Positions 1 through 64,000 of a stretch of 64,000 bases of DNA are shown one piece after another. A program made the translations under genes and the position numbers. A model generated the notes under the pieces. That model did no database searches. It saw nothing but the letters and a program-made list of their open reading frames with translations, and was not told the origin of the DNA. The stretch is from assembly GCF_002846365.1 (NCBI RefSeq), contig NZ_PJMW01000002.1, forward strand, positions 1,798,001 to 1,862,000. The letters run 5' to 3'. Each line of letters starts with the position of its first letter. The stretch's first letter is position 1. The stretch is from Nocardia fluminea (GTDB lineage Bacteria > Actinomycetota > Actinomycetes > Mycobacteriales > Mycobacteriaceae).

Positions 1-173
1 CCTGGCTGCGCGCGGGCGCCGATGACGGCAGCGTGGAGGTCGCCATGCTGGCGGACGGGTACGTCGCGCTCCGCGACAGCAAGAATCCCGACGGTCCGGT
101 ATTGATCTTCACCCCGAGTGAATGGACCGCCTTCACCGCGGGCGTACACGACGGCGAGTTCGATCGTCCTTGA
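1..173 (+). CDS. DUF397 domain protein, C-terminal part
   Basis: The frame is open from base 3 to a TGA at 171-173 and encodes the end of a DUF397 protein. The segment VEVAMLADGYVALRDSKNP, then DGPVLIFTPSEW and a terminal AGVHDGEFD, follows the usual DUF397 pattern (VEVA, VRDSKDP, FTPAEW). DUF397 proteins are small actinobacterial proteins commonly paired with an XRE-family regulator. The partner would lie outside the window. The start is cut off by the window edge. Confidence 0.8.
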   Translation, partial: WLRAGADDGSVEVAMLADGYVALRDSKNPDGPVLIFTPSEWTAFTAGVHDGEFDRP

Positions 174-251
174 TCACGCTAGATCACAGAACGATAGATA
201 TTCGGCATAGTCCGAGGTTTGGTGCGGCCCCGGAGCGGGTAATCCGGGTAT

Positions 252-449
252 ATGGACCGAGGGTTGAAGAAGATGCCACCCCGGTACCGGAGGCTAGCGC
301 CTGAAGACGGCGTGGAACGACTGATCGTCATACTGCTGTTCGCGGTTTCGGCGATCGGAATCTACGTACTCACCAGCTCTTTGCTGTCAGCGCTGTTCAT
401 CGGATTACTGGTCGGATTAGTCGCTGTGGGGACTGTTGCTGTCTTGTAG
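252..449 (+). CDS. Small hypothetical membrane protein
   Basis: This 65-residue product has a basic N-terminus (KKMPPRYRR) followed by two hydrophobic stretches (about residues 23-42 and 46-65), suggesting a two-helix membrane protein ending at the membrane face. An internal ATG at 273 preceded by GAAGAAG is an alternative start. I do not recognise a family. A strong hairpin follows directly after the stop, which supports a real transcribed gene. Confidence 0.5.
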   Translation: MDRGLKKMPPRYRRLAPEDGVERLIVILLFAVSAIGIYVLTSSLLSALFIGLLVGLVAVGTVAVL

Positions 450-457
450 GCAGCCGT

Positions 458-484
458 CGCTGCGGGGTTTCACACCCCGCAGCG
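458..484. terminator. Bidirectional hairpin terminator
   Basis: An 11-bp perfect stem (CGCTGCGGGGT / ACCCCGCAGCG) with a 5-base loop lies between the plus-strand small membrane gene and the minus-strand sdhB. There is no clear U-tract, as is common in actinobacteria. Confidence 0.7.
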
Positions 485-494
485 GCAACAGTTC

Positions 495-1241
495 CTACCG
501 CCTGAACAATTTATTGCCCAGCCAGACAATGGGGTCGTAGCGGCGATCCACGACCCGTTCCTTCAGCGGAATCAACGCGTTGTCGGTGATCTTGATGTGC
601 TCCGGACACACATCGGTACAGCACTTGGTGATATTGCAATAGCCCAAACCTGCTTCCTCTTGGGCCATTTCGCGGCGATCGCGGGTATCGAGCGGGTGCA
701 TCTCCAACTCCGCGATGCGCATCAGATAACGCGGACCCGCGAAGGAGGTCTTGTTCTCCTCGTGATCACGCACCACATGACAGGTGTCCTGGCACAGGAA
801 GCACTCGATGCACTTGCGGAACTCCTGCGAGCGCTCGACGTCGACCTGCTTCATCCGGTACTCGCCCGGAGCAAGTCCGGCCGGCGGCGTGAAGGACGGT
901 ATCTCCCTGGCTTTCTCGTAGTTGAACGAGACGTCGGTGACCAGATCCTTGATGATCGGGAACGTCCGCATCGGGGTGACGGTGATGATCTCGTCCTGGG
1001 TGAACGTCGACATCCGCGTCATGCACAGCAGGCGCGGGCGCCCGTTCACCTCCGCCGAGCACGAACCACACTTGCCCGCTTTGCAATTCCAGCGCACGGC
1101 GAGGTCGGGCGTCTGGGTGGCCTGGAGCCGGTGGATGATGTCGAGCACCACTTCGCCCTCGTTCACCGCCACCGTGTAGTCCTCGAGGCTGCCGCCGTCG
1201 AGGTCGCCGCGCCAGACCCGGAACCGGGCGTCGTATCCCAT
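495..1241 (-). CDS. sdhB: Succinate dehydrogenase iron-sulfur subunit
   Basis: The 248-residue product is the electron-transfer subunit of complex II, passing electrons from SdhA to the membrane anchor. It shows the 2Fe-2S motif CKAGKCGSC with the distal Cys in RPRLLC. Downstream are the two cluster motifs CIECFLCQDTC and CNITKCCTDVCPEHI for the 4Fe-4S and 3Fe-4S centres. ATG at 1241 is chosen because it gives the normal family length and lies just after the sdhA stop. A longer open frame upstream overlaps sdhA and is not plausible. The sequence resembles the mycobacterial Sdh1-type enzyme (Rv0247c group). It is the third gene of the sdhCAB operon. Confidence 0.95.
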   Translation of the reverse strand: MGYDARFRVWRGDLDGGSLEDYTVAVNEGEVVLDIIHRLQATQTPDLAVRWNCKAGKCGSCSAEVNGRPRLLCMTRMSTFTQDEIITVTPMRTFPIIKDLVTDVSFNYEKAREIPSFTPPAGLAPGEYRMKQVDVERSQEFRKCIECFLCQDTCHVVRDHEENKTSFAGPRYLMRIAELEMHPLDTRDRREMAQEEAGLGYCNITKCCTDVCPEHIKITDNALIPLKERVVDRRYDPIVWLGNKLFRR

Positions 1242-1243
1242 GC

Positions 1244-3166
1244 TCACGCCTTTCCCTCGGCTGCCGGATGCGCAGCCAATTCTTGCTCGGTGTAGTACTT
1301 CTCGAGCTCGCTCAGTTCGAACAGGGCGAGTAGGTCGTCGCGCATCGGCGTCTGATCGGCCCGGGTGACCGTGACGCCGGGGATCTGGGCGGTTGAGGCC
1401 GGATCGACGGCGCAGACCAGCAGGGAGTTGCGCCAGTCCGGGTTCATGCCCGGGTGATCGTCGCGGGTGTGGCCGCCGCGGCTCTCGGTGCGCATCAGCG
1501 CCGCCCGGGCGACACATTCGCTCACGATCAGCATGTTGGCCAGATCGAGGGCCAGGTGCCAGCCGGGGTTGAACGGGCGTTTGCCCGCCACGGTGACGTT
1601 GGCGTAGCGGGCACGCAGTTCGTCGAGTTTGTCGATCGCCGCACGGACCTCGTGCTCCTTGCGAATGATGCCGACCAGGTCGTTCATCGTCTGTTGGAGT
1701 TCGGCGTGCAGGGTGTACGGGTTCTCGCCGGGGCCGTCGGCGGGTGCGTCGAACGGGGCGAGCGCGGTTTTCACGGCCGCGTCGATGTCGGTTTCGGCGG
1801 GCGTGGGCCGGTCGGTCAGCCGCTGAACGTAGGCCGACGCGCCGAGCCCGGCCCGGCGGCCGAACACCAGCAGGTCCGACAGCGAGTTGCCGCCGAGCCG
1901 ATTCGAGCCGTGCATGCCGCCGGAACACTCACCGGCAGCGAACAATCCGGGCACCACGGCCGCGCCGGAGTCGGGGTCCACCTCGACCCCGCCCATCACG
2001 TAGTGGCAGGTGGGGCCGACTTCCATCGGTTCGGCAGTGATGTCGACATCGGCCAGTTCCTTGAACTGATGGTGCATGGACGGCAGCCTGCGCACGATCT
2101 CCTCGGCGGGCATGCGGGAGGCGATGTCGAGATAGACGCCGCCGTGCTCGGTGCCACGGCCCGCCTTCACCTCCTCGTTGATCGCCCGGGCGACCTCGTC
2201 TCGCGGAAGCAGATCGGGAGTGCGGCGCGCGGAGTCGTTGTCACGCAGCCACTGATCGGCCTCTTCCTCGGTTTCGGCGTACTGGCCCTTGAACACCGGC
2301 GGGATGTAGTCGAACATGAACCGCTTGCCGTCGGAGTTCTTCAGCACACCGCCGTCGCCGCGCACGCCCTCGGTGACGAGAATGCCCTTCACACTCGGCG
2401 GCCAGACCATGCCGGTGGGGTGGAACTGGAGGAACTCCATGTTGATCAGCGTCGCGCCGCAGCGCAGCGCCAACGCGTGGCCGTCGCCGGTGTACTCCCA
2501 GGAATTCGAGGTCACCGTGTAGGACTTGCCGATTCCGCCGGTGGCCAGCACCACGGCGGGGGCCTTGAACAGCACGAAGCCGCCGGACTCGCGCCAGTAG
2601 CCGAACGCGCCGGCGACAGCGCCGTTGTCGGTGAGCAGTTCGGTGATCGTGCACTCGGCGAAGACCTTGATCCTGGCCTCGTAGTCGCCCGTCGCCGCGA
2701 AGTCCTCCTGCTGCAACGAGACGATCTTCTGCTGCATGGTGCGGATCAGCTCCAGGCCGGTCCGGTCACCGACATGGGCGAGGCGGGGATAGGTGTGGCC
2801 GCCGAAGTTGCGCTGACTGATCCGCCCATCGGGCGTCCGATCGAACAGCGCGCCATAGGTTTCCAGCTCCCACACCCGGTCGGCGGCCTCCTGCGCGTGC
2901 AGTTCGGCCATACGCCAGTTGTTGAGGAACTTGCCCCCGCGCATGGTGTCCTTGAAATGCGTCTGCCAGTTGTCCTTCTCGTTGGCATTGCCCATCGACG
3001 CCGCGCACCCACCCTCGGCCATCACGGTATGTGCCTTGCCGAACAACGACTTACACACCACCGCCACCGAAAGCCCTTGTTCGCGTGCCTCGATCACGGC
3101 TCGCAGACCCGCGCCGCCCGCCCCGATCACCACGACGTCGTAGTCGTGCCGTTCCACGTCTGGCAT
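1244..3166 (-). CDS. sdhA: Succinate dehydrogenase flavoprotein subunit
   Basis: The 640-residue product oxidises succinate to fumarate using covalently bound FAD. The N-terminus has the Rossmann motif VVVIGAGGAGLRA. The FAD-linking histidine is in KAHTVMAEGG, and the substrate region LQFHPTGM and the capping motif HGSNRLGGNSL are present. Its length and sequence fit the mycobacterial Sdh1 flavoprotein (Rv0248c type). The stop is 2 bases from the sdhB start, and the gap to the anchor gene is 30 bases, so the three genes form one operon. Confidence 0.96.
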   Translation of the reverse strand: MPDVERHDYDVVVIGAGGAGLRAVIEAREQGLSVAVVCKSLFGKAHTVMAEGGCAASMGNANEKDNWQTHFKDTMRGGKFLNNWRMAELHAQEAADRVWELETYGALFDRTPDGRISQRNFGGHTYPRLAHVGDRTGLELIRTMQQKIVSLQQEDFAATGDYEARIKVFAECTITELLTDNGAVAGAFGYWRESGGFVLFKAPAVVLATGGIGKSYTVTSNSWEYTGDGHALALRCGATLINMEFLQFHPTGMVWPPSVKGILVTEGVRGDGGVLKNSDGKRFMFDYIPPVFKGQYAETEEEADQWLRDNDSARRTPDLLPRDEVARAINEEVKAGRGTEHGGVYLDIASRMPAEEIVRRLPSMHHQFKELADVDITAEPMEVGPTCHYVMGGVEVDPDSGAAVVPGLFAAGECSGGMHGSNRLGGNSLSDLLVFGRRAGLGASAYVQRLTDRPTPAETDIDAAVKTALAPFDAPADGPGENPYTLHAELQQTMNDLVGIIRKEHEVRAAIDKLDELRARYANVTVAGKRPFNPGWHLALDLANMLIVSECVARAALMRTESRGGHTRDDHPGMNPDWRNSLLVCAVDPASTAQIPGVTVTRADQTPMRDDLLALFELSELEKYYTEQELAAHPAAEGKA

Positions 3167-3196
3167 TGAAATACAAGCTCCTCGCGTTGTCGCAGC

Positions 3197-4078
3197 TCAG
3201 TTGACGAACCGCAGGTCCGAAATGGTCTGGCTCGCAACCAACATCACGTAGAAGTCGGTGAGCACGAGGGTGCCGAGGGTGGTCCAGGCCAGCGCCATGT
3301 GGCGGGTGTTGAGCTTGGAGATCTGGGTCCAGTACCAGTACCGCACCGGGTGGGCGGAGAAGTTCTTGAGGCGCCCGCCCGCGATGTGCCTGCACGAATG
3401 ACACGACAGGGTGTAGGCCCACAGCAGGATCACGTTGACTCCCAGCACGATGTTGCCGAGGCCGAAACCGAAGCCGCCACCGCTGCCGTGGAACGCGGTG
3501 ATCGCGTCGTAGGTGTTGACCAGCGAGACCACCAGCGCCACGTAGAAGAAGTAGCGGTGCGCGTTCTGGACGATCAACGGCAGCCGCGACTCACCGGTGT
3601 AGCGCGCGTGCGGTTCGGCCACCGCGCAGGCAGGCGGGGAGAACCAGACCGAGCGATAGTAGGCCTTGCGGTAGTAGTAGCAGGTCAGCCGGAAGCCGAG
3701 CAGGAACGGCAGCACCACGAAACCCAGCGGAATCCACATGGGCAGCTCGGGGAACGGGGTACCGAAGTGCGCCGATCCCGGTACGCACGAATCGCTCAGA
3801 CACGGCGAGTAGAACGGCGTCAGATAGTGGAACTCCGGAACCCAATAGGCCGTCCGCACAAAGGACCTGATCGTCGCGTAGACGACGAACGCGCCCAGCC
3901 CGAACGCGGTGAACAGTGGTGGTAGCCACCAGCGGTCGGTGCGGAGGGTGCGCGCGGTTATGCGGGCACGCGTTCTGCTGAAGACGCCGGTGCCCGCGGA
4001 GTGGGAAGCGGGGGAGGCGGTCGGTGCGGCACTCACGGTGGATGCCTCGCTGATCTTCGGGTCTGCGGCAGTGATCAT
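3197..4078 (-). CDS. sdhC: Succinate dehydrogenase membrane anchor
   Basis: The 293-residue product has about five hydrophobic segments, for example near PPLFTAFGLGAFVVYA, IPLGFVVLPFLLGF, YFFYVALVVSLV, VLGVNVILLWAYTL and WTTLGTLVLTDFYVML. It is the single-chain anchor found with Sdh1-type complexes (Rv0249c group). It carries several histidines in and near helices that could bind haem or quinone. It is the first gene of the operon. The divergent upstream region contains a CRP-like palindrome. Confidence 0.88.
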   Translation of the reverse strand: MITAADPKISEASTVSAAPTASPASHSAGTGVFSRTRARITARTLRTDRWWLPPLFTAFGLGAFVVYATIRSFVRTAYWVPEFHYLTPFYSPCLSDSCVPGSAHFGTPFPELPMWIPLGFVVLPFLLGFRLTCYYYRKAYYRSVWFSPPACAVAEPHARYTGESRLPLIVQNAHRYFFYVALVVSLVNTYDAITAFHGSGGGFGFGLGNIVLGVNVILLWAYTLSCHSCRHIAGGRLKNFSAHPVRYWYWTQISKLNTRHMALAWTTLGTLVLTDFYVMLVASQTISDLRFVN

Positions 4079-4170
4079 TACCCACCGCGATGGATTGTGA
4101 TGTGGAGCACCATACGCCTGTGTTCGCGCCGCTCGCGGTGGGTCTCACCCACTCGGTTGTCACACATACC

Positions 4171-4186
4171 CGTGATCTCGATCACA
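4171..4186. promoter_or_regulatory. CRP-like operator between sdhCAB and the thiolase-like gene
   Basis: CGTGATCTCGATCACA fits the CRP/FNR pattern GTGA-N6-TCAC with symmetric inner bases (GTGATC..GATCAC). It lies in the divergent region, 93 bases from the sdhC start and 98 bases from the thiolase-like start. A second half-site (TGTGA at about 4097) is nearby. The match is seen in sequence. Control by cAMP-CRP is inferred. Confidence 0.5.
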
Positions 4187-4283
4187 GCGGTGACGTCCGT
4201 GACGACCCGTCATGCCCGTGCAACAAACCTGTGGTGCCCTGTGACAGGTATTCCCCGCACCGGGGAGAGGAGCGTGACGCGCA

Positions 4284-5462
4284 ATGAGAAGAGCCGCGAT
4301 CGTGGCACCCGTCCGCACGCCCAGTGGCGTCGAGGGTGGCGCGCTGTCGGGTATGCCCGCCGAGTGGCTGGCGACCACGGTGCTGTCAGCCGTGATCGAA
4401 CGCTCGGGCATCGACCCGCTACGCATCGACGATGTGGCGATGGCCTGTATCGACGGTGCTCTCTCCGACCTCCCCGCGGTGGGATCGCTCGCCGCTCGCG
4501 GTGCCGGATTACCATTCGCAGTACCCGGTTTCGTCACCGACAAACACGGCGGCAGCGGCTTACAGGCGGTGATCACCGCGGCGATGATGGTGCAGACCGG
4601 CGCCGCAGACGTGGTGGTCGCGGGCGGGGTGGAATGCGCCGCGACGCACGCCGGGCTGCCCGGCGGGACCGCGGGACTACACAACGCCGAGCGGCTGGCG
4701 CACTACTACGGGATCGACCGCAACGCCGCCGACGAGTTCGCGGTGGCCAGCCATCGCAAGGCTGCCCGCGCGTGGCGGCAAGGTGCCTTCGCGGCCGAGG
4801 TCGTCGGGGTGGCCGCCGGATACGGCGATCACCAGATCACCCGGGACGAGGGTGTGCGCGACGACCTGTCGACCCACACGCTGGCCGGCTTGCGCCCGCT
4901 GTTGCGCGAGGGCGTGGTGACGGCCGGGAACATGAGTTCACATCGGCTCGGGGCGTCGGCGTGCCTGGTCGTGGCCGAGGACCGGCTCGGCGAGCTGGGG
5001 CTGACGCCGATGGCGTTTCTCGCGGGCTGGGCCGCGGCGGGTTGTGACAACGCGGGCCCCGGGCTCGGGGCGGCGCCCGCGGTGTCGAAACTGCTCGGAC
5101 GCACGGGCTGCTCGCTGGACGAGATCGATCTGCTCGAGATCAACGAGGGCTATGCGGTGGAGGTGCTCGCGCTCGCCACGGAGTGGGAACTCGACCCGCT
5201 CGACCGGCTCAACGTCAACGGCTCCGATATCGCGCTCGGGCACCCCGTCGGCGCCACGGGCCTGCGGATCATGACCACGATGCTGCACGAACTCGGCCGC
5301 ACCGGTGGCCGCTACGGCCTGGAGGCCATCGCCTTGGGCCACGACCACGGCATCGCCGCGCTGTTCGAATCCGCCGAAGCCGACGAACCGGCCGAGGTCC
5401 CACGAGGCGCCCGCTTCCACGGCTCCCGAACCCGCAAGCTGGGCCGACACCGCGCCGGGTAG
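4284..5462 (+). CDS. Thiolase-fold protein lacking both catalytic cysteines
   Basis: The 392-residue product aligns along its length with acetyl-CoA acetyltransferases. It keeps the NEGYA motif (residues 287-291) and GHPVGATG (319-326, with the catalytic His). The nucleophile motif, normally KVCGSG, reads KHGGSG, so Cys is Gly at residue 89. The C-terminal Cys of the usual CIGGG loop is Ala (residue 350, IALGHDHG). It probably cannot perform classical thiolysis or condensation. It may be a non-catalytic partner or have another acyl-CoA role. The start has a good GAGGAG-type ribosome site. No DUF35 partner is adjacent. Confidence 0.85.
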   Translation: MRRAAIVAPVRTPSGVEGGALSGMPAEWLATTVLSAVIERSGIDPLRIDDVAMACIDGALSDLPAVGSLAARGAGLPFAVPGFVTDKHGGSGLQAVITAAMMVQTGAADVVVAGGVECAATHAGLPGGTAGLHNAERLAHYYGIDRNAADEFAVASHRKAARAWRQGAFAAEVVGVAAGYGDHQITRDEGVRDDLSTHTLAGLRPLLREGVVTAGNMSSHRLGASACLVVAEDRLGELGLTPMAFLAGWAAAGCDNAGPGLGAAPAVSKLLGRTGCSLDEIDLLEINEGYAVEVLALATEWELDPLDRLNVNGSDIALGHPVGATGLRIMTTMLHELGRTGGRYGLEAIALGHDHGIAALFESAEADEPAEVPRGARFHGSRTRKLGRHRAG

Positions 5463-5494
5463 TCCTGCTATGTCTCAGCCGGCAGGCAGAGGTC

Positions 5495-5528
5495 GGCGCG
5501 ACGACCCTGTCGGCAGGGCCGTCGCGCC
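5495..5528. terminator. Hairpin terminator
   Basis: GGCGCGACG pairs with CGTCGCGCC around an inner CCCTG/CAGG stem. It lies between the convergent thiolase-like gene and the next minus-strand gene. Confidence 0.6.
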
Positions 5529-5540
5529 GGTGATCAGGCT

Positions 5541-5831
5541 CTACTTCGTTCTGGGGCGGGAGTGGAACCCGAGACCTTCGTCCTGGGCGCCCATCCATGC
5601 CGCTTCGTCGGACTTGCTGTCGGGGACGTAGATCGGCTCCGACCTGCGAGGGACGGCGAGTTCCGGCGGTGGTGCCTGCTCGAAGTCCTCGGCGTCGATG
5701 ACGAGCCGCTCGAGGTCGTTCTCCAGGCGACGGATGGTGGCCGCGTCGCCGTAGTTGGAGCGCAGTGCGCCTATCGATTGCCGGAGTTGGCCGACCGCGT
5801 AGCGCAGTTCCGCGATATCGCTGCGTGTCAT
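5541..5831 (-). CDS. Conserved hypothetical protein, helical
   Basis: The 96-residue soluble product has an N-terminal half with a heptad-like helix (ELRYAVGQLRQSIGALRSNYGD, then RRLENDLERLVIDAEDF). It ends with a Pro-rich tail that includes IYVPDSKSDEAAWMG. The start ATG is preceded by an AGGAGG-like site. The family is not recognised. An imperfect CRP-like site (TGTGACTCACCACACA at 5919-5934) lies in its upstream region. Confidence 0.65.
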   Translation of the reverse strand: MTRSDIAELRYAVGQLRQSIGALRSNYGDAATIRRLENDLERLVIDAEDFEQAPPPELAVPRRSEPIYVPDSKSDEAAWMGAQDEGLGFHSRPRTK

Positions 5832-6022
5832 CGTTACCTCCTGTGTATATGGCGGGCATACCGACTCGCCGGATCACGGGCACGCCCGAAAAACCTCGGG
5901 CCGCACTGCACCGAGCTGTGTGACTCACCACACAACGTGATCTCCACCACAATAACGGAACTTTTCGGTTTACGCCCGATGTTGTCGGCAATCACAGGAT
6001 TGCCATCCGGTAACTGCTGAAT
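5832..6022. other. Intergenic region with a CRP-like site
   Basis: This stretch between two minus-strand genes holds TGTGACTCACCACACA at 5919-5934 (one arm mismatch to TGTGA-N6-TCACA) followed by GTGATCTCC. It is more A/T-rich near 5940-5970 (CACAATAACGGAACTTTT). It probably contains the promoter of the 96-residue protein. Nothing else was seen. Confidence 0.35.
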
Positions 6023-6973
6023 TCACCCGGCGACGGCGTAGCGCGCGCGGGCATCGATGCTCGCCCGCTCGGCCAGCGCGATGATCGAGCGGGCGACCTC
6101 TTCCGCGCGATCGAGGATGACGTTGTGTCCCGCGCCTTCGACCCGCACCAGCTCGGCGCCCGCCAGCTGGGAGGCCAGCACCACCGAGTGCGCGAACGGC
6201 ATCATCAGGTCGGCCGAGCCTGCCAGCACGAGAGCGGGCAGATCGCCGAAGTGGGGCAGGGTGTGCGCCTCGTCGAAGTCGAGCAGCGAGCTCAGGAACC
6301 CGGACATGGTCAGGAGCGCGGTCTCGTTGAGCACCGCGGTGGCGATGGCGGCCACGCGCGGATTCACCCGCCGGGTACCCGTGCTCGCCTCGCGGAACAG
6401 GGGCGCGAAGATCCAGCGGGAGAAGCGCTTCGACGCCTGCATCACGCGGGGCGCGTGCACGACGGCGCGCTGTAGTGAGGCCACGGCGTGCCGGTTGAGC
6501 AGCCTGCCGAGGCCGACCTCGGTGATGCCGCCCGCCGCGCCGGCGATCAGGCCGATGCCGGCGACCCGGTGACCGATGGCCGCCGGATACAGGCGGGCGT
6601 AGGCGAGCAGCACCATCGCGCCCATCGAATGGCCGATGAGCACGACAGGTCCGGTCGGTGCGACCGCCCGCAGCACCGCGTCGAGATCGGTGGCGAGCTG
6701 GTCGATCGTGTAGGTGGCGTGGTGGGCGTGCCCGGATTCGCCGTGGCCGCGGTGGTCGTAGAAAACCATGCGGGCGTCGGCGTCCCACTCTCGCAGCAGA
6801 TGTTCGCGCAGGAGGGACCAGGATTCGGTGTGCAGGCAGTGGCCGTGCACGAACACGACGGTCAGCGCGGCATCCTTGGCGCCGAAGCTGCGGACCGCGA
6901 TCGGCACGCCGTCATCGGCGACGACGGTGCAGCGGCGACCGTCGCTGTCGGTGATAGGGAAGGTCTTCGACAT
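6023..6973 (-). CDS. Alpha/beta hydrolase
   Basis: The 316-residue product has the alpha/beta hydrolase core. It shows the oxyanion segment VFVHGHCLHTESW, YDHRGHGESG, the nucleophile elbow GHSMG, an acid in GSADLMMPF, and the catalytic His in GAGHNVILD. A lid region lies between about residues 165 and 225. It resembles lipase/esterase-like hydrolases of mycolic actinobacteria. The substrate is unknown. There is no operon partner: the neighbouring gene starts 190 bases away and the upstream gap is 263 bases. Confidence 0.85.
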   Translation of the reverse strand: MSKTFPITDSDGRRCTVVADDGVPIAVRSFGAKDAALTVVFVHGHCLHTESWSLLREHLLREWDADARMVFYDHRGHGESGHAHHATYTIDQLATDLDAVLRAVAPTGPVVLIGHSMGAMVLLAYARLYPAAIGHRVAGIGLIAGAAGGITEVGLGRLLNRHAVASLQRAVVHAPRVMQASKRFSRWIFAPLFREASTGTRRVNPRVAAIATAVLNETALLTMSGFLSSLLDFDEAHTLPHFGDLPALVLAGSADLMMPFAHSVVLASQLAGAELVRVEGAGHNVILDRAEEVARSIIALAERASIDARARYAVAG

Positions 6974-7236
6974 TGGAGCCTCCTCCGCCTCCGGCGGGAC
7001 GCACCTTCGGCGGCAGGTCCTGCTGGTATTTCGGAGAAGGTTTCCAGCGTGTTAGCCGGTCAACCCTCGCGTTATCCACCCGATGCGCAACCGATCCCGG
7101 GCAGGCTCATACCGTTATCCAGGAAAATATTCGTCTGTCTAGTACTCGAACTAGAAACCTGTAGATAGATGTCGAAAGGCGACTCCGCAGAGCTTTCTTC
7201 CTAGATCTAGGGAACACGCTAGAAAGACGAAGATCC
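6974..7236. other. Intergenic region with palindromes
   Basis: The region is relatively A/T-rich. It contains TCTAGT-N6-ACTAGA near 7137-7154 and the perfect 12-bp palindrome CCTAGATCTAGG at 7200-7211, close to the 3' end of the ATPase gene. The hydrolase promoter should lie in the left part. No gene was seen. Confidence 0.3.
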
Positions 7237-8427
7237 TCATACGCTCCGGAGGTAGCGGCCGAAATGGGGGACGGTGAAGCCGATGGTGCCGCGTTCGGCC
7301 GAGTAGATGAGGCCCTTCTTGATCAGGCCGTCGCGCGCCGGAGACACAGAGGCGGGCTTGCGGCCCAGCTCCGCCGCCACCGCCGAGGTGGCGACCGGGG
7401 CGTCGTCGCCGGCCAGGTCGGCCATCGCGCGCATGTACTCGCGTTCGGCGGGGGTCGCGCGTTCGTAGCGGGAGCCGAAGAAGCCGACCGCGAGTTCCTC
7501 TTCGGCGGCGGGGGAGGCCACCGCGACGTCCTCGGCGGTGATCGGGCTCTCGGGTGCCTGATCCCAGGCCGCCTTGCCGTAGGCCTGCACGAAATACGGA
7601 TAGCCGTCTGCCCTTTGGTAGAGCGAATCGAGCGCGGTCTCGGTGAACTTCACCTCCTCGCGTTCGGCGGGCGCGATGAGCGCGAGGTCGGCCGATTCGC
7701 GGTCGAGGCGATCGATCCGGTGATAGCTGAACAGTCGCTCCGAGTAACTCTTCGAGGCCGAGAGCACCGCGGGAAGATGAGGCAGGCCCGCGCCGACGAC
7801 GATCAGCGGGGCGCCGTCCTGGCTCAGCTCGTGGCAGGCCCCGCAGATCGCGGACACGTCGGCGGGGCCGAGGTCTTGCATTTCGTCGATGAAGATGGCA
7901 ATGCCGACGCCGACGTCGGAGGCAAGGGCCGCAGCCTCTTTGAAGAGCTCGATCAGATCGATCTCGATGTCGCCCGAATCGGCGCGACCGGTCACCGCGG
8001 GCACGTCGATGCCCGGCTGCCAGCGTTCGCGCATGCCCTTGTCGGCGGTGGCGCGCAACGCGAAGGCCTTGAGAATGCCGAGGAAATCGTCGACCTGTTC
8101 GGAATTGCGGGCCGACATCGCGATCGCCCGCACCGCCATGTGCAGCGCGGAGGACAGCGGCCTGCGCAGGTCCTGGTCGGGCCTGGCTTCGATCTTGCCG
8201 GTGCCCCAGCCGCGCGAGACGGCGGCGGAGCGAAGTTGGTTGAGCAGCACGGTCTTCCCGACACCGCGCAGGCCGGTGAGCATCACGCTGCGCTCCGGCC
8301 GACCGCGGGCGATGCGTTCGAGCACGATGTCGAACGCCGCGAGTTGTTTGTCGCGCCCGGCCAATTCGGGCGGACGCTGGCCGGCGCCGGGTGCATACGG
8401 ATTGCGCACGGGGTCCATGCCGGACAA
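7237..8427 (-). CDS. AAA/STAND-like P-loop ATPase
   Basis: The 396-residue product has Walker A GLRGVGKT (residues 52-59) and Walker B IAIFIDEMQDL. A C-terminal winged-helix-like region follows (SAVAAELGRKPASVSPARDGLIKKGLI). The layout matches Orc1/Cdc6-like or archaeal-type AAA ATPases common as orphan genes in actinobacteria. It could sense DNA or act as a stress ATPase; the substrate is unknown. ATG at 8418 (MDPVRN) is an alternative start. The gene stands alone, divergent from a small plus-strand gene. Confidence 0.8.
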   Translation of the reverse strand: MSGMDPVRNPYAPGAGQRPPELAGRDKQLAAFDIVLERIARGRPERSVMLTGLRGVGKTVLLNQLRSAAVSRGWGTGKIEARPDQDLRRPLSSALHMAVRAIAMSARNSEQVDDFLGILKAFALRATADKGMRERWQPGIDVPAVTGRADSGDIEIDLIELFKEAAALASDVGVGIAIFIDEMQDLGPADVSAICGACHELSQDGAPLIVVGAGLPHLPAVLSASKSYSERLFSYHRIDRLDRESADLALIAPAEREEVKFTETALDSLYQRADGYPYFVQAYGKAAWDQAPESPITAEDVAVASPAAEEELAVGFFGSRYERATPAEREYMRAMADLAGDDAPVATSAVAAELGRKPASVSPARDGLIKKGLIYSAERGTIGFTVPHFGRYLRSV

Positions 8428-8526
8428 CCGTAGCGCGTGTGCACGGGAGAATCTCGGTAACTCTGGGCTGTGTCCTAGATACTGCTAGCGAACACGAGAC
8501 CGTCCGTGGGTTCGAGAGGGAGGGTG

Positions 8527-8799
8527 ATGTCCGAGCAACCTGTGTCCACCGCCGAAGTGGTCGCCGCATGGCCGCTGCCGCCGGAAGCGCACCTGACCGA
8601 CGCGGTCCGGCGCAACCTGCTGGCGACGCTCGAGGCGACGCTGGAGGGGGGCTACGGCGAAATACCGCCGGAGTCGCTCGCCCACCTGGCGCTCGGACCG
8701 ATGATGATCGTGCTGGGCAGGCTCGAGGTCGACCTGGCCGACGCCCGAACGCGCATCGACGAACTCGAGCGCGCCCTGCGCGAGCGGCGCACCGGGTAA
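8527..8799 (+). CDS. Conserved hypothetical protein with C-terminal coiled coil
   Basis: The 90-residue soluble product ends in a charged helix (LGRLEVDLADARTRIDELERALRERR) that is likely a short coiled coil. The ATG at 8527 is preceded by GGAGGGTG. The protein is acidic and carries no metal or enzyme motif. It is divergent from the ATPase gene, with a shared intergenic region of about 100 bases. The family is not recognised. Confidence 0.65.
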   Translation: MSEQPVSTAEVVAAWPLPPEAHLTDAVRRNLLATLEATLEGGYGEIPPESLAHLALGPMMIVLGRLEVDLADARTRIDELERALRERRTG

Positions 8800-8815
8800 C
8801 GCGCCGCGCGGCGCG
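8800..8815. terminator. GC palindrome, possible terminator
   Basis: A 16-base perfect GC palindrome (CGCGCCGCGCGGCGCG) lies right after the stop of the preceding small gene. Confidence 0.4.
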
Positions 8816-8907
8816 GGCGATGAAAACGTTACGCACGCCGACACGCCGGTGCCGTGGCCGTTGTTCTGGGCTTTTCCGGTCGTGGGAAAACAACTTGCGT
8901 GCTTCGC

Positions 8908-8936
8908 TGGACAGCGCTCATCACAGGCCGTAATCT
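8908..8936 (+). promoter_or_regulatory. Sigma70-type promoter of the NlpC/P60 gene
   Basis: TGGACA (8908-8913), a 17-base spacer and TAATCT (8931-8936) give a near-consensus vegetative promoter. A start near 8943 would leave a 5' untranslated leader of about 124 bases before the GTG at 9067. Confidence 0.55.
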
Positions 8937-9066
8937 TCTCGTGACTTAGTGGAGTCTGTCGGTTCGTCAGAGAAGCGGCGCCATTGGGTCACCGCCGAAA
9001 ACTCGTTGTCGTCAAGCGATTCGCGACGAAGCGGCGGGAGAGTAGCAAGATCGGAGACTCGTCTCG

Positions 9067-9690
9067 GTGGGTAAACACAGCTTGCAGCGGGATTCTCGAC
9101 TGCCGAATTCCGTCAAGGGTGCGCTCGTGATGGGCGCGGTGGCCGCTACAACCGGTGCGTTGCCCGCGATTTCGCAGGCCGCCACGATCAACATCCCCGG
9201 TCTCGGTAACTTCGATCTGCCGCCAGAGCTCGAGCAGCCGGCACAGCAGGTCGAGAAGCAGCTCCAGGCGATGGTCGCCCCGCAGGGCCAGGCCGCACCG
9301 CAGCTCCCGAGCGTCCAGATCGAAAACCCCTTCCAGCAGCAGCAGACCGCGGGCAACATCGCCCTCGACGCGGCCCGTGGCAAGCTCGGCGCCGAGTACA
9401 ACTGGGGTGCCGCAGGCCCGCAGAGCTTCGACTGCTCCGGCCTCGTGCAGTGGGCATACCGTCAGGCCGGTGTCGAACTGCCGCGCACCAGCTTCGAGCA
9501 GTCGCATGTCGGCGCTCCGGTCTCGTTCGACAACCTGCAGGCCGGTGACATCGTCATCACCAACGGTGGCGGCCACGTCGGTATCTACGCGGGCAACGGT
9601 CAGCTCGTCAACGCTGTGCAGTCGGGCACCCCCGTGACCTACAGCAACCTCAGCGCTGACGACGTCGTTACGGCTCGCCGTATCGTTTAA
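9067..9690 (+). CDS. Secreted NlpC/P60 peptidoglycan hydrolase
   Basis: The 207-residue product starts with GTG. It has a secretion signal ending near SQAATI, a Gln/Pro-rich spacer and a C-terminal NlpC/P60 domain. The catalytic Cys is C123 in FDCSGLV, the His is H170 in GGGHVGIY, and N182 is the likely third residue. It should cleave stem peptides in the cell wall, like the RipB/RipD group. It lacks the long N-terminal coiled coil of RipA. The next gene follows 3 bases later, so the two may be co-transcribed. Confidence 0.9.
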   Translation: MGKHSLQRDSRLPNSVKGALVMGAVAATTGALPAISQAATINIPGLGNFDLPPELEQPAQQVEKQLQAMVAPQGQAAPQLPSVQIENPFQQQQTAGNIALDAARGKLGAEYNWGAAGPQSFDCSGLVQWAYRQAGVELPRTSFEQSHVGAPVSFDNLQAGDIVITNGGGHVGIYAGNGQLVNAVQSGTPVTYSNLSADDVVTARRIV

Positions 9691-9693
9691 GGG

Positions 9694-10080
9694 GTGCCCC
9701 CCGAACGTTTCGATACCCAGGCCCGCGTCGACGCGTGGACCTGGGCGGTACGCCTTTTCAAAACACGCTCGGCCGCGGCAGAAGCCTGTCGCGCCGGGCA
9801 TGTGCGCGTCAACGGGGTCACTGCGAAACCGGCCCTGACCGTCCGCCCCGGTGACGAGATCAGGATCCGCCATGCCGGCTTCGAGCGCATCGTCGTGGTC
9901 GAGCGGACCATCCACAAGCGCGTCGGACCGCCGATCGCCGCCCAGTGCCTGATCGATCGCAGCCCCCCGCCGCCCCCGAAGGAAGTCCTCGCCACGCTGC
10001 CACAGCGCGAGCGCGGTGCGGGCAGGCCCACGAAACGTGAACGCCGAGAGACAGATCGGCTGATGGGCCGTACTGACTAG
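9694..10080 (+). CDS. S4-domain RNA-binding protein
   Basis: The 128-residue basic protein has an S4 RNA-binding fold at residues about 8-60 (RVDAWTWAVRLFKTRSAA, then GHVRVNGVTAKPALTVRPGDEI). This resembles heat-shock protein 15 / RqcH-partner-like S4 proteins. A basic tail (KRERRETDRLMGR) follows. Hsp15-type proteins bind stalled large ribosomal subunits carrying nascent chains; that role is inferred. GTG at 9694 is chosen because AAGGGG precedes it. Confidence 0.88.
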   Translation: MPPERFDTQARVDAWTWAVRLFKTRSAAAEACRAGHVRVNGVTAKPALTVRPGDEIRIRHAGFERIVVVERTIHKRVGPPIAAQCLIDRSPPPPPKEVLATLPQRERGAGRPTKRERRETDRLMGRTD

Positions 10081-10163
10081 GAATCAGCTGTTGCCAGGTG
10101 CCATTCGCGAACAACAGGGGCCTCGACCTGGCCCGGTGGTCGGCGTGTGGGTGATCGCCTACG

Positions 10164-11114
10164 GTGGCACGTATGGGTGAGCGCACGACGATGTTATCGA
10201 CTGTTCTCGCCTGCTGTATCGCTGTCGCCACCACGGGGCCGCGGCTGCTCTGGCCGCGCGGCGCCGACACCGCTTTTCTCGCCGAGCTGGAGTGCGCTCC
10301 TGTTCCGCCCGCGCACAACACCGTCGCCCTGACCGCGCTCACCCAGGCGGAGCTGTCCGCACCGACGACGATCATCGCCGAAGGGGTGTGGACTCTGCGG
10401 TCCACGCCGCTGACCATGTCGACGTTCCTGATCCGCCACCCGGAGGCCACCTTCCTGGTCGACCCGGCGATCTGCGCGGGCGTGCACGAGCGGGTGCTGC
10501 CCGAGCTGCCCTTCCCCGTGCCGCTGCTGGTCGGCCCCGACAGCCCGGTGCACGGGCTGAGCGAGGTACTGGCCGCCCACGACCTCACCGGCAACGACAT
10601 CGACTTCGTGCTGCCGACACATCTGCACTGGGACCATGTCGCCGGGCTGTACGAACTGCCGGGCCTGGTCCCGATCCGGGTGCCCACCGTCGAATACAGC
10701 TGGGCCATGACCGGTTCGCACGCCCCGCTCGGCGTCGCCCGTGGGCCCCTGCGCGGACGCGCGTTCGACCTCTACGAACTCGACGGCCCGCCGGTGCTGA
10801 CCTTCGCACGTAGTCACGACCTGTTCGGCGACGGGTCCGTGCTGATCGTCGACCTGGCCGGACACACCCCCGGCAGTGTCGGCGTCCTGCTCGCGGTCGA
10901 CGACGGCTCCCGTGTCCTGCTCGCGGGCGACGCGGTCTGGAGCACCCTGCAGATCGACCTCCTGCGTGAGAAGGCGCCGCTGCTCGGCGAGCTCCTCGAC
11001 GCCGACCGCAACCGGGCCTTCGAGACCATCCACCGCCTGCACGCGCTTCCCGCCGAGATCGAAGTGATCCCCGGCCACGACCGCACCGCCGTCACCGCCC
11101 GAACCGCACCCTGA
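10164..11114 (+). CDS. Metallo-beta-lactamase-fold hydrolase
   Basis: The 316-residue product carries the zinc motif HLHWDH (H153, H155, D157, H158). Further metal and fold residues are in DLAGHTPGSVG, LLAGDAVW and IPGHDR, giving a complete two-metal site. A hydrophobic N-terminus (MLSTVLACCIAVATTG) may be a signal or anchor. It could hydrolyse a lactone, thioester or phosphoester; the substrate is not evident. GTG at 10164 is the likely start, with ATG at 10173 as an alternative. Confidence 0.85.
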   Translation: MARMGERTTMLSTVLACCIAVATTGPRLLWPRGADTAFLAELECAPVPPAHNTVALTALTQAELSAPTTIIAEGVWTLRSTPLTMSTFLIRHPEATFLVDPAICAGVHERVLPELPFPVPLLVGPDSPVHGLSEVLAAHDLTGNDIDFVLPTHLHWDHVAGLYELPGLVPIRVPTVEYSWAMTGSHAPLGVARGPLRGRAFDLYELDGPPVLTFARSHDLFGDGSVLIVDLAGHTPGSVGVLLAVDDGSRVLLAGDAVWSTLQIDLLREKAPLLGELLDADRNRAFETIHRLHALPAEIEVIPGHDRTAVTARTAP

Positions 11115-11130
11115 TCACCGGCGCGGAAGG

Positions 11131-12057
11131 TCAGCCCGCGAGACCGGCGGCGACATCGGCGTACTTCGGACGCCACCCCAATTCGTCGTGGGCGAGCCGG
11201 CTCGAGATCCGCATCGAGGTATCGGACATGAGGGCGCCGATATAGGGGACGGCCGATCGGATCATCCAGGCCGGCAGCCGGATCGGGCGTGGGGTTCGCT
11301 GAGTCCGCGAGACCTCCGTGAAGAACTCCCGCCAGGTGATCGGATGGTCGTCGGCGATGTTGTAGGCGCGACCGGGTGTCCCGCGCTCGAGTGCGGCGAC
11401 GGTCGCGGCGGCGGCATCGTCGACATGGACCCAGCTGTTGACCCCGCCGGAACCCAGCGGGCCGACCGGGCTGTGCTTGCGCATCATGCCGGCGAACAGA
11501 TCACTGAACGCACCGGGACCGTAGAAGAGCCCGTAGCGCAACGCGATTCCGTCGACACCGGGCGCGTCGAAGACCTGGCTCTCACCTGCCACGCACGCGC
11601 GGACCACCTCGTCGGCGACCCCGCCGTCGTACACCCCGAACCGATCGCGTTCGGTGATCAGCCGGTCGCCGTGGTCGTGGTACCCGTAGCCGAGGATCAG
11701 CGACTGGGCCACGAACCGCCCCGCGCCCACCACCGTCGCGGCGTCGAGCAGGTTGGCGGTGCCGACCGTGCGCAGCAGTCCGGTCGGATCGTCGGCCGGA
11801 ATCCGGCGCTGTACCTTCGCGCCGCGCAAGGCGGTGGCCTGATGGACGACGGCATCGGCGCGCAGACCCTCGACGGCGCGTAGCAGGCCGTCGCGGTCGA
11901 GCACATCGGCGGTGACGGGTGTGGCGCCGAGTTCGCGCACGAGCGGGTGCGCACCCGGATTACGGACGAGCGCCGACACCGAGTGCCCGTTCGCGGTCAA
12001 CGCGCGGACCAGGGGGCGGCCGATGGCACCGGTGGCGCCTGCGAGCAGAACCTGCAT
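11131..12057 (-). CDS. NAD-dependent epimerase/dehydratase family protein
   Basis: The 308-residue product has an N-terminal Rossmann motif (VLLAGATGAIGRPLV) and the extended-SDR layout, with VHQATAL, an FVAQSLILGYGY strand and a C-terminal substrate region (YNIADDHPITWREFF). The canonical Tyr-x3-Lys is not clear; GYGYHDHGDR occupies that place. It may therefore be an atypical SDR. It converges with the metallo-hydrolase gene and diverges from the flippase-like gene. Confidence 0.85.
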   Translation of the reverse strand: MQVLLAGATGAIGRPLVRALTANGHSVSALVRNPGAHPLVRELGATPVTADVLDRDGLLRAVEGLRADAVVHQATALRGAKVQRRIPADDPTGLLRTVGTANLLDAATVVGAGRFVAQSLILGYGYHDHGDRLITERDRFGVYDGGVADEVVRACVAGESQVFDAPGVDGIALRYGLFYGPGAFSDLFAGMMRKHSPVGPLGSGGVNSWVHVDDAAAATVAALERGTPGRAYNIADDHPITWREFFTEVSRTQRTPRPIRLPAWMIRSAVPYIGALMSDTSMRISSRLAHDELGWRPKYADVAAGLAG

Positions 12058-12219
12058 GATCGTTCCTTCCGGCGGAGCGGGTGTTTCCCTACTTCCTGGA
12101 CGGGGGAACGCCGGTGTTTGTGACGGCTTGTGATCGGCGACACCGCACGCGGGAACGACCCCACCGGTTGGGTGATGTCACGGCGGGTCCGCGGCGTGTC
12201 GGTGTGTATCGTGCGGCTC

Positions 12220-14592
12220 ATGCGAGTCGACGGTCGGGAGATCCCGGTCACGGGGAAACTCCTGCAGCCGATGATCCGCCGTACCAGCGACATCGTCCGG
12301 GTGGTGCTGGCGGGCATCGGCGTCGGCGTGGTGATCGCGGGCTCGCTCATCACCCGGCCGGAGTGGCTGGCGCTGGAACGTTCGGTCGCCAAGATCGTGG
12401 ACTTCCTCAGCCAGGACCAGGCGACCATGGTCTACCTGATCTACGGAATGCTCATCCTGGCACTGCCGTTCGCCATCTTCATCGAACTGGTCCTGCGCAG
12501 GCAGTGGAAGCTGCTGTTCGGGTACGGGGCCGCGGGCCTGCTTGCGGTGCTCGCTCTGTCGATCACCGGCGCCGGCATCTCCACACCGAAATGGCACCTG
12601 CCGGTTCCGGACCGCTTCGACACCTTCCTCTCCCAATTCCTCGACGATCCACGCTGGATCGCGATGCTCGCGGCGATGCTCACCGTGTCGAGCCCGTGGC
12701 TGCCCGTACGGCCGCGGCGCTGGATGTGGTTCCTGCTGTTGATGTTCGCGCCGATCCACTTGGTGGTGAGCTCGGTGGTGCCCGCGCGGGCGATGCTCGG
12801 GCTCGCGGTCGGTTGGCTGGTCGGCGCGGTGATCGTCTGGGTGGTCGGCACGCCCGCGCTCGAGGTGCCGCTCGACGCCGCGGTCCGGGTGCTCGCGGCG
12901 CGTGGCCACACCGTGAAAGCCTTCCGGGTCGATCGGCCGGCCGGGCGCGGACCGCTGCTGCTGGCCACCGAGGTCGACGGGCCCGAAGACGAGATCATGG
13001 TCGAGCTGTACGGCAAGAACCAGCGCAGCTTCGGCGCGATCCGGCAGGTGTGGCGCTGGATCACCTTCCGCTCCAGTGAGACCGCGCCGCTGCACGGATC
13101 GATGCACCGCGCGGTGGAACATCGGGCACTGCTCGGCATCGCGATCGGTGACCTCGGGATGGCCGACAGTCATCAGGTGGCGGTAGCGGGACTCAGCCGC
13201 GGCTGGATGCTCTACGCGCACACCATGCCTCGCGGTACCCTGATCGCGACCCTGTCCGCGCAGGTGCTGCCCGGGGTGTGGCGGTCGCTGCTGCGGCTGC
13301 ACGAGAACCAGATCAGCCTCGGCGATCTGCAACCCGACCTCGTGCGAGTCAGCCAGGGCGACACCCTCTTCGGTGGCTTCTCGGCCGCCGAATTCGGCGC
13401 GGCCGAGACGCAATGCCAGACCGATATCGCCCAGTTGCTGGTGACCACCACCTCGCTCTACGGCAAACACGAGGCGGTCTCGGCGGCGATCGAGGCGCTC
13501 GGCGAGGACAAGGTCGCCTACGCGGCCCGGCGCCTGACGAAATCGGCCATGTCGATCGGCATCCGGAAGTCGGTGCCGCAGTGGACCAAAGTGATGGCCA
13601 CCGCCCGCGAGGAGGTGCGCACGCAGACCGGCCACGACCGGATCCAGTCCGAACAGATCACCCGCTTCTCCCGCAACCAGATCATTCAGCTCGTGCTGCT
13701 GGTCGCGCTGGTCTATGTGGCGTACCCGTTCTTCAGCCAGGTGCCGACCTTCTTCAGCCAGCTGCGCACCCTCAACTGGTGGTGGGCACTCGCGGGTCTG
13801 GCCGTCTCGGGGCTCACCTATGTCGGCGCCGCCGCCGCGCTGGGCGCCTGCGCGGACGGGCTGGTCAAGATGCGGTATCTGCTCGTGGAGCAGCTGGCCA
13901 ACACCTTCGTGGCGACCACCACCCCCGCGGGCGTCGGCGGGTTGGCGCTGAGCGTGCGGTTCCTGCAGAAGGCGGGCATGACGACCCTGCGCGCGACCGC
14001 CGCGGTGGCGATGCAGCAATCGATGCAAGTGCTCACCCACCTGGTGCTGCTCGTGGTGTTCAGCGTGGTGGCGGGCACCTCGACCAATCTGGCCCACATC
14101 GTGCCCGACGCGACCGTGCTGTATCTGATCGCGGGCGTGGGCGTGGGGCTGATCGGCGCGTTCATGTTCGTGCCGACGCTGCGTCGCTGGGTGAACCACT
14201 CGGTGCGCCCGCAGGTCACGGAAGTACTGGGCGAACTCGCCGACCTCGCCAAGGACCCGATGCGATTCGTGGTCATCGTCGGCGGCTGCGGCGCGATCAC
14301 GCTCGGCCAGGCGCTGGCCCTGTGGACGAGCGTCGAGGCTTTCGGCGGCGGCACGGACTTCGTGGCCGTCACCATCGTCACCATGATCGGTGGCACCCTG
14401 GCCTCGGCCGCGCCGACCCCCGGCGGCGTCGGCGCGGTCGAGGCCGCGCTGATCGGTGGCCTCGCGGCCTTCGGCGTCCCCGCCGAGATCGCGGTTCCCG
14501 CCGTTCTGCTCTACCGCGTACTGACCTGCTGGATCCCGGTCGGCCTCGGCTGGCCGGTCATGCGCTGGCTCGACAAGAAGGACATGATCTGA
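12220..14592 (+). CDS. YbhN/UPF0104 flippase-like membrane protein with internal pseudokinase-like region
   Basis: The product of about 790 residues has three parts. An N-terminal membrane block has about six helices. A soluble middle (about residues 225-470) resembles a phosphotransferase (VEHRALLGIAIGDLGM). A C-terminal lysylphosphatidylglycerol-synthase-type transmembrane domain includes TPAGVGGLALSVRFL, TPGGVGAVEAALIGGL and a last segment ending WPVMRWLDKKD. The kinase catalytic loop is degenerate (ISLGDLQPDLVRV in place of HGDxHxxN). Such domains are linked to lipid-linked substrate translocation. ATG at 12175 is an alternative start; neither has a strong ribosome site. Confidence 0.8.
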   Translation: MRVDGREIPVTGKLLQPMIRRTSDIVRVVLAGIGVGVVIAGSLITRPEWLALERSVAKIVDFLSQDQATMVYLIYGMLILALPFAIFIELVLRRQWKLLFGYGAAGLLAVLALSITGAGISTPKWHLPVPDRFDTFLSQFLDDPRWIAMLAAMLTVSSPWLPVRPRRWMWFLLLMFAPIHLVVSSVVPARAMLGLAVGWLVGAVIVWVVGTPALEVPLDAAVRVLAARGHTVKAFRVDRPAGRGPLLLATEVDGPEDEIMVELYGKNQRSFGAIRQVWRWITFRSSETAPLHGSMHRAVEHRALLGIAIGDLGMADSHQVAVAGLSRGWMLYAHTMPRGTLIATLSAQVLPGVWRSLLRLHENQISLGDLQPDLVRVSQGDTLFGGFSAAEFGAAETQCQTDIAQLLVTTTSLYGKHEAVSAAIEALGEDKVAYAARRLTKSAMSIGIRKSVPQWTKVMATAREEVRTQTGHDRIQSEQITRFSRNQIIQLVLLVALVYVAYPFFSQVPTFFSQLRTLNWWWALAGLAVSGLTYVGAAAALGACADGLVKMRYLLVEQLANTFVATTTPAGVGGLALSVRFLQKAGMTTLRATAAVAMQQSMQVLTHLVLLVVFSVVAGTSTNLAHIVPDATVLYLIAGVGVGLIGAFMFVPTLRRWVNHSVRPQVTEVLGELADLAKDPMRFVVIVGGCGAITLGQALALWTSVEAFGGGTDFVAVTIVTMIGGTLASAAPTPGGVGAVEAALIGGLAAFGVPAEIAVPAVLLYRVLTCWIPVGLGWPVMRWLDKKDMI

Positions 14593-14929
14593 GTCCGTAC
14601 CGTCACACAAAAAAGGTTTAGCTGCCCCGTTGCCTGCGTATTCAGTCACGGTGCCGACAGCGCTGTCTGATCCAGCTGAGAGGCATACCAGAAGTAAAGC
14701 CCGCTGATCAAAGACCCGGCGGCGCAACGGTAGCGATGCAGTCGCTGAAGGTCTCGTCTTCGCGGCCCGCCCGATTCTGGACCGACCGAAGGGTGCGACG
14801 AAGGAGTACCCGTAGGGAGGGAAGAATCGGGGCCCGAAGGGCCGCGACCCGAGCGCGCCAGCGCTCCGAGGATTCAGCGCCTAAACTGTCTGGGACGTAG
14901 CCGGATCATGACCGAGAGGTGTTGTTTCG
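14593..14929. other. Intergenic region holding dispersed repeat copy A
   Basis: The 337 bases hold the structured repeat (14760-14847). A possible -10 element TAAACT (14882-14887) lies ahead of the GntR gene. The first 170 bases show A/T-rich CACAAAAAAGG but no gene or clear terminator. Confidence 0.5.
14760..14847 (+). repeat. Dispersed structured element, copy A
   Basis: A 44-base core (14779-14822, beginning GGACCGACCGAAGGGTGC) matches copy B at 43 of 44 positions. The flanking arms pair with each other (TCGCGGCCC/GGGCCGCGA and CGATTCT/AGAATCG). The arms are not the arms of copy B, so pairing is kept while sequence changes. The core could form a small inner hairpin, GGGT (14791-14794) with ACCC (14808-14811). 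The element is in sense orientation, 82 bases upstream of the GntR start. Confidence 0.75.
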
Positions 14930-15703
14930 ATGGGATCCCGGACGGTGGTCGCCGACGTCGCCGATGAGCTGGCGCGCCGCGTAGCCACCGGCGAGTACCG
15001 GCCCGGCGAGCTGATGCCGTCGGTACGCCAGGTCGCCGACGAGTTCGGGATGAACCGCGCTACCGCCCAGCTCATCCTCGGCCGCCTCGAGTCCTACGGT
15101 TTCGTCGAGGCCAGGCGCGGCAAGGGCTTCACCATTCGCGATGTCCGCGTCGAGGGTGGCATGGACGTCTACCGGCACCTGTTCCGGTTCTCGATCACCG
15201 CGCCCGCGGTCGCCGCCGAGATGTTCACCGACATCGTCGAGGTGGAACGCGGCATCGTGGGCGAGGCGCTGCTCGCCTACACGGCGGGGGAGAAGGTGCT
15301 CGATCCGGCCGAGCTCGCCGCCGCGGTCGACGAGCTCGAGGCGATGGCCCGCCAGGCCGTGCCCGACCACGCGCGCCTCATCGCCGCCGAGATCGCGTTG
15401 GTGCGCAAGCTACTGGGCGTGCTCGAGATGAGTATGCAACGTGCGGTACTGAATTCGATCGCCGATATGGTCGTCGAGGTGCCCGAGGCGGTCGCCGCCT
15501 ATTTCGCCGTCGCACCCGATCTGCACGTGCTCGTCTGGCGCGCGCTGCTCGCGGTGTGGGACGCCGAATCCGCGCCGAGCGAAGCACAACTCGCGCTGTT
15601 CGGGGACCTGTTCGCGCTGTACCACGAGAAGGTGATCGCTCGTTTCGGCCAGCTCGTCGGCGAGACACCGGTCCATACCGTGCCGCTGAGCTCGGCCGTC
15701 TGA
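14930..15703 (+). CDS. GntR-family transcriptional regulator
   Basis: The 257-residue product has an N-terminal winged helix of the GntR family (residues about 8-70: ELARRVATGEYRPGELMPSVRQ, then ADEFGMNRATAQLILGRLES and GFVEARRGKGFTIRD). An all-helical C-terminus (about 95-235) is consistent with an FCD-like ligand domain, but clear metal-binding His residues are not obvious. The ligand is unknown. It is convergent with the ThrE-like gene, with stops one base apart. A dispersed repeat lies upstream. Confidence 0.85.
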   Translation: MGSRTVVADVADELARRVATGEYRPGELMPSVRQVADEFGMNRATAQLILGRLESYGFVEARRGKGFTIRDVRVEGGMDVYRHLFRFSITAPAVAAEMFTDIVEVERGIVGEALLAYTAGEKVLDPAELAAAVDELEAMARQAVPDHARLIAAEIALVRKLLGVLEMSMQRAVLNSIADMVVEVPEAVAAYFAVAPDLHVLVWRALLAVWDAESAPSEAQLALFGDLFALYHEKVIARFGQLVGETPVHTVPLSSAV

Positions 15704-15704
15704 A

Positions 15705-17144
15705 CTAGCTGTCTGAGTCGGGTTTCCCTGTCGTTTTCGCGGTGTGTGCCCATGGCAGATGGTGTGGGTACACCGTGTCGATGATCGTGCTGACGCGCGG
15801 TGCGTGCGCGGTGGCCAGACCCGACCCGACCATCACCCCGAGCGCGATCGACATCACCGAGAGCAGCGCCGAGACCAGCACCTCCAGCCCACCGGTCGAC
15901 ACCCCCGACAGCGAATGCGTGACGAGATCGGAGATCCCGGTGAGGCTGATTCCGCCGGGCACCAGCATCCAGAACGCGGGCAGGAACGCCACCTGGGTCG
16001 GTGGCGCGTGCTTGCGGCGCTGGATCAGATACGCGGCGTTCACGGCGACGAGCCCGCCGAGGAAGGTGCCGGTCAGCGGTCCGGATACGTGCTTGCCGAG
16101 GACTTGGGCCGCGTAGGTGACATAGAGGACCAGCAGCAGCCAGCCCACCGTGTTCTGCGGCGCGCTCGACCGCCACGAATGCCCGTACCCGATCAGCAGT
16201 ACCCCGAGTATCGGTGCCCACCATCCCAATTGGGCACTGCTCACCGGCGGATCCGACAGCGGCCCGAGCACACTGATCCCCACATAGGAACCCAGCGCGA
16301 GCAGGAACAGCATGTTGATGCCGTAGACGACCCGGCTGGCACCGGCCACCATCGATCCGGTCGCCAACTCGATCGTGCCGTTGGTGAGCATCGCACCGGG
16401 CAGCAGCGTCGCGACGGCCGGAATCAGCAATTGTTGCGGCTGCCCACCGGCGAGCGCGCCGGGGAAGCCGTACGCGAGCACCGCGACCACCGCCGACGCG
16501 ACCACCGGCAACGCCATCGACAACAGCCGCACCCGGTCGGCGAGCTGGGTCAGCACACCGACGACCAGGCCGAGCACCACGTAGCCCACCAGGGCCCGCG
16601 CGCCCGGGTTGAGCATCATCCCGATACCCACGGTCAGCACGACCTGCCCGAGCAGGATCAGCCACGGCGGGCTGCCGGGTTTCTGGGTCAGGATCGCGTC
16701 GAGGTCCCTCGATGCCACACCCGGCGGCGGCGCGTCCTGCTCGATCCGGTCGATCAGCCGGTAGAGGCCGTCGATCTGGTCCAGTGGCAGGGTGCCGACG
16801 CGGGCGTCGAGCATGTCGATGGCGGAGTCGTTGCCGGTGCGGACCCGGACGAACACAGCGGTGGGCAACACCATGAAATGGATGTTGGCGGTGCCGTAGC
16901 GCTTCGACAGCTTGTCGAGGATGGTCTGCACGCGCGCGGAGGTCTCGCCCGCCCCGACCAGCGCCACGCCGAGGCGGCACAGCAGATTCAGCAGGTCGGC
17001 GGGTACCGGCGGGTCGACGGGCGGTGTGTGCTCGGTGGAGCGCGGCGGGCTCTTCCCGTACTCCGTGCGAATCCTGGAGATGGCGCGGGTGACCCGGTAC
17101 TTGGCCACCCGCCAGGTCCTGCTCGCGTATTCCTCCGAAGCCAT
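15705..17144 (-). CDS. Threonine/serine exporter (ThrE family)
   Basis: The 479-residue product has the two-part ThrE architecture. The N-terminal soluble segment (about 50-165, including GAGETSARVQTILDKLSKRYG) precedes about ten hydrophobic helices. The signature TLLPGAMLTNGTIELATG is present. A second ThrE-like half contains FLPAFWMLVPGGISLTGI. The family exports threonine and serine by proton motive force in Corynebacterium. Specificity here is inferred. Confidence 0.88.
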   Translation of the reverse strand: MASEEYASRTWRVAKYRVTRAISRIRTEYGKSPPRSTEHTPPVDPPVPADLLNLLCRLGVALVGAGETSARVQTILDKLSKRYGTANIHFMVLPTAVFVRVRTGNDSAIDMLDARVGTLPLDQIDGLYRLIDRIEQDAPPPGVASRDLDAILTQKPGSPPWLILLGQVVLTVGIGMMLNPGARALVGYVVLGLVVGVLTQLADRVRLLSMALPVVASAVVAVLAYGFPGALAGGQPQQLLIPAVATLLPGAMLTNGTIELATGSMVAGASRVVYGINMLFLLALGSYVGISVLGPLSDPPVSSAQLGWWAPILGVLLIGYGHSWRSSAPQNTVGWLLLVLYVTYAAQVLGKHVSGPLTGTFLGGLVAVNAAYLIQRRKHAPPTQVAFLPAFWMLVPGGISLTGISDLVTHSLSGVSTGGLEVLVSALLSVMSIALGVMVGSGLATAHAPRVSTIIDTVYPHHLPWAHTAKTTGKPDSDS

Positions 17145-17243
17145 GTCACCGCCGTCCGCGACCTTGTGGCAATGGTGCGGGGCGGTGTGCTGAACACCGC
17201 CCCGCAGGTCAGATACGCCGAGTGTAGGGGAGGCGGGGTGAGC

Positions 17244-18362
17244 TCAGCCGTTGAGCCGGGTCAGGCGGTCGTAGGCGGTGACGTACTCCTCGACGAGGCG
17301 GTTGATCACGTCGGCGCTGCGTTCGACCTTGTTCATCATGCCGACCACCTGGCCGACCGGGTTGAAGTTCACGTCCTTGGCGGCCTCGGGGTAGCGGTGC
17401 CCGCGCTTCACGCCGTCGAGGGCCACCATCATCTGCAGCGGCATCGGCAGCGGATCGGGGGTGTCGGTGGACTCCCAGGCGTCGGTCCAGTCGTTGCGCA
17501 GCATGCGGCACGGCTTGCCGGTCCAGGAACGCGAGCGGATGGTGTCGTGGCTGGTCGCCTCGAGGTAGGTGTCCATTTGGGCGGGCGGCACGTTGGCCTC
17601 CTCCACGGTGAGCCACAGCGACCCGGTCCACGCGCCCGCGGCGCCCATGGCCAGCGCCGCCGCGACCTGCGCGCCGTTGCCGATGCCGCCGGCGGCCAGC
17701 ACCGGCACATCGCCGATCGCGTCGATCACCTGCGGCCACAGCACCAGCGAGGACACCTCGCCGCAGTGCCCGCCGCCCTCGGTGCCCTGGCACACCACGA
17801 AGTCGAGGCCGGCCGCCTTGTGGTTCATCGCGTGCTTGACCGAACCGCACAGCGCGCCGATCACCCGGCCGGAATCCTGGATGCGCTTGACCACGTCATC
17901 GGGCGGGGTGCCGAGGGCGTTGGCGACGAGCTTGGCCTTGGGGTGGTTCAGGATGACGTCGACCTGCGGGCCCGCGGTGGTCGCGGTCCAGCCGAGCAGC
18001 TCGTTGTGGTGCTCACCGTCGGGCAGCGAGGGCACGTTGTGATCGGTGAGGATCTGCTGGGCGAAGTCGCGATGGCCCTGCGGAACCATCTGCGCCAGCT
18101 GCTTTTCCAGCTGTTCGGGGGTGAGCCCGTCGACGCCCTTGCCCTCGTATTTCGACGGAATCACCAGGTCGACGCCGTAGATCCCGGTGACGTGTTCGTC
18201 GAGCCAGGCCAGCTCGACCTCGAGCTGTTCGGCGGTGAAGCCGACCGCGCCGAGTACCCCCAATCCGCCCGCGTTGCTCACTGCCGCCACGACATCGCGG
18301 CAATGGGTGAAGGCGAAGATGGGGAACTCGATGCCGAGCTGTTCGCAGAATTCGGTACGCAT
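17244..18362 (-). CDS. Nitronate monooxygenase / 2-nitropropane dioxygenase-like flavoprotein
   Basis: The 372-residue product has an FMN-binding TIM barrel of the nitronate monooxygenase family. It contains DVVAAVSNAGGLGVLG, FVVCQGTEGGGHCGEVSSLVL and PVLAAGGIGNGAQVAAALAMGA. The conserved His in GGGHCG fits the catalytic base. The true substrate may be an unsaturated acyl-CoA or other compound. ATG at 18362 (MRTEF) is chosen; ATG at 18377 would add five residues. A KstR-like palindrome overlaps the start region. The WS/DGAT gene lies upstream on the same strand. Confidence 0.85.
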   Translation of the reverse strand: MRTEFCEQLGIEFPIFAFTHCRDVVAAVSNAGGLGVLGAVGFTAEQLEVELAWLDEHVTGIYGVDLVIPSKYEGKGVDGLTPEQLEKQLAQMVPQGHRDFAQQILTDHNVPSLPDGEHHNELLGWTATTAGPQVDVILNHPKAKLVANALGTPPDDVVKRIQDSGRVIGALCGSVKHAMNHKAAGLDFVVCQGTEGGGHCGEVSSLVLWPQVIDAIGDVPVLAAGGIGNGAQVAAALAMGAAGAWTGSLWLTVEEANVPPAQMDTYLEATSHDTIRSRSWTGKPCRMLRNDWTDAWESTDTPDPLPMPLQMMVALDGVKRGHRYPEAAKDVNFNPVGQVVGMMNKVERSADVINRLVEEYVTAYDRLTRLNG

Positions 18363-18369
18363 ACCGAAC

Positions 18370-18383
18370 TGTAACATGTTCTA
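18370..18383. promoter_or_regulatory. KstR-like palindrome
   Basis: TGTAACATGTTCTA fits TNNAACNNGTTNNA, the pattern described for KstR sites of steroid catabolism. It sits in the short gap between the WS/DGAT stop and the nitronate monooxygenase start. With eight fixed bases, about one chance match is expected in a window this size. Confidence 0.3.
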
Positions 18384-18406
18384 GTTTGGTCGAGAATGCC
18401 CAATTT

Positions 18407-19759
18407 CTACAACGCGGCGTCCTCCAGGGCGGCCAGCGAATCCTCGAGGTGATCGAGCAGTCGATGCAGGTCGGGCAGCGTGCGACGGCAGCCGACCAGA
18501 CCGAAATCGAGGTTGTCACCGCTGGAGGTGAGCGTGATGTTCACGGCCTGCCCGTCGAGCGGAATCGACAGCGGATAGGTGGCGTCCAGGCGCGAGCCGT
18601 TCCAGTACAGCGACTCGCGCGAACCGGGCACATTCGAGATGACGATGTTGAACGGCGGCGTCGCCACCGAGGCGAACCCGGGCAGCAGCATCGCCGCCAT
18701 CGGACTCAACATCACCCCGGCCATCGCCAGCGTCTGCGCCGGGGTGAGCGAGCGGTACACCTCCTTGTTGCGACGCGTCGACTCGCTCACCACCCGCAGG
18801 CGTTCCAGCGGGTCCGCGATATCGGTGCCCAGATTGCACAGCAGCGCCGCGACTTTCACGCCCTGGCTGTCGACGTCGTCTTCCTCGCGCAACGACATCG
18901 GCACCATCGCGATCATCGGCTTGTCCGGCAACGCGTTGCGCTCGAGCAGGTAGGCGCGCAACGCCCCCGCCGACATCGCCAGCACCACATCGTTCACGGT
19001 GGCCCCGGTCGCCTTCTTCACCTGCTTGACCCGATCCATCGACCAGCTGCGCACCGCGCACTTGCGGGCACCACCGATCGGCACGTTGAACAGCGTGCGC
19101 GGCGCCTCGAACGGCAGCGTGAGCTGCTGGCGCACCAAACCGGTGCGGGTGGCCCTCATCAACGCGGTAGTCGACGAGCGAGCCGAAGTGACGGTATCGA
19201 TCAGGCCGCCGAGCCGGGATTTACCGGGACGCGGCGGGCCGGGCTTGCGCGGCAGGTTCCACGGCCGCATCAGCTCGGTCGCGAACGGGTCGGTGGTCAG
19301 CGTGCGCCGCATGAGGCGCTGGGCCGAAACACCGTCCACCAGTGCGTGATGCATCTTGGAGTACAACGCGAAGCGTCCGTCGGCCAATCCCTCGACGAAG
19401 TGCAGCTCCCACATGGGGCGGTGCCGGTCGAGCAGCGCGCTGTGCAAGGTCGACGCGTGGTCGAGCAGCTGGTCGACATGGCCCGGGCCGGGCAGGGCAC
19501 TGCGCTGCACGTGATAGTCCAGGTCGACGTCGTCGTCCTGGGTCCAGGCCATCTGCGGTGCGCCCAGCCAGGTGGCGGGACGCTTGCTGAACGTGGGCCG
19601 AACGGTCTTGTCGGCCAACAAGGCAGCGCGGAACTCACGCAGATAGTCGGGCCCGGCGTCTTCGGGCGGTTCGAACAGTTGCAGTGATCCCACGTGCATC
19701 GGGTGCTCACGAGATTCCGCGAGCAGAAACAGCGCATCCAACGGCGCAATGAGGTCCAT
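18407..19759 (-). CDS. Wax ester synthase / diacylglycerol acyltransferase
   Basis: The 450-residue product is the WS/DGAT enzyme that makes triacylglycerol or wax esters from acyl-CoA. It has the catalytic motif HHALVDG. The C-terminal PLSIPLDGQAVNITLTS segment and NVPGSRESLYWNGSRL are typical. ATG at 19759 (MDLIAPLDALF) is chosen because AGGGGG precedes it and this N-terminus is standard for the family. Mycolic actinobacteria carry many paralogues; this one is single here. Confidence 0.93.
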   Translation of the reverse strand: MDLIAPLDALFLLAESREHPMHVGSLQLFEPPEDAGPDYLREFRAALLADKTVRPTFSKRPATWLGAPQMAWTQDDDVDLDYHVQRSALPGPGHVDQLLDHASTLHSALLDRHRPMWELHFVEGLADGRFALYSKMHHALVDGVSAQRLMRRTLTTDPFATELMRPWNLPRKPGPPRPGKSRLGGLIDTVTSARSSTTALMRATRTGLVRQQLTLPFEAPRTLFNVPIGGARKCAVRSWSMDRVKQVKKATGATVNDVVLAMSAGALRAYLLERNALPDKPMIAMVPMSLREEDDVDSQGVKVAALLCNLGTDIADPLERLRVVSESTRRNKEVYRSLTPAQTLAMAGVMLSPMAAMLLPGFASVATPPFNIVISNVPGSRESLYWNGSRLDATYPLSIPLDGQAVNITLTSSGDNLDFGLVGCRRTLPDLHRLLDHLEDSLAALEDAAL

Positions 19760-19982
19760 GACAGATCGCCCCCTGACGAGAGTGGTTCGGTGCAAAGTCT
19801 TCAGACGATCGACCACGCTGTCGGGTACGGCACCCCTGCGTGCCGTATATCCAAGTTACCCGTCTGTCCCGGGTCGCGTCAGCTGAACGCTCGGACCATC
19901 GCGAACTCCATGGTGTTCACCGGATGTTCAGCTCACGGAAGAGTACTGGGTGCTCGGGCTCGGTGAATACCGCTCGACGAAA

Positions 19983-20013
19983 GCGGGCCGCGACACCGAG
20001 TGTCGCGGCCCGC
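19983..20013. terminator. Hairpin terminator
   Basis: A perfect GCGGGCCGCGACAC / GTGTCGCGGCCCGC stem lies just past the stop of the minus-strand gene beginning at 20914. Confidence 0.75.
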
Positions 20014-20026
20014 CTTCCTGTTCGGA

Positions 20027-20914
20027 TCAGACTTTGACGGTCTGCGCTTCGCGCGGGTCGACGGCGTCGCGCGGATCGTCTTCCTGCGGAGTCTCGTTCG
20101 TGTGCGGTGTCTCGACGGGTTGCGCCGCCTCGACGAGCTGCGGTGCCTCGGCGGACTGCTGCGGATCGGACTGCCGCTGTGGGGCCGACTGCGTCGGCTC
20201 GGGCTCGGCGGGCCGTTCCTCGGTAGCTTCCTCGAATACGGCTTCTTCCGAACGGGTTTCCGCGACCACCGGCTGCGGCGCGGGCACCGGGTCCACCCCG
20301 CCACCCTTCGAGGCGATCTCGATGCCGAGTTCGATACGCGTCGTCTCGACCAGCGCCCGCTCCTGCTCGGCGGCATGGCGCATCGCCTTCTGCCACAGCG
20401 AGGCCATCTCCTCCAGCTCCTCGACGGTCGCCTCCACGTCGATGTGCAGCTTCAGCCGCTGCATCGTGATGTGCTGGGCGGCGGTGAGGGTGCGCAGCAG
20501 GTCTTCGCACTTGTTGGGAATCCGGCGATGCGCCACCACCCGCAGGCGAGTCAGCATGCCGCCCGGGCGATCCCAGATCACCTTGTGGATCTGCGCGCCG
20601 ACGCTGTCGATCTCCTCGGCGGTGACCAGATCCCATTCACCACAGGTGGTCAGATCGGCGCGCACCGATGCCGAGATCTCCAGAATCGAGGCGACCGCGG
20701 CGAGCACCGCCTCGCGGCGCCACGCCTCGTGATCGCGCTGGTCGCCCACCATGTTCGACAGTTCGACATTACGCTGCGCGGCGTCGAGTGCCTGCCTGCC
20801 GCGCTCGTCGGCGGCCGCGATTCCCTCACGGTGGGTTCGGTTGTTGGCGATGACGCCGACCAGAACTGCGCCGGCGACGGGGAGCGAGCCGAGGAGTGGG
20901 AGCCACTGAGTCAC
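20027..20914 (-). CDS. Hypothetical membrane-anchored helical protein
   Basis: The 295-residue product has one N-terminal hydrophobic segment (LLGSLPVAGAVLVGVIANN). A mainly helical domain of about 200 residues follows (RHEAWRREAVLAAVASILEIS-like, CEDLLRTLTAAQHITMQRL, VEATVEELEEMASLWQKA). The tail from about residue 205 is acidic, Pro/Gln/Glu-rich and disordered (ETPQEDDPRDAVDPRE). It starts with GTG. The family is not recognised. A terminator follows. Confidence 0.7.
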   Translation of the reverse strand: MTQWLPLLGSLPVAGAVLVGVIANNRTHREGIAAADERGRQALDAAQRNVELSNMVGDQRDHEAWRREAVLAAVASILEISASVRADLTTCGEWDLVTAEEIDSVGAQIHKVIWDRPGGMLTRLRVVAHRRIPNKCEDLLRTLTAAQHITMQRLKLHIDVEATVEELEEMASLWQKAMRHAAEQERALVETTRIELGIEIASKGGGVDPVPAPQPVVAETRSEEAVFEEATEERPAEPEPTQSAPQRQSDPQQSAEAPQLVEAAQPVETPHTNETPQEDDPRDAVDPREAQTVKV

Positions 20915-21032
20915 CCAGCGATCATTGCACCGGTGCCCGCAACAGTCACCATGATCGGCGCGTTGGTATCGATGTCGCGTGTCAGCTCGGTGCCGGAACC
21001 CGGCGCGCGAAACCGGCCGAGAGACACGAAAA

Positions 21033-21071
21033 TCCCCGGTGCGCAGGCGGATAACCGCCGCGCACCGGGGA
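21033..21071. terminator. Hairpin terminator
   Basis: The arms TCCCCGGTGCGC / GCGCACCGGGGA flank a large loop that has its own small GGCGG/CCGCC stem. It sits downstream of the minus-strand cutinase-like gene. Confidence 0.65.
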
Positions 21072-21086
21072 CTACGTGGTAGGTGA

Positions 21087-22784
21087 CTAGTTGGCCGACG
21101 GGGTGGTCGTCGGGGCGACAGTGGTGGTCGGTTCGACCGTGGTGGTGGGCGCCACCGTCGTCGTCGGGGCGACCGTCGTGGTGGGGGCCACGGTGGTCGT
21201 CGGGGCGGGGGCGGCAGCCTGGTTGGTCGCCGGCTCCGGGACGGTCGTCGACGGCGTGGTCGTCGAGGGGGCCACCGTCGTGGTGCTGGTGCCCGTCTTG
21301 GACGTGGTGGTGGACTTGGCGGTGGTCGTCGACTTCGCGGCGGTCTTGGAAGTGGTGGCCGGCGCGGTGGTGGTCGTCGCCGGCTTCGTCGGAGCCGCCA
21401 GCGCGGCGGTCACCGAAGCGTCGTCCGGTGCGGCCTTGGTGTCGATGGTCTCACCGGCCTGCGCCTGCTTGGCCAGGTGCGTCAGCCACGCCGCCGCGTA
21501 CTCCGCCGAGGTCAGCGGCTTGCCGTTCGCGGCGTCGGAGTCACGCCAGTAGTCGAAGTGGTGACCGGTGCCGTTCGGGCCGAGGGTGAGCTGGTACGGA
21601 TCGTTCATCACCACCGGGATCGTGTTCTGGTTCGTCACGATCAGCCCGACGATCTCGTTGAAGATCTTCTGCGGCAGGTACGCCAGCGGCGAGAGCTGCT
21701 CACCGGCGATCACGTCGGCCTTCGCGGGTGTGGTGCTCTGCCCCGGCTTGTAATCCGGGTCCGACACCTTCAGCAGCACGTCGAGGAAGGTCTCGTCGCT
21801 GGCCATCCAGTTCGGGTTCGAGCCGATGTCGGAGAACGCGGCCATCGCGATCCGGCCCAGCGTGAACGCCATGTCCTGGCCCATCGCCGGAGTGATCGCG
21901 GTGATGCCGTTGCGCTCCAGGTCGGCGCGCTGCAATTCGTCGATATTGATCTGACGACCCACATTGGCGGCCAGCTGCAGCAGGGAGATGTTGTCCGGTG
22001 CCGCGCAGGTGAGGTCACCCTCGGAGCAGAAGGAGGCGATCTTGCCGTTGAGCGCGCCGAAGCCGGCACCCGTGGTGACGCCCTGGCCCGAGATCGGCGT
22101 CTTGCCGTCCTGGTACTTCTGGTCGAAGTTGTCGGGGCGTGCGAACGGGTCGTCCGCGCCGAGGAAGGTGCCGTCGCCCGCCTTGCGGCCCGGGTCGGCG
22201 AACATCACCACGCCGAGCACGTCGTCGGGGTTCACGGTCGCGTACCCGTCGGCGGGGTCGTCGTTGCCGATGCCCTCGGCCACGCGACGCACCACATCGG
22301 CGCCCTCGCTGTAGCCGACGATCGAGAACTTGGTGTCCGGGCAGGCCGCCGAGATCTCCCGCATCACCTGCTGGGTGTTCTCCACACCGCGGTTGACCGC
22401 GTCCTCATAGCTCGCCAGGTCGGCCGGGTAGGCGATGTACACCGCCGCGTAGTCGCCCTCGGCCACATCGTCCCGCGGGGCGTTCACCACCGGGTCCACC
22501 CACACACTGCTGTGGTCACCCGACAGCGCGGCGGGCAGTGGATTGCCGTTGGCATCGAGCAGCATCGCCGTCGTGCCCTCGACCGGGGTGTCGTTGCGCC
22601 CGGCCACCGAGATGGTCACCATCTCGCGGCACTCCGTCACCGACGTCGTCAGCTCGTAGCTGGGCGATGACGGCTGCGACGTCACCGCGAACGAAGCGGC
22701 GACGATGGCCGCGACTCCCAACGCCGCAGGCGCGGCGACAGCCGAAGCAAGGCGATGTTTCGCAAGAAACTCACGCAGATTCAT
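21087..22784 (-). CDS. Secreted cutinase-family hydrolase with Thr-rich C-terminal tail
   Basis: The 565-residue product has an N-terminal signal/anchor (AAPAALGVAAIVAASFAV). A cutinase-type alpha/beta hydrolase domain carries the nucleophile elbow VGYSEGAD. A further region follows, then about 130 residues rich in Thr, Ala, Pro and Val with repeats of TTTVAP. It probably acts on lipids or esters at the cell surface. The tail looks like a mucin-like, possibly glycosylated wall spacer. It is longer than usual cutinases (about 220 residues). Confidence 0.85.
   Translation of the reverse strand: MNLREFLAKHRLASAVAAPAALGVAAIVAASFAVTSQPSSPSYELTTSVTECREMVTISVAGRNDTPVEGTTAMLLDANGNPLPAALSGDHSSVWVDPVVNAPRDDVAEGDYAAVYIAYPADLASYEDAVNRGVENTQQVMREISAACPDTKFSIVGYSEGADVVRRVAEGIGNDDPADGYATVNPDDVLGVVMFADPGRKAGDGTFLGADDPFARPDNFDQKYQDGKTPISGQGVTTGAGFGALNGKIASFCSEGDLTCAAPDNISLLQLAANVGRQINIDELQRADLERNGITAITPAMGQDMAFTLGRIAMAAFSDIGSNPNWMASDETFLDVLLKVSDPDYKPGQSTTPAKADVIAGEQLSPLAYLPQKIFNEIVGLIVTNQNTIPVVMNDPYQLTLGPNGTGHHFDYWRDSDAANGKPLTSAEYAAAWLTHLAKQAQAGETIDTKAAPDDASVTAALAAPTKPATTTTAPATTSKTAAKSTTTAKSTTTSKTGTSTTTVAPSTTTPSTTVPEPATNQAAAPAPTTTVAPTTTVAPTTTVAPTTTVEPTTTVAPTTTPSAN
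21103..21208. repeat. 18-base tandem repeats coding TTTVAP
   Basis: About five to six degenerate copies of an 18-base unit code for the TTTVAP/TTTVEP hexapeptide at the end of the cutinase-like gene. Third-position changes between copies suggest selection on the peptide rather than recent duplication. Confidence 0.7.
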
Positions 22785-22928
22785 ATGTGATCCCGTTCGA
22801 ATGACCTACAGGTGGGCAGGCCCCCCGACGGGCCGCATGTCACGAACAATGTCGTGCCCACCAGCAAGATCGTTACTGACGCGAACAGGAACCTCTGCCC
22901 CCAGTTCCTCGGTCATGCGCGATCGCTC

Positions 22929-24074
22929 TCACCGAGCAGGTCGCGCGGCGGATGCTTTCGCCGCGAGCCGACCGGCCGCAACCGTCGCCGCCGCGATGGT
23001 GCACAGCGCCGCCAGCATGATCGCCGAGCCCTCACCCGGCACGAGCACCCCCAGCTGACTGCCCACGGTCACCGCCGCGACCGGCACCCCGATCTGCGCC
23101 GCGGCGAGCGCGCCGTAGTTCACCGGCTGGCCGAGCAGTCGCGCCGCCCAGTGGACGCCGACAGCCCCGAGGCCGAGGACCAGCCCGAGCAGGACGAACC
23201 GCGGGTGCTCCCCGAACTCGCGGAGATCGAGGCGGGCGCCGAGCCAGACGAAGAACAGCGGAGCGAGCAGCCCATCGCTGATCGCGAACACCTGCTTGGC
23301 CACCCGGCGGGGTTCCCCCACCCCGGCCACCGCCAGCCCCGCCGCGAACCCGCCGAGCATGATCGAGACGTGCATCGAGCTGGCCACCCCGCACAGCGCG
23401 AACACCAGGACCAGGCTCACCCGCAGTTCCAGCGTGAATTTCCGGTCCTCGGACACCTCGTGCACCTGACGCTGCGCGCCCGTCTTCTGGAGGTAGCGCA
23501 GGACGAAGAACATCACGGTCGCGCAGAGCGCCACGACCACCGCCCCGATCGCGGCCCGAACGGCGTTCGCCGGATCGATCACCAAGGGCAGCGCGACGAT
23601 GCACGCGGTATCGGCGACGGCCACCTGCGCGGTGAGCGCGAGCACCGGCGGCCCACTCAACCGCATCGAGTCGATGATCGGCAACGCCATCGCCGCGGAC
23701 GACGACGCCATCAGCACCGCGTAGACCGCCGCGTGCCCGACATCGAACGCCTGCGCCACCGCCCAGCCCGCGACCGCCGCGACCACACCCACCAGCGCGG
23801 CCCGCGCCACGCCGATACCGAGCGCGGTGCGGACCCGCGGATCACGCACCGGCACATGGGTGCCCGCGGCGAACATCACCAGCGCGAAGCCCATGTCGGC
23901 GAGGAACACGAAGACCGGATCGGTGGGGTCGAGGATGCGAAGACCGGTGGTACCGAAGACGATTCCCGCGAGCAGCTCGCCGAGCAGCACCGGCAGGTAC
24001 AGCTGTCTCGGCAGCGCGAGCAGTGGCCCGATCAACCCGAGCGCGACCACCAGCGCCAGGGTCGTGAAGGTCAT
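22929..24074 (-). CDS. Cation/proton antiporter (CPA2/Kef-like)
   Basis: The 381-residue product has about 12 hydrophobic segments with the CPA2 transporter layout. It contains LPVLLGELLAGIVFG, FLADMGFALVMFAAG, MASSSAAMALPIID and SDGLLAPLFFVWLG. There is no C-terminal RCK/TrkA domain. It probably exchanges Na+ or K+ for H+. ATG at 24074 overlaps the stop of the upstream gene by 4 bases (ATGA), so the two genes are translationally coupled. Confidence 0.85.
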   Translation of the reverse strand: MTFTTLALVVALGLIGPLLALPRQLYLPVLLGELLAGIVFGTTGLRILDPTDPVFVFLADMGFALVMFAAGTHVPVRDPRVRTALGIGVARAALVGVVAAVAGWAVAQAFDVGHAAVYAVLMASSSAAMALPIIDSMRLSGPPVLALTAQVAVADTACIVALPLVIDPANAVRAAIGAVVVALCATVMFFVLRYLQKTGAQRQVHEVSEDRKFTLELRVSLVLVFALCGVASSMHVSIMLGGFAAGLAVAGVGEPRRVAKQVFAISDGLLAPLFFVWLGARLDLREFGEHPRFVLLGLVLGLGAVGVHWAARLLGQPVNYGALAAAQIGVPVAAVTVGSQLGVLVPGEGSAIMLAALCTIAAATVAAGRLAAKASAARPAR

Positions 24075-24460
24075 GGCATCGCGGCGATCTTGGCAGGGAT
24101 CTCGATGTTCTCGTCGGCCCAGTACAGCGCGCACACCCGGTGATAACCGTCGGCGATGAGCATCGGCACGTTCGCGCGGCAGTCACCCCGTACCAGCAGG
24201 ATCGGTGAGAGTTTCCTGCCCTCGTTCACCTTGAGCAGGTCCCTGCGCACGTGCGGGTTGTCCGGGGTGAGAGCTTCGAGCTGGGACGCCCGCAGAATGT
24301 CCTTCGCCTTCTTGACCACTACCGGCGCGGCCCTGAGCTCGGCCACGATCGCGTCGACCACCGCCTGGTCGCCCAGCAGATCGAGATAGTCGGCGGCAGC
24401 GGGATAGTCATGATCCTCCGGCGCGGACTTCCACTTCACCTGCAGAATCTGGTCAGCCAT
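24071..24460 (-). CDS. Small protein with ParB/sulfiredoxin-like motif
   Basis: The 129-residue soluble product contains LSPILLVRGDCRANVPMLIADGYHRVCALYW. The DGYHR segment recalls the ParB/sulfiredoxin nucleotide-binding motif (DGHHR). The first half is helical (VVDAIVAELRAAPVVVKKAKDILRASQ). ATG at 24460 is used; a longer frame upstream is less likely. It overlaps the antiporter gene by 4 bases, suggesting a functional link. Confidence 0.65.
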   Translation of the reverse strand: MADQILQVKWKSAPEDHDYPAAADYLDLLGDQAVVDAIVAELRAAPVVVKKAKDILRASQLEALTPDNPHVRRDLLKVNEGRKLSPILLVRGDCRANVPMLIADGYHRVCALYWADENIEIPAKIAAMP

Positions 24461-24710
24461 CGACCCATCATCCGCCGCACGCAACCGATTTCCCGGGAGG
24501 CCGCCGGTCGGTTGCGCGATCGGTATCGCGAGCGCGAGCGGAAAGATCAATTTCCGCCCTCGACCCCGGTGCTCGGGTGCGTGAACCGGCCGGATTCGCA
24601 CCCGAGCGTATCGGCTCGGGCGAGGCCGAAGTGCGTTGTGTCTCAGCCTCGGTGAAAAGGCTCGCGGTGTTCTTGACCTGAACCACGGTTGAGGGTCGAG
24701 AGTTTCTCTC

Positions 24711-25160
24711 ATGAGCACGAACATGGTTCAGCGCCCGGTCGTCGAAGACAACACCGTCGACCACACCGCCGACATCGCCGCGATTCGCCGGATCGTCACC
24801 GACACACAGACCGCGTACAACACCAACGACGCGGAACTCATGACCGCACAGTTCACAGCGAACGCGGTGGTGGGCAATGCCGTCGGCAAACTGATCAGCG
24901 GGCACGACGCGTTGCTGACGGCGAACCGGCAAGGGCTGGCCGGTTTCCTGAAGGACGAATACGTCCGCTACGACGTCGTCGAGGTGACCTTCCTGCGCCC
25001 GGACGTGGCGATCGCCCACAAGACAGCACGCGCCACCACCGCCGACGGCACCTTGATCGACACCGAACCGGCGATGGTCGCGCTCTATGTACTCGTCAAG
25101 GAGGACGGCCAGTGGTGGACCGCCGCCCGGCAGAACACCCTGGTCCCGTCAGCGAAGTGA
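24711..25160 (+). CDS. SnoaL/SgcJ-like NTF2-fold protein
   Basis: The 149-residue product has the NTF2-like cone fold of the SgcJ/EcaC group. It contains IAAIRRIVTDTQTAYNTNDAELMTAQFTANAVV, then AIAHKTARATTADG and a final strand GQWWTAARQNTLVP. Members act in stress or secondary metabolism without one fixed reaction. It is a single gene, converging with dnaB. Confidence 0.82.
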   Translation: MSTNMVQRPVVEDNTVDHTADIAAIRRIVTDTQTAYNTNDAELMTAQFTANAVVGNAVGKLISGHDALLTANRQGLAGFLKDEYVRYDVVEVTFLRPDVAIAHKTARATTADGTLIDTEPAMVALYVLVKEDGQWWTAARQNTLVPSAK

Positions 25161-25169
25161 CTCAGGCGG

Positions 25170-28100
25170 TCAGCCGCGAGCCATATCGACGAACCGGCTG
25201 AGGTGCAGCTGGTGGGCGACGGTGATCGTGGCGGTCGGACCGTTACGGTGCTTGCCGACGATGAGGTCGGCTTCGCCGCCGCGGGGGTCGTCGCGTTCGA
25301 TGGCGTCAGGCCGGTGCAACAGGATGACCATGTCGGCATCCTGCTCGAGGGAGTTGTGCGCGGAAATTCCTTGTGCCACAAAGTTGTGCGTGCCTGGAAC
25401 GGTGCCGTCATAGACGTCTTGTTCGCCGAGGCTGGTGATTTCGACGATCTTGTCCCAGAACACATCATTGGTGGCGAGCATCTCGATATCCGTGTCGTCC
25501 AGCACCGCGGCGACACGGGCAAGGCGGGAACGGCTCGGGGAGCGCTTCCACATCGTACTGCCGCAGAAGCGGGACCCCATGGCGGCGGAGAACTCTCGGT
25601 GCGTCATTTCCTTGTGGGCCAGCAGCGTTCGGACGCGGTTCCATACGTCGGCAGGGACTGTGTCGACGTTCGTGTTGCGGGCCATCGGAGCAAGCTCGGA
25701 GAGTGCGAGGTCGGCGGACCTGCCGCGCGCGCCGTGAACACCGATATCCCGCAGGAACGTTGTCTGGTTCTCCCCGCCATCGATTGTCAGGTGATAGCAG
25801 TCGCGGTAGCCGCTCTTGGGAACAGTTTTGATGCGGCCGTGCACACCCAGACGCAGTAGCAACTGATTGACGTCGTCAACAAGGCGGCGGCTGGTCGAGG
25901 CGTAATACACGCGTGCCTGCCGGCTCTTGACGTCCCAGCGCACGGATCCATCGGTTGCCCACAGGTGACGCAGGAAAAGCGCGATCTGGTCGTTGGGCAA
26001 TGCGAAAATCGGTTCGGGCACAAACTTCTCGTAGCTGCGCAGGCCGAACAGGCCGAGAGCGTCCAGCCACGCGGCAATCGGGTTGCGCTTGCCATGGGTG
26101 AGATGGAACGGCGCAGGCAGGCGCAAGGTGGTGACGCGCGCCGCCGCGTACTCGTCGCGGACGGCACTGACACCGAAGTGCTCGGCGGCGGTGGTGACGG
26201 CGGCGAGGTTCTCCTCGTCGATGCTGGCGTAGCGGATCGGCTGGCGTTTCACGCACGAGCCGTCGCCGATCATGTGCGCGAGCATCACCACCTCAGCTTC
26301 AGGCAGTCGTGTGGTGTGCACAGGTTCCGGGACGAGTCGTGGCGTGGCCAGGCGGTCGCCGACAGCGAGCTTGTCGAGGGCGATCCAGCCGTCGACTGTC
26401 AGGAACGGGTGGTTACCGGTGGCTTCGACCTCGCGACCGGAGGCGAGCTTCAGCTTGAACACTTCCTTGTGTCCGCTGGGAAACACCTTCACCATCGGGC
26501 GGGCGACCATCCGCATCCGCTCGTCGAGCGACCACACGAGTGGCTGCTCACCGCTGGTCATCAGTTCACCCAGCGTAACTTCGGCGCCGGTGTCAGCGCG
26601 CAGGATTCGCGTCGACGCGGGCATACAACCCGACTCGCGAAGGTCGGACACCATGGGGCGCTTGTCGGTTCGCTGTTCAGGACCACGGTTCAGCTGGGAA
26701 ATCGCGATCACCGGAACCTCGAGTTCCTTGGCCAGCAGCTTCAGATGACGTGAGAATTCCGAGACTTCCTGCTGACGCGATTCGACCTTTTTGCCCGAGC
26801 TCATCAGCTGCAAGTAGTCCACCACAACGAGTTTCAGGTCGTGGCGCTGCTTCAAGCGCCGAGCCTTGGCGCGAATCTCCATCATGGTCAAGTTCGGTGA
26901 GTCATCGACGAACAACGGCGCCTCGCTGATCTCGCTCATACGGCGAGCCAGTTTGGTCCAGTCGTCGTCGCTCATGCGGCCGGAGCGCATATCGCCCAGT
27001 TTGATCTTCGCCTCGGCCGAGAGCAGACGCATGACGATCTCCGTGCGGCTCATTTCGAGCGAGAAGATGACGCTGGCCATGCCGTGCTTGATCGAGCAGC
27101 TACGCATGAAGTCCATACCCAACGTGGAGTTGTGCGTGGGCACCATGGTGCGGCCGGCCAAGTACATATGGTCGGCGTTGTCGACTTCGACGCACCGAAC
27201 GAGCACGGGGTCGACCTTGCGGACGTCGACGATCTGCCGTGCCGCCGAACGAGCGGACCGGGGCACCATGTGGGTGAAATTGTCCCGCGCTGTGCGCAGA
27301 CTGTGCGCGATCTCGCCGGTGGTCCGGACAACCGGATGCGGCGCCAGGGTGGGGGCGAGCGTTGTCCACAGGTGTTCTTCGTCAGCGGTGATGACGGTGC
27401 CGTCGGAGAACTCGACCTCGTAGCAAGGACGGCCGGACATCTCCTCGGTGGCGGCGAGGACCCTGGTTGGCCTGCCATCGGCCCCGAGCAGCTCCTCGCC
27501 GACACGAACCTCACCCATGGTGGTCCAACCGCGTGGCGTCGGCAGGGGAGTGTCCAGCGCCAGCGCCTTACCCACACCGGGTCGCGCCGCCACGATGATC
27601 ATCTGGCCGGGATGCAATCCGTTGGTGAGTTCGTCGAGTTCGGTGAAGCCGGTGGGGACGCCGAGGGAGATGCCGCCGCGGGAGGCGATGGAGTCGATTT
27701 CGTCCATGGTGGGCTGGAGGAGTTCTTCCAGCGGGGTGAAGTCCTCGGTGGTGCGGCGTTCGGTGACTTCGTAGATTTCGGCTTGGGCGCGGTCGACCAC
27801 CTCGGCGACGTCCTGGCCGTCGGCGCCGGCGTAGCCGAACTGGACGATGCGGGTGCCCGCTTCGACGAGGCGGCGCAGGATGGCCTTCTCGGCGACGATC
27901 TCGGCGTAGAAGCCGGCGTTGGCCGCGGTGGGGACGGTCTGGGTGAGGGTGACCAGGTAGGGCGGGCCACCGATGCGCTTGAGTTCGCCGCGGCGGTCGA
28001 GGCCCGCGGAGACGGTGACGGGGTCGGCGGGCTCGCCGCGGCTGTAGAGGTCGAGAATCGTGTCGTAGACGGCCTGGTGCGCGGGACGGTAGAAGTCGCC

Positions 28101-28265
28101 GGGGCGCAGCACCTCGATCACGTCGGCGATGGCGTCCTTGCTCAGCAGCATGCCACCGAGGACGGACTGCTCAGCGGCCATATCGTGCGGAGGCTGACGG
28201 CCGAAGTCCTCGCCGGGGGGTTCAGGCGTGAATTCCGTTTGCGCGCGGTCACCGGTGGTTGTCAC
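25170..28265 (-). CDS. dnaB: Replicative DNA helicase with two inteins
   Basis: The 1031-residue precursor contains a DnaB extein of about 460 residues. It unwinds the replication fork as a hexamer. The N-terminal primase-binding domain (AAEQSVLGGMLL) is followed by the RecA-like core, with Walker A split by intein 1 (GVGK|ST) and Walker B LKLVVVDYLQLM. Intein 2 interrupts the RESG|SLEQDAD segment. The start is GTG at 28265. Both inteins keep terminal splice residues, so a mature helicase is expected. The upstream region contains DnaA-box-like sites. Confidence 0.96.
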   Translation of the reverse strand: MTTTGDRAQTEFTPEPPGEDFGRQPPHDMAAEQSVLGGMLLSKDAIADVIEVLRPGDFYRPAHQAVYDTILDLYSRGEPADPVTVSAGLDRRGELKRIGGPPYLVTLTQTVPTAANAGFYAEIVAEKAILRRLVEAGTRIVQFGYAGADGQDVAEVVDRAQAEIYEVTERRTTEDFTPLEELLQPTMDEIDSIASRGGISLGVPTGFTELDELTNGLHPGQMIIVAARPGVGKALALDTPLPTPRGWTTMGEVRVGEELLGADGRPTRVLAATEEMSGRPCYEVEFSDGTVITADEEHLWTTLAPTLAPHPVVRTTGEIAHSLRTARDNFTHMVPRSARSAARQIVDVRKVDPVLVRCVEVDNADHMYLAGRTMVPTHNSTLGMDFMRSCSIKHGMASVIFSLEMSRTEIVMRLLSAEAKIKLGDMRSGRMSDDDWTKLARRMSEISEAPLFVDDSPNLTMMEIRAKARRLKQRHDLKLVVVDYLQLMSSGKKVESRQQEVSEFSRHLKLLAKELEVPVIAISQLNRGPEQRTDKRPMVSDLRESGCMPASTRILRADTGAEVTLGELMTSGEQPLVWSLDERMRMVARPMVKVFPSGHKEVFKLKLASGREVEATGNHPFLTVDGWIALDKLAVGDRLATPRLVPEPVHTTRLPEAEVVMLAHMIGDGSCVKRQPIRYASIDEENLAAVTTAAEHFGVSAVRDEYAAARVTTLRLPAPFHLTHGKRNPIAAWLDALGLFGLRSYEKFVPEPIFALPNDQIALFLRHLWATDGSVRWDVKSRQARVYYASTSRRLVDDVNQLLLRLGVHGRIKTVPKSGYRDCYHLTIDGGENQTTFLRDIGVHGARGRSADLALSELAPMARNTNVDTVPADVWNRVRTLLAHKEMTHREFSAAMGSRFCGSTMWKRSPSRSRLARVAAVLDDTDIEMLATNDVFWDKIVEITSLGEQDVYDGTVPGTHNFVAQGISAHNSLEQDADMVILLHRPDAIERDDPRGGEADLIVGKHRNGPTATITVAHQLHLSRFVDMARG
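25353..26627 (-). other. Intein 2 of DnaB with LAGLIDADG endonuclease
   Basis: Residues 547-971 (425 aa) form a full-length intein. It starts with Cys (CMPASTRI), has block B ATGNHPF, and ends VPGTHNFVAQGISAHN with Ser at +1. Two LAGLIDADG motifs (LAHMIGDGS near 662-670 and LRHLWATDGS near 765-774) keep their catalytic Asp residues, so the homing endonuclease looks intact. The insertion site matches that of the Ssp DnaB intein. Confidence 0.92.
27129..27566 (-). other. Intein 1 of DnaB, class 3 mini-intein
   Basis: Residues 234-379 (146 aa) start with Ala (ALALDTPLP) instead of Cys and end PTHN with Ser at +1. The class 3 hallmark WCT set is present: W300 in block B (EEHLW), C358 in block F (LVRCVEV) and T377 in block G (PTHN). 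There is no endonuclease domain. It sits inside Walker A, so splicing is needed for ATPase activity. Confidence 0.9.
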
Positions 28266-28446
28266 CAGGGGAGTCCTCTCTGCCCGCAGAACCGGGGTTT
28301 CACATCGATGCTCTCGTTGTACTCCCGGACACCGACACCGATGTCAGCAATCGGTTGCCTGCGTGATTCCCGGGGCCGCGCGCAGGGCGATGCGACGAAC
28401 CTAGGCGACGTTTTCGGGACTCGCCAACCCGACATGTGCACACAAC

Positions 28447-28689
28447 TGTGGATAACTTGGGGGTAGTTCACCCGTTGTTGTGCACCGCCTGTGGAAAACA
28501 TGGGGAAAACCCAGGTCAGTACGGTAAAACGCCCTGCTAGTCCCCGGTTTGTCCGACTTCGTCCCTGTGGATGAAAGAAGTTCCGGCGTGTCGGTCGAGG
28601 TGAACAGCCGGGCGTGTTGGGTTAACAGCGATGGTGCAGGTTATGACTGGAGTCACAAATCTGCCGGTCGGTTTCCGCAGTCATCCACA
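28447..28689. promoter_or_regulatory. DnaA-box-like cluster upstream of dnaB
   Basis: TGTGGATAA (28447-28455, exact reverse complement of TTATCCACA), TGTGGAAAA (28490-28498), TGTGGATGA (28566-28574) and TCATCCACA (28681-28689) occur within 243 bases. The last three each differ slightly from the consensus. It could allow DnaA control of dnaB. The neighbours do not indicate oriC. Confidence 0.5.
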
Positions 28690-28713
28690 GGGTGAATAAC
28701 CGGAGGTCAAGCG

Positions 28714-28788
28714 ATGACCAACCGTGAGCCGCGCAACACCGCCCGTACCGACCATCACATCGGCTACCGATCAGTTATCGCGGAATGA
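28714..28788 (+). CDS. Possible 24-residue peptide
   Basis: ATG at 28714 follows GGAGGT with 7 bases spacing and reads 24 codons to TGA. The peptide is MTNREPRNTARTDHHIGYRS ending VIAE. It is on the strand opposite to rplI and dnaB. A strong bidirectional hairpin 18 bases later could terminate its transcript. No family is recognised. Confidence 0.35.
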   Translation: MTNREPRNTARTDHHIGYRSVIAE

Positions 28789-28806
28789 GCCTGGAGAAGG
28801 CAAGCA

Positions 28807-28840
28807 GAAACCACCCCTGTGCGTGCACAGGGGTGGTTTC
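28807..28840. terminator. Strong bidirectional terminator of rplI
   Basis: A 16-bp perfect stem (GAAACCACCCCTGTGC / GCACAGGGGTGGTTTC) with only GT between the arms lies just beyond the rplI stop. It ends rpsF-ssb-rpsR-rplI transcription and separates it from dnaB. Confidence 0.85.
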
Positions 28841-28848
28841 CGGCGAAC

Positions 28849-29301
28849 TCAGTTCGCAGCAACCTCGAGGTCGAACTTGGCGGCCACATCGGGGTGCAGG
28901 TGCACCACGATGCCGTGCTTGCCGGTCGCCTTGATGTGCGACTTCGGCAGCTCGATGCTGCGCTTGTCGACCACGGGGCCACCGGCCGCCTTGATGGCCG
29001 AGGCCACGTCGGTGGTGGTGACCGAACCGAACAGCTTGCCGCTGTCGGCGGTCTTCACGGCCAGCGACACCGCGGCGAGGCCCTCGATGGCCTGCTTCAG
29101 CTCGTTGGCGTGATCCAGGTCGCGCACCTTGCGGGCGTCCTGGGCGCGACGGATTCCGTCGACCTGCTTCTGGGCGCCACGGGTGGCCTGGATGGCCAGA
29201 CCGCGGGGCAGCAGGAAGTTGCGGCCGTAGCCGTCCTTGACCTCGACAAGGTCGCCGGGGGCGCCGAGGTTGTCGACATCAGCGGTGAGGATGAGCTTCA
29301 T
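28849..29301 (-). CDS. rplI: 50S ribosomal protein L9
   Basis: The 150-residue product has the L9 N-terminal domain ([37 protein letters not shown]). A central helix and a C-terminal domain ending [20 protein letters not shown] follow. L9 binds 23S rRNA near the L1 stalk. It is the last gene of the rpsF operon, with an 18-base gap to rpsR. Confidence 0.97.
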
Positions 29302-29318
29302 CTGTGTGACTCCCTTTC

Positions 29319-29570
29319 TCAGCGAGCGGTCGACACGTAAGGAAGCAGAGCCACCTCACGCGAGTTCTTGACGGCGACAGCGATGTCACGCTGGTGCTGC
29401 ACGCAGTTGCCGGTGACGCGGCGAGCGCGGATCTTGCCGCGATCGCTGACGTACTTACGCAGCAGCGTGGTGTCCTTGTAATCGATATTGACGATTCCGG
29501 ACTTTGCTTCCTTGCAGAAAGCACAGGCCTTCTTCTTCAGTACCTTTTCGCGCGCGGGCGCTTTAGGCAT
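29319..29570 (-). CDS. rpsR: 30S ribosomal protein S18 (zinc-binding form)
   Basis: The 83-residue product is S18, which pairs with S6 on the small-subunit platform. It contains CAFC and a later NCVQH, the C+ zinc ribbon type. Actinobacteria often have a second, cysteine-free copy used under zinc limitation; that is not in this window. The strand [16 protein letters not shown] is typical. Confidence 0.97.
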
Positions 29571-29602
29571 GGTTTTCTCTCCGTACTATGAGTGCCGTTC
29601 GA

Positions 29603-30178
29603 TCAGAACGGCGGTTCGTCATCCATGCGGCCGCCGCCCCCGAAGGAGCCGGCCGCGGGCGCGCTACCCCACGGATCGTCTTCGCCACCGGCATTGCTGC
29701 CGCCGGCCGGACGTCCGCCGCCATTGTTGGCGTTGTAGCCGCCTGCGCTAGATCCACCACCGGCATTGCCGGAACCACCACCGCTGAAGCCGCCACCGCC
29801 GCCTCCGCCACCGCGACCGGCCTTGGAGACCTTCGCAGTCGCGTAACGCAGCGAGGGACCGACTTCGTCGACCTCGAGCTCGACCACAGTGCGCTTCTCA
29901 CCCTCGCGGGTTTCGTAGGAGCGCTGCTTGAGCCGACCACTCACGATGACGCGAGCGCCTCGGGTCAGACTTTCGGCGACGTTCTCCGCTGCCTCACGCC
30001 AGATGTTGCAGCGCAGGAACAGCGCCTCGCCGTCTTTCCATTCGTTCGAATTGCGATCGAACACACGGGGAGTCGACGCGACGGTGAAATTTGCCACCGC
30101 CGCACCTGCGGGCGTGAAACGAAGCTCCGGGTCTGCCGTCAAGTTTCCGATGACGGTAATGACCGTGTCGCCTGCCAT
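29603..30178 (-). CDS. ssb: Single-stranded DNA-binding protein
   Basis: The 191-residue product has the OB fold (residues 1-115: [61 protein letters not shown]). A long Gly-rich linker follows, ending in the acidic tip MDDEPPF that recruits partner proteins. ATG at 30178 has GGAGG upstream. It lies between rpsF and rpsR, as is usual. Confidence 0.97.
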
Positions 30179-30273
30179 GGGGTTCCTCCTGCTCGGGGGT
30201 GCAGTCCGCAATCTCGGGATTTGCGCTCGAGCCTAAAGCCAGGCTCCGACACAAATGGTGAGAAGGGTGCGGA

Positions 30274-30561
30274 CTACTTGTCGTTGCGCAGAACCTTGGT
30301 GCGCAGCACCGTCTCGTTCAGGCCCAGCTGGCGGTCGAGTTCGCTCACGGTGGCCGGGGTCGCGGTCAGGTTGACGATCGCGTAGATGCCTTCGGCCTGC
30401 TTGGCGATTTCGTAGGCGAGCCGGCGGCGGCCCCAGATGTCGACCTTGTCGACGTTGCCGCCCTCGGTCTTGACGACCGTGAGCAGGGTATCCAGGGACT
30501 GCCCGACGATGCGCTCGTCCAGGCTCGGGTCGAGGATGACCATTACTTCATATTGACGCAC
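30274..30561 (-). CDS. rpsF: 30S ribosomal protein S6
   Basis: The 95-residue product has the S6 fold ([60 protein letters not shown]). It has a short C-terminus without a glutamate tail. It heads the rpsF-ssb-rpsR-rplI operon. The leader contains a small GCCATGGA/TCCATGGC hairpin (30593-30611). I could not match it to the known S6:S18 autoregulatory leader. Confidence 0.96.
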
Positions 30562-30731
30562 GGACCAATCACCTCCTGTGGACTAGGAAACGGCCATGGA
30601 CTCTCCATGGCAGGAGGGTTCGTTGCGTCAGCAACCCGCCAAGGCTACATGAGCGGGTGGTGACCAGCGAAATCGATGCCCGCCGCGGGTGTACCCGGAT
30701 GATCCGGACATCGCCGCATAATGTGGTCGCC

Positions 30732-32108
30732 ATGACCACAGCGGGCCCGCGACAACGCGCAGCACGACGCGGCGCGACGTGGGCGGCGGCTTTCAGCATC
30801 CTGGTGATGCTGCTGTGCGGCCTCACTCTCGCGCTGGCCTATGCCAACAAGGCCCGGTGCGCGGGCGGCGCGATCGATGAATCCGGTCGCAGTCTGGTAT
30901 TCGAGGAGCGCAAGGATTCGGATGTCTGCTATTCCGACATCCAATTCCTGTGGCTCGGCCGCGATATCGACAATCACGTCTTCCCGTACGTGGACGGCGC
31001 GATCACCGCAGACGGCGCGCTCACCGGCGGTGCGGTGGAGTACCCGGTGCTCAGCGGCGTACTGATGTGGGCGGGTGCCATCGGGGTGGACAACGACGCC
31101 GACTTCCTGTGGCACTCGGCGCTGCTGCTGGCGCCGTTCGCCCTGCTCACGGCCTGGATGCTGGCCAGGATCGCCGGCCCGGCGGCGCTGCTGTGGGCGA
31201 TCGGCCCGCCGCTGGTGTTCTACGCCTTCCACAACTGGGAACTGCCGGTGGTGTGCACCGCGGTGGCCGCGGTCTATGTGATGACGATGCTGACCGGTCT
31301 GTCTGTGCGCACCCGCGGGATCATCGCCGCGGTCCTGCTCGCGCTGGGTTTCTGCCTCAAGCTGTATCCGGGGATCTTCGTGCTGCCGCTCGCGGTATTC
31401 GTGCTCACGGAGGGCGCCCCACGCGGTCGCCGTCCGGTCGGCGAGCTCGACGTGGCCGGGGCCGCGCAGACGTTGCTGGCCGCAATGGGCACGGTGGCGG
31501 CGGTGAATTTGCCGTTCGTGCTGGCGGGGGTGGAGGGCTGGCGCGCCTCGATCACGTTCCAGCAGCTGCGTCAGGCCGACATCACCACCAACTCGATCTG
31601 GTACTGGGGTCACCAGCTGATCTTCGGCCGCGCGGCGGAGACGACACAGACCTGGCACGACGCCGTAGCGATCGCCTCGCCCGCGTTGATCTTCGGCGGG
31701 TTCGCGCTGGCCATGTGGCTGGGCTGGCGGCGCTGGACCCCGAGTTCGGCGTACCCGTGGGTGGGTGTGAGCGCGGCGATGCTGGCCGCGTTCATGTTGT
31801 TCCACAAGGTGCATTCACCCCAGTACACCCTGTGGATAATTCCGTTCCTGGTGTTGCTCGAGGTGCCGTGGTCGCTGGTCGCGGCCTATCTGGTGGCCGA
31901 CGCGGCGGTGGGCGTCGGGGTGTTCCGGTACTTCGCCGCGATGGGCGAGGGTGAGGGCGTCGAGCTGATGGAGGGGGTGGTCCAGTTCGGTGTGTGGTTG
32001 CGCACCGCCCTGTTGATCGCCCTGTTCTTCCTCTTCCTGCGGGCGCGGGTACGCGGCCCCCGCGTCGAACCGAGCATCCCGGTCGGCCGCCGGCTGCAAC
32101 CCGCGTGA
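30732..32108 (+). CDS. GT87 / DUF2029-type polytopic glycosyltransferase
   Basis: The 458-residue product has about ten hydrophobic segments. An extracytoplasmic loop near residues 40-95 carries CYSDIQFLWLGRDIDN and EYPVLSGVLMW. A later loop has FHKVHSPQYTLWIIPFLVLLEVP. The layout fits GT-C fold polyprenyl-phosphomannose-dependent mannosyltransferases (GT87). The acceptor is unknown. It is divergent from rpsF and paralogous to the gene at 45335-47074; both share a KVxSPQYxLW motif. ATG at 30732 is preferred; 30657 is possible. Confidence 0.8.
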   Translation: MTTAGPRQRAARRGATWAAAFSILVMLLCGLTLALAYANKARCAGGAIDESGRSLVFEERKDSDVCYSDIQFLWLGRDIDNHVFPYVDGAITADGALTGGAVEYPVLSGVLMWAGAIGVDNDADFLWHSALLLAPFALLTAWMLARIAGPAALLWAIGPPLVFYAFHNWELPVVCTAVAAVYVMTMLTGLSVRTRGIIAAVLLALGFCLKLYPGIFVLPLAVFVLTEGAPRGRRPVGELDVAGAAQTLLAAMGTVAAVNLPFVLAGVEGWRASITFQQLRQADITTNSIWYWGHQLIFGRAAETTQTWHDAVAIASPALIFGGFALAMWLGWRRWTPSSAYPWVGVSAAMLAAFMLFHKVHSPQYTLWIIPFLVLLEVPWSLVAAYLVADAAVGVGVFRYFAAMGEGEGVELMEGVVQFGVWLRTALLIALFFLFLRARVRGPRVEPSIPVGRRLQPA

Positions 32109-32113
32109 ACGAC

Positions 32114-32149
32114 AACGGCGGCGAGCCCCGGAAGGGACTCGCCGCCGTC
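32114..32149. terminator. Bidirectional hairpin terminator
   Basis: The arms ACGGCGGCGAG / CTCGCCGCCGT, with a CCC/GGG inner extension, lie between the convergent GT87 and TerC-like genes. Confidence 0.75.
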
Positions 32150-32168
32150 GCGGATCTTCGGCCGTGGA

Positions 32169-33278
32169 TCAGCTCACCGGAGCGGACTCCTTGGCGTCCT
32201 CCACGGCATCCGGCTCGGCCTTGCGGTTGCGCATGACGCTCGAGACCAGCGCCGCGCCGATGAACGCCACGCCGATCAAGCCCGTGATGAGCTCATCGAC
32301 GTGCACGCCGATCGAGATGAGCAGGATTGTCGCGAGCGCACCGATCGCCCAGTGCGCGCCGTGCTCGAGGTACACGTAGTCCGACAACGTGCCCTGGCGA
32401 ACCAGGTACACCGTGATCGACCGGACGAACATCGCACCGATCAGGCCGAGGCCCAGCGCGATGATGATCGGGTCGGAGGTGATGGCGAACGCGCCGATGA
32501 CGCCGTCGAAGGAGAACGAGGCGTCGAGCACCTCCAGGTAGAGGAACAGGAAGAACGCGGCCTTACCGGTCGCCTTGACCAGCGTGGACGGGCCGCCCTG
32601 TGGTCCCTCCTCGAACTCCTCGGTGTGGAACATCGAACCGAGTCCGTCCACCAGGATGTAGACGATCAGGCCGAGCAGACCGGCGACCAGCACGGTCGAA
32701 CGATCGTCGGCATCGGCGAGGAACTCGGCGACCAGCACCAGGCCGGTGCCGGCGACGACCACGGCCAGCATGTCGAGCTTGCCCGCCTTGGCCAGCGGCT
32801 TCTCCAGCCAGCTGAGCCAGGTGATGTCACGCTCTTCGAAGATGAAGTTCAGGAACAGCATCGCCAGGAACATGCCACCGAACGCCGCGATCTGCGGGTG
32901 CGCGTCGGTGAGCAGGGTCTCGTAGCTGGGGCTGCCGTCGGGGAAGTAGGCGGCGTCGTCCGCCGGCGGGTTCAGCGCCAGGTCGAAGGCCTCGACCGGG
33001 CTGAGTCCGGCGGTGACCCACACGATGGCCAGCGGGAAGACCAGACGCATACCGAACACGGCGATCAGCACGCCGACAGTCAGGAAGATCCGCTGCCAGA
33101 ACTCGCTCATCCGTTCCAGGACGGTGGCGTTGATGACGGCGTTGTCGAACGACAGCGACACCTCGAGAATGCCGAGGATCGCGCACAGTGCGAGGGCGGT
33201 CAAGCCACCGTAGAGGTAGGCCACGACCAGCGATAACACCGTGATGACGATGGACAGGCCGAAGATGCGCGTAATCAC
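32169..33278 (-). CDS. TerC-like integral membrane protein (DUF475 type)
   Basis: The 369-residue product has about nine membrane segments. Conserved TerC-type acidic sites lie in the membrane (LEVSLSFDNAVINATVL, and later EVLDASFSFDGVIGAFAI). A central loop (FIFEERDITWLSWLE) separates the two halves. The family is linked to Mn2+/metal handling and tellurite resistance together with TerD proteins. It is 69 bases from terD on the same strand with a hairpin between. It starts the Ter island on its left side. Confidence 0.9.
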   Translation of the reverse strand: MITRIFGLSIVITVLSLVVAYLYGGLTALALCAILGILEVSLSFDNAVINATVLERMSEFWQRIFLTVGVLIAVFGMRLVFPLAIVWVTAGLSPVEAFDLALNPPADDAAYFPDGSPSYETLLTDAHPQIAAFGGMFLAMLFLNFIFEERDITWLSWLEKPLAKAGKLDMLAVVVAGTGLVLVAEFLADADDRSTVLVAGLLGLIVYILVDGLGSMFHTEEFEEGPQGGPSTLVKATGKAAFFLFLYLEVLDASFSFDGVIGAFAITSDPIIIALGLGLIGAMFVRSITVYLVRQGTLSDYVYLEHGAHWAIGALATILLISIGVHVDELITGLIGVAFIGAALVSSVMRNRKAEPDAVEDAKESAPVS

Positions 33279-33302
33279 GCGGAGGGACCTTTCTGTTTCG
33301 CA

Positions 33303-33338
33303 CGAACAGGGGGCTCGATGAGTCGAGCCCCCTGTTCG
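33303..33338. terminator. Hairpin terminator or attenuator
   Basis: A 16-bp perfect stem (CGAACAGGGGGCTCGA / TCGAGCCCCCTGTTCG) lies between terD and the terC-like gene, both on the minus strand. It could reduce read-through into terC. Confidence 0.75.
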
Positions 33339-33347
33339 CGAGGATGA

Positions 33348-33923
33348 CTAGACGTTGACGCCGTAGTCGCGAGCGATACCGGACAGGCCGGAGGCGTAGC
33401 CCTGACCGACAGCGCGGAACTTCCATTCTGCACCGTTGCGGTACAGCTCGCCGAAGACCATGGCGGTCTCGGTCGAGGCGTCCTCGGACAGGTCGTAGCG
33501 GGCGAGCTCGGTGCCGTTGGCCCGATCCACCACGCGAATGTAGGCGTTGCGCACCTGACCGAACGACTGCGAGCGGGTCTCGGCATCGTAGATCGAGACC
33601 GGGAAGAAGATGCTCTCGATCGTCGGCGGGGTGTTGGCCAGGTCGACGTTGATGACCTCGTCATCGCCTTCGCCCTCACCGGTGGTGTTGTCGCCGGCGT
33701 GCTCGATGGCGCCTTCGGGCGACTTCAGGTTGTTGAAGAAGACGAAGTGCTTGTCGGAGACGACCTTCTTGTCGGCGCCGGTCGCGATGGCGCTGGCGTC
33801 GAGGTCGAAGTCGGTGCCGGTGGTGGTGCGCACGTCCCAGCCGAGGCCGACCGACACCGCGGTCAAGTTCGGAGCCTCTTTGGTCAGCGAGACGTTGCCG
33901 CCCTTGGACAGACTGACACCCAT
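33348..33923 (-). CDS. terD: TerD-family calcium-binding stress protein
   Basis: The 191-residue product is a complete TerD domain. It has VGLGWDVRTTTG, the DFDLDASA segment and the calcium loop HAGDNTTGEGEGDDEVI. The C-terminal strand VFGELYRNGAEWKFRAVGQGY is present. The protein is cytoplasmic in known families and works with TerC at the membrane in metal/chemical stress. It diverges from the coiled-coil gene at 34118. Confidence 0.95.
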   Translation of the reverse strand: MGVSLSKGGNVSLTKEAPNLTAVSVGLGWDVRTTTGTDFDLDASAIATGADKKVVSDKHFVFFNNLKSPEGAIEHAGDNTTGEGEGDDEVINVDLANTPPTIESIFFPVSIYDAETRSQSFGQVRNAYIRVVDRANGTELARYDLSEDASTETAMVFGELYRNGAEWKFRAVGQGYASGLSGIARDYGVNV

Positions 33924-34117
33924 GCGGGAATCCCTTCGGTTAGTCCGGTGTGTCGTTTCCCAGCATGTCCGAATCGCCGGGTACCGCTACGACAGTAATA
34001 GGTTTCGTGGATCTTGCGTAGGAACCGTCTGCAGCCCAGGTTAACGGGGTGAATCTCCTACCATCGACGGCAGTGAGTGGGCCGACCGCGGCCGTGGTTC
34101 GGAAAGGGGATGCGCCG

Positions 34118-35329
34118 GTGACACCTCGCAGACGCGGATGGTTCAGGTCGGGGGCCGATCATGAGTGGATCAGCGGGGCGCGGGCCGCGGCATCGACCGC
34201 CTTTCTGGACATGGATCGACGGCAGACGGCGGCGGAGGCGGGCGTGGTGGCCAGTGAGCAGGTCTTCCCCGACCGCCGGATCGGCGCGGTCTGGGAGCCG
34301 GTGCGCGCGCGGTGCTATGCCGCGGCGGGCGCGTATCTGGATTTCACCGATGAGCTCGACGCCGCCGAGGCCGCGGGCACTCCGATCGCGGACGGTCAGG
34401 CCAGGGCGGACGCGTTGGTGCGGCAGCTGAACGACGCCGCGCGCGGGGTCGACGACTTCTACAACGCGCACCGAGCGGGCCTTGCCGAAGCCGCGACGGT
34501 GCGAGCGTCGGTGCCGCAGTTGCTGACACACGTGCGGGCCGAGGCCGAGCAGGTGCTGACGGCCGCCGCGTCGTCCGGATTCACGAGTTACCCGTCGATC
34601 TCCGCGGGTGTAAGGAGGCTGAATGAGGCTCTGCTCACAGCCTCGTCCAGCGATCCCGGCACGTCGGTCGCGGCCGCGCGCGAGGCCGCGAACACCGTGC
34701 AACAGGCCACCGCGGAACTGTCGAATGCGTTGGCGCAGGCCCCTTCTCGCGCTACTGCCGCCGCGAACGCGATCGCGTCGGTGACCACCCGCCTCGCTGC
34801 CGTCCGCAATCGTGCCGGTGCGCTCGGGCCGGCGTACTCCGCGCTGCTGCGTGAGTTCAGTGCTGCGAGTTCGGCGGACTTGACCAACAATGAGCGGGAA
34901 AGCCGTCGTGGCATGGACGCCGCCGACGAAGCGCTGGTCGGCGCGCGCGTCGCGGCAGCCGATCGTGATCCGGAGACCGCCCTTGATTTGACCGCCACCG
35001 CACGCGAGTACCTCGCCGAGGCCGAGCAGTTGGTCGACGCCGTCACCCGGCGCCTCGAATTGTTGCGTGAGGTACGTACCGACCCCGAAGCTCAGGCTCG
35101 CACCGTACGATTCCGGCTGCGGGACGCGCAGATGCTCGCGGTCGACCGAGGACTGGTCGCCGAGTGGGGCTCGGTCCTCGATGCACAAGCAGAGCGTCTC
35201 GATCGCATCACTGCAGGACTGACGGGTCGTCATCCAGACTATTGGGCGTATGTTACCGAGCTGGGTACCGTCGCGGAGTTCATCGCCGGTGTGGTCGAGC
35301 GCATCAGAAAACAAGCTTCCGAAAAGTAG
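34118..35329 (+). CDS. Ter-associated helical coiled-coil protein
   Basis: The 403-residue product is almost entirely helical, rich in Ala, Glu and Arg. Its long heptad-like stretches include FTDELDAAEAAGTPIADGQ, TARVRAEAEQVL-like segments and EYLAEAEQLVDAVTRRLELL. It has no membrane segment or catalytic motif. GTG at 34118 with AAAGGGG upstream is preferred over ATG at 34049. It lies just upstream of the lyase/PRTase/HAD genes. It could be a scaffold or TelA-like partner. Confidence 0.7.
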   Translation: MTPRRRGWFRSGADHEWISGARAAASTAFLDMDRRQTAAEAGVVASEQVFPDRRIGAVWEPVRARCYAAAGAYLDFTDELDAAEAAGTPIADGQARADALVRQLNDAARGVDDFYNAHRAGLAEAATVRASVPQLLTHVRAEAEQVLTAAASSGFTSYPSISAGVRRLNEALLTASSSDPGTSVAAAREAANTVQQATAELSNALAQAPSRATAAANAIASVTTRLAAVRNRAGALGPAYSALLREFSAASSADLTNNERESRRGMDAADEALVGARVAAADRDPETALDLTATAREYLAEAEQLVDAVTRRLELLREVRTDPEAQARTVRFRLRDAQMLAVDRGLVAEWGSVLDAQAERLDRITAGLTGRHPDYWAYVTELGTVAEFIAGVVERIRKQASEK

Positions 35330-35363
35330 AAATGACAATGGGTCGACAGAAGAGGTGGGGGGA

Positions 35364-36575
35364 ATGACCGCGGGCTACGCCATCGCACCGGAAGTTTGCT
35401 TGCGCAAGCAGGTACCGCTGCGCCATTTCCAGCAATTGCAGGGTCCCCGCCGCCGGGAGTTGTTCCTGGTCGAACCGGAGCCGATTCGCGGCCACGACGA
35501 CCGGGAGTTGTTGGCGACCGCGCTCGGCGCGACCCTGTACGTGCCCGCGACCCGCCCCGATCTCGCCGCCACGATTCGGCGGCGGGCCGCGCGCGGCGTG
35601 TGCTCGATGGTGATCGATCTCGAGGACGCCGTCGCCGATCACCAGGTGGAGGCCGCCAAACAGCACGCGGTGGACACGCTGGATCTGCTCGCGCGCGGCG
35701 AGGAAGCGACCCCGATGCTGTTCATCCGGGTCCGCGACGCCGCCTCGGTCGGCGAGCTGGTCGCCGCGCTCGGACCTGGCGCCGACGTGCTCACCGGATT
35801 CGTCTTCCCCAAGTTCGACGCCGTCAGCGGGCCCGCCTACCTGGCTGCGCTCGACGACGCCAACCGTGAACTCGGCCGTCCGGTCTACGCGATGCCGGTG
35901 CTCGAATCGGCGAACCTGGTGCACCGCCAGACCCGCGACGAGCAGCTCTCGCGCATCGCCGAACTGCTCGCCGGACACCGGGAGCAGCTGCTGGCCGTGC
36001 GGATCGGCGCCACCGACATGTGCTCGACCTTCGGCATCCGCCGCGACCGCGACCTGACGATCTACGACGTGCGGGTCGTCGCCGACGTGATCGCCGACAT
36101 CGTCAACTACCTCGGTCGCGTCGACGGCACCGGCTTCATCATCACCGGCCCGGTGTGGGAGTACTTCGCCGATCACGAGCGGATGTTCCGGCCCCAACTG
36201 CGCAGCGCGCCGTTCGAGGAATCGGACGCGGTGAAGTTCCGCCAGTACCTGGTGAGCCGCGACCTCGACGGTCTGCTGCGCGAGATCACCCTCGACCGCG
36301 CCAACGGCATCCAGGGCAAAACGGTGATCCACCCCTCGCACGTGGCCGTGGTGCACGCGCTGTCGGTGGTGACCCACGAGGAATACGCCGACGCGCTCGA
36401 CATCATGGCGGCCGACGTCGGTGGCGTCGCGGCCTCGGAGTACCGCAACAAGATGAACGAGATGCGCCCGCACCGCAGTTGGGCCCGCCAGACGCTGGTT
36501 CGGGCTCGTGCGTTCGGGGTCGCGAACAAGGGAGTGTCTTTCGTGGACTTGCTGACAGCGATGATCGCCGAATGA
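35364..36575 (+). CDS. HpcH/HpaI aldolase / citrate lyase beta-like (CitE) enzyme
   Basis: The 403-residue product has the CitE-type TIM barrel. It contains LYVPATRPDLAATIRRRA, the metal/acyl region MVIDLEDAVADHQV, VFPKFDAV, and MPVLESANLVHR with LAVRIGATDM. Such enzymes cleave or form C-C bonds of acyl compounds. In Ter islands this family is proposed to help make a nucleoside-like product. The stop overlaps the next start (ATGA), so translation is coupled. ATG at 35364 has GGGGG upstream. Confidence 0.88.
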   Translation: MTAGYAIAPEVCLRKQVPLRHFQQLQGPRRRELFLVEPEPIRGHDDRELLATALGATLYVPATRPDLAATIRRRAARGVCSMVIDLEDAVADHQVEAAKQHAVDTLDLLARGEEATPMLFIRVRDAASVGELVAALGPGADVLTGFVFPKFDAVSGPAYLAALDDANRELGRPVYAMPVLESANLVHRQTRDEQLSRIAELLAGHREQLLAVRIGATDMCSTFGIRRDRDLTIYDVRVVADVIADIVNYLGRVDGTGFIITGPVWEYFADHERMFRPQLRSAPFEESDAVKFRQYLVSRDLDGLLREITLDRANGIQGKTVIHPSHVAVVHALSVVTHEEYADALDIMAADVGGVAASEYRNKMNEMRPHRSWARQTLVRARAFGVANKGVSFVDLLTAMIAE

Positions 36576-39280
36576 GTGCGTTCGAAACACCATGGGCGAC
36601 GGTGAATCTCGGTATCGAGCTGCACCACGGCGAGTCGTTCGCCGCGCGCTCGGCCGAGGACAGCGTGCCGGGTGAGGTGCTCGAAGTGAGGTCCGCCGCG
36701 TGTGCGACCGGTGCGAGCGTCGATGAAGCGTCGGTGTCGGCCGAGGGGTTCGTGGCGTTGTCCGCCGAGAGTGTGCTGACCGGCGAGCTCGCGATCGGCA
36801 CGCTGGTGCAGCCGGGTCTGCGCCGCAATCCGCGACGGGCCCATCTGCTGGTGTCCACGGTGCTGGGCAAGCACCTGCCGACCGACCCGCGCATCGTGAT
36901 CGGCGCGGGTAACCGCCTGGCTGATCTGGTGCGCGAGGTGCTGGGTGATCGCGAAGCTGTGGTGCTCGGATTCGCCGAGACCGCTACGGGTCTGGGTCAC
37001 TGCGTGGCCGCGCGGATCGACGCGGGCTGCTACCTGCACTCCACCCGCAGGCACGAGGCACGGGCCACCACACTGACCGGCTTCGAAGAGGGCCATTCGC
37101 ACGCCACCTCGCACCTGCTCCAGCCCGCCCCCGCAGCGATCTTCGCCAACGATCTGCCGCTGGTGCTCGTCGACGACGAGATCTCCACCGGCGACACCGC
37201 CATCGACGCGGTCCGCGCACTGCACGCGTTCGCTCCCCGCTCGCATTACGTCCTCGCCTCACTGGTCGACATGCGCACACCTGCTGATCGGCTCAAATTC
37301 GAAGCCGCCGCAGCCGAACTCGGGGCGCGCATCGACACGGTCTGCCTGGCATCCGGTCGCACCGAGCTACCGGCCGGGCTGATCGACACGGTGACCGCAC
37401 TGCCCGAACCGCGGCTGAATCCGATCGCCACCGAGCGGGGTTCGTACGGACGCATCGAATTGTCCTGGCCCGCCGACGTTCCCGAGGGCGGTCGGCACGG
37501 CACCCTTCGCGCGGACAACGCCGCCTTCGACGTCGCGGTGAAATCCATCGCCGACGAGGTGAACTCCCGCCTCGACGCCGAGTTCGCCGGCCGTCCGGTC
37601 ATCGTCATCGGCCACGAAGAACTCATGTACCTCCCCTTGCGCCTGGCCGCCGACCTGGCCGGCGCAGGCACCCCCACCCGATTCCAAACCACCACCCGCT
37701 CACCGGCATACGTCCTCGACGAACCCGGTTACCCTCTGCGCCGCGGCTTCCGGTTCACCGCCCCGGAGCCCGACCTCACCGCCCAGCGCTACCTCTACAA
37801 CGCCCAGTGGCCCGACGCGGACCCGGTCCTGCTGGTCGTCATCGATCCGCCCGCCGATACGCCGGAACTCGTCGCCCCTGGCGGCCTGGTCGACGTCCTC
37901 ACCGCGTCGGGCGCCGATGTCCTGATCGCAGTCCTGCCAGGCGCGGATCCTCGTGCGCTGCACGCGGGCCGGACCGCTGAGCGGGTTGCCGGGACTGCGT
38001 CACTGTCGGTGTCGTACAACGATTCCGCCACCAGCGCGAACGCGCCGAGTCGCAAGGAATCGACCGTGGCGACCGATTCCGCGGACCGTGCGGGCCGCGC
38101 GGAACACGGTGGCGGCTCGAGCTCTGCCGCGGCCCCGAAGGAGCCGGGTGCGGGGCGGTTCCCCGATGCCCTGCACGGCCCCGAGTTCGGTTCGTATGCG
38201 CCCGAGGATGTTTCGTGGCTGCTGAAAGATCTCTCGGACGCCGATCTGGAAGCCGATGTGACGGAACGCGAACGGCGTATCCAAGCCGGAGTGGCCCATT
38301 ACGCCGAGTCGTTGCCCGTGGAGTTCCAGCCCGACGCCGAATATCGCGAGCTCTTCGATCGCGTGCTGGCCAGCAGTGCCGAGCGACTGGCGCTGGCCGT
38401 CGCGACCGTGGCCGAACTCGTTGTCGGCGAACGTGGTGAGAACGTGGTCCTGGTGTCGCTGGCCAGGGCGGGCACGCCCGTCGGCGTGCTCATGCGGCGT
38501 TGGCTCGTCAGCGGGATCGGCCGCGCACCACTGACCGTGCCGCATTACGCGGTCTCGATCGTGCGTGATCGCGGTATCGACGCCGTGGCGCTGGACTACC
38601 TCGCCCGCCATCACGATCCGTCCTCGATCGTCTTCGTCGACGGCTGGACCGGCAAGGGCGCCATCACCCACGAACTCACCGCCGCCCTGGACGACTATCA
38701 CGCCGCCGGTGGCGCCCGCTTCAACGACGAGCTCGTGGTCCTGGCCGATCCCGCCAACTGTGTGCGCACCTACGGCACCCGCGACGACTTCCTCATCGCC
38801 TCCGCCTGCCTCAATTCGACGGTGTCCGGCCTGGTTTCACGCACGGTCCTCAACGACAGCCTGATCGGCCCCGGCGAGTTCCACGGCGCCAAGTTCTACC
38901 GCGACCTGATCGACGCCGATGTCTCGAACCAGCTGATCGACACCGTCACAGCGGCTTTCGGCGCGATCAGCGAGAAGGTGCCCGCCGCCGTCGCCGCGAT
39001 CCGGAATTCCGACCGCACCCCGGACTGGTCCGGGTGGGCCTCGGTGGAGAAGGTCCGTGCCGAATACGGCATCAGCACAGTCAATTACGTGAAGCCCGGC
39101 GTCGGCGAGACCACCCGCGTGCTGTTGCGCCGGGTACCGTGGCGGGTGCTGGTCCGCGAGGCTGACGCACCGGAGCACGCCCACATCCGCCTGCTCGCCG
39201 CGGCGCGCGATGTCCCGGTGGAAGTGGTCCCCGACCTGGCCTATTCCTGCATGGGCCTGATCAAGGAGCTACCCCGGTGA
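36572..39280 (+). CDS. Fused phosphoribosyltransferase and StiP-like protein
   Basis: The 902-residue product joins two normally separate Ter-module proteins. Residues about 20-470 hold a phosphoribosyltransferase with the PRPP loop VLVDDEISTGDTA (198-210) and a TRSP-like C-terminal part. A Ser/Ala/Gly-rich linker covers about 480-530. Residues about 535-902 match the StiP family, with a second PRPP-like loop IVFVDGWTGKGAI (686-698). An in-frame GTG at 38066 preceded by AAGGAA could also start a separate StiP. The frame is continuous through the linker. The gene overlaps both neighbours by 4 bases. Confidence 0.85.
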   Translation: MSAFETPWATVNLGIELHHGESFAARSAEDSVPGEVLEVRSAACATGASVDEASVSAEGFVALSAESVLTGELAIGTLVQPGLRRNPRRAHLLVSTVLGKHLPTDPRIVIGAGNRLADLVREVLGDREAVVLGFAETATGLGHCVAARIDAGCYLHSTRRHEARATTLTGFEEGHSHATSHLLQPAPAAIFANDLPLVLVDDEISTGDTAIDAVRALHAFAPRSHYVLASLVDMRTPADRLKFEAAAAELGARIDTVCLASGRTELPAGLIDTVTALPEPRLNPIATERGSYGRIELSWPADVPEGGRHGTLRADNAAFDVAVKSIADEVNSRLDAEFAGRPVIVIGHEELMYLPLRLAADLAGAGTPTRFQTTTRSPAYVLDEPGYPLRRGFRFTAPEPDLTAQRYLYNAQWPDADPVLLVVIDPPADTPELVAPGGLVDVLTASGADVLIAVLPGADPRALHAGRTAERVAGTASLSVSYNDSATSANAPSRKESTVATDSADRAGRAEHGGGSSSAAAPKEPGAGRFPDALHGPEFGSYAPEDVSWLLKDLSDADLEADVTERERRIQAGVAHYAESLPVEFQPDAEYRELFDRVLASSAERLALAVATVAELVVGERGENVVLVSLARAGTPVGVLMRRWLVSGIGRAPLTVPHYAVSIVRDRGIDAVALDYLARHHDPSSIVFVDGWTGKGAITHELTAALDDYHAAGGARFNDELVVLADPANCVRTYGTRDDFLIASACLNSTVSGLVSRTVLNDSLIGPGEFHGAKFYRDLIDADVSNQLIDTVTAAFGAISEKVPAAVAAIRNSDRTPDWSGWASVEKVRAEYGISTVNYVKPGVGETTRVLLRRVPWRVLVREADAPEHAHIRLLAAARDVPVEVVPDLAYSCMGLIKELPR

Positions 39281-40113
39281 CCGCCGAGTCCCTCTTCGCG
39301 ACCGATCTGGATCGCACGATGATCTTCTCCCGCAACGGCTTCGGCGGTGCCGAGGCGGTCGCCAAGGAGTGCGTCGAGTACTACGAGGGTGAACCGCTCT
39401 CCTACATGACCATCAGTGCCGTCGCCGCCCTGCGCGAGCTCGCGGCGATCGCCCCGGTGATCCCGACGACCACCCGCACCATCGAACAGTTCCAGCGCAT
39501 CACCCTGGCCGGTGCACCGTGGCGATACGCCATCACCAGCAACGGCGGCAACATCCTGGTCGACGGCATCCCCGACCCCGCCTGGCGCGTCGCCATCGAC
39601 GACCAGGTCAACGCGTCCGGCGCCACCCTCGCCGAGGTCGGCGCCGAATTACGTTCGCGGATAGACGATTCCTGGGTCACCAAGTACCGCGAGGCCGACG
39701 AGCTGTTCTGCTATCTGGTCGTCCGTCCCGACCTGGTCCCTGCCGGGTTCCTCGCCGAATGGGACACCTGGTGCCGCGCCAACGGCTGGTCGGCGTCCCA
39801 GCAGGGCCGCAAGATCTACACGATGCCCGACGCCGTCTGCAAGAGTCTCGCTGTCGCCGAAGTTCGCCGCAGGCTGCGCGAATCCGGCGAGTTGACCGAG
39901 AGCGCAACGCTGTTCACCGCGGGCGACGGCGCACTGGATGCCGAGATGCTGAGGGCGGCCGATGCCGCGATCCGCCCCCGCCACGGCGAACTGGAAGAGC
40001 TGAACTTCACCGCCCCCAACCTCACGATCACCACATCGTCGGGAATCCTGGCGGGCGAGGAGATCCTCGAATGGTTCCACGCGGCGGCAGAACGCACCGC
40101 GGTGCCGGCGTAA
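39277..40113 (+). CDS. HAD-family phosphatase
   Basis: The 278-residue product begins SLFATDLDRTMIFS, the HAD nucleophile loop (DxD with the first Asp in FATD). It has a Thr motif in IPTTTRT, a Lys region near KIYTMPDAVCKS and the acidic motif FTAGDGALDAEML. A cap domain lies between. It probably dephosphorylates the module's sugar or nucleotide product. The GTG start overlaps the upstream stop by 4 bases. Confidence 0.88.
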   Translation: MTAESLFATDLDRTMIFSRNGFGGAEAVAKECVEYYEGEPLSYMTISAVAALRELAAIAPVIPTTTRTIEQFQRITLAGAPWRYAITSNGGNILVDGIPDPAWRVAIDDQVNASGATLAEVGAELRSRIDDSWVTKYREADELFCYLVVRPDLVPAGFLAEWDTWCRANGWSASQQGRKIYTMPDAVCKSLAVAEVRRRLRESGELTESATLFTAGDGALDAEMLRAADAAIRPRHGELEELNFTAPNLTITTSSGILAGEEILEWFHAAAERTAVPA

Positions 40114-40122
40114 ACAGCCGAA

Positions 40123-40151
40123 AACCCGGGCGCCGCAACGGCACCCGGGTT
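40123..40151. terminator. Bidirectional hairpin terminator
   Basis: AACCCGGG pairs with CCCGGGTT, with an inner GCC/GGC stem, between the convergent HAD and AIM24 genes. Confidence 0.7.
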
Positions 40152-40159
40152 CGACCTGG

Positions 40160-40924
40160 CTAGTAGTGCTGCTGCTGACCGGCCAGCTGCTGGGCGATCA
40201 CGCCCTGAATACGCTGTAGTCCGCCCACCGTGACACCGCTCTGGAGCTGACCCTCGATGGTGCGGACCAGGGCGTTGTCGCTCATGATCTTCTCGGTCGA
40301 CTGGATCAGCACCGTGCCCGCGCCGGTGAAGTCGAACTGACGTTCCTCGCCGGAGTTGGCGCCCATCCTGGCCGCGCCCGCCGCGAGGAAGCTGCCGATC
40401 CAGCCCTGGTCGTAGTGATGACTGGGCGACGGGCAATCAGCCCAGCCCACCAGGGATTCGGGGTCGACGCGCAGGGGCGGTTCGGCGAACATCACCGGGC
40501 CGTTCGACGACGCGAGAAACTTGCCGGTGCCGATCAGCGTGAGGAACCCGGGCACGATCGACTGCTTGAGCGCCAGTCCGGGCTCGAAGGCCAGCAGATT
40601 CGCACCACGGATGGTGAGGTTGCCTTCTTCGAGGTCATAGGAATTGATGTCGTAGCCGCGGTCGCCGATGATCAGCTTGCCGTGGCCCTGCGCCACCACG
40701 TAGTCGCCCGCGAACAGCGGCGCGGAGAACTGGCTGCTCACCATGTGCATCAGGCCGCCCTGCAGCCCGTGCGTGAGCATCTGGAATTCGATCTGCCCGT
40801 AGTAGGCGATCATCGCGCCCTTGCGCATGAACCACGGCCCGGTCAGGTCGATGCAGTAGGCGTAGCTGTTGCCCGGAATGTTGTCGCTGGCACCGAGATT
40901 CATCGGCGAGAGGATTTCGCTCAT
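40160..40924 (-). CDS. AIM24-family protein (first of three)
   Basis: The 254-residue product has the AIM24/TIGR00266 beta-rich fold. It contains FMRKGAMIAYYGQIEF, GDYVVAQGHGKLIIGD, AFEPGL and a late DFTGAGTVLIQSTE. It ends in a Gln-rich tail (QQLAGQQQHY). Bacterial AIM24 proteins have unknown chemistry and often neighbour Ter genes. ATG at 40924 is chosen, 4 bases from the upstream gene, so the three AIM24 genes form an operon. Confidence 0.85.
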   Translation of the reverse strand: MSEILSPMNLGASDNIPGNSYAYCIDLTGPWFMRKGAMIAYYGQIEFQMLTHGLQGGLMHMVSSQFSAPLFAGDYVVAQGHGKLIIGDRGYDINSYDLEEGNLTIRGANLLAFEPGLALKQSIVPGFLTLIGTGKFLASSNGPVMFAEPPLRVDPESLVGWADCPSPSHHYDQGWIGSFLAAGAARMGANSGEERQFDFTGAGTVLIQSTEKIMSDNALVRTIEGQLQSGVTVGGLQRIQGVIAQQLAGQQQHY

Positions 40925-40928
40925 CGGT

Positions 40929-41633
40929 TCACAACTTCTCTTCGGAGGCCTGCACGTACACCACACCCTGTCCGTGGCAATGCAATTGCATCGCCTCGCC
41001 CGCACCGCGGCCCACCGCGTCACGCCAGCTCATCGCGGACTTCAGCTCGGTCTGCACATTGCCGTACGCGGCGACGAACGCCTGCGGGTCGACAACGATC
41101 GGATTCGGTCCGCCCACTTGCAGTTCCAGGAAGCCGCCGTGCGCGAGCAGCACTGCCGAACCCTGTCCGCTGAGCTGGGTGGTGAACATGCCCTGCCCGG
41201 TCGCCACGCCCGCCGCGGCACCGCGCAACGCGCCCATCAGACCGCCGCCGCCGCCCCCGCCGCCGCCACCCGAACTGGCCACGGACACCACGGAAGCCTG
41301 CAAACCGGCCGACTGCGCGAGCAGTCGCGAGGCCTCGGCCCGCAGCACCGCGCCCGGCTGCATCTGCACCACGTGCACCTCGAGCCCGGCGAATCCGTAA
41401 TGGACCTCACCGTTGCCCTGTGCCAGCATGGTCCGCTCGTGCTCACCGGCCATCATCTGCCCGGCCATCCGCATCAGGCCGCCGCCGCCCATGCCCTGAC
41501 CGGCGCCGGGAATCTGGTGCGGCGCGAACGCGACCTGGCCCGTGTAAAACAGCATCGCGCCGGAACGGGCGACGACGCCGCCCGCCTGGCCCACGTTGAC
41601 CTTGACGACCTTGCTGTTGACCTTCTCGAACAT
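40929..41633 (-). CDS. AIM24-family protein (second of three)
   Basis: The 234-residue product has the AIM24 fold: VARSGAMLFYTGQVAF, MAGEHERTMLAQGNGEVHYG, LLAHGGFLEL and a final HCHGQGVVYVQASE. It contains a Gly-rich loop ([12 protein letters not shown], about residues 125-136) that the other two copies lack in this form. It is paralogous to its neighbours on both sides. Confidence 0.85.
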   Translation of the reverse strand: MFEKVNSKVVKVNVGQAGGVVARSGAMLFYTGQVAFAPHQIPGAGQGMGGGGLMRMAGQMMAGEHERTMLAQGNGEVHYGFAGLEVHVVQMQPGAVLRAEASRLLAQSAGLQASVVSVASSGGGGGGGGGGLMGALRGAAAGVATGQGMFTTQLSGQGSAVLLAHGGFLELQVGGPNPIVVDPQAFVAAYGNVQTELKSAMSWRDAVGRGAGEAMQLHCHGQGVVYVQASEEKL

Positions 41634-41642
41634 CGCCCGTCC

Positions 41643-42266
41643 CTACCGTTCCGCCGGCTGGATCAGCACGACGCCCTGGCCGTCGAACCGCAGCGAGAAC
41701 GCCTCGCCCGCGTCCTGTCCGACCATGGACCGCCAGGACACATCGGTGATGAACGACTGGTTGAGATTGCCGCGTGAGGCGACGAACGCGTCGGGATCCA
41801 CGATCAGCGGATACTGCGGCGACACCTCGAGGTGGATCAACGGCCCGCCCGCCGAGAGCAGCGCCACCTGGCCCTGCCCGCTGACCGTGGTGGTGAACAG
41901 CCCGCTGCCCGCCGACATCCCGCCGACCCCGGCGAACCGCACGTCGGTACGCAGATTGCCCGCGAAGGCCAGCAGCTGCTGCGACTCGACCTGGACCGTC
42001 TCGTTGTTCAGGTTCACCACGGTGACGTTCTGGCCGTTCACCGCCAAGAACACGCGCCCGTTGCCGTTGCACTCCATCAGTGACAGTTTCTCGCCGGTGG
42101 CGCGGCGCTTGAGGCCGTTGAGCACGCCCTCGCCGCCGCCGAACCCGGCCGATTTGAACTGCACATTGCCTTCGTAGGCCACCATCGAGCCCGAGATCGC
42201 GCGGATACTTGTCCCCGCGAGCTGTGCCTCGATCACCTTCTTCGACTGTTCGAACAATTGCGCCAT
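41643..42266 (-). CDS. AIM24-family protein (third of three)
   Basis: The 207-residue product has ISGSMVAYEGNVQF, LMECNGNGRVFLAVNG, LFTTTVSGQGQVALLS and a final RFDGQGVVLIQPAE. It is probably the first gene of the three-gene AIM24 operon. It diverges from the double-TerD gene; their 185-base shared region contains a GGCGGTTTCACCGCC hairpin near 42296-42310. Confidence 0.85.
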   Translation of the reverse strand: MAQLFEQSKKVIEAQLAGTSIRAISGSMVAYEGNVQFKSAGFGGGEGVLNGLKRRATGEKLSLMECNGNGRVFLAVNGQNVTVVNLNNETVQVESQQLLAFAGNLRTDVRFAGVGGMSAGSGLFTTTVSGQGQVALLSAGGPLIHLEVSPQYPLIVDPDAFVASRGNLNQSFITDVSWRSMVGQDAGEAFSLRFDGQGVVLIQPAER

Positions 42267-42451
42267 GACAGGTGTGTGCCCGTCCCCTCTGCGAAGGCGG
42301 TTTCACCGCCCGTTCCGACTGCGACGTCACCCTAACCGATCAGGGGAAAGTACGCCCGGGCCACAGAGCTCGGACGCGTGCGGCCGGTTTCTCGTAGAGT
42401 GACAAGCACTGCCGTGGAACACCCACCAAAACGACAAGCGAAGGGTCTAAC

Positions 42452-43741
42452 TTGTCTGCAACACTCGCCAAGGGCCAGAACGGCCCGCTGGCCGTCAGTG
42501 ACGTGGTGATCTCGCTCCAGGTCACCGCACCGGCCGACCTGTCCGCGCTGCTCGTGACCGAGCAGGGCAAGGTCCGCACCGACGCTGATTTCGTCTTCTA
42601 CAACCAGCCGAGTGGGCCGGGTGTCGATCTTCGCCCCGGACCGGCGGGTCAGCCTGCCTCGCTTGCTGTTTCGCTGTCCGCGGTGCCCGCGGACATCGAT
42701 CAGATCCGCGCGGTGATCACCCTCGACGACGCGACCAGCAATTTCGGCCGCTTCGCGCCGCCCACCGCGCTGGTCTCCGATGCCTCGGGAAACCAGCTGT
42801 TCAGCTACCAGATCGACGGACTGAACGCCGAGTCGATCGTGATCGCGCTCGAGCTGTACCGCCGTCAGGGCAGCTGGAAGGTGCGCGCGGTCGGCCAGGG
42901 TTACGCCGGTGGTTTCGCCGCGCTGGTCACCGATCACGGTGTGCAGGTGGATGATTCACCCGCGCAGGCCGCCCCGCAGCAGGCCGCGCCCCCGCCGCCT
43001 CCGCCGCAGCAGGCCCCGCCCGCGTACCCGGCGCAGTCCGCGCCCAGCTACCCGCAGCAGCCCGCCCCCGCCTACGCGCCGCCCGGAGGTGGCTACCCGC
43101 CGCCGCCCGCGCAGGGCGCGCCGCAGCAGCCCGCGGGCGAGATCAGTTTGAGCAAGGATCGCCCGGTCAGCCTGCAGAAGGGGCAGCGGGTCACCCTCCG
43201 CAAGGAGGGCGGCGCCGCGCTGACCTTCGTGAAGATGGGCCTCGGCTGGGACCCGGTGCGCACGCGCGGAATGTTCGGCAACCGCACCGTCGACATCGAC
43301 CTGGATGCCTCGGTCTGCCTGTTCGCCGACCAGAACCTCGTCGACGTGGCCTACTACGGCCAGTTGTCGTCGAAGGACGGTTCGGTGCGCCACCAGGGTG
43401 ACAACCTCACCGGCGAGGGCGACGGCGACGACGAGATGATCCTCGTCGACCTGACCAGGATCCCGGCGCACATCACCACACTGCTGTTCATCGTCACCTC
43501 GTACAAGGGTCACTCCTTCGAGCAGGTGCAGAACGCGTTCAGCCGCCTGATCGACGGCACCACCAACGGCGAGCTGGCCCGCTACACCCTCGCGGGCGGC
43601 ATGCCGTTCACCGCGATGGCGATGGCGAAGGTGTACCGCGTCGGCGGCGACTGGAAGATGCAGGCGCTGGGCGAGGGCTTCAACGCCAAGCACCCCGGTG
43701 AAGCGGTGCCGCAGCTGGGCCGATTCCTCGGCGGTAATTGA
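42452..43741 (+). CDS. Double TerD-domain protein
   Basis: The 429-residue product starts with TTG preceded by GAAGGG. Residues 1-165 form a degenerate TerD domain without the usual calcium loop. About 167-230 is a Pro/Gln/Ala-rich linker. Residues 231-429 form a full TerD domain with MGLGWDPVRTRG, VDIDLDASVCLF and HQGDNLTGEGDGDDEMI. The first domain shares QGYAGG endings with the next gene's TerD-like domain. It is likely co-transcribed with that gene (22-base gap). Confidence 0.88.
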   Translation: MSATLAKGQNGPLAVSDVVISLQVTAPADLSALLVTEQGKVRTDADFVFYNQPSGPGVDLRPGPAGQPASLAVSLSAVPADIDQIRAVITLDDATSNFGRFAPPTALVSDASGNQLFSYQIDGLNAESIVIALELYRRQGSWKVRAVGQGYAGGFAALVTDHGVQVDDSPAQAAPQQAAPPPPPPQQAPPAYPAQSAPSYPQQPAPAYAPPGGGYPPPPAQGAPQQPAGEISLSKDRPVSLQKGQRVTLRKEGGAALTFVKMGLGWDPVRTRGMFGNRTVDIDLDASVCLFADQNLVDVAYYGQLSSKDGSVRHQGDNLTGEGDGDDEMILVDLTRIPAHITTLLFIVTSYKGHSFEQVQNAFSRLIDGTTNGELARYTLAGGMPFTAMAMAKVYRVGGDWKMQALGEGFNAKHPGEAVPQLGRFLGGN

Positions 43742-43763
43742 ACCAAGACAGGGCAGACACACC

Positions 43764-45314
43764 GTGATTCACCTGAAGGCGGGGCAGAACACTGCTCTGA
43801 CTGCTGATTCCGTGCGCTTCACCGCGCAGACCGCCGGCACCGTCGAACTCGGGGCGCTGGTGGTCGGCGAGGATCTGCGGGTTCGCGACGAGCACGATCA
43901 TGTGTGCGCGTCGCGGCCCGCGGCCCCCGGCGTGAGCTTCGCGGCAACGGCGGTGGATCTGACGCTGTCGCAGATCAGGTCCGACGCGCATGCCGTGCTG
44001 CTGTTCGTCGCGGGCGGGCACGCGCTCGGGCCGGTCACCGCATCGCTGTACGAAAACGGTAGCCCCGCCGCGGAATTCGTCATCGCGCCGACCGCGGGCG
44101 AGCGGGCGCTGATCTGCCTCGAGGTGTATCGGCGCGGTGGTGGCTGGAAGTTGCGGGCGCTGGGTCAGGGTTACGCCGGTGGCTCCCCGCAGCTGCTCAC
44201 CGCGCACGGCGTCACCGCCCCGGAGCCCGCACCCGCCCAAGCCTGGCAGGCGGCGCCGCTCGCGCCGCCGACCGCTCCCACCGAGACGGTCGCGAGAACC
44301 GCACCCACCTCGGGCATTCCACTCGAAGTCGACCACGGCCTGCAACGCATGTGGATGATCTTCGAAGACGCCGCCCGCTCCGCCGCCGCCCTGGTCTCGG
44401 CGCGCGACTACGCGACCAAGCGCCTGGATCAGGAACTCTCCGAAGCGGTGTCGAACCCGGCGACCCGCAACACTCCCGCGGCCGACGCCGCCCGCGCGCA
44501 AGCGCAACGCCGGCACGACGAACTGGTAGCGCTCGCCGACGCCGACCATCGCCGCGACAGCGACCAACTCGGCCTCGAGATCGCCGAAGCCGACGCCGCC
44601 ATGCCTGCCGCACTGGCCTCCTGGCTCGCGCCCGCGTGGACCACCCGTGCCGCTCGCAGCGACGGTATCCGGCTCGGCGAGCTGTACGCACTCGACCGCG
44701 GTGGCCTGCGTGTGCCGTATTGCGTTCCGGTACCGCTGAATCGGCCGCTCTGGGTCGACACCGAATCCACCGCCGCGGCCTCGCGGGTGGTGGGCGCCCT
44801 GGTGGCCCGGCTGGTCGCCGCGATCCCCGACAAGCCGACCAAGGTCGACCTGATCGATCTCACCGGCGGTCTGCGCACCCTCGCCGCCCCGCTCGCCACG
44901 CTGCTGGCAGGCCCGGTGATCGCCGATCACGGCGACATCTCCGCCCGCCTCGCCGAACTCGCCCACGCGGCCGAGCTCGCCGACATCGCCTACAACAGCG
45001 GACAAGCCGTACCCCCCACCGAACACCGCATCCTCGTCGCCGCCGACTTCCCCCACGGCTACCAGAGCAGCGACGTCGTGCGCCTGGGCCAGCTGATGGT
45101 CCGCGGCGACCTGATCGGCCTGTCCCTGGTCATCGTCGGCGGCAACGGCGAATTCGGCGACGGCCCGGTCGATCTCCTCGCCCAGTCGTGTCGGCACCTC
45201 CCGACAATCCCCGGCACCCCCCTGTTCGACCCCTGGACAGGCAACGCCTGGGAACTAGACCTCGACATGCTCCCCGCCGAACCCGAACTCCAGGCCCGCT
45301 ACCTACGGATGTAG
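43764..45314 (+). CDS. TerD-like protein with degenerate ATPase-like C-terminus
   Basis: The 516-residue product starts with GTG. Residues 1-150 form a TerD-like domain without calcium residues. About 185-300 is a charged helical region. About 330-516 carries a repeated alpha/beta pattern (PLWVDTESTAAASRVVGALVARLV, VDLIDLTGG, HRILVAADFPHGY, LSLVIVGGN). This resembles FtsK/HerA-type ATPases with strands and a Walker-B-like position, but no Walker A GKT/S is visible. The function is not known. It closes the Ter island on the right. Confidence 0.7.
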   Translation: MIHLKAGQNTALTADSVRFTAQTAGTVELGALVVGEDLRVRDEHDHVCASRPAAPGVSFAATAVDLTLSQIRSDAHAVLLFVAGGHALGPVTASLYENGSPAAEFVIAPTAGERALICLEVYRRGGGWKLRALGQGYAGGSPQLLTAHGVTAPEPAPAQAWQAAPLAPPTAPTETVARTAPTSGIPLEVDHGLQRMWMIFEDAARSAAALVSARDYATKRLDQELSEAVSNPATRNTPAADAARAQAQRRHDELVALADADHRRDSDQLGLEIAEADAAMPAALASWLAPAWTTRAARSDGIRLGELYALDRGGLRVPYCVPVPLNRPLWVDTESTAAASRVVGALVARLVAAIPDKPTKVDLIDLTGGLRTLAAPLATLLAGPVIADHGDISARLAELAHAAELADIAYNSGQAVPPTEHRILVAADFPHGYQSSDVVRLGQLMVRGDLIGLSLVIVGGNGEFGDGPVDLLAQSCRHLPTIPGTPLFDPWTGNAWELDLDMLPAEPELQARYLRM

Positions 45315-45334
45315 CACCGCCCCGCGCGCGGGCG

Positions 45335-47074
45335 TCAGTTCAGGACCGATATCGGTCGTGCGCTGATCGTGGCCTGTTTCGGGCGCAGGAATTCCGGGAG
45401 CCAGGGGAGTAGGGGGTCGAGGGCCCGGTCGAGGACGCCGCCGGCGGGGTCGTCGACGAAGTCGCGGCGGACCACGTCGTGCTGGGGGCGCAGGATCTCG
45501 TAGACGATCAGGGCGCACAGGGCCAGGACTGCCAGGTCGCGCAGGACGACGGTGCCGGTGAACCACTGTTCGGGCAGGCCCTTGTTGTCCTCGCCGAGGT
45601 AGTAGTACATGCGCGGCACCCAGACGAGTGCGTCGATCGTCATCCAGGCCAGCAGGATTCGCCGGTGTGGCAGGGCGAGTACCGCCAGCGGCACCAGCCA
45701 GAGCGAGTACTGCGGGCTCCACACCTTGTTCGTCAGCAGGAACGCCGCGACGACGAGGAAGCACAGCTGGGTCAGGCGCGGCCGGCGCGGCGCGGTGAGC
45801 GCGAGGTAGGCGATGCCCGCGCAGGCGGCGACGAAGGCCAGCAGCGAGACCGTGTTCAGAACGGTTGGCGGTTCACCGTGGCCGATCGGCCCGTCGAAGC
45901 CGGTCCACCCCGTGAACGAGGTGATCACGTTGTAGATCGAATCGGGGTCGGCGTGCCGAGTGGTGTTGAGCCGGAAGAACTCTCGCCAGCCCTCGGGATA
46001 CAGCGCTGCGATGGGCAGATTCACCGCCGCCCAGGTGCCCGCCGCGGCGAAGACGGTGAGGGTGGCAGCGCCCAAGGGGCGCAGCGCGAAAAGATGTGTC
46101 CGAGCCGGTGTTTCACGCAGCCAGGTGCGGGCGGAATCGAGACTGTCGACATCACGCAACCGCAGACCGGCCCGCGCGGCAGGCTGACGCTGCATCGGAT
46201 CCACTCGCAGACACAGCACCACGATCGGCCCGAGCAGCAACAGCGGATACAACTTCGCCGCCCCGCCGAGCCCGAGCAGGATGCCCGCGAGCACCGGCCT
46301 GCGCCGCGCCCACGCCAGCAGTCCGGTAGCCGCGAAAGCGGTGGCCAGAGCATCGAAATTCGTGAACATGTGCACGATCACCAACGGCGACACCGCGACC
46401 AGCGCGGCGTCCCATACCCGTCGTCCGGCTAATCGCGACGAGGCCCACACCGTGATCAGCCACCCGACCGAAAGGCCGAGTGCGACAACGTTGAAGTACA
46501 CCACCACCGACATCGCACCGGGCAACGGCAGATGATCCCAGACATTGCCGATCTGCATCGCCGCGTACTGGTATAGGCCCGAAAGCACCGGATACTCCAT
46601 GTATCTGGTCTCGGTGCCACCGTCGGGCGTCGATTCGGTCCAGGACTTCTTGTAGGGGAACGCGCCCTCGTTGAGCCGTTCGGCGCCGTAGAGCGGAACG
46701 GTGTCGGAGTAGCACATGGCCACGTACTGGCGGCCGTTGTTCCAGTCCAGCATCAGGCCGCCGTCGCCGTCGCTCGTCTGCTGGATGCAACCGGCCTTGG
46801 CCGACCAGCCCAGTGCCAGGAAGATCACCGTGAAGGCGAACATCATTCGCAGCGGCGTCCAGAACCGCACCCGCCCGATCAGCGCGTGATCGCCGACCGG
46901 GCCGCCGATCACGGTGGAGAGCTGCGCGGTCAGCGAGTCGTTGCGGCTGGGCCGGTCGCGGGCATCGATCGAGCGGAGGTCGGGCGCCGGCCGGGCCGAC
47001 GCCACGTACCCCGCCTCGCGGCCCGGCCGGGTACCACTCGACGCCGGCTGGTCCGCGAGTTGCTGATCGGTCAC
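45335..47074 (-). CDS. GT87 / DUF2029-type polytopic glycosyltransferase (Rv0051-like)
   Basis: The 579-residue product has a cytoplasmic N-terminus of about 70 residues. About ten membrane segments follow. Large loops contain MCYSDTVPLYGAERLNEGAFPY and METPVLSG-like YMEYPVLSGLYQY. A second loop has NKVWSPQYSLWLVPLAVLALP. It fits GT-C mannosyltransferases and corresponds by position to Rv0051, downstream of ponA1. It starts with GTG. It is 21 bases from the ponA-like stop. Confidence 0.82.
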   Translation of the reverse strand: MTDQQLADQPASSGTRPGREAGYVASARPAPDLRSIDARDRPSRNDSLTAQLSTVIGGPVGDHALIGRVRFWTPLRMMFAFTVIFLALGWSAKAGCIQQTSDGDGGLMLDWNNGRQYVAMCYSDTVPLYGAERLNEGAFPYKKSWTESTPDGGTETRYMEYPVLSGLYQYAAMQIGNVWDHLPLPGAMSVVVYFNVVALGLSVGWLITVWASSRLAGRRVWDAALVAVSPLVIVHMFTNFDALATAFAATGLLAWARRRPVLAGILLGLGGAAKLYPLLLLGPIVVLCLRVDPMQRQPAARAGLRLRDVDSLDSARTWLRETPARTHLFALRPLGAATLTVFAAAGTWAAVNLPIAALYPEGWREFFRLNTTRHADPDSIYNVITSFTGWTGFDGPIGHGEPPTVLNTVSLLAFVAACAGIAYLALTAPRRPRLTQLCFLVVAAFLLTNKVWSPQYSLWLVPLAVLALPHRRILLAWMTIDALVWVPRMYYYLGEDNKGLPEQWFTGTVVLRDLAVLALCALIVYEILRPQHDVVRRDFVDDPAGGVLDRALDPLLPWLPEFLRPKQATISARPISVLN

Positions 47075-47095
47075 GACATCCGAGGCTACCGGTGG

Positions 47096-50068
47096 CTACC
47101 GGGATCGGGTCGGTGTGGTTCCCGCGCCGCCGCTCTCGTTGTCGTTGCCGTTGGCTCCGTTGGTCGGTCTGGTCGACCCGCCGTTGCCGTTCCCCGGCGA
47201 CGCGGGCGAGCCCTCCGGCCCCGCCGTCGGCTGGCCGGGCAGCGGGCCCGCACCGGTCTCGGGCGTCGACTGCGACTGCGGCACCGCGGGCTGCTGCTGC
47301 ACCCCGGGCACCGGAATCCGGATGCCGGGCAGGATCTCGACCTGCGAGGGCACGATCACCGGCGGCACGATCGCGGGCACGGTGGTGGACGGCGCGGTGT
47401 AGGGCGCCGACCATTCCGGCACACCGGCCTGGCCCTTGATCGGGGCAGGCTTGGGGAACGACTCGTTCGGCGTGCCCGACAGCGCGCCGTCCATCGTCGC
47501 CTTCCAGATGTCGGAAGGCAGACCGGAACCGTAGATGCTGCCGCCGCCGTAGTTCTTGAGCGGGTCGCCCTGCTCGGTGCCGACCCAGACCGCGGTCGAC
47601 AGCGACGGGGTGTAACCGACCATCCAGGCGTCGCGGTTGTTGCCGGTGTCGCCGAGCTGGTGGGTACCGGTCTTGGCGGCGGACTCGCGGCCGCCGGCCA
47701 GGTTGTGGTTGCGCGAGTAGGCCGCGATCGGCTTCATCGCCGCGGTGACGTTGTCGGCCACGGCCGCGCTCACCCGCTGCTCACCGGCGGGCTCGCCGCG
47801 ATCGAGCAGCACCTCGCCCTTGGCCGTCACGACCTTCTGCACGAAGTGCGGCGCGTGGTAGATGCCCGAGGCCGCCAAGGTGGCGTAGGCCGAGGCCATG
47901 TCGAGCGGGCGCGACTGGTACTGGCCGAGCACGATGCCGTTGTTGGGGCCGACGCCGCCGGGCTCGGTCAGCGTTTCGCCGACGCCGGGTAGCTCCTTGG
48001 CGATACCGAGCTTGTGGCCCATGTCGGCGATCTTCTGCGGACCGTTCTGCATGTCCAGCTGCATGCGGTAGAAGCTGGTGTTCAGCGAACGCTTGAGCGC
48101 CTCGGCGATGGTGCACATACCGCAGCCCTCACCCTCGACGTTGCCGATCTTGATGCCGTTGACGGTGATAGGCGAGCTGTCGTAGAGCTGCGAGAGCGGA
48201 ACGCCCTGTTCGAGATTCGCGGCGAGACCGATCGCCTTGAACGAGGAGCCCGTCGGCAGACCGGCATTGGCGAAGTCGAAGCCCTGACCGTCGCTGCCGC
48301 CGTAGTAGGCCCGTACCGCACCGGTGCGCGGGTCGATGGAGACCACCGCGGTGCGCAGGTTCTCCGGCTCACCCTCGAGCTTGCCCTGCGCGGCCTTGAT
48401 CGCGGCGTCCTGCGCCTTCTGATCGATCGTGGTGGTGATCTGCAGGCCCTCGGTGTTGAGCTGCTGCTCGCTGATACCCGCGGTCGAGAGCTCCTGGAGC
48501 ACCTGGTTCTTCACCAGACCCGACGGACCCTCGTCGTTGTTCTTGTCGCCGAGCGAGGCCAGCGTCACCACCTGCGGGTACTGCATCCCCTGGCGTTCCG
48601 TCGCGGGCAGGTTGTTCTCCGCGACCATGCCGTCGAGCACGTACTCCCAGCGCGTCTTGGCGCCGGTCGGGTTCTTCTCGGGGTCCAGCATGGAGGGCAG
48701 CTGGATGGTCGCGGCGAGGACGGCGCCCTCGGCCACGGTCAACTCCTGCACCGGCTTACCGAAGTAGGCCTTGGCCGCGGCGTCGATGCCGTAGGCGCCA
48801 CGACCGAAGTAGATCGTGTTCAGGTAGGCGGCGAGGATGTCCTCCTTGCTCCACTGGCGCGCCATCTTGGCCGAGATCACCAGCTCGTGCATCTTGCGCG
48901 TCATCGACCGCTCGTCACCGACCAGCGCGTTCTTCACGTACTGCTGGGTGATCGTGGAACCACCACCGGCGCTTTCCTTGCCGAGGATGTTGTCGCGGGC
49001 GGCGCGGGCGAAGCCCGAGACCGAGAAGCCGGGGTTGGTGTAGAAGTCGCGGTCCTCGGCGGCGATCACGGCATTGCGCACGTGCGGCGGGATCTGATCG
49101 ATCGAGACCTCGGTGCGGTTGCCCTGCGGGGGGACCACTTTGCTGATCTCGGTGGTGCCGTCGCTGGCGTAGATCGTCGCCACCTGGTTGGTCTCGAGGT
49201 CGCCCGGCTTCGGCACCGACACCGCCGTGTAGGCGACCAGGAACACCGCGCTCGGCACGACGATCGCCAGCGCCATCAGGACATAGAGGGTCCGGCGCAC
49301 GATCCGCCACGGTGATTTCTTCACCGCACCATCACCACCGGAGCCGTCGCCCCCGCCACCGTCGCGGCGGTTGCGCGGACCGGTCGGCGGCGGTGTGCCG
49401 CCCACACCCGCGGCGCGGCGTTCACCGGTGGTCGGGCCACCCGGGACGGTGGCGCGACGCTCACCGGTGGTGGGACCACCGGGGCGCCGGCCCGCGCCGG
49501 CTCGCGCGGCCGCGGCGGCACCGCCGGCGCGGGCCGTCCTGGCCACGTCGTCGTTCGCGCCGCGGACGGTGCGCCCGGGCTGATTCGCCCGCACGGTCGA
49601 CTCGTCGGGGCCGCCGGGTCGCGGCAATTTCTGTGTAGAGCCCGCCGCGGGGGGTGCGGCACGACCCGGCTGGGGGGGCCTGCCCTGCGGAGGCCTGCCC
49701 TGACCGGGCGCACCCTGCGGAGGCGGTCCGCCCTGCGGTCCGCCCGGACGCTGCGGCGGCTGACCGGGCCGACGCGGCGGCATTCCGCCCGGCGGCGGCA
49801 CCGGCTGACGATTCGGCGGCGGCCCTTGCGGACCACGGCCACCGGGCACCGGACCACCCTGCGGGCGCCCGCCCTGCGCGGGACCACCGGGCGCACCCTG
49901 CGGGCGCGGACCGGCGGGCGGCATCGGCCGACGCGGCGGGGGACCGCCGGGTCGATCGCCCGGCTGCGGGGGGAGACCCGGTTGCGCACCCCGAGCCGGA
50001 CGGCCGCCGCGCGGATCATCGCCGTGGGGGGAGGACTCGTAGGGCGAACTCACTGACCAGATCTCCAT
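47096..50068 (-). CDS. ponA: Class A penicillin-binding protein (PonA1-like)
   Basis: The product of about 990 residues makes and cross-links peptidoglycan. It has a long Pro/Gly/Arg-rich cytoplasmic N-terminus (about 1-235) and one membrane helix (LYVLMALAIVVPSAVFLVAY). The GT51 domain has AAEDRDFYTNPGFSVSG and GGGSTITQQYVKNA. The transpeptidase motifs are SSFK, SLN and KTGT. A Pro/Gly-rich tail ends it. No PASTA domain is present. ATG at 50068 is used; GTG at 50053 is an alternative. The position matches ponA1 of mycobacteria. Confidence 0.95.
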   Translation of the reverse strand: MEIWSVSSPYESSPHGDDPRGGRPARGAQPGLPPQPGDRPGGPPPRRPMPPAGPRPQGAPGGPAQGGRPQGGPVPGGRGPQGPPPNRQPVPPPGGMPPRRPGQPPQRPGGPQGGPPPQGAPGQGRPPQGRPPQPGRAAPPAAGSTQKLPRPGGPDESTVRANQPGRTVRGANDDVARTARAGGAAAAARAGAGRRPGGPTTGERRATVPGGPTTGERRAAGVGGTPPPTGPRNRRDGGGGDGSGGDGAVKKSPWRIVRRTLYVLMALAIVVPSAVFLVAYTAVSVPKPGDLETNQVATIYASDGTTEISKVVPPQGNRTEVSIDQIPPHVRNAVIAAEDRDFYTNPGFSVSGFARAARDNILGKESAGGGSTITQQYVKNALVGDERSMTRKMHELVISAKMARQWSKEDILAAYLNTIYFGRGAYGIDAAAKAYFGKPVQELTVAEGAVLAATIQLPSMLDPEKNPTGAKTRWEYVLDGMVAENNLPATERQGMQYPQVVTLASLGDKNNDEGPSGLVKNQVLQELSTAGISEQQLNTEGLQITTTIDQKAQDAAIKAAQGKLEGEPENLRTAVVSIDPRTGAVRAYYGGSDGQGFDFANAGLPTGSSFKAIGLAANLEQGVPLSQLYDSSPITVNGIKIGNVEGEGCGMCTIAEALKRSLNTSFYRMQLDMQNGPQKIADMGHKLGIAKELPGVGETLTEPGGVGPNNGIVLGQYQSRPLDMASAYATLAASGIYHAPHFVQKVVTAKGEVLLDRGEPAGEQRVSAAVADNVTAAMKPIAAYSRNHNLAGGRESAAKTGTHQLGDTGNNRDAWMVGYTPSLSTAVWVGTEQGDPLKNYGGGSIYGSGLPSDIWKATMDGALSGTPNESFPKPAPIKGQAGVPEWSAPYTAPSTTVPAIVPPVIVPSQVEILPGIRIPVPGVQQQPAVPQSQSTPETGAGPLPGQPTAGPEGSPASPGNGNGGSTRPTNGANGNDNESGGAGTTPTRSR

Positions 50069-50212
50069 AACTTGTAAGGTTCGGGCACAAGACAGCCGCG
50101 CCGGAGTACCGGCGCGGAGAGGGTGCACCCCGAACAGTGGCGCATCACGCGGTGGCCACCATCACTTGTTCGGGCCGCCCGTCACTCGGCAGCCACGTCG
50201 CTCCACCCGCCA

Positions 50213-50629
50213 TCATTCGGCAGCAGAGCGCCGGGCTCGCGAACTCGTCCGTCGCCGGGCGGGGGCGGGCGCCGTGCCGAGCACATACGACTGCACCAGA
50301 TGGTTCCAGCTGCACGAGCGGCATACCTCGACGACGTGTACCGAGAATTCTTCGTTCGACTCGGCCATCCGAATCAGTTCCTCGGGCGTCCGCGCCGACC
50401 CGGCCGCTTGGCCGAGCCCATCGCCGAACACCCACGAAACCAACGTCAGCTGCTCTTTCCGACAGATCGGGCAGGTCGCCTCACTGCCCCGGCCGTGGAA
50501 CTTCGCGGCTCGGAGCAGATAGGGATTCGCGTCGCACACCTCGGCGACGCCGACCCGCCCCGCGTAGACATCGGCCAGCAGGGACCGGCGCCGAAGCGCA
50601 TAGTCCACCACCTGCCGCTGAATTCGCAC
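50213..50629 (-). CDS. DUF5318 family protein with zinc-ribbon cysteines
   Basis: The 138-residue product begins VRIQRQVVDYALRRRSLLAD. Two Cys pairs, CPIC and CRSC, probably bind zinc. The central segment ends LVSWVFGDGLGQAAG. It corresponds in position and sequence to Rv0049 of M. tuberculosis. Function is unknown. The start is GTG at 50629 (50635 is possible). It lies 144 bases upstream of ponA on the same strand. Confidence 0.8.
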   Translation of the reverse strand: MRIQRQVVDYALRRRSLLADVYAGRVGVAEVCDANPYLLRAAKFHGRGSEATCPICRKEQLTLVSWVFGDGLGQAAGSARTPEELIRMAESNEEFSVHVVEVCRSCSWNHLVQSYVLGTAPAPARRRTSSRARRSAAE

Positions 50630-50752
50630 GATCACCAGAGTAGCGGGGTTCGGATACGCGTGCCCACGGCATCGTTTGATCCGATCCGCCGGACTGAACT
50701 CCCGATACCGGGGTTCATCCGGGTGTTTTCGCAGGTGAGGTGACCCACGGCC

Positions 50753-51820
50753 ATGGCTGGATCCGGACAGCGAGGGGCAGCCGCCGATTCGGCGCTGCGC
50801 GCACGTGACATCGATCGCGCCCAGGCGTCGACCGTGCTTGACGCGGCCTATGCCGAGGGCCAGCTCGGCGCGCAGGAGTACCACGATCGCGTGTCGTCGG
50901 CGAACGGCGCGCGCACACTGGGTGAGCTCGCCCGGCTGGTCGCCGACCTGCAATCACCTGCGGTTTTCGGCGGCGACACCGGCACTGAACGCCCGCGCCG
51001 ACGCGCACCTGAACGGTATCCGGCCGGCACGAGAGCGAGGTCTGAAGACCGCACCGAGACCGTCGCCGCGCTCGATACGGCACACGCCGACGGCCAACTC
51101 GACGCCGACGAACACGCCGTGATGGTCGAATTGGCCACCGAAGCACGGACTCTGGGCGATTTGTCCACTTTGGTGGCGGATCTCCAGCAGCGACCGTTCG
51201 CGCCGAGCAAGCCGCGCGTCCATCCCGACCGCACGCGGCTGGTAGTCATCGCGCTCGCGATAGCGACCGCCGTCGCCGGTTTCGTGTGGACTGTCCGCGA
51301 CGACGAACCAGCGCCCGCCGCGTCCGCGACCGCGACCGTCGACTACGACGCGGCAGCACCGCTGGTGATTCCCACGCCCATGCTCAATACCCTCGCCGGT
51401 TTCGTGCAGTTCCGCGACGACTACCGCGCGAGCTTCGGCGACACCGTGGTCGACGAGGCGGTAATGCACGACGAACACGCCTCCGCCGTCCGGCGCGCCG
51501 GCAACGGGAACTCGACCGCCGACTACACCTATCGCGGCGGCTTCGCCCGGACGAGTTCGCAGCTCGGCAGCCGCGAGCGCGACGCCGTCGACATCGATCT
51601 GGCGCAGGTGAACGCCGAGGCGCTCGGTGCGGCGCTCGCGCAGGCGGCGGCCATCGTGCAGGTGCCGAACGGCGCTGTCACGCACTACCGGATAGCGGAC
51701 GACAGCTGGGCGGGCGGGCCGGGCATCACGGTCTTCGTCCAGAACGACGTCGCCCAATCGGGCCATTTCGTCCTGTCGTTCGCGGGCGACGTGCTGAAGA
51801 CCTACCCCTACCGAGGATGA
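50753..51820 (+). CDS. DUF1707 membrane protein with two DUF1707 repeats
   Basis: The 355-residue product has two DUF1707 units (residues about 16-65, LRARDIDRAQASTVLDAAYA; and about 105-150, TVAALDTAHADGQLDADEHA). One membrane helix follows (LVVIALAIATAVAGFVW). The extracytoplasmic C-terminal domain of about 170 residues ends VFVQNDVAQSGHFVLSFAGD. The same domain occurs in the next gene, showing duplication. GAGGTG precedes ATG. Function is unknown. Confidence 0.78.
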   Translation: MAGSGQRGAAADSALRARDIDRAQASTVLDAAYAEGQLGAQEYHDRVSSANGARTLGELARLVADLQSPAVFGGDTGTERPRRRAPERYPAGTRARSEDRTETVAALDTAHADGQLDADEHAVMVELATEARTLGDLSTLVADLQQRPFAPSKPRVHPDRTRLVVIALAIATAVAGFVWTVRDDEPAPAASATATVDYDAAAPLVIPTPMLNTLAGFVQFRDDYRASFGDTVVDEAVMHDEHASAVRRAGNGNSTADYTYRGGFARTSSQLGSRERDAVDIDLAQVNAEALGAALAQAAAIVQVPNGAVTHYRIADDSWAGGPGITVFVQNDVAQSGHFVLSFAGDVLKTYPYRG

Positions 51821-51827
51821 GCCCGCG

Positions 51828-52625
51828 ATGAAGTCTCAGTCTCCGGGGCGCAACCTGCGCGCCCGCGATTCCGACCGCGCCGACGTGTGCGCGATGCTCG
51901 ATGCCGCCCTCTCCGACGGCCAGCTCACCGCCGCCGAGCACGAGACCCGCACCGCCACCGCCATGCGCGCCGAAGACTTCGGCGCCCTCGACCGGCTCGT
52001 CGAGGATCTTCAGGTTCCGGCCGGGCTCGCCGGGACTCCGGTGGCCCGTGGCGTTCCCCGCCCGCCTCGGCGCTGGTGGATTCCGGTGGGCGCGATCGTG
52101 CTCGCCGGGCTGCTCGGCGCCGGCGTGGGTCTGCTCGGCCGCACGGTCGGTGACGCCGTCCTCGGCGAGCCGCTACCCGACCTCACCACCGGCAACGGAT
52201 TGGCTCACTTCGTCGCGGACTACCGCGCCGAATACGGCACCACCCTCGCCGACGAGCTCACCCTGTATCCGGAATACGCGCTGGTAGAACGTGATTCAGG
52301 AAGGCCCGGCAAGCAGGACGAGCTGCAATACCGAGGCGACTTCGAGAAGTGGGGTTCGCAGGGTTCCCGCCCACCCGACACCCGCTCGTTCGACCTCGCC
52401 ACCATCGACCTGGCCCGCTATGCCCGCCTGATGTCCGGCGCGCCCCGGACGACCCGCGTCCCCGATGGCTGGGTCTCGCACGTGCTGGTCAGGTTCCCGC
52501 CCGGTGGCGGTAAAGACGCCGAGCCGGAGATCAGCATCTACGTCAAGAACGAGGCCGCGCAGAGCGGATACCTGAAAATCCGGCCCAGCGGCGAGCCGCT
52601 CGCGGTGTACCCCGCGGACCGCTGA
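51828..52625 (+). CDS. DUF1707 membrane protein, paralogue of the preceding gene
   Basis: The 265-residue product has one DUF1707 unit (LRARDSDRADVCAMLDAALS), a membrane helix (WIPVGAIVLAGLLGAGVGLL), and the same C-terminal domain as its neighbour (FVADYRAEYGTTLADEL, YRGDFEKWGSQG, ISIYVKNEAAQSGYLKI). It is 7 bases downstream of it and probably co-transcribed. Confidence 0.78.
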   Translation: MKSQSPGRNLRARDSDRADVCAMLDAALSDGQLTAAEHETRTATAMRAEDFGALDRLVEDLQVPAGLAGTPVARGVPRPPRRWWIPVGAIVLAGLLGAGVGLLGRTVGDAVLGEPLPDLTTGNGLAHFVADYRAEYGTTLADELTLYPEYALVERDSGRPGKQDELQYRGDFEKWGSQGSRPPDTRSFDLATIDLARYARLMSGAPRTTRVPDGWVSHVLVRFPPGGGKDAEPEISIYVKNEAAQSGYLKIRPSGEPLAVYPADR

Positions 52626-52652
52626 TCGCACTGCTCCCCTGACCTGCGGTAA

Positions 52653-52703
52653 TGACGCATGCGTCACATTCGGCTGTGCGTAGATGTATCGCTCCGATAT
52701 AGT
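52653..52703 (+). promoter_or_regulatory. Palindromes and promoter of the PadR-ino1 operon
   Basis: A 14-bp perfect palindrome, TGACGCATGCGTCA (52653-52666), lies upstream. A TATCG-CTC-CGATA repeat (52687-52699) lies next to and partly on a -10-like TATAGT (52698-52703). Their placement suggests a repressor site, perhaps PadR autoregulation. Confidence 0.45.
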
Positions 52704-52772
52704 TGGAACTCGCATCCACGGTTAGGTCTGTTCGGCCTTTCAGGTCGACATAGTCAGGGAGTGAGGTCGGCA

Positions 52773-53330
52773 GTGCTCGAATTGGCGATTCTCGGCCTGC
52801 TCCTCGACGCGCCCATGCACGGTTACGAGCTGCGTAAGCGGTTGACGGGCCTGCTCGGAGCGTTCCGGGCCTTCTCCTACGGTTCGCTCTACCCGACGCT
52901 GCGCAGGATGCAGGCCGACGGGTTGATCGCCGAGGAGCTTCCGGACGGCGCGCTAGCGCGCCGTGCGCGCCGCGTCTACCGGCTCACGCCGGTCGGCCGG
53001 GAACGGTTCTCCGAACTCCTTGCCGACACCGGTCCGCAGAACTACACCGATGACGGCTTCGGCGTTCACCTTGCCTTCTTCAGCCGCACTCCCGCCGAGG
53101 CGAGAATGCGGATTCTGGAGGGCAGACGTCGTCAGGTCGAGGAGCGCCGAGAGGGGCTGCGGGAAGCGATCAAGAAGGCCAGCGGGTCACTGGATCGCTA
53201 CACCAAGCAGCTCCACCAGCTCGGATTGGAATCAAGCGAGCGCGAAGTGCGCTGGCTCAACGAGTTGATTGCGGCGGAGCAATCGACGAAGGCGGCACCA
53301 CAGAAAGAGGGAAAGAGCGGCCATGAGTGA
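52773..53330 (+). CDS. PadR-family transcriptional regulator
   Basis: The 185-residue product has the PadR winged helix ([56 protein letters not shown]). A C-terminal helical region of the Vir/PadR type contains [21 protein letters not shown] at 52773 (reading MLELAILG) matches the mycobacterial homologue next to ino1 (Rv0047c type). It overlaps the ino1 start by 8 bases, suggesting linked translation. Confidence 0.92.
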
Positions 53331-54432
53331 TGTCAACAAGGTTGGATCCGGCGAAGTTCGCGTCGCGATCGTCGGTGTGGGCAACTGCGCATCGTCGCTG
53401 GTGCAGGGCGTGCAGTACTACAAGGACGCCGACGAGAACCAGGTCGTTCCTGGCCTCATGCACGTCAAGTTCGGTAGCTACCACGTCCGTGACGTGAAGT
53501 TCGTGGCCGCGTTCGATGTCGACGCCAAGAAGGTCGGCTTCGACCTGGCCGAGGCCATCTTCGCCAGCGAGAACAACACCATCAAGATCTCCGACGTGCC
53601 GCCGACCGATGTGACGGTCCTGCGTGGCCCGACCCTCGACGGCATCGGCAAGTACTACGCCGAGACCATCGAGCAGTCCGAGGCGCCCGCGGTCGACGTG
53701 GTCAAGGCGCTCAAAGACGCCGAGGTCGACGTGCTGGTCTCGTACCTGCCCGTAGGTTCCGAAGAGGCCGACAAGTTCTACGCGCAGTGCGCGATCGACG
53801 CGAACGTCGCTTTCGTCAACGCGCTGCCGGTCTTCATCGCCTCCGACCCGGTCTGGGCGCAGAAGTTCGTCGACGCCGGCGTCCCGATCGTCGGTGACGA
53901 CATCAAGTCCCAGGTCGGCGCGACCATCACCCACCGCGTGATGGCCAAGCTGTTCGAAGACCGCGGCGTGGTGCTCGATCGCACCTATCAGCTCAATGTC
54001 GGCGGCAACATGGACTTCAAGAACATGCTCGAGCGTGAGCGTCTGGAGTCGAAGAAGGTCTCCAAGACCCAGGCCGTCACCTCGAACCTCACCGGGGCGC
54101 TCGCGGGCAAGGTCCACGACCGCAACGTCCACATCGGTCCCTCGGACTACGTGGAGTGGCTCGACGACCGCAAGTGGGCCTACGTCCGCCTCGAGGGTCG
54201 CGCGTTCGGCGATGCCCCGCTGAACCTGGAGTACAAGCTCGAGGTGTGGGACTCGCCGAACTCGGCGGGCATCATCATCGACGCTGTCCGCGCGGCGAAG
54301 ATCGCCAAGGACCGCGGCATCGGTGGACCCGTCATTCCGGCTTCGGCCTACCTGATGAAGTCCCCGCCGGTGCAGATCGCCGACGATGTGGCGCGCACTC
54401 AGCTCGAGGCGTTCATCATCGGTGCCGATTAG
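53323..54432 (+). CDS. ino1: Inositol-3-phosphate synthase
   Basis: The 369-residue product turns glucose 6-phosphate into inositol 3-phosphate using NAD+, the first step to phosphatidylinositol and mycothiol. It has [47 protein letters not shown] and the active-site region [12 protein letters not shown], with KTQAVTSNL and [11 protein letters not shown]. Length and order match mycobacterial Ino1. ATG at 53323 follows GAGGGAAAGAG. It is likely controlled by the upstream PadR. Confidence 0.97.
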
Positions 54433-54440
54433 TCACTGAA

Positions 54441-54490
54441 CGAAAAAGAGCCGGTGCGCACGAGATTTCGTGCGCACCGGCTCTTTTCGT
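54441..54490. terminator. Strong bidirectional terminator
   Basis: A long GC-rich stem (AAAGAGCCGGTGCGCACGA against TCGTGCGCACCGGCTCTTT) with flanking A/T bases lies between ino1 and a convergent gene. Confidence 0.88.
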
Positions 54491-54493
54491 TCT

Positions 54494-54925
54494 TCAGTCC
54501 AGGGAGACGTAGACCTCGACCGAGGTCGGACCGGTGTAGCGCTCCAGCTCGGCGGTGTGCGAGCGGGTGATGGTGCCTGCGTTCTCGGCCTTGATCACCT
54601 GCGCCCACGCGGTGCGCAGCAGATCGTAGGGCTTGTCCGAGACCACGAATTTGGCGTAGCGGCCCGCGGGGATGCGGGTGAGCACGTCGCCTTCGTCGAT
54701 GTCGTCCAGGCCGGCGACCTCGTAGCCGAGCACCGCCACCGCGTGGTCGTTCTGACCGATGTAGGCGGCCGCGCGGGGCACCATCTTCTCCCGCGACAGA
54801 TACCGATCCCAGGTGAAGTTCACCAGGTCGAGGTCGCGCGCGGTCACCTCGCGCCCGGCCAAGGGCACGGTGAGACCCGCGATCAAGCCGTCGCCGAGAG
54901 TGACGATTTCGAAATCCACGGCCAT
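54494..54925 (-). CDS. GyrI-like effector-binding domain protein
   Basis: The 143-residue product is a single beta-rich GyrI/AraC effector-binding-type domain. It contains FEIVTLGDGLIAGLTVPLA, YIGQNDHAVAVLGYEV, IPAGRYAKFVVSD and a final SVEVYVSLD. No HTH is present. It could bind small hydrophobic ligands. Its start overlaps the preceding gene's stop by 1 base. Confidence 0.72.
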   Translation of the reverse strand: MAVDFEIVTLGDGLIAGLTVPLAGREVTARDLDLVNFTWDRYLSREKMVPRAAAYIGQNDHAVAVLGYEVAGLDDIDEGDVLTRIPAGRYAKFVVSDKPYDLLRTAWAQVIKAENAGTITRSHTAELERYTGPTSVEVYVSLD

Positions 54926-55380
54926 CAGCTGTCCTTCTCCTCGGTCAGCGAAACGAAGATCTCGACCGTGCGCTCGTCGGGATACTGCTCGCAATCGCCG
55001 GTATAGGCACGCACGAATTCACCCGCGGCCTCCGCGTCCCACACCTGGCGCCACAGCCCGACGATGGTGTCGCCGAGGTTGTCGCCGCTGGCGACGAAGC
55101 GCGCGTAGCGGCCCGCCGGAATCCGGCCGAGCACATCGCCTACCTGGAGGTCGGCGAGAGTCTTGCACTCGTAGCCGACGATGTGGGTGAGGTAGGAATT
55201 GATCTCCGGCGCGAAATCGACATAGCCCGTCGCGACCGGCCCCGGTAATGTTCTCGCCCGCAGGTTCGCCCACGCCTCGACCACTTTGGCGCGCCGCGGC
55301 CCCTCGACGGCGAGCGCCGGACTGCGAAGCACCGTGCCCGCGATCAGCGTCTCGGGACGGTCAACGACATTGAAATCCAC
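54925..55380 (-). CDS. GyrI-like effector-binding domain protein, paralogue
   Basis: The 151-residue product has the same fold as its downstream neighbour: LIAGTVLRSPALAVEGPRR, YLTHIVGYECKTL, IPAGRYARFVASGDN and a final TVEIFVSLTEEKD. GTG at 55380 with AGGGG upstream is used. The two genes are a tandem duplicate pair. Confidence 0.7.
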   Translation of the reverse strand: MDFNVVDRPETLIAGTVLRSPALAVEGPRRAKVVEAWANLRARTLPGPVATGYVDFAPEINSYLTHIVGYECKTLADLQVGDVLGRIPAGRYARFVASGDNLGDTIVGLWRQVWDAEAAGEFVRAYTGDCEQYPDERTVEIFVSLTEEKDS

Positions 55381-55557
55381 CTGCGTAGCCCCTATGTCTA
55401 GTGTCGTCGCATGTCGGTACCGACCGCACATCCTCCCGTATCGGTCCGACAGGTTCCGCGCCGGGATCATTCGACCCCTGGTCGGGCGGTTCGCGCTCTG
55501 GGCAACGATGTTGCCACGTCCCCAGGTTAGCCGGGTCCGGCTGCGCCAACTCGTGAT

Positions 55558-57819
55558 CTATCGCGGCCCATCACCGCCGAGCCCGGGGAACAGCTCACCG
55601 GGAGCGGCGGGTGTCGGCGCGGGCGGAATGATGATCAGCGGGGGCGCCTCGGGGCGTGGTGAGTTCGTCGGCGGACCGAAGATGTCGAAGCCGCCGCCCG
55701 TTGTCGGCGCGGGTCCGGTGCCCGGCGAGGGCACCAGCGGCGGGCTCGGGACCGGCTGTACCTCGAACTGTTCGACCGGTGTCCCGGCCAGCGCGGCGTC
55801 CATCGACTGCTTCCAGATGTCGGCGGGCAGCCCCGAACCCCAGATGGCCCCGCCGCGACCGTTGCGCAGCGGCTGGGGGTTCTCGGTGCCCACCCACACC
55901 GCGGTCGACAGTGAGGGCGTGTATCCCACCATCCACGCGTCCTTGTTGTCCTTGGTCTCGCCGAGCTGGGTGGTTCCGGTCTTGCTCGCCGACTGCCTGC
56001 CGCCAGCGAGGCCGTGGCCGTTGGAGTAGTTGGCGATCGGCAGCATCGCGGCGGTGGTGGCATCGGCGATCTGGGCGGAGATCCGCTGCTCGGGCTCGGA
56101 ATGTCGCTTGCCCGTCGCGGTTTCCCAGCTGCGGTCGAGCAACACCCGCCCGTCCCCGGTGCTCACCTTCTGCACGAAGTACGGCTGGTGGTAGACCCCG
56201 GAGGCGGCCAGCGTCGCGTACGCCGACGCCATGTCGATGGGGCGCACCAGGTACTGGCCGAGCACGATCCCGTTGAGCGGGTAACCGTCCGGCTCCGCCA
56301 GGCTCACACCCTCGACGCCGGGAATGTGCTCGGGGATGCCCGCCAGGTGCGCGGCCTCGGCGATCGAGCGCGGGCCGTCGGCCATCGTCATCGTGAGCCG
56401 GTAGAAGCTGGTGTTGAGTGAGCGTTTGAGCGCCTCGGCGAGCGAGCAGCGCCCACACGAGTCGCCCTCGACGTTGGTGATCTCGGTGCCGCGGTCGGTG
56501 ATGGGCGAGCTGTCCATCGCCCGCGTCACCGGAATGCCCTGTCGCTGGGCGGCCACGAGCGCGAAAACCTTGAACGCGGAACCGGTTTGCAGCGGTGCCT
56601 GCGCGAAATCGAAGCCGGTCCCGTCCTCGCCGCCGTAATAGGCCCGCACGGCCCCGCTGCGCGGATCGATCGACACCACCGCCGAGCGCAGTTCCGGCGG
56701 CTGCCACGACAACCGCTCACGCACCGAATCCACCGCGCCCGCCTGCGCCGCGGTGTCGATGGTGGTGGTGATCTGCAGTGCGCCCGTGTTGATGTCGGCG
56801 TCGTCGAGGCCCGCGGCCCGCAATTCGCGCAGCACCTGCGTGCGGATGTGGCCTTCCGGCCCGAGTGCCACCGCCTCGGTCGCCACGTCGTCGAGCGGGA
56901 TGATCGGCGGGAACACCGTCGCGTCGCGATCGCCGGGCGCGAGCACGTTCATCTCGACCATCCCGTTGAGCACGTACTGCCAGCGCGCCCGCAACTGATC
57001 GAAGTGGTTCTCCGGGTCGAGCACCGACGGTGAGCGGATCACCGCCGCCAGCACCGCCCCTTCGGCGAGCGTCAGTTCCGGCACCGGCTTGTCGAAGTAG
57101 GCCTTCGCCGCGGCCGCGATGCCGTACGCCCCACGCCCGTAGTAGATCGTGTTGAGGTAGGCGGAGAGGATCTCGTCCTTGCTCCACTGCCGTGCCATCT
57201 TGGCCGCGATGATCAACTCCCGCATCTTGCGGGTGACGGTGCGCTCGGAGCTGAGGAAGGCGTTCTTCACGTACTGCTGGGTGATCGTCGAGCCGCCGCC
57301 CGCGTTGTCCTCACCGGACACATTGTCGCGCGCGGCGCGTAGGAAGCCGCTCGTCGAGTAACCGGCGTTCGTATAGAAGGTGCGGTCCTCGGCCGCGAGC
57401 ACGGCGTCCCGCACCGGGTACGGCACCTCGGTGAGCGGAATGGGTATCCGATTGCCCTGTGGCGGAATGAATTTCGTCAGCACGGTGGTGCCGTCGGAGG
57501 CGAGGACGGTGGCGGGCTGTTCGACGGCGACCTCGGCCGGTTCGGGGATCTCCGAACTCCAGTACACCGCGACGAACAGGAGCGCGGGTACACACACGAA
57601 GATCACGAACAGCGCGAGCAGCAACCGCCGGATGCGCTGACCCTTGGTGCGCGGCTTGCGCTCGGCGGGCTCGTCGTCGAGGCCGAGGCGTGCTGCCTGT
57701 GCCCGCCGCGCCGCGCCCTTGGCCGGCTCCTGCTCTTTCGCCAGCGGATCACGGAACCCGGCGATCGAGGTATACGGAACGTCCCCATCGGAACGCCGGC
57801 GCCCGCGCTGGGAGGCCAC
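55558..57819 (-). CDS. Class A penicillin-binding protein, second copy
   Basis: The 753-residue product has a cytoplasmic N-terminus of about 65 residues and one membrane helix (LLLALFVIFVCVPALLFVAV). The GT51 domain has AAEDRTFYTNAGYSTSG and GGGSTITQQYVKNA. The transpeptidase motifs are SAFK, SLN and KTGTT. A Pro-rich tail ends it. No PASTA domain is present. It is closely similar in motifs to the ponA-like protein at 47096-50068, but with a shorter N-terminus. It is flanked by the sugar transporter operon terminator. Confidence 0.93.
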   Translation of the reverse strand: MASQRGRRRSDGDVPYTSIAGFRDPLAKEQEPAKGAARRAQAARLGLDDEPAERKPRTKGQRIRRLLLALFVIFVCVPALLFVAVYWSSEIPEPAEVAVEQPATVLASDGTTVLTKFIPPQGNRIPIPLTEVPYPVRDAVLAAEDRTFYTNAGYSTSGFLRAARDNVSGEDNAGGGSTITQQYVKNAFLSSERTVTRKMRELIIAAKMARQWSKDEILSAYLNTIYYGRGAYGIAAAAKAYFDKPVPELTLAEGAVLAAVIRSPSVLDPENHFDQLRARWQYVLNGMVEMNVLAPGDRDATVFPPIIPLDDVATEAVALGPEGHIRTQVLRELRAAGLDDADINTGALQITTTIDTAAQAGAVDSVRERLSWQPPELRSAVVSIDPRSGAVRAYYGGEDGTGFDFAQAPLQTGSAFKVFALVAAQRQGIPVTRAMDSSPITDRGTEITNVEGDSCGRCSLAEALKRSLNTSFYRLTMTMADGPRSIAEAAHLAGIPEHIPGVEGVSLAEPDGYPLNGIVLGQYLVRPIDMASAYATLAASGVYHQPYFVQKVSTGDGRVLLDRSWETATGKRHSEPEQRISAQIADATTAAMLPIANYSNGHGLAGGRQSASKTGTTQLGETKDNKDAWMVGYTPSLSTAVWVGTENPQPLRNGRGGAIWGSGLPADIWKQSMDAALAGTPVEQFEVQPVPSPPLVPSPGTGPAPTTGGGFDIFGPPTNSPRPEAPPLIIIPPAPTPAAPGELFPGLGGDGPR

Positions 57820-57852
57820 ACCATCTCCTTTCGGAGCGAGCAGAAGAACTCA

Positions 57853-57880
57853 CCTGCACCGACGTCGATATCGGTGCAGG
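57853..57880. terminator. Hairpin terminator of the sugar transporter operon
   Basis: CCTGCACCGA pairs with TCGGTGCAGG around an 8-base loop, 37 bases past the stop of the second permease gene. Confidence 0.7.
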
Positions 57881-57916
57881 CGACTCTACCCGGCGATGGC
57901 GGCAGAACCCGGCAGG

Positions 57917-58816
57917 TCAGCTCTTGACGCCGCCCGCGGTGAGGCCGGAGATGATGCGACGCTGGAAAATCAGCACCATGATCACCAGTGGCACGGTGAC
58001 GATCACGCCCGCCGCCATGATGGCCGCGTACGGCTGTACCAGCGGATCGTTGCCCGAGAAGCTCGCGATGGCCACCGTCACCGGCTTGGTGTCGTCGCCG
58101 GACAGCAACCGGGCGAGCAGGTACTCGTTGATCGAGGCGATGAAGGCCAGGATCGCGGTGGTGAACACCGCGGGCGCGGCCAGCGGCAGCATGATCAACC
58201 GGAAGGCCTGGAACTTGCTCGCGCCGTCGATGCGCGCGGCCTCCTCGAGCTCCCACGGCAGTTCGGCGAAGAACGAGGCCAGGATGTAGACCGTCATCGG
58301 CAGCACGAAGGAGATGTTCGGGATGATCATCGCCTGGTACTGGCCGATCCAGCCGATATCGGTGAACAGCTGGAACAGCGGCGTCACCAGCACCACGGCC
58401 GGGAACATCGACGCCGACAGGATGAGCCCCGAGATCAGGTACTTGCCCGCGAAGGCCATCCGGGCCAGCGCGTAGGCCGCGAGCACGCCGAGGATCAGCG
58501 CCACGGCGGTGGTCGCCGATCCGATGATCACACTGTTGAGCAGCGCCCTGCCGAAGTTGTTGCCGCGGCTGGTGTCGAAGGCGTTGCGGAAGTTCTCCAG
58601 CGTCACGTGGGTCGGCCACGGGGTGCTGTCGAAGGTGTGGGCCGGGTCGCGGAACGCCACCACGGCCATCCAGTAGAACGGGCCGAGGCCCCACACCAGC
58701 ACGATGGCGACGCCGAGGTAGAGCCGCACCGTGCCGATCCGCTTGCGCCACGACACCGGCTGCACCGGCACCGTCTTCGGCTCCGCGACAGGTTCTTTCG
58801 TCATCGACATGCTCAT
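57917..58816 (-). CDS. Sugar ABC transporter permease (SugB/MalG-like)
   Basis: The 299-residue product has six membrane segments. The MalG-type EAA loop is ELEEAARIDGASKFQAFRLIMLPL. It begins with MSMSMTKEP. It forms the membrane channel with the preceding permease. The start overlaps the upstream stop (TGATG). The operon matches the mycobacterial LpqY-SugABC layout, but no ATP-binding gene follows. Confidence 0.92.
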   Translation of the reverse strand: MSMSMTKEPVAEPKTVPVQPVSWRKRIGTVRLYLGVAIVLVWGLGPFYWMAVVAFRDPAHTFDSTPWPTHVTLENFRNAFDTSRGNNFGRALLNSVIIGSATTAVALILGVLAAYALARMAFAGKYLISGLILSASMFPAVVLVTPLFQLFTDIGWIGQYQAMIIPNISFVLPMTVYILASFFAELPWELEEAARIDGASKFQAFRLIMLPLAAPAVFTTAILAFIASINEYLLARLLSGDDTKPVTVAIASFSGNDPLVQPYAAIMAAGVIVTVPLVIMVLIFQRRIISGLTAGGVKS

Positions 58817-59793
58817 CAGTTCGCCTTCCGCTGATCTTCTTGCGTGCGAACAGCGTTGGCGCCCAGCACCTTCACCAGGATGAACGCGATCGCGAAGACG
58901 AGCAGGAAGGTGATCACCGACAGTGCCGCGGCGCTGTTGGGACCTTGGCGAACCTGCTCGACCACCAGGATCGACAGCGTGTTCGTCGACGGGTTGCCCA
59001 GCGTCATGATCGCGGGCAGGTCGTAGATGCGCAGCGTGTCCATGGTGCGGAACAGGACCGCGACCAGCAGTGCGGGCTTGAGCAGCGGCAGCGTGATGTG
59101 GACGAACCGCTGCCAGGCAGTGGCGCCGTCGACTTTGGCCGCCTCGTACACGTCGGCCGGAATCACTTGCAGCCCGGCCAGAATCAGCAAGGCCATGAAC
59201 GGCGTCGTCTTCCACACATCGGCCGCGACCACCGCGAAGCGCGACGCCCACATGTCCGAGGTCCACAGGATGTGCGTGCCGAGCACCCGGTTCACCACGC
59301 CGTCGTACTGGAACATGAACTCCCACAGTCGCGCTGTGACCGCGGTGGGAATCGCCCACGGGATCAGCACGGCGGCGCGCAACAGCGCCCGGCCGCGGAA
59401 GGTCTTGCCCATCACCATGGCCATGCCGAGCCCGAGCAGGGCTTCGATCGACACCATCACCACGGTGAAGAACAGGGTGATCCCGACCGCCGACCAGAAC
59501 TGCGAGCCGAGCGTGCCGGTGGGGCACGACACCATGCCGTTCAGCGACCCACACTGCTGCAGCAGCCAGTGTGTGTAGTTGCTGAATCCGGCGCTGCCGC
59601 CTTCGACGAACATCCCGGTGGCCGGGTCGATGCCGGAGTCCTTCGAGAAGGACATCCAGATCGCCTCGAACACCGGATATCCGATGACCACGGCCAGTGC
59701 GACGAGCACGGGCGCGACGAACAGCCACGCCTTGCCGGATTGTCGCAGTTCCAGCGCTAGCCCGCGCTGCTTGGCTCCCGAAGGATCCGACAC
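58816..59793 (-). CDS. Sugar ABC transporter permease (SugA/MalF-like)
   Basis: The 325-residue product has about six membrane helices (WLFVAPVLVALAVVIGYPVF, then ITLFFTVVMVSIEALLGLGM). The EAA loop is DVYEAAKVDGATAWQRFVHITLPLL. It probably imports a sugar such as a disaccharide. It follows the binding-protein gene by 45 bases. Confidence 0.92.
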   Translation of the reverse strand: MSDPSGAKQRGLALELRQSGKAWLFVAPVLVALAVVIGYPVFEAIWMSFSKDSGIDPATGMFVEGGSAGFSNYTHWLLQQCGSLNGMVSCPTGTLGSQFWSAVGITLFFTVVMVSIEALLGLGMAMVMGKTFRGRALLRAAVLIPWAIPTAVTARLWEFMFQYDGVVNRVLGTHILWTSDMWASRFAVVAADVWKTTPFMALLILAGLQVIPADVYEAAKVDGATAWQRFVHITLPLLKPALLVAVLFRTMDTLRIYDLPAIMTLGNPSTNTLSILVVEQVRQGPNSAAALSVITFLLVFAIAFILVKVLGANAVRTQEDQRKAN

Positions 59794-59838
59794 CGTTACT
59801 ACTCTCCTACGGTCTGGTCGGGTCCGCTGCGCGTACCG

Positions 59839-61116
59839 CTACGAACCTGCGGTCTCGATGCCCTTTTGCATGCCTGCGACTGCGTCGTCGACAGACTTGG
59901 CACCGGTCAGTGCAGCATAGGCGTTGTCCTGGATGGCCTTCGACACCGCGGGATAGAACGGGGTCACCGGACGCGGCACGGCGCTGGCGATGGATTCCTT
60001 CAGCGTGGGCAGGTACGGCATCTTCGCGATCAGGGCCGGGTCGTCGTAGAGCGAGGTGCGCACCGAGGGCAGCGAGCCCGAGGCGATGATCTGCTGCGCC
60101 TCTTCGCTGATCAGGTAGCGAACGAAGTCGGCGGCCGTGGCCTTGTTCTTGGAGAACGCGCTGATCGCGGCGTTGTAGCCGCCGAGGGTGGAGGCGCCGA
60201 CGCCCTTGTCGCCCGGCAGCGGGGCGACGCCGAACTTGTCCTTCACCGCGGAGCCGTCGGCGGAGGCCTGGGCGTAGAGGTAGGGCCAGTTGCGCAGGAA
60301 CAGCAGCTTGCCCGATTCGAACGCGCTGGCGCTCTCACCTTCCTTGAAGGTGATGGCTTCCTTGGGGATGTCACCGTTCTTGTAGGCGTCGACGAGGACC
60401 TTCAGGCCCGCCTTCGACTCCGGGCTGTTCACGGTGGGGGTCTTGCCGTCGGCGCCGACGAAGCTGCCACCGAAGGCGTTGATGACCTCGGAGGTGTTCA
60501 CGGTCAGGCCCTCGTAGGGGGCGAGCTGACCGGCGTAGCAACCGATGTTGTTGTCCCGGGCCACCTGGCACTGACCGAGCATCTCGCTCCAGGTCTTCGG
60601 CGGGTTGGGCACCAGGTCCTTGCGGTAGTACAGCAGGCCGCCGTTGGTGTTCTTCGGTGCCGCGTACAGCTTGCCGTTGTAGGTAGCGCTGGCCACGGTC
60701 GGCGCGAGCAGCGGTGCGGTGTCGATCGCGAAATTGCCCTCGAGCGGCTGGACCCAGCCCTTCGCGGCGAACTCGGCGGTGTCCTTCACATCGAGGGCGA
60801 CGACGTCGTAGCCGTCCTGCTTGGCGCGGAAGTGCTCGGCTAGGTCGTCGTGCTGCTGGGTGCCGTCGGCCGACTGCTCCTTGAACGTCACCTGCTCGTT
60901 CGGGTGCGCGGCGTTCCAGCGGTCGATGAGCTGCTTGACCACACCGGTTTCGGTGGTGTCCTTGCCTTCGACGTAGGTGATCGGGCCGCGGCCCGTCAGG
61001 TTCTGGTCGAGTGCGTTGCCCCCGTCGTCACTGGAGCAACCGCTGGCGAACGTCGCGGTGAGCAACGCGATCGAGGCAGCAGCCATCGTCGCTCTGGGGA
61101 CAAACTTCAAAGCCAT
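59839..61116 (-). CDS. Sugar-binding lipoprotein (LpqY-like)
   Basis: The 425-residue product has a lipoprotein signal with the lipobox ASGC (ATMAAASIALLTATFASGC). A solute-binding domain follows, with VKQLIDRWNAAHPNEQVTFKE, GYDVVALDVKDTAEFAAKGW and GGLLYYRKDLVPNPPKTWSE. It captures a sugar outside the cell for the two permeases. ATG at 61116 has CTGGAG upstream. Dispersed repeat copy B lies 92-180 bases upstream. Confidence 0.92.
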   Translation of the reverse strand: MALKFVPRATMAAASIALLTATFASGCSSDDGGNALDQNLTGRGPITYVEGKDTTETGVVKQLIDRWNAAHPNEQVTFKEQSADGTQQHDDLAEHFRAKQDGYDVVALDVKDTAEFAAKGWVQPLEGNFAIDTAPLLAPTVASATYNGKLYAAPKNTNGGLLYYRKDLVPNPPKTWSEMLGQCQVARDNNIGCYAGQLAPYEGLTVNTSEVINAFGGSFVGADGKTPTVNSPESKAGLKVLVDAYKNGDIPKEAITFKEGESASAFESGKLLFLRNWPYLYAQASADGSAVKDKFGVAPLPGDKGVGASTLGGYNAAISAFSKNKATAADFVRYLISEEAQQIIASGSLPSVRTSLYDDPALIAKMPYLPTLKESIASAVPRPVTPFYPAVSKAIQDNAYAALTGAKSVDDAVAGMQKGIETAGS

Positions 61117-61207
61117 CGCAGACACTCCAGGGTCAAGACGTGAGCAGCAGCACACCGTGCGGTGCAACAGGCAACATACAGGATTCTCGGCGGCGCGGGC
61201 GCCGCGT

Positions 61208-61296
61208 GTTCTCGGCCTGGAGGCCTCGATCTTCCCTCCCTACGGGCACTCCTTCGTCGCACCCTTCGGTCGGTCCAGATCGAGGCGGCCGAGAAC
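61208..61296 (-). repeat. Dispersed structured element, copy B
   Basis: On the minus strand, the core at 61233-61276 matches copy A at 43 of 44 positions. The arms are GTTCTCGGCC...TCGATCT and AGATCGA...GGCCGAGAAC. They pair with each other but differ from copy A arms. The one core change (A to G) turns a possible T-A pair into G-T, keeping the inner GGGT/GCCC hairpin. It lies upstream of the sugar-binding lipoprotein gene in sense orientation. Confidence 0.75.
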
Positions 61297-61350
61297 GGGC
61301 ACAGACTTGCACAGTTTTTCCGTCAGTGGGGTGGCTTAGGGTCATTGCTT

Positions 61351-62187
61351 GTGACAAGTCCCTCGCCGGCCCCCTCGCCCGATCGGATGCTCACCCGCAT
61401 CGGTGGTTTGCTGCGTAAAGCCGAGTCCACGGACAACGCACACGAGGCGGAAGCCTTCCTAGCCGCGGCCCAACGGCTGGCGACGAAATCCTCGATCGAT
61501 CTGGCTGTGGCGCGCTCGCATGTGGCCTCGCGTGAGCGCAGGTCGGCGCCGGTGCAGCGGGTCATCCCGATCGGCGAACCGGGCCGCAAGGGCTTGCGCA
61601 CCTATGTCCAGCTGTTCGTCGCGATCGCGGGCGCCAACGATGTTCGCTGCGATGTCGCCCGAACTTCCGCCCAGGTCTACGCCTACGGCTTCGCCGCCGA
61701 CATCGACACCTGCGAAGCGCTCTACGCGAGTCTGCTCGTCCAGATGGTCCGAGCATCCGACCACTACATCAAATCCGGGGCCTACCGCGAGGCGACAGTG
61801 GTCAAGATCATCACGGAAAAGCGCCTCGGCCGCACTGTCCGGCGCAAGGTGCAGGCGCCGGTGGCGGGAGTCACCGCGCGGCTGAACTTCCAGATGGCCT
61901 TCGCCGCCCGTATCGGTGCGCGATTGGCCGAGGTGAAAGCCGAAGTCGTCGCCGAGGAGTCGGTGGCCGAATCGACGGGGACCGCCCTGGCATTGCGGGA
62001 CAAAGAAGTAGCCCTCACAGACTTCTACACGGCGACCTCCGAGGCGCGCGGAACCTGGCGGGGGCCGCAGACCTCCACCGGGCACTCCGCCGCGGCCCGT
62101 CGAGCGGGCGACCGAGCGGGCCGTACCGCCCGCCTCGTCTCCTCACCGGAACTCCCCGCCGCACGCGGAAAGCTGCCGGGCCGATGA
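61351..62187 (+). CDS. DUF2786 domain protein
   Basis: The 278-residue product has an N-terminal DUF2786 domain (RMLTRIGGLLRKAESTDNAH, EAEAFLAAAQRLATKSSID). A DUF7168-like middle (FVAIAGANDVRCDVARTSAQ, VYAYGFAADIDTCEALYASL) and a charged tail follow. GTG at 61351 is the likely start. Function is unknown. It is next to a zinc metallohydrolase gene, an arrangement often seen in actinobacteria. Confidence 0.78.
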   Translation: MTSPSPAPSPDRMLTRIGGLLRKAESTDNAHEAEAFLAAAQRLATKSSIDLAVARSHVASRERRSAPVQRVIPIGEPGRKGLRTYVQLFVAIAGANDVRCDVARTSAQVYAYGFAADIDTCEALYASLLVQMVRASDHYIKSGAYREATVVKIITEKRLGRTVRRKVQAPVAGVTARLNFQMAFAARIGARLAEVKAEVVAEESVAESTGTALALRDKEVALTDFYTATSEARGTWRGPQTSTGHSAAARRAGDRAGRTARLVSSPELPAARGKLPGR

Positions 62188-62238
62188 GATCGACCGGGCC
62201 AACGGCACTCGACCGGCCCGCGGACAGCCCGCTCGGCG

Positions 62239-62802
62239 GTGCGTTCCCGGTCGGGAGCGGCGGGCGGGGCTGTGTCGCCGGGTAGTTCGCCACGGCCCCA
62301 GCGCGACAGCCAGCGTGCCAAGGTCTACGACGGTGAGCAGTTGGTGCGTGGGGTGTTCGATCGTGCCGATGAGTTCGGCCATCGGACAGTCGAGGTCTAC
62401 GGCTCGCAACTGACATTGCCGGTGGAGCGACGCTTCGCCTCCGTGGCGTCGGTACAGAGCTACGCGGACAAGGTGCTGGCGCTGAACTGGGTTCGCGCAC
62501 AATGGGAGCGAGCCACCGTATCGATCACTGTCCGGGCCAGGAACGGTGCCGCGGCCGCTCACTACGAGCCGGAGAACGCCGTCCTGGCCGTCCCGCTGCA
62601 CACCGGCTCCACCGCATGGGCGCTTCGCGAACTGGTGGTCCTGCACGAACTCGCCCATCACCTGGCGCCCGATTCGGCGAAGGCGCCACACGGACCCGAA
62701 TTCTGTAGCCGCTATGTCGAATTGGTGGACGGTGTGATCGGTCCGGAGGCCGCATTGCTGATCCGGACGACCTTCGCCGGGTGCGGTGTTCGATTCGGTT
62801 AG
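62239..62802 (+). CDS. Zinc metallohydrolase (TIGR04338-like)
   Basis: The 187-residue product has the HExxH metal motif in VVLHELAHHLAP, followed by HGPEFCSRYVELV with a probable third ligand. The first part (QRAKVYDGEQLVRGVFDRAD) is typical of the TIGR04338 family. The start is uncertain: GTG at 62239 or 62272. It follows the DUF2786 gene by 51 bases and overlaps menC by 4 bases tail to tail. Confidence 0.78.
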   Translation: MRSRSGAAGGAVSPGSSPRPQRDSQRAKVYDGEQLVRGVFDRADEFGHRTVEVYGSQLTLPVERRFASVASVQSYADKVLALNWVRAQWERATVSITVRARNGAAAAHYEPENAVLAVPLHTGSTAWALRELVVLHELAHHLAPDSAKAPHGPEFCSRYVELVDGVIGPEAALLIRTTFAGCGVRFG

Positions 62803-63767
62803 GGATTCGTCTCCAGTAGCGCGCTGACCCGCTCGTAGCGTCGCAACCACCAGTCGACACGGTCGGGATCGGGGTGTCGGTACTTGTCGAGCAATGCGGG
62901 GGCGGGCTCCGGTGGTGAGGTCGGGACCGGCAACCATCCGTCGACGGGCAACAACGACTCGGTGACGAGATCACCTTTGAACAGCGCGAGAGTGCCTAAT
63001 CCACAAGCGAATTCGAGCTCGGGCAGCGCGCCCGCCAACGCCAGCTGCGCCGACAAGCCGACGCTGGTCTCGAGAGCCGACGAGACGACGGTCGGTAGCC
63101 CGGCCGCCTCGGCAACCGCCAGCGCTCGCCGGACCCCACCGAGCGGCGTGCACTTGAGTACCGCCACGTCAGCGGCACCGGCCACCGCGACCCGCAGCGG
63201 GTCCTCGGCCCGGCGAATCGACTCGTCCGCCGCGATCGGCACCGAAACCCGCCGACGTACCTCGGCCAATTCCGCGACGGTCCGGCACGGCTGTTCTACG
63301 TATTCCAAACCCCCGGCGGCTTTATCTATCTCCTCGATGTGCCGGACGGCGGTCTCCACATCCCACACCGCGTTCGCGTCGACCCGAACGGCCCCTGATT
63401 CGCCGATCGCTGCGCGCACGGCCGCCACCCGAGCCGAATCCTCGGCCAGCGAGTCGGGGTGATCCGCCACTTTTACTTTCGCGGTCGCACAACCGGAGGC
63501 CCGGACAATTCTCGCCGCTCGCTCGGGATCCACTGCGGGCACAGTGCAATTCACCGGAATTCGCGCACGCACCGGCGCCGGCCACCCCACTGTCACCTGT
63601 TCGACAGCGGTAGCCAGCCACCCGGCCGCTTCGCGATCGTCGTATTCGGGAAAAGCGCAGAACTCGCCCCACCCCAACTCTCCCCGGATCAACATCCCCT
63701 CGCGCACAGTGATCCCCCGAAACCGTGTCCGCAACGGAATCGCATAAACAAACAGTTCGGTGCTCAC
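62799..63767 (-). CDS. menC: o-Succinylbenzoate synthase
   Basis: The 322-residue product dehydrates SHCHC to o-succinylbenzoate in menaquinone synthesis. It has the enolase-superfamily barrel with KVKVAD (catalytic Lys pair), metal ligands in RVDANAVWD, YVEQPC and IAADESIR, and the second Lys in VLKCTPLGG. No other men gene is in the window. Confidence 0.93.
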   Translation of the reverse strand: MSTELFVYAIPLRTRFRGITVREGMLIRGELGWGEFCAFPEYDDREAAGWLATAVEQVTVGWPAPVRARIPVNCTVPAVDPERAARIVRASGCATAKVKVADHPDSLAEDSARVAAVRAAIGESGAVRVDANAVWDVETAVRHIEEIDKAAGGLEYVEQPCRTVAELAEVRRRVSVPIAADESIRRAEDPLRVAVAGAADVAVLKCTPLGGVRRALAVAEAAGLPTVVSSALETSVGLSAQLALAGALPELEFACGLGTLALFKGDLVTESLLPVDGWLPVPTSPPEPAPALLDKYRHPDPDRVDWWLRRYERVSALLETNP

Positions 63768-63803
63768 CCGACCGATCGTAGATCTCGGCTATCCGGGTCG
63801 AGA

Positions 63804-63838
63804 CGGACGGCGGCGCGCGCGGTGAGCGCCGCCGTCCG
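63804..63838. terminator. Hairpin terminator of the thiolase gene
   Basis: A 13-bp perfect stem (CGGACGGCGGCGC / GCGCCGCCGTCCG) with a 9-base loop lies just past the thiolase stop and upstream of menC. Confidence 0.8.
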
Positions 63839-63840
63839 GG

Positions 63841-64000
63841 TTACAGGCGTTCGACGATGGTGGCGTTGGCCAGCCCACCCGCTTCGCACATCGTTTGCAG
63901 TCCGTAGCGCGCCCCACGCCGGCGCATCGTGTGGACGAGCGTGGTCATCAACCGCGCCCCGGACGCGCCGAGTGGGTGTCCGAGCGCGATCGCCCCACCG
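63841..64000 (-). CDS. Acetyl-CoA acyltransferase (thiolase), C-terminal part
   Basis: The minus-strand frame ends at 63841 and encodes the last 50 or so residues of a typical FadA-type thiolase. It has [16 protein letters not shown], the C-terminal catalytic Cys in [16 protein letters not shown], and [11 protein letters not shown] between. The rest lies outside the window. Unlike the gene at 4284-5462, it keeps the C-terminal cysteine. Confidence 0.85.

Follow-up and report, generated by a model that had tools for sequence, protein, structure and literature searches.

Two places in the window (the whole analysed stretch of 64,000 nucleotides from the genome of Nocardia fluminea) share a short sequence between self-complementary arms, and the question is what kind of element this could be. 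The original prediction described a core at 14779-14822 (plus strand) that recurs at 61276-61233 (minus strand), and direct reading indeed gave 43 of 44 identical positions, with a single A/G difference. As claimed, the two sites lie 46 kb apart, in opposite orientation and next to unrelated genes (an LPG_synthase_TM protein and a GntR regulator at one, a solute-binding protein and a DUF2786 protein at the other). A 46-base core pattern (one R position, up to three mismatches) matched only these two places in the window and had no match in 100 dinucleotide shuffles of the window. The arms, too, are self-complementary in each copy and differ between copies (CGATTCT/AGAATCG versus TCGATCT/AGATCGA). 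Their pairing was borne out by folding with RNA parameters, but their length was not, the stems being longer than predicted and carrying a 5-nt bulge.

Beyond this first hairpin (HP1), the element continues with a second hairpin (HP2) and a tail, reaching about 14877 in copy 1 and about 61179 in copy 2. In the best fold with RNA parameters, 14760-14778 of copy 1 pairs with 14823-14847 around the 5-nt bulge (z = -5.05; 0 of 200 shuffles equally good), and copy 2 (61295-61209) has the equivalent fold (z = -6.58; 0 of 200), whereas the opposite strands folded more weakly (z = -2.15, 6 of 200, and z = -2.97, 1 of 200). With DNA parameters and HP2 included, the stems were unchanged but stood out less from shuffles: 2 of 200 were as good for each copy (z = -2.90 and -2.79), and the opposite strands had z = -1.88 and -1.74. 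The parts of the two copies are as follows.

14760-14877, plus strand: copy 1, whole element with HP1, HP2 and tail (sequence and fold)
14760-14768, plus strand: copy 1, 5' arm of the outer stem, partner 14839-14847 (fold)
14769-14778, plus strand: copy 1, 5' arm of the inner stem, partner 14823-14833, one unpaired base (fold and covariation)
14779-14822, plus strand: copy 1, core with a conserved internal loop rich in G.A, the apical stem GGGTGC/GTACCC and the cap C(GAA)G
14823-14833, plus strand: copy 1, 3' arm of the inner stem (fold)
14834-14838, plus strand: copy 1, five-base bulge on the 3' side (fold)
14839-14847, plus strand: copy 1, 3' arm of the outer stem (fold)
14851-14866, plus strand: copy 1, HP2 with GAGCGC, loop GCCA and GCGCTC (sequence and fold)
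14867-14877, plus strand: copy 1, tail with CAG at its end (sequence and tail profile)
61179-61295, minus strand: copy 2, whole element with HP1, HP2 and tail (sequence and fold)
61277-61295, minus strand: copy 2, 5' arms of the outer and inner stems (fold)
61233-61276, minus strand: copy 2, core, 43/44 identical to copy 1 (sequence)
61223-61232, minus strand: copy 2, 3' arm of the inner stem (fold)
61218-61222, minus strand: copy 2, five-base bulge (fold)
61209-61217, minus strand: copy 2, 3' arm of the outer stem (fold)
61190-61205, minus strand: copy 2, HP2 with GCGGCG, loop CCCG and CGCCGC (sequence and fold)
61179-61189, minus strand: copy 2, tail with CTG at its end replacing CAG (sequence)

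The element is about 118 bp long, non-coding and dispersed, with about 29 matches in the N. fluminea genome (G000); BLAST returned 40 matches at E ≤ 10, 29 of them better than 1e-4. HP1 consists, in order, of the outer stem, the 5-nt bulge, the inner stem, a conserved internal loop (CTGGACYGA...GGAGGGAAG) and a variable apex, and is followed by HP2 and an A-rich tail finishing near CAG. With minor departures, HP1 with its 3' bulge, HP2 and the A-rich tail were common to the genome copies inspected, 27 of which were aligned (L027 and L029, divergent or partial, and L030, which is not a copy, were omitted). L028 has a different core, with a purine-rich run on its 5' side and GACCGACC on its 3' side. 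The apex of the core is replaced in other copies and in other genera, and L314 (G344), a relative, keeps the outer stem, HP2 and tail with an unrelated apex. The HP2-plus-tail module was found two to three times behind a full copy at L018 (G000) and at L275 and L334 (G304), and tandem or head-to-head copies occur at L043, L113, L124, L154 and L167; at L113 and L154 a leader of about 30 nt is also repeated beside the unit.

If the element acts as a folded strand, its arms should covary over many copies. In the 27-copy alignment, 98.4% of 566 cells pair (shuffled mean, 80.6%) and the covariation score was 0.499 (0.167 shuffled), with 0 of 500 shuffles as high in either case; when partner columns were slid by 1 to 3, the score did not exceed 0.060. 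Of the five measures applied, two were not striking, namely the pairs changed on both sides (11 versus 9.5 shuffled; 24 of 500) and the pair types (26 versus 25.0; 187 of 500). A wider set comprised the 231 distinct copies among the fetched loci, viral loci left out, that match TGGACYGA...GGAGG[GA]AA; since this pattern was used for selection, its positions are conserved by construction, but the arms played no part in it. At least 7 of 8 inner-stem positions were paired in 219 of the 231 copies, compared with 25 when arms were swapped randomly between copies (one run), and 93 distinct 8-nt arms were present. Stem positions 2 to 8 were Watson-Crick in 205 to 220 copies, versus shuffled means of 68 to 170. 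Moreover, G.T pairs exceeded A.C pairs (47 versus 9; p = 2.6e-7 with related copies treated as independent), which identifies the purine-rich strand as the folded one. The predicted structured DNA or RNA element is thus supported by arm covariation in a many-copy alignment. It had not been recognised from its sequence, and indeed no named Rfam family matches it, with nothing at or above the gathering threshold in the window and nothing in eight further loci. The best sub-threshold match, D12-methyl, was rejected (17.1 bits versus 57, pairing other bases).

How the arms change was followed in 16 orthologous comparisons at 11 loci, 13 with flanks about 89 to 99% identical and 3 against the N. 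fluminea genome at 83 to 95%. Both members had changed in nine pairs, and no pair that still matched had a change in one member only. These nine come from 4 of the 16 comparisons, two of them with a genome in common, and for the outer stem only paired positions were counted. Three inner pairs were unpaired in one partner. These both-side changes suggest that one arm is copied from the other or that whole copies are replaced, which limits covariation as proof of selection, since part of it may reflect hairpin-templated copying or copy replacement. The original argument that a simple insertion would carry identical arms is therefore weaker than it appeared: arms at orthologous sites change on both sides simultaneously, and copies 1 and 2 fall into distinct arm subfamilies.

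The sites themselves are polymorphic. At one of them G016 and G032 hold different subfamilies and G000, G178 and G304 are without HP1, the sequence in G178 and G304 resembling a deletion remnant. Subfamilies also differ by species at the shared sites L022/L254/L270 and L026/L257/L280, and at L255 a single gap holds copies of opposite orientation in G178 and G304. Independent insertion or replacement has taken place at one and the same site. HP2-tail remnants without HP1 (L256, L258) were considered as 5'-truncated insertions, but deletion of HP1 explains them equally well and they are therefore not counted as evidence. Five sites could be compared in an occupied and an unoccupied allele; in four of them the latter shows CAG at its right junction, L276 being the exception, and about 10 nt (L274) and about 50 nt (L276) of unoccupied-allele sequence are missing. 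A check for target-site duplications, which had been proposed, found none that was clear at these five sites; one of them, L261, carries CAGGGTTCT on both sides, overlapping the start of the stem. The tail profile ends abruptly after ACAG(C), so that the right end is sharp and the left end variable; it was built from the 157 of 231 copies attaining a score that 68 of 231 shuffles also attain.

The hairpin loops bear on whether the active form is DNA or RNA. When folded with RNA parameters, 176 of 231 copies had C(GNA)G as their HP1 cap, and GNRA (3) and UNCG (1) loops were nearly absent from both hairpins. Classed by direct stem search, the HP2 loops of the 231 copies were C(GNA)G in 90, C(GNYA)G in 45, C(GNRA)G in 1 and UNCG in none; G(CNNG)C (6), C(CNNG)G (2), weak (21) and other (66) loops made up the rest. 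Five mononucleotide shuffle sets (1,155 sequences) gave only 11 C(GNA)G and 2 C(GNYA)G loops in HP2. In the N. fluminea genome, C(GNYA)G occurred in 16 of 27 HP2 loops and C(GNA)G in none. CNNG loops are stable DNA tetraloops. The heptamer GCGAAGC is present in many element copies; as DNA it has a Tm of 78°C, and mini-hairpin DNAs with GNA or GNNA loops and at least two G-C pairs are described as extraordinarily stable in an excerpt of PMC4686876. These loop types point, though indirectly, to single-stranded DNA as the active form in preference to RNA.

The element is spread patchily over many actinomycete genera. BLAST found it in 15 of 60 relatives examined, all Nocardia. A stricter pattern matched 23 of 301 genomes of the family (14 of 29 within Nocardia, 9 of 272 outside; reversed pattern, 0), with up to 63 copies per genome (G122). 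In a class-level sample, 7 of 394 genomes matched and the reversed pattern matched 2; the match in G549 is probably due to chance since its arms are unpaired. At least 118 stretches matched across named records, and the matches listed include Nocardia, Amycolatopsis, Williamsia, Gordonia, Smaragdicoccus, Antrihabitans, Actinophytocola, Nocardioides, Intrasporangium, Acrocarpospora, Herbidospora, Planotetraspora, Streptomonospora and others. A single query from G011 had no match in phage and plasmid collections. Viral contigs gave 39 pattern matches, which were taken as chance because their arms pair at no more than 6 of 8 positions, none reaching 7 of 8. Two records stand apart. In L109, titled Kitasatospora arboriphila, the neighbour genes are ordered as at the Williamsia loci L074, L075 and L131, so this record may be misassigned or contaminated; L163, in a metagenome-assembled genome labelled Proteobacteria, has an arm-paired copy on a 4,962-base contig, probably through a binning error or transfer.

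For genomic context, 146 copies were analysed on the basis of gene calls from a simple GC-frame method. Nine lie inside a called ORF and 20 are without a neighbour on one side; for the remaining 117 the neighbour orientations were ++ 48, -- 26, +- 22 and -+ 21. The median gap was 17 nt on the right and 92 nt on the left, and where the right-hand gene faces the element (48 of 117) the right gap had a median of 1 nt. A search for linked genes around 142 copies found no gene common to the loci, and the clusters obtained were discarded as ordinary genes (pyruvate kinase, 5 loci) or frames through GC-rich repeats. Copies adjoin the pyruvate kinase gene at L106 and L156 in Nocardia and at L074 and L075 in Williamsia, on opposite sides in the two genera, which suggests a favoured gap. 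In all three genomes examined, the copies cluster around dnaA (at 1.70 Mb in G000 contig C2, 2.53 Mb in G122 and 0.51 Mb in G011). With gap density not factored in, the dnaA-nearer half of the chromosome held 22 of 27 copies in G000 (KS p = 1e-5) and, among the matches listed, 36 of 40 in G122 (KS p = 8e-9) and 27 of 30 in G011 (KS p = 2e-6); tandem copies were merged, and for G000 contig C2 was taken as circular, with two C1 matches omitted. In 68 of 107 copies (p = 0.0065, tandem copies unmerged), the folded strand had the same direction as the fork.

A mobile element of this kind would need a protein that moves it. Of the 23 copy-bearing genomes tested, 15 had no Y1 transposase (PF01797), including G122 with its 63 copies and N. 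fluminea; positive controls matched. Reverse transcriptase (PF00078) was absent from 8 of 12 copy-bearing genomes and present in 2 of 12 copy-free ones. Both were rejected as the mover because they are missing from many copy-bearing genomes. Y2 (PF04986) was found in 0 of 24 genomes, and no control genome matched either. The N. fluminea genome contains three 501-aa reverse-transcriptase ORFs of equal score, probably copies of one intron or retroelement.

G000 C1, 1053978-1054691: reverse-transcriptase ORF
G000 C2, 3726639-3727352: reverse-transcriptase ORF
G000 C3, 40181-40894: reverse-transcriptase ORF

With slightly better than even confidence, we read the element as a non-coding, non-autonomous, REPIN-like mobile element of about 118 bp that acts as single-stranded DNA in folded form. 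Its purine-rich strand would fold into HP1 and HP2, and a protein supplied in trans might recognise HP1 by its conserved G.A internal loop and join the end of the tail to the target, with the right end against CAG. Targets would mostly be intergenic gaps, close to the right-hand gene, and the left end would be imprecise. Single-stranded DNA exposed at replication could lead to the clustering around dnaA. Counted against this reading are that no mover and no clear target-site duplication were found, that about 10 and 50 nt have been lost at two sites, that CAG is missing at one of five sites, that the loop types speak for DNA indirectly and that ++ contexts exceed -- contexts, which an RNA role would also give. 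A structured RNA, as a small RNA or untranslated-region element acting post-transcriptionally and dispersed by another process, would indeed account for that excess (48 versus 26), for the fixed folded strand with its tolerated G.T pairs, for z-scores that are stronger with RNA than with DNA parameters and for right ends that in some cases adjoin ribosome-binding sites; we nevertheless regard it as unlikely, since GNRA and UNCG loops are nearly absent (4 of all loops in the RNA-parameter count, 1 and 0 of 231 in HP2), 48 of 117 right-hand genes face the element and neither a common neighbour gene nor an Rfam family was found. Far less credible is a transcription terminator or insulator hairpin at gene ends: copies do lie in gaps with right ends near gene ends (median 17 nt, or 1 nt if the gene faces), but they also lie directly upstream of genes (++ and -+), are missing at orthologous sites and have no U tract.

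The nine both-side and zero one-sided changes in the 16 orthologous comparisons, the different subfamilies at one site and the remnants lacking HP1 are what one would expect of a palindromic repeat without a dedicated mover, spread by recombination or repair, whose arms match through quasipalindrome correction or copy replacement and not through selected pairing. This, too, we consider improbable. Copying between arms leaves unexplained that specific non-Watson-Crick motifs of the internal loop and of the HP2 caps are maintained across genera, and the conserved tail and right end and the patchy distribution between genera also speak against such a repeat. Returning to mobile single-stranded DNA, we entertain more tentatively, as a doubtful extension, that the element represents a novel class of bacterial mobile element: a folded DNA strand with DNA-specific caps, a conserved sheared-G.A loop for recognition and a CAG-directed right end, concentrated near the origin, mobilised by an enzyme that belongs neither to the Y1 nor to the reverse-transcriptase family and with arms that are repeatedly rewritten from one another.

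Apparently, this is a widespread actinomycete repeat family, and within the open-licence literature, to which the search was confined, we found no description of it. If the folded single-stranded DNA is real, the loop statistics would be natural evidence for DNA over RNA hairpin rules and the conserved loop a ready probe for the missing enzyme. Turnover can be viewed directly at the occupied and unoccupied sites of closely related Nocardia, and the element may serve as an example of palindrome covariation that arises without stepwise selection.

Which known systems does the element resemble? Like REP/REPIN sequences with their RAYT (Y1), it is short, extragenic, dispersed, hairpin-forming, non-autonomous and present in many copies; REPIN hairpins also show compensatory changes and tandem forms, as an excerpt of PMC3116915 describes. 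REPINs, however, have conserved ends and a variable middle. In the present element it is the stems that vary, whereas the internal loop, the tail and the HP2 caps are conserved; conserved REP ends in inverted orientation on either side of a variable spacer are not present, and 15 of the 23 copy-bearing genomes tested have no Y1 transposase. MITE-like repeats (Correia/NEMIS, RUP, ERIC, CIR) are likewise intergenic, shorter than 200 bp and able to form stable stem-loops, CIR having two arms joined by a linker (excerpt of PMC2229807). Inspection by eye of the flanks of the 27 copies revealed no obvious terminal inverted repeats of the kind shared with an insertion sequence, and no target-site duplication was clear at the five sites compared. 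The intrastrand triplex repeats of E. coli (TMECO) share the intergenic position and a non-B DNA motif; according to an excerpt of PMC4666352, they are origin-proximal in strain MG1655, a bias unseen in other E. coli strains, and their consensus requires CCCTCNCCC with two GGGNGAGGG blocks. This consensus motif is absent from the element copies. The ends of IS200/IS605 and IS91 and the attC sites of integrons are folded single-stranded DNA that is read by structure, with one precise end beside a short target. The element resembles them in its proposed folded single strand and in its one precise end, but many copy-rich genomes are without Y1, and the element does not follow the core-site order of attC. 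Since REPINs, CIR and other small repeats, and TMECO each fail or leave open a defining feature, we place the element among the small mobile hairpin repeats as a variant of its own.
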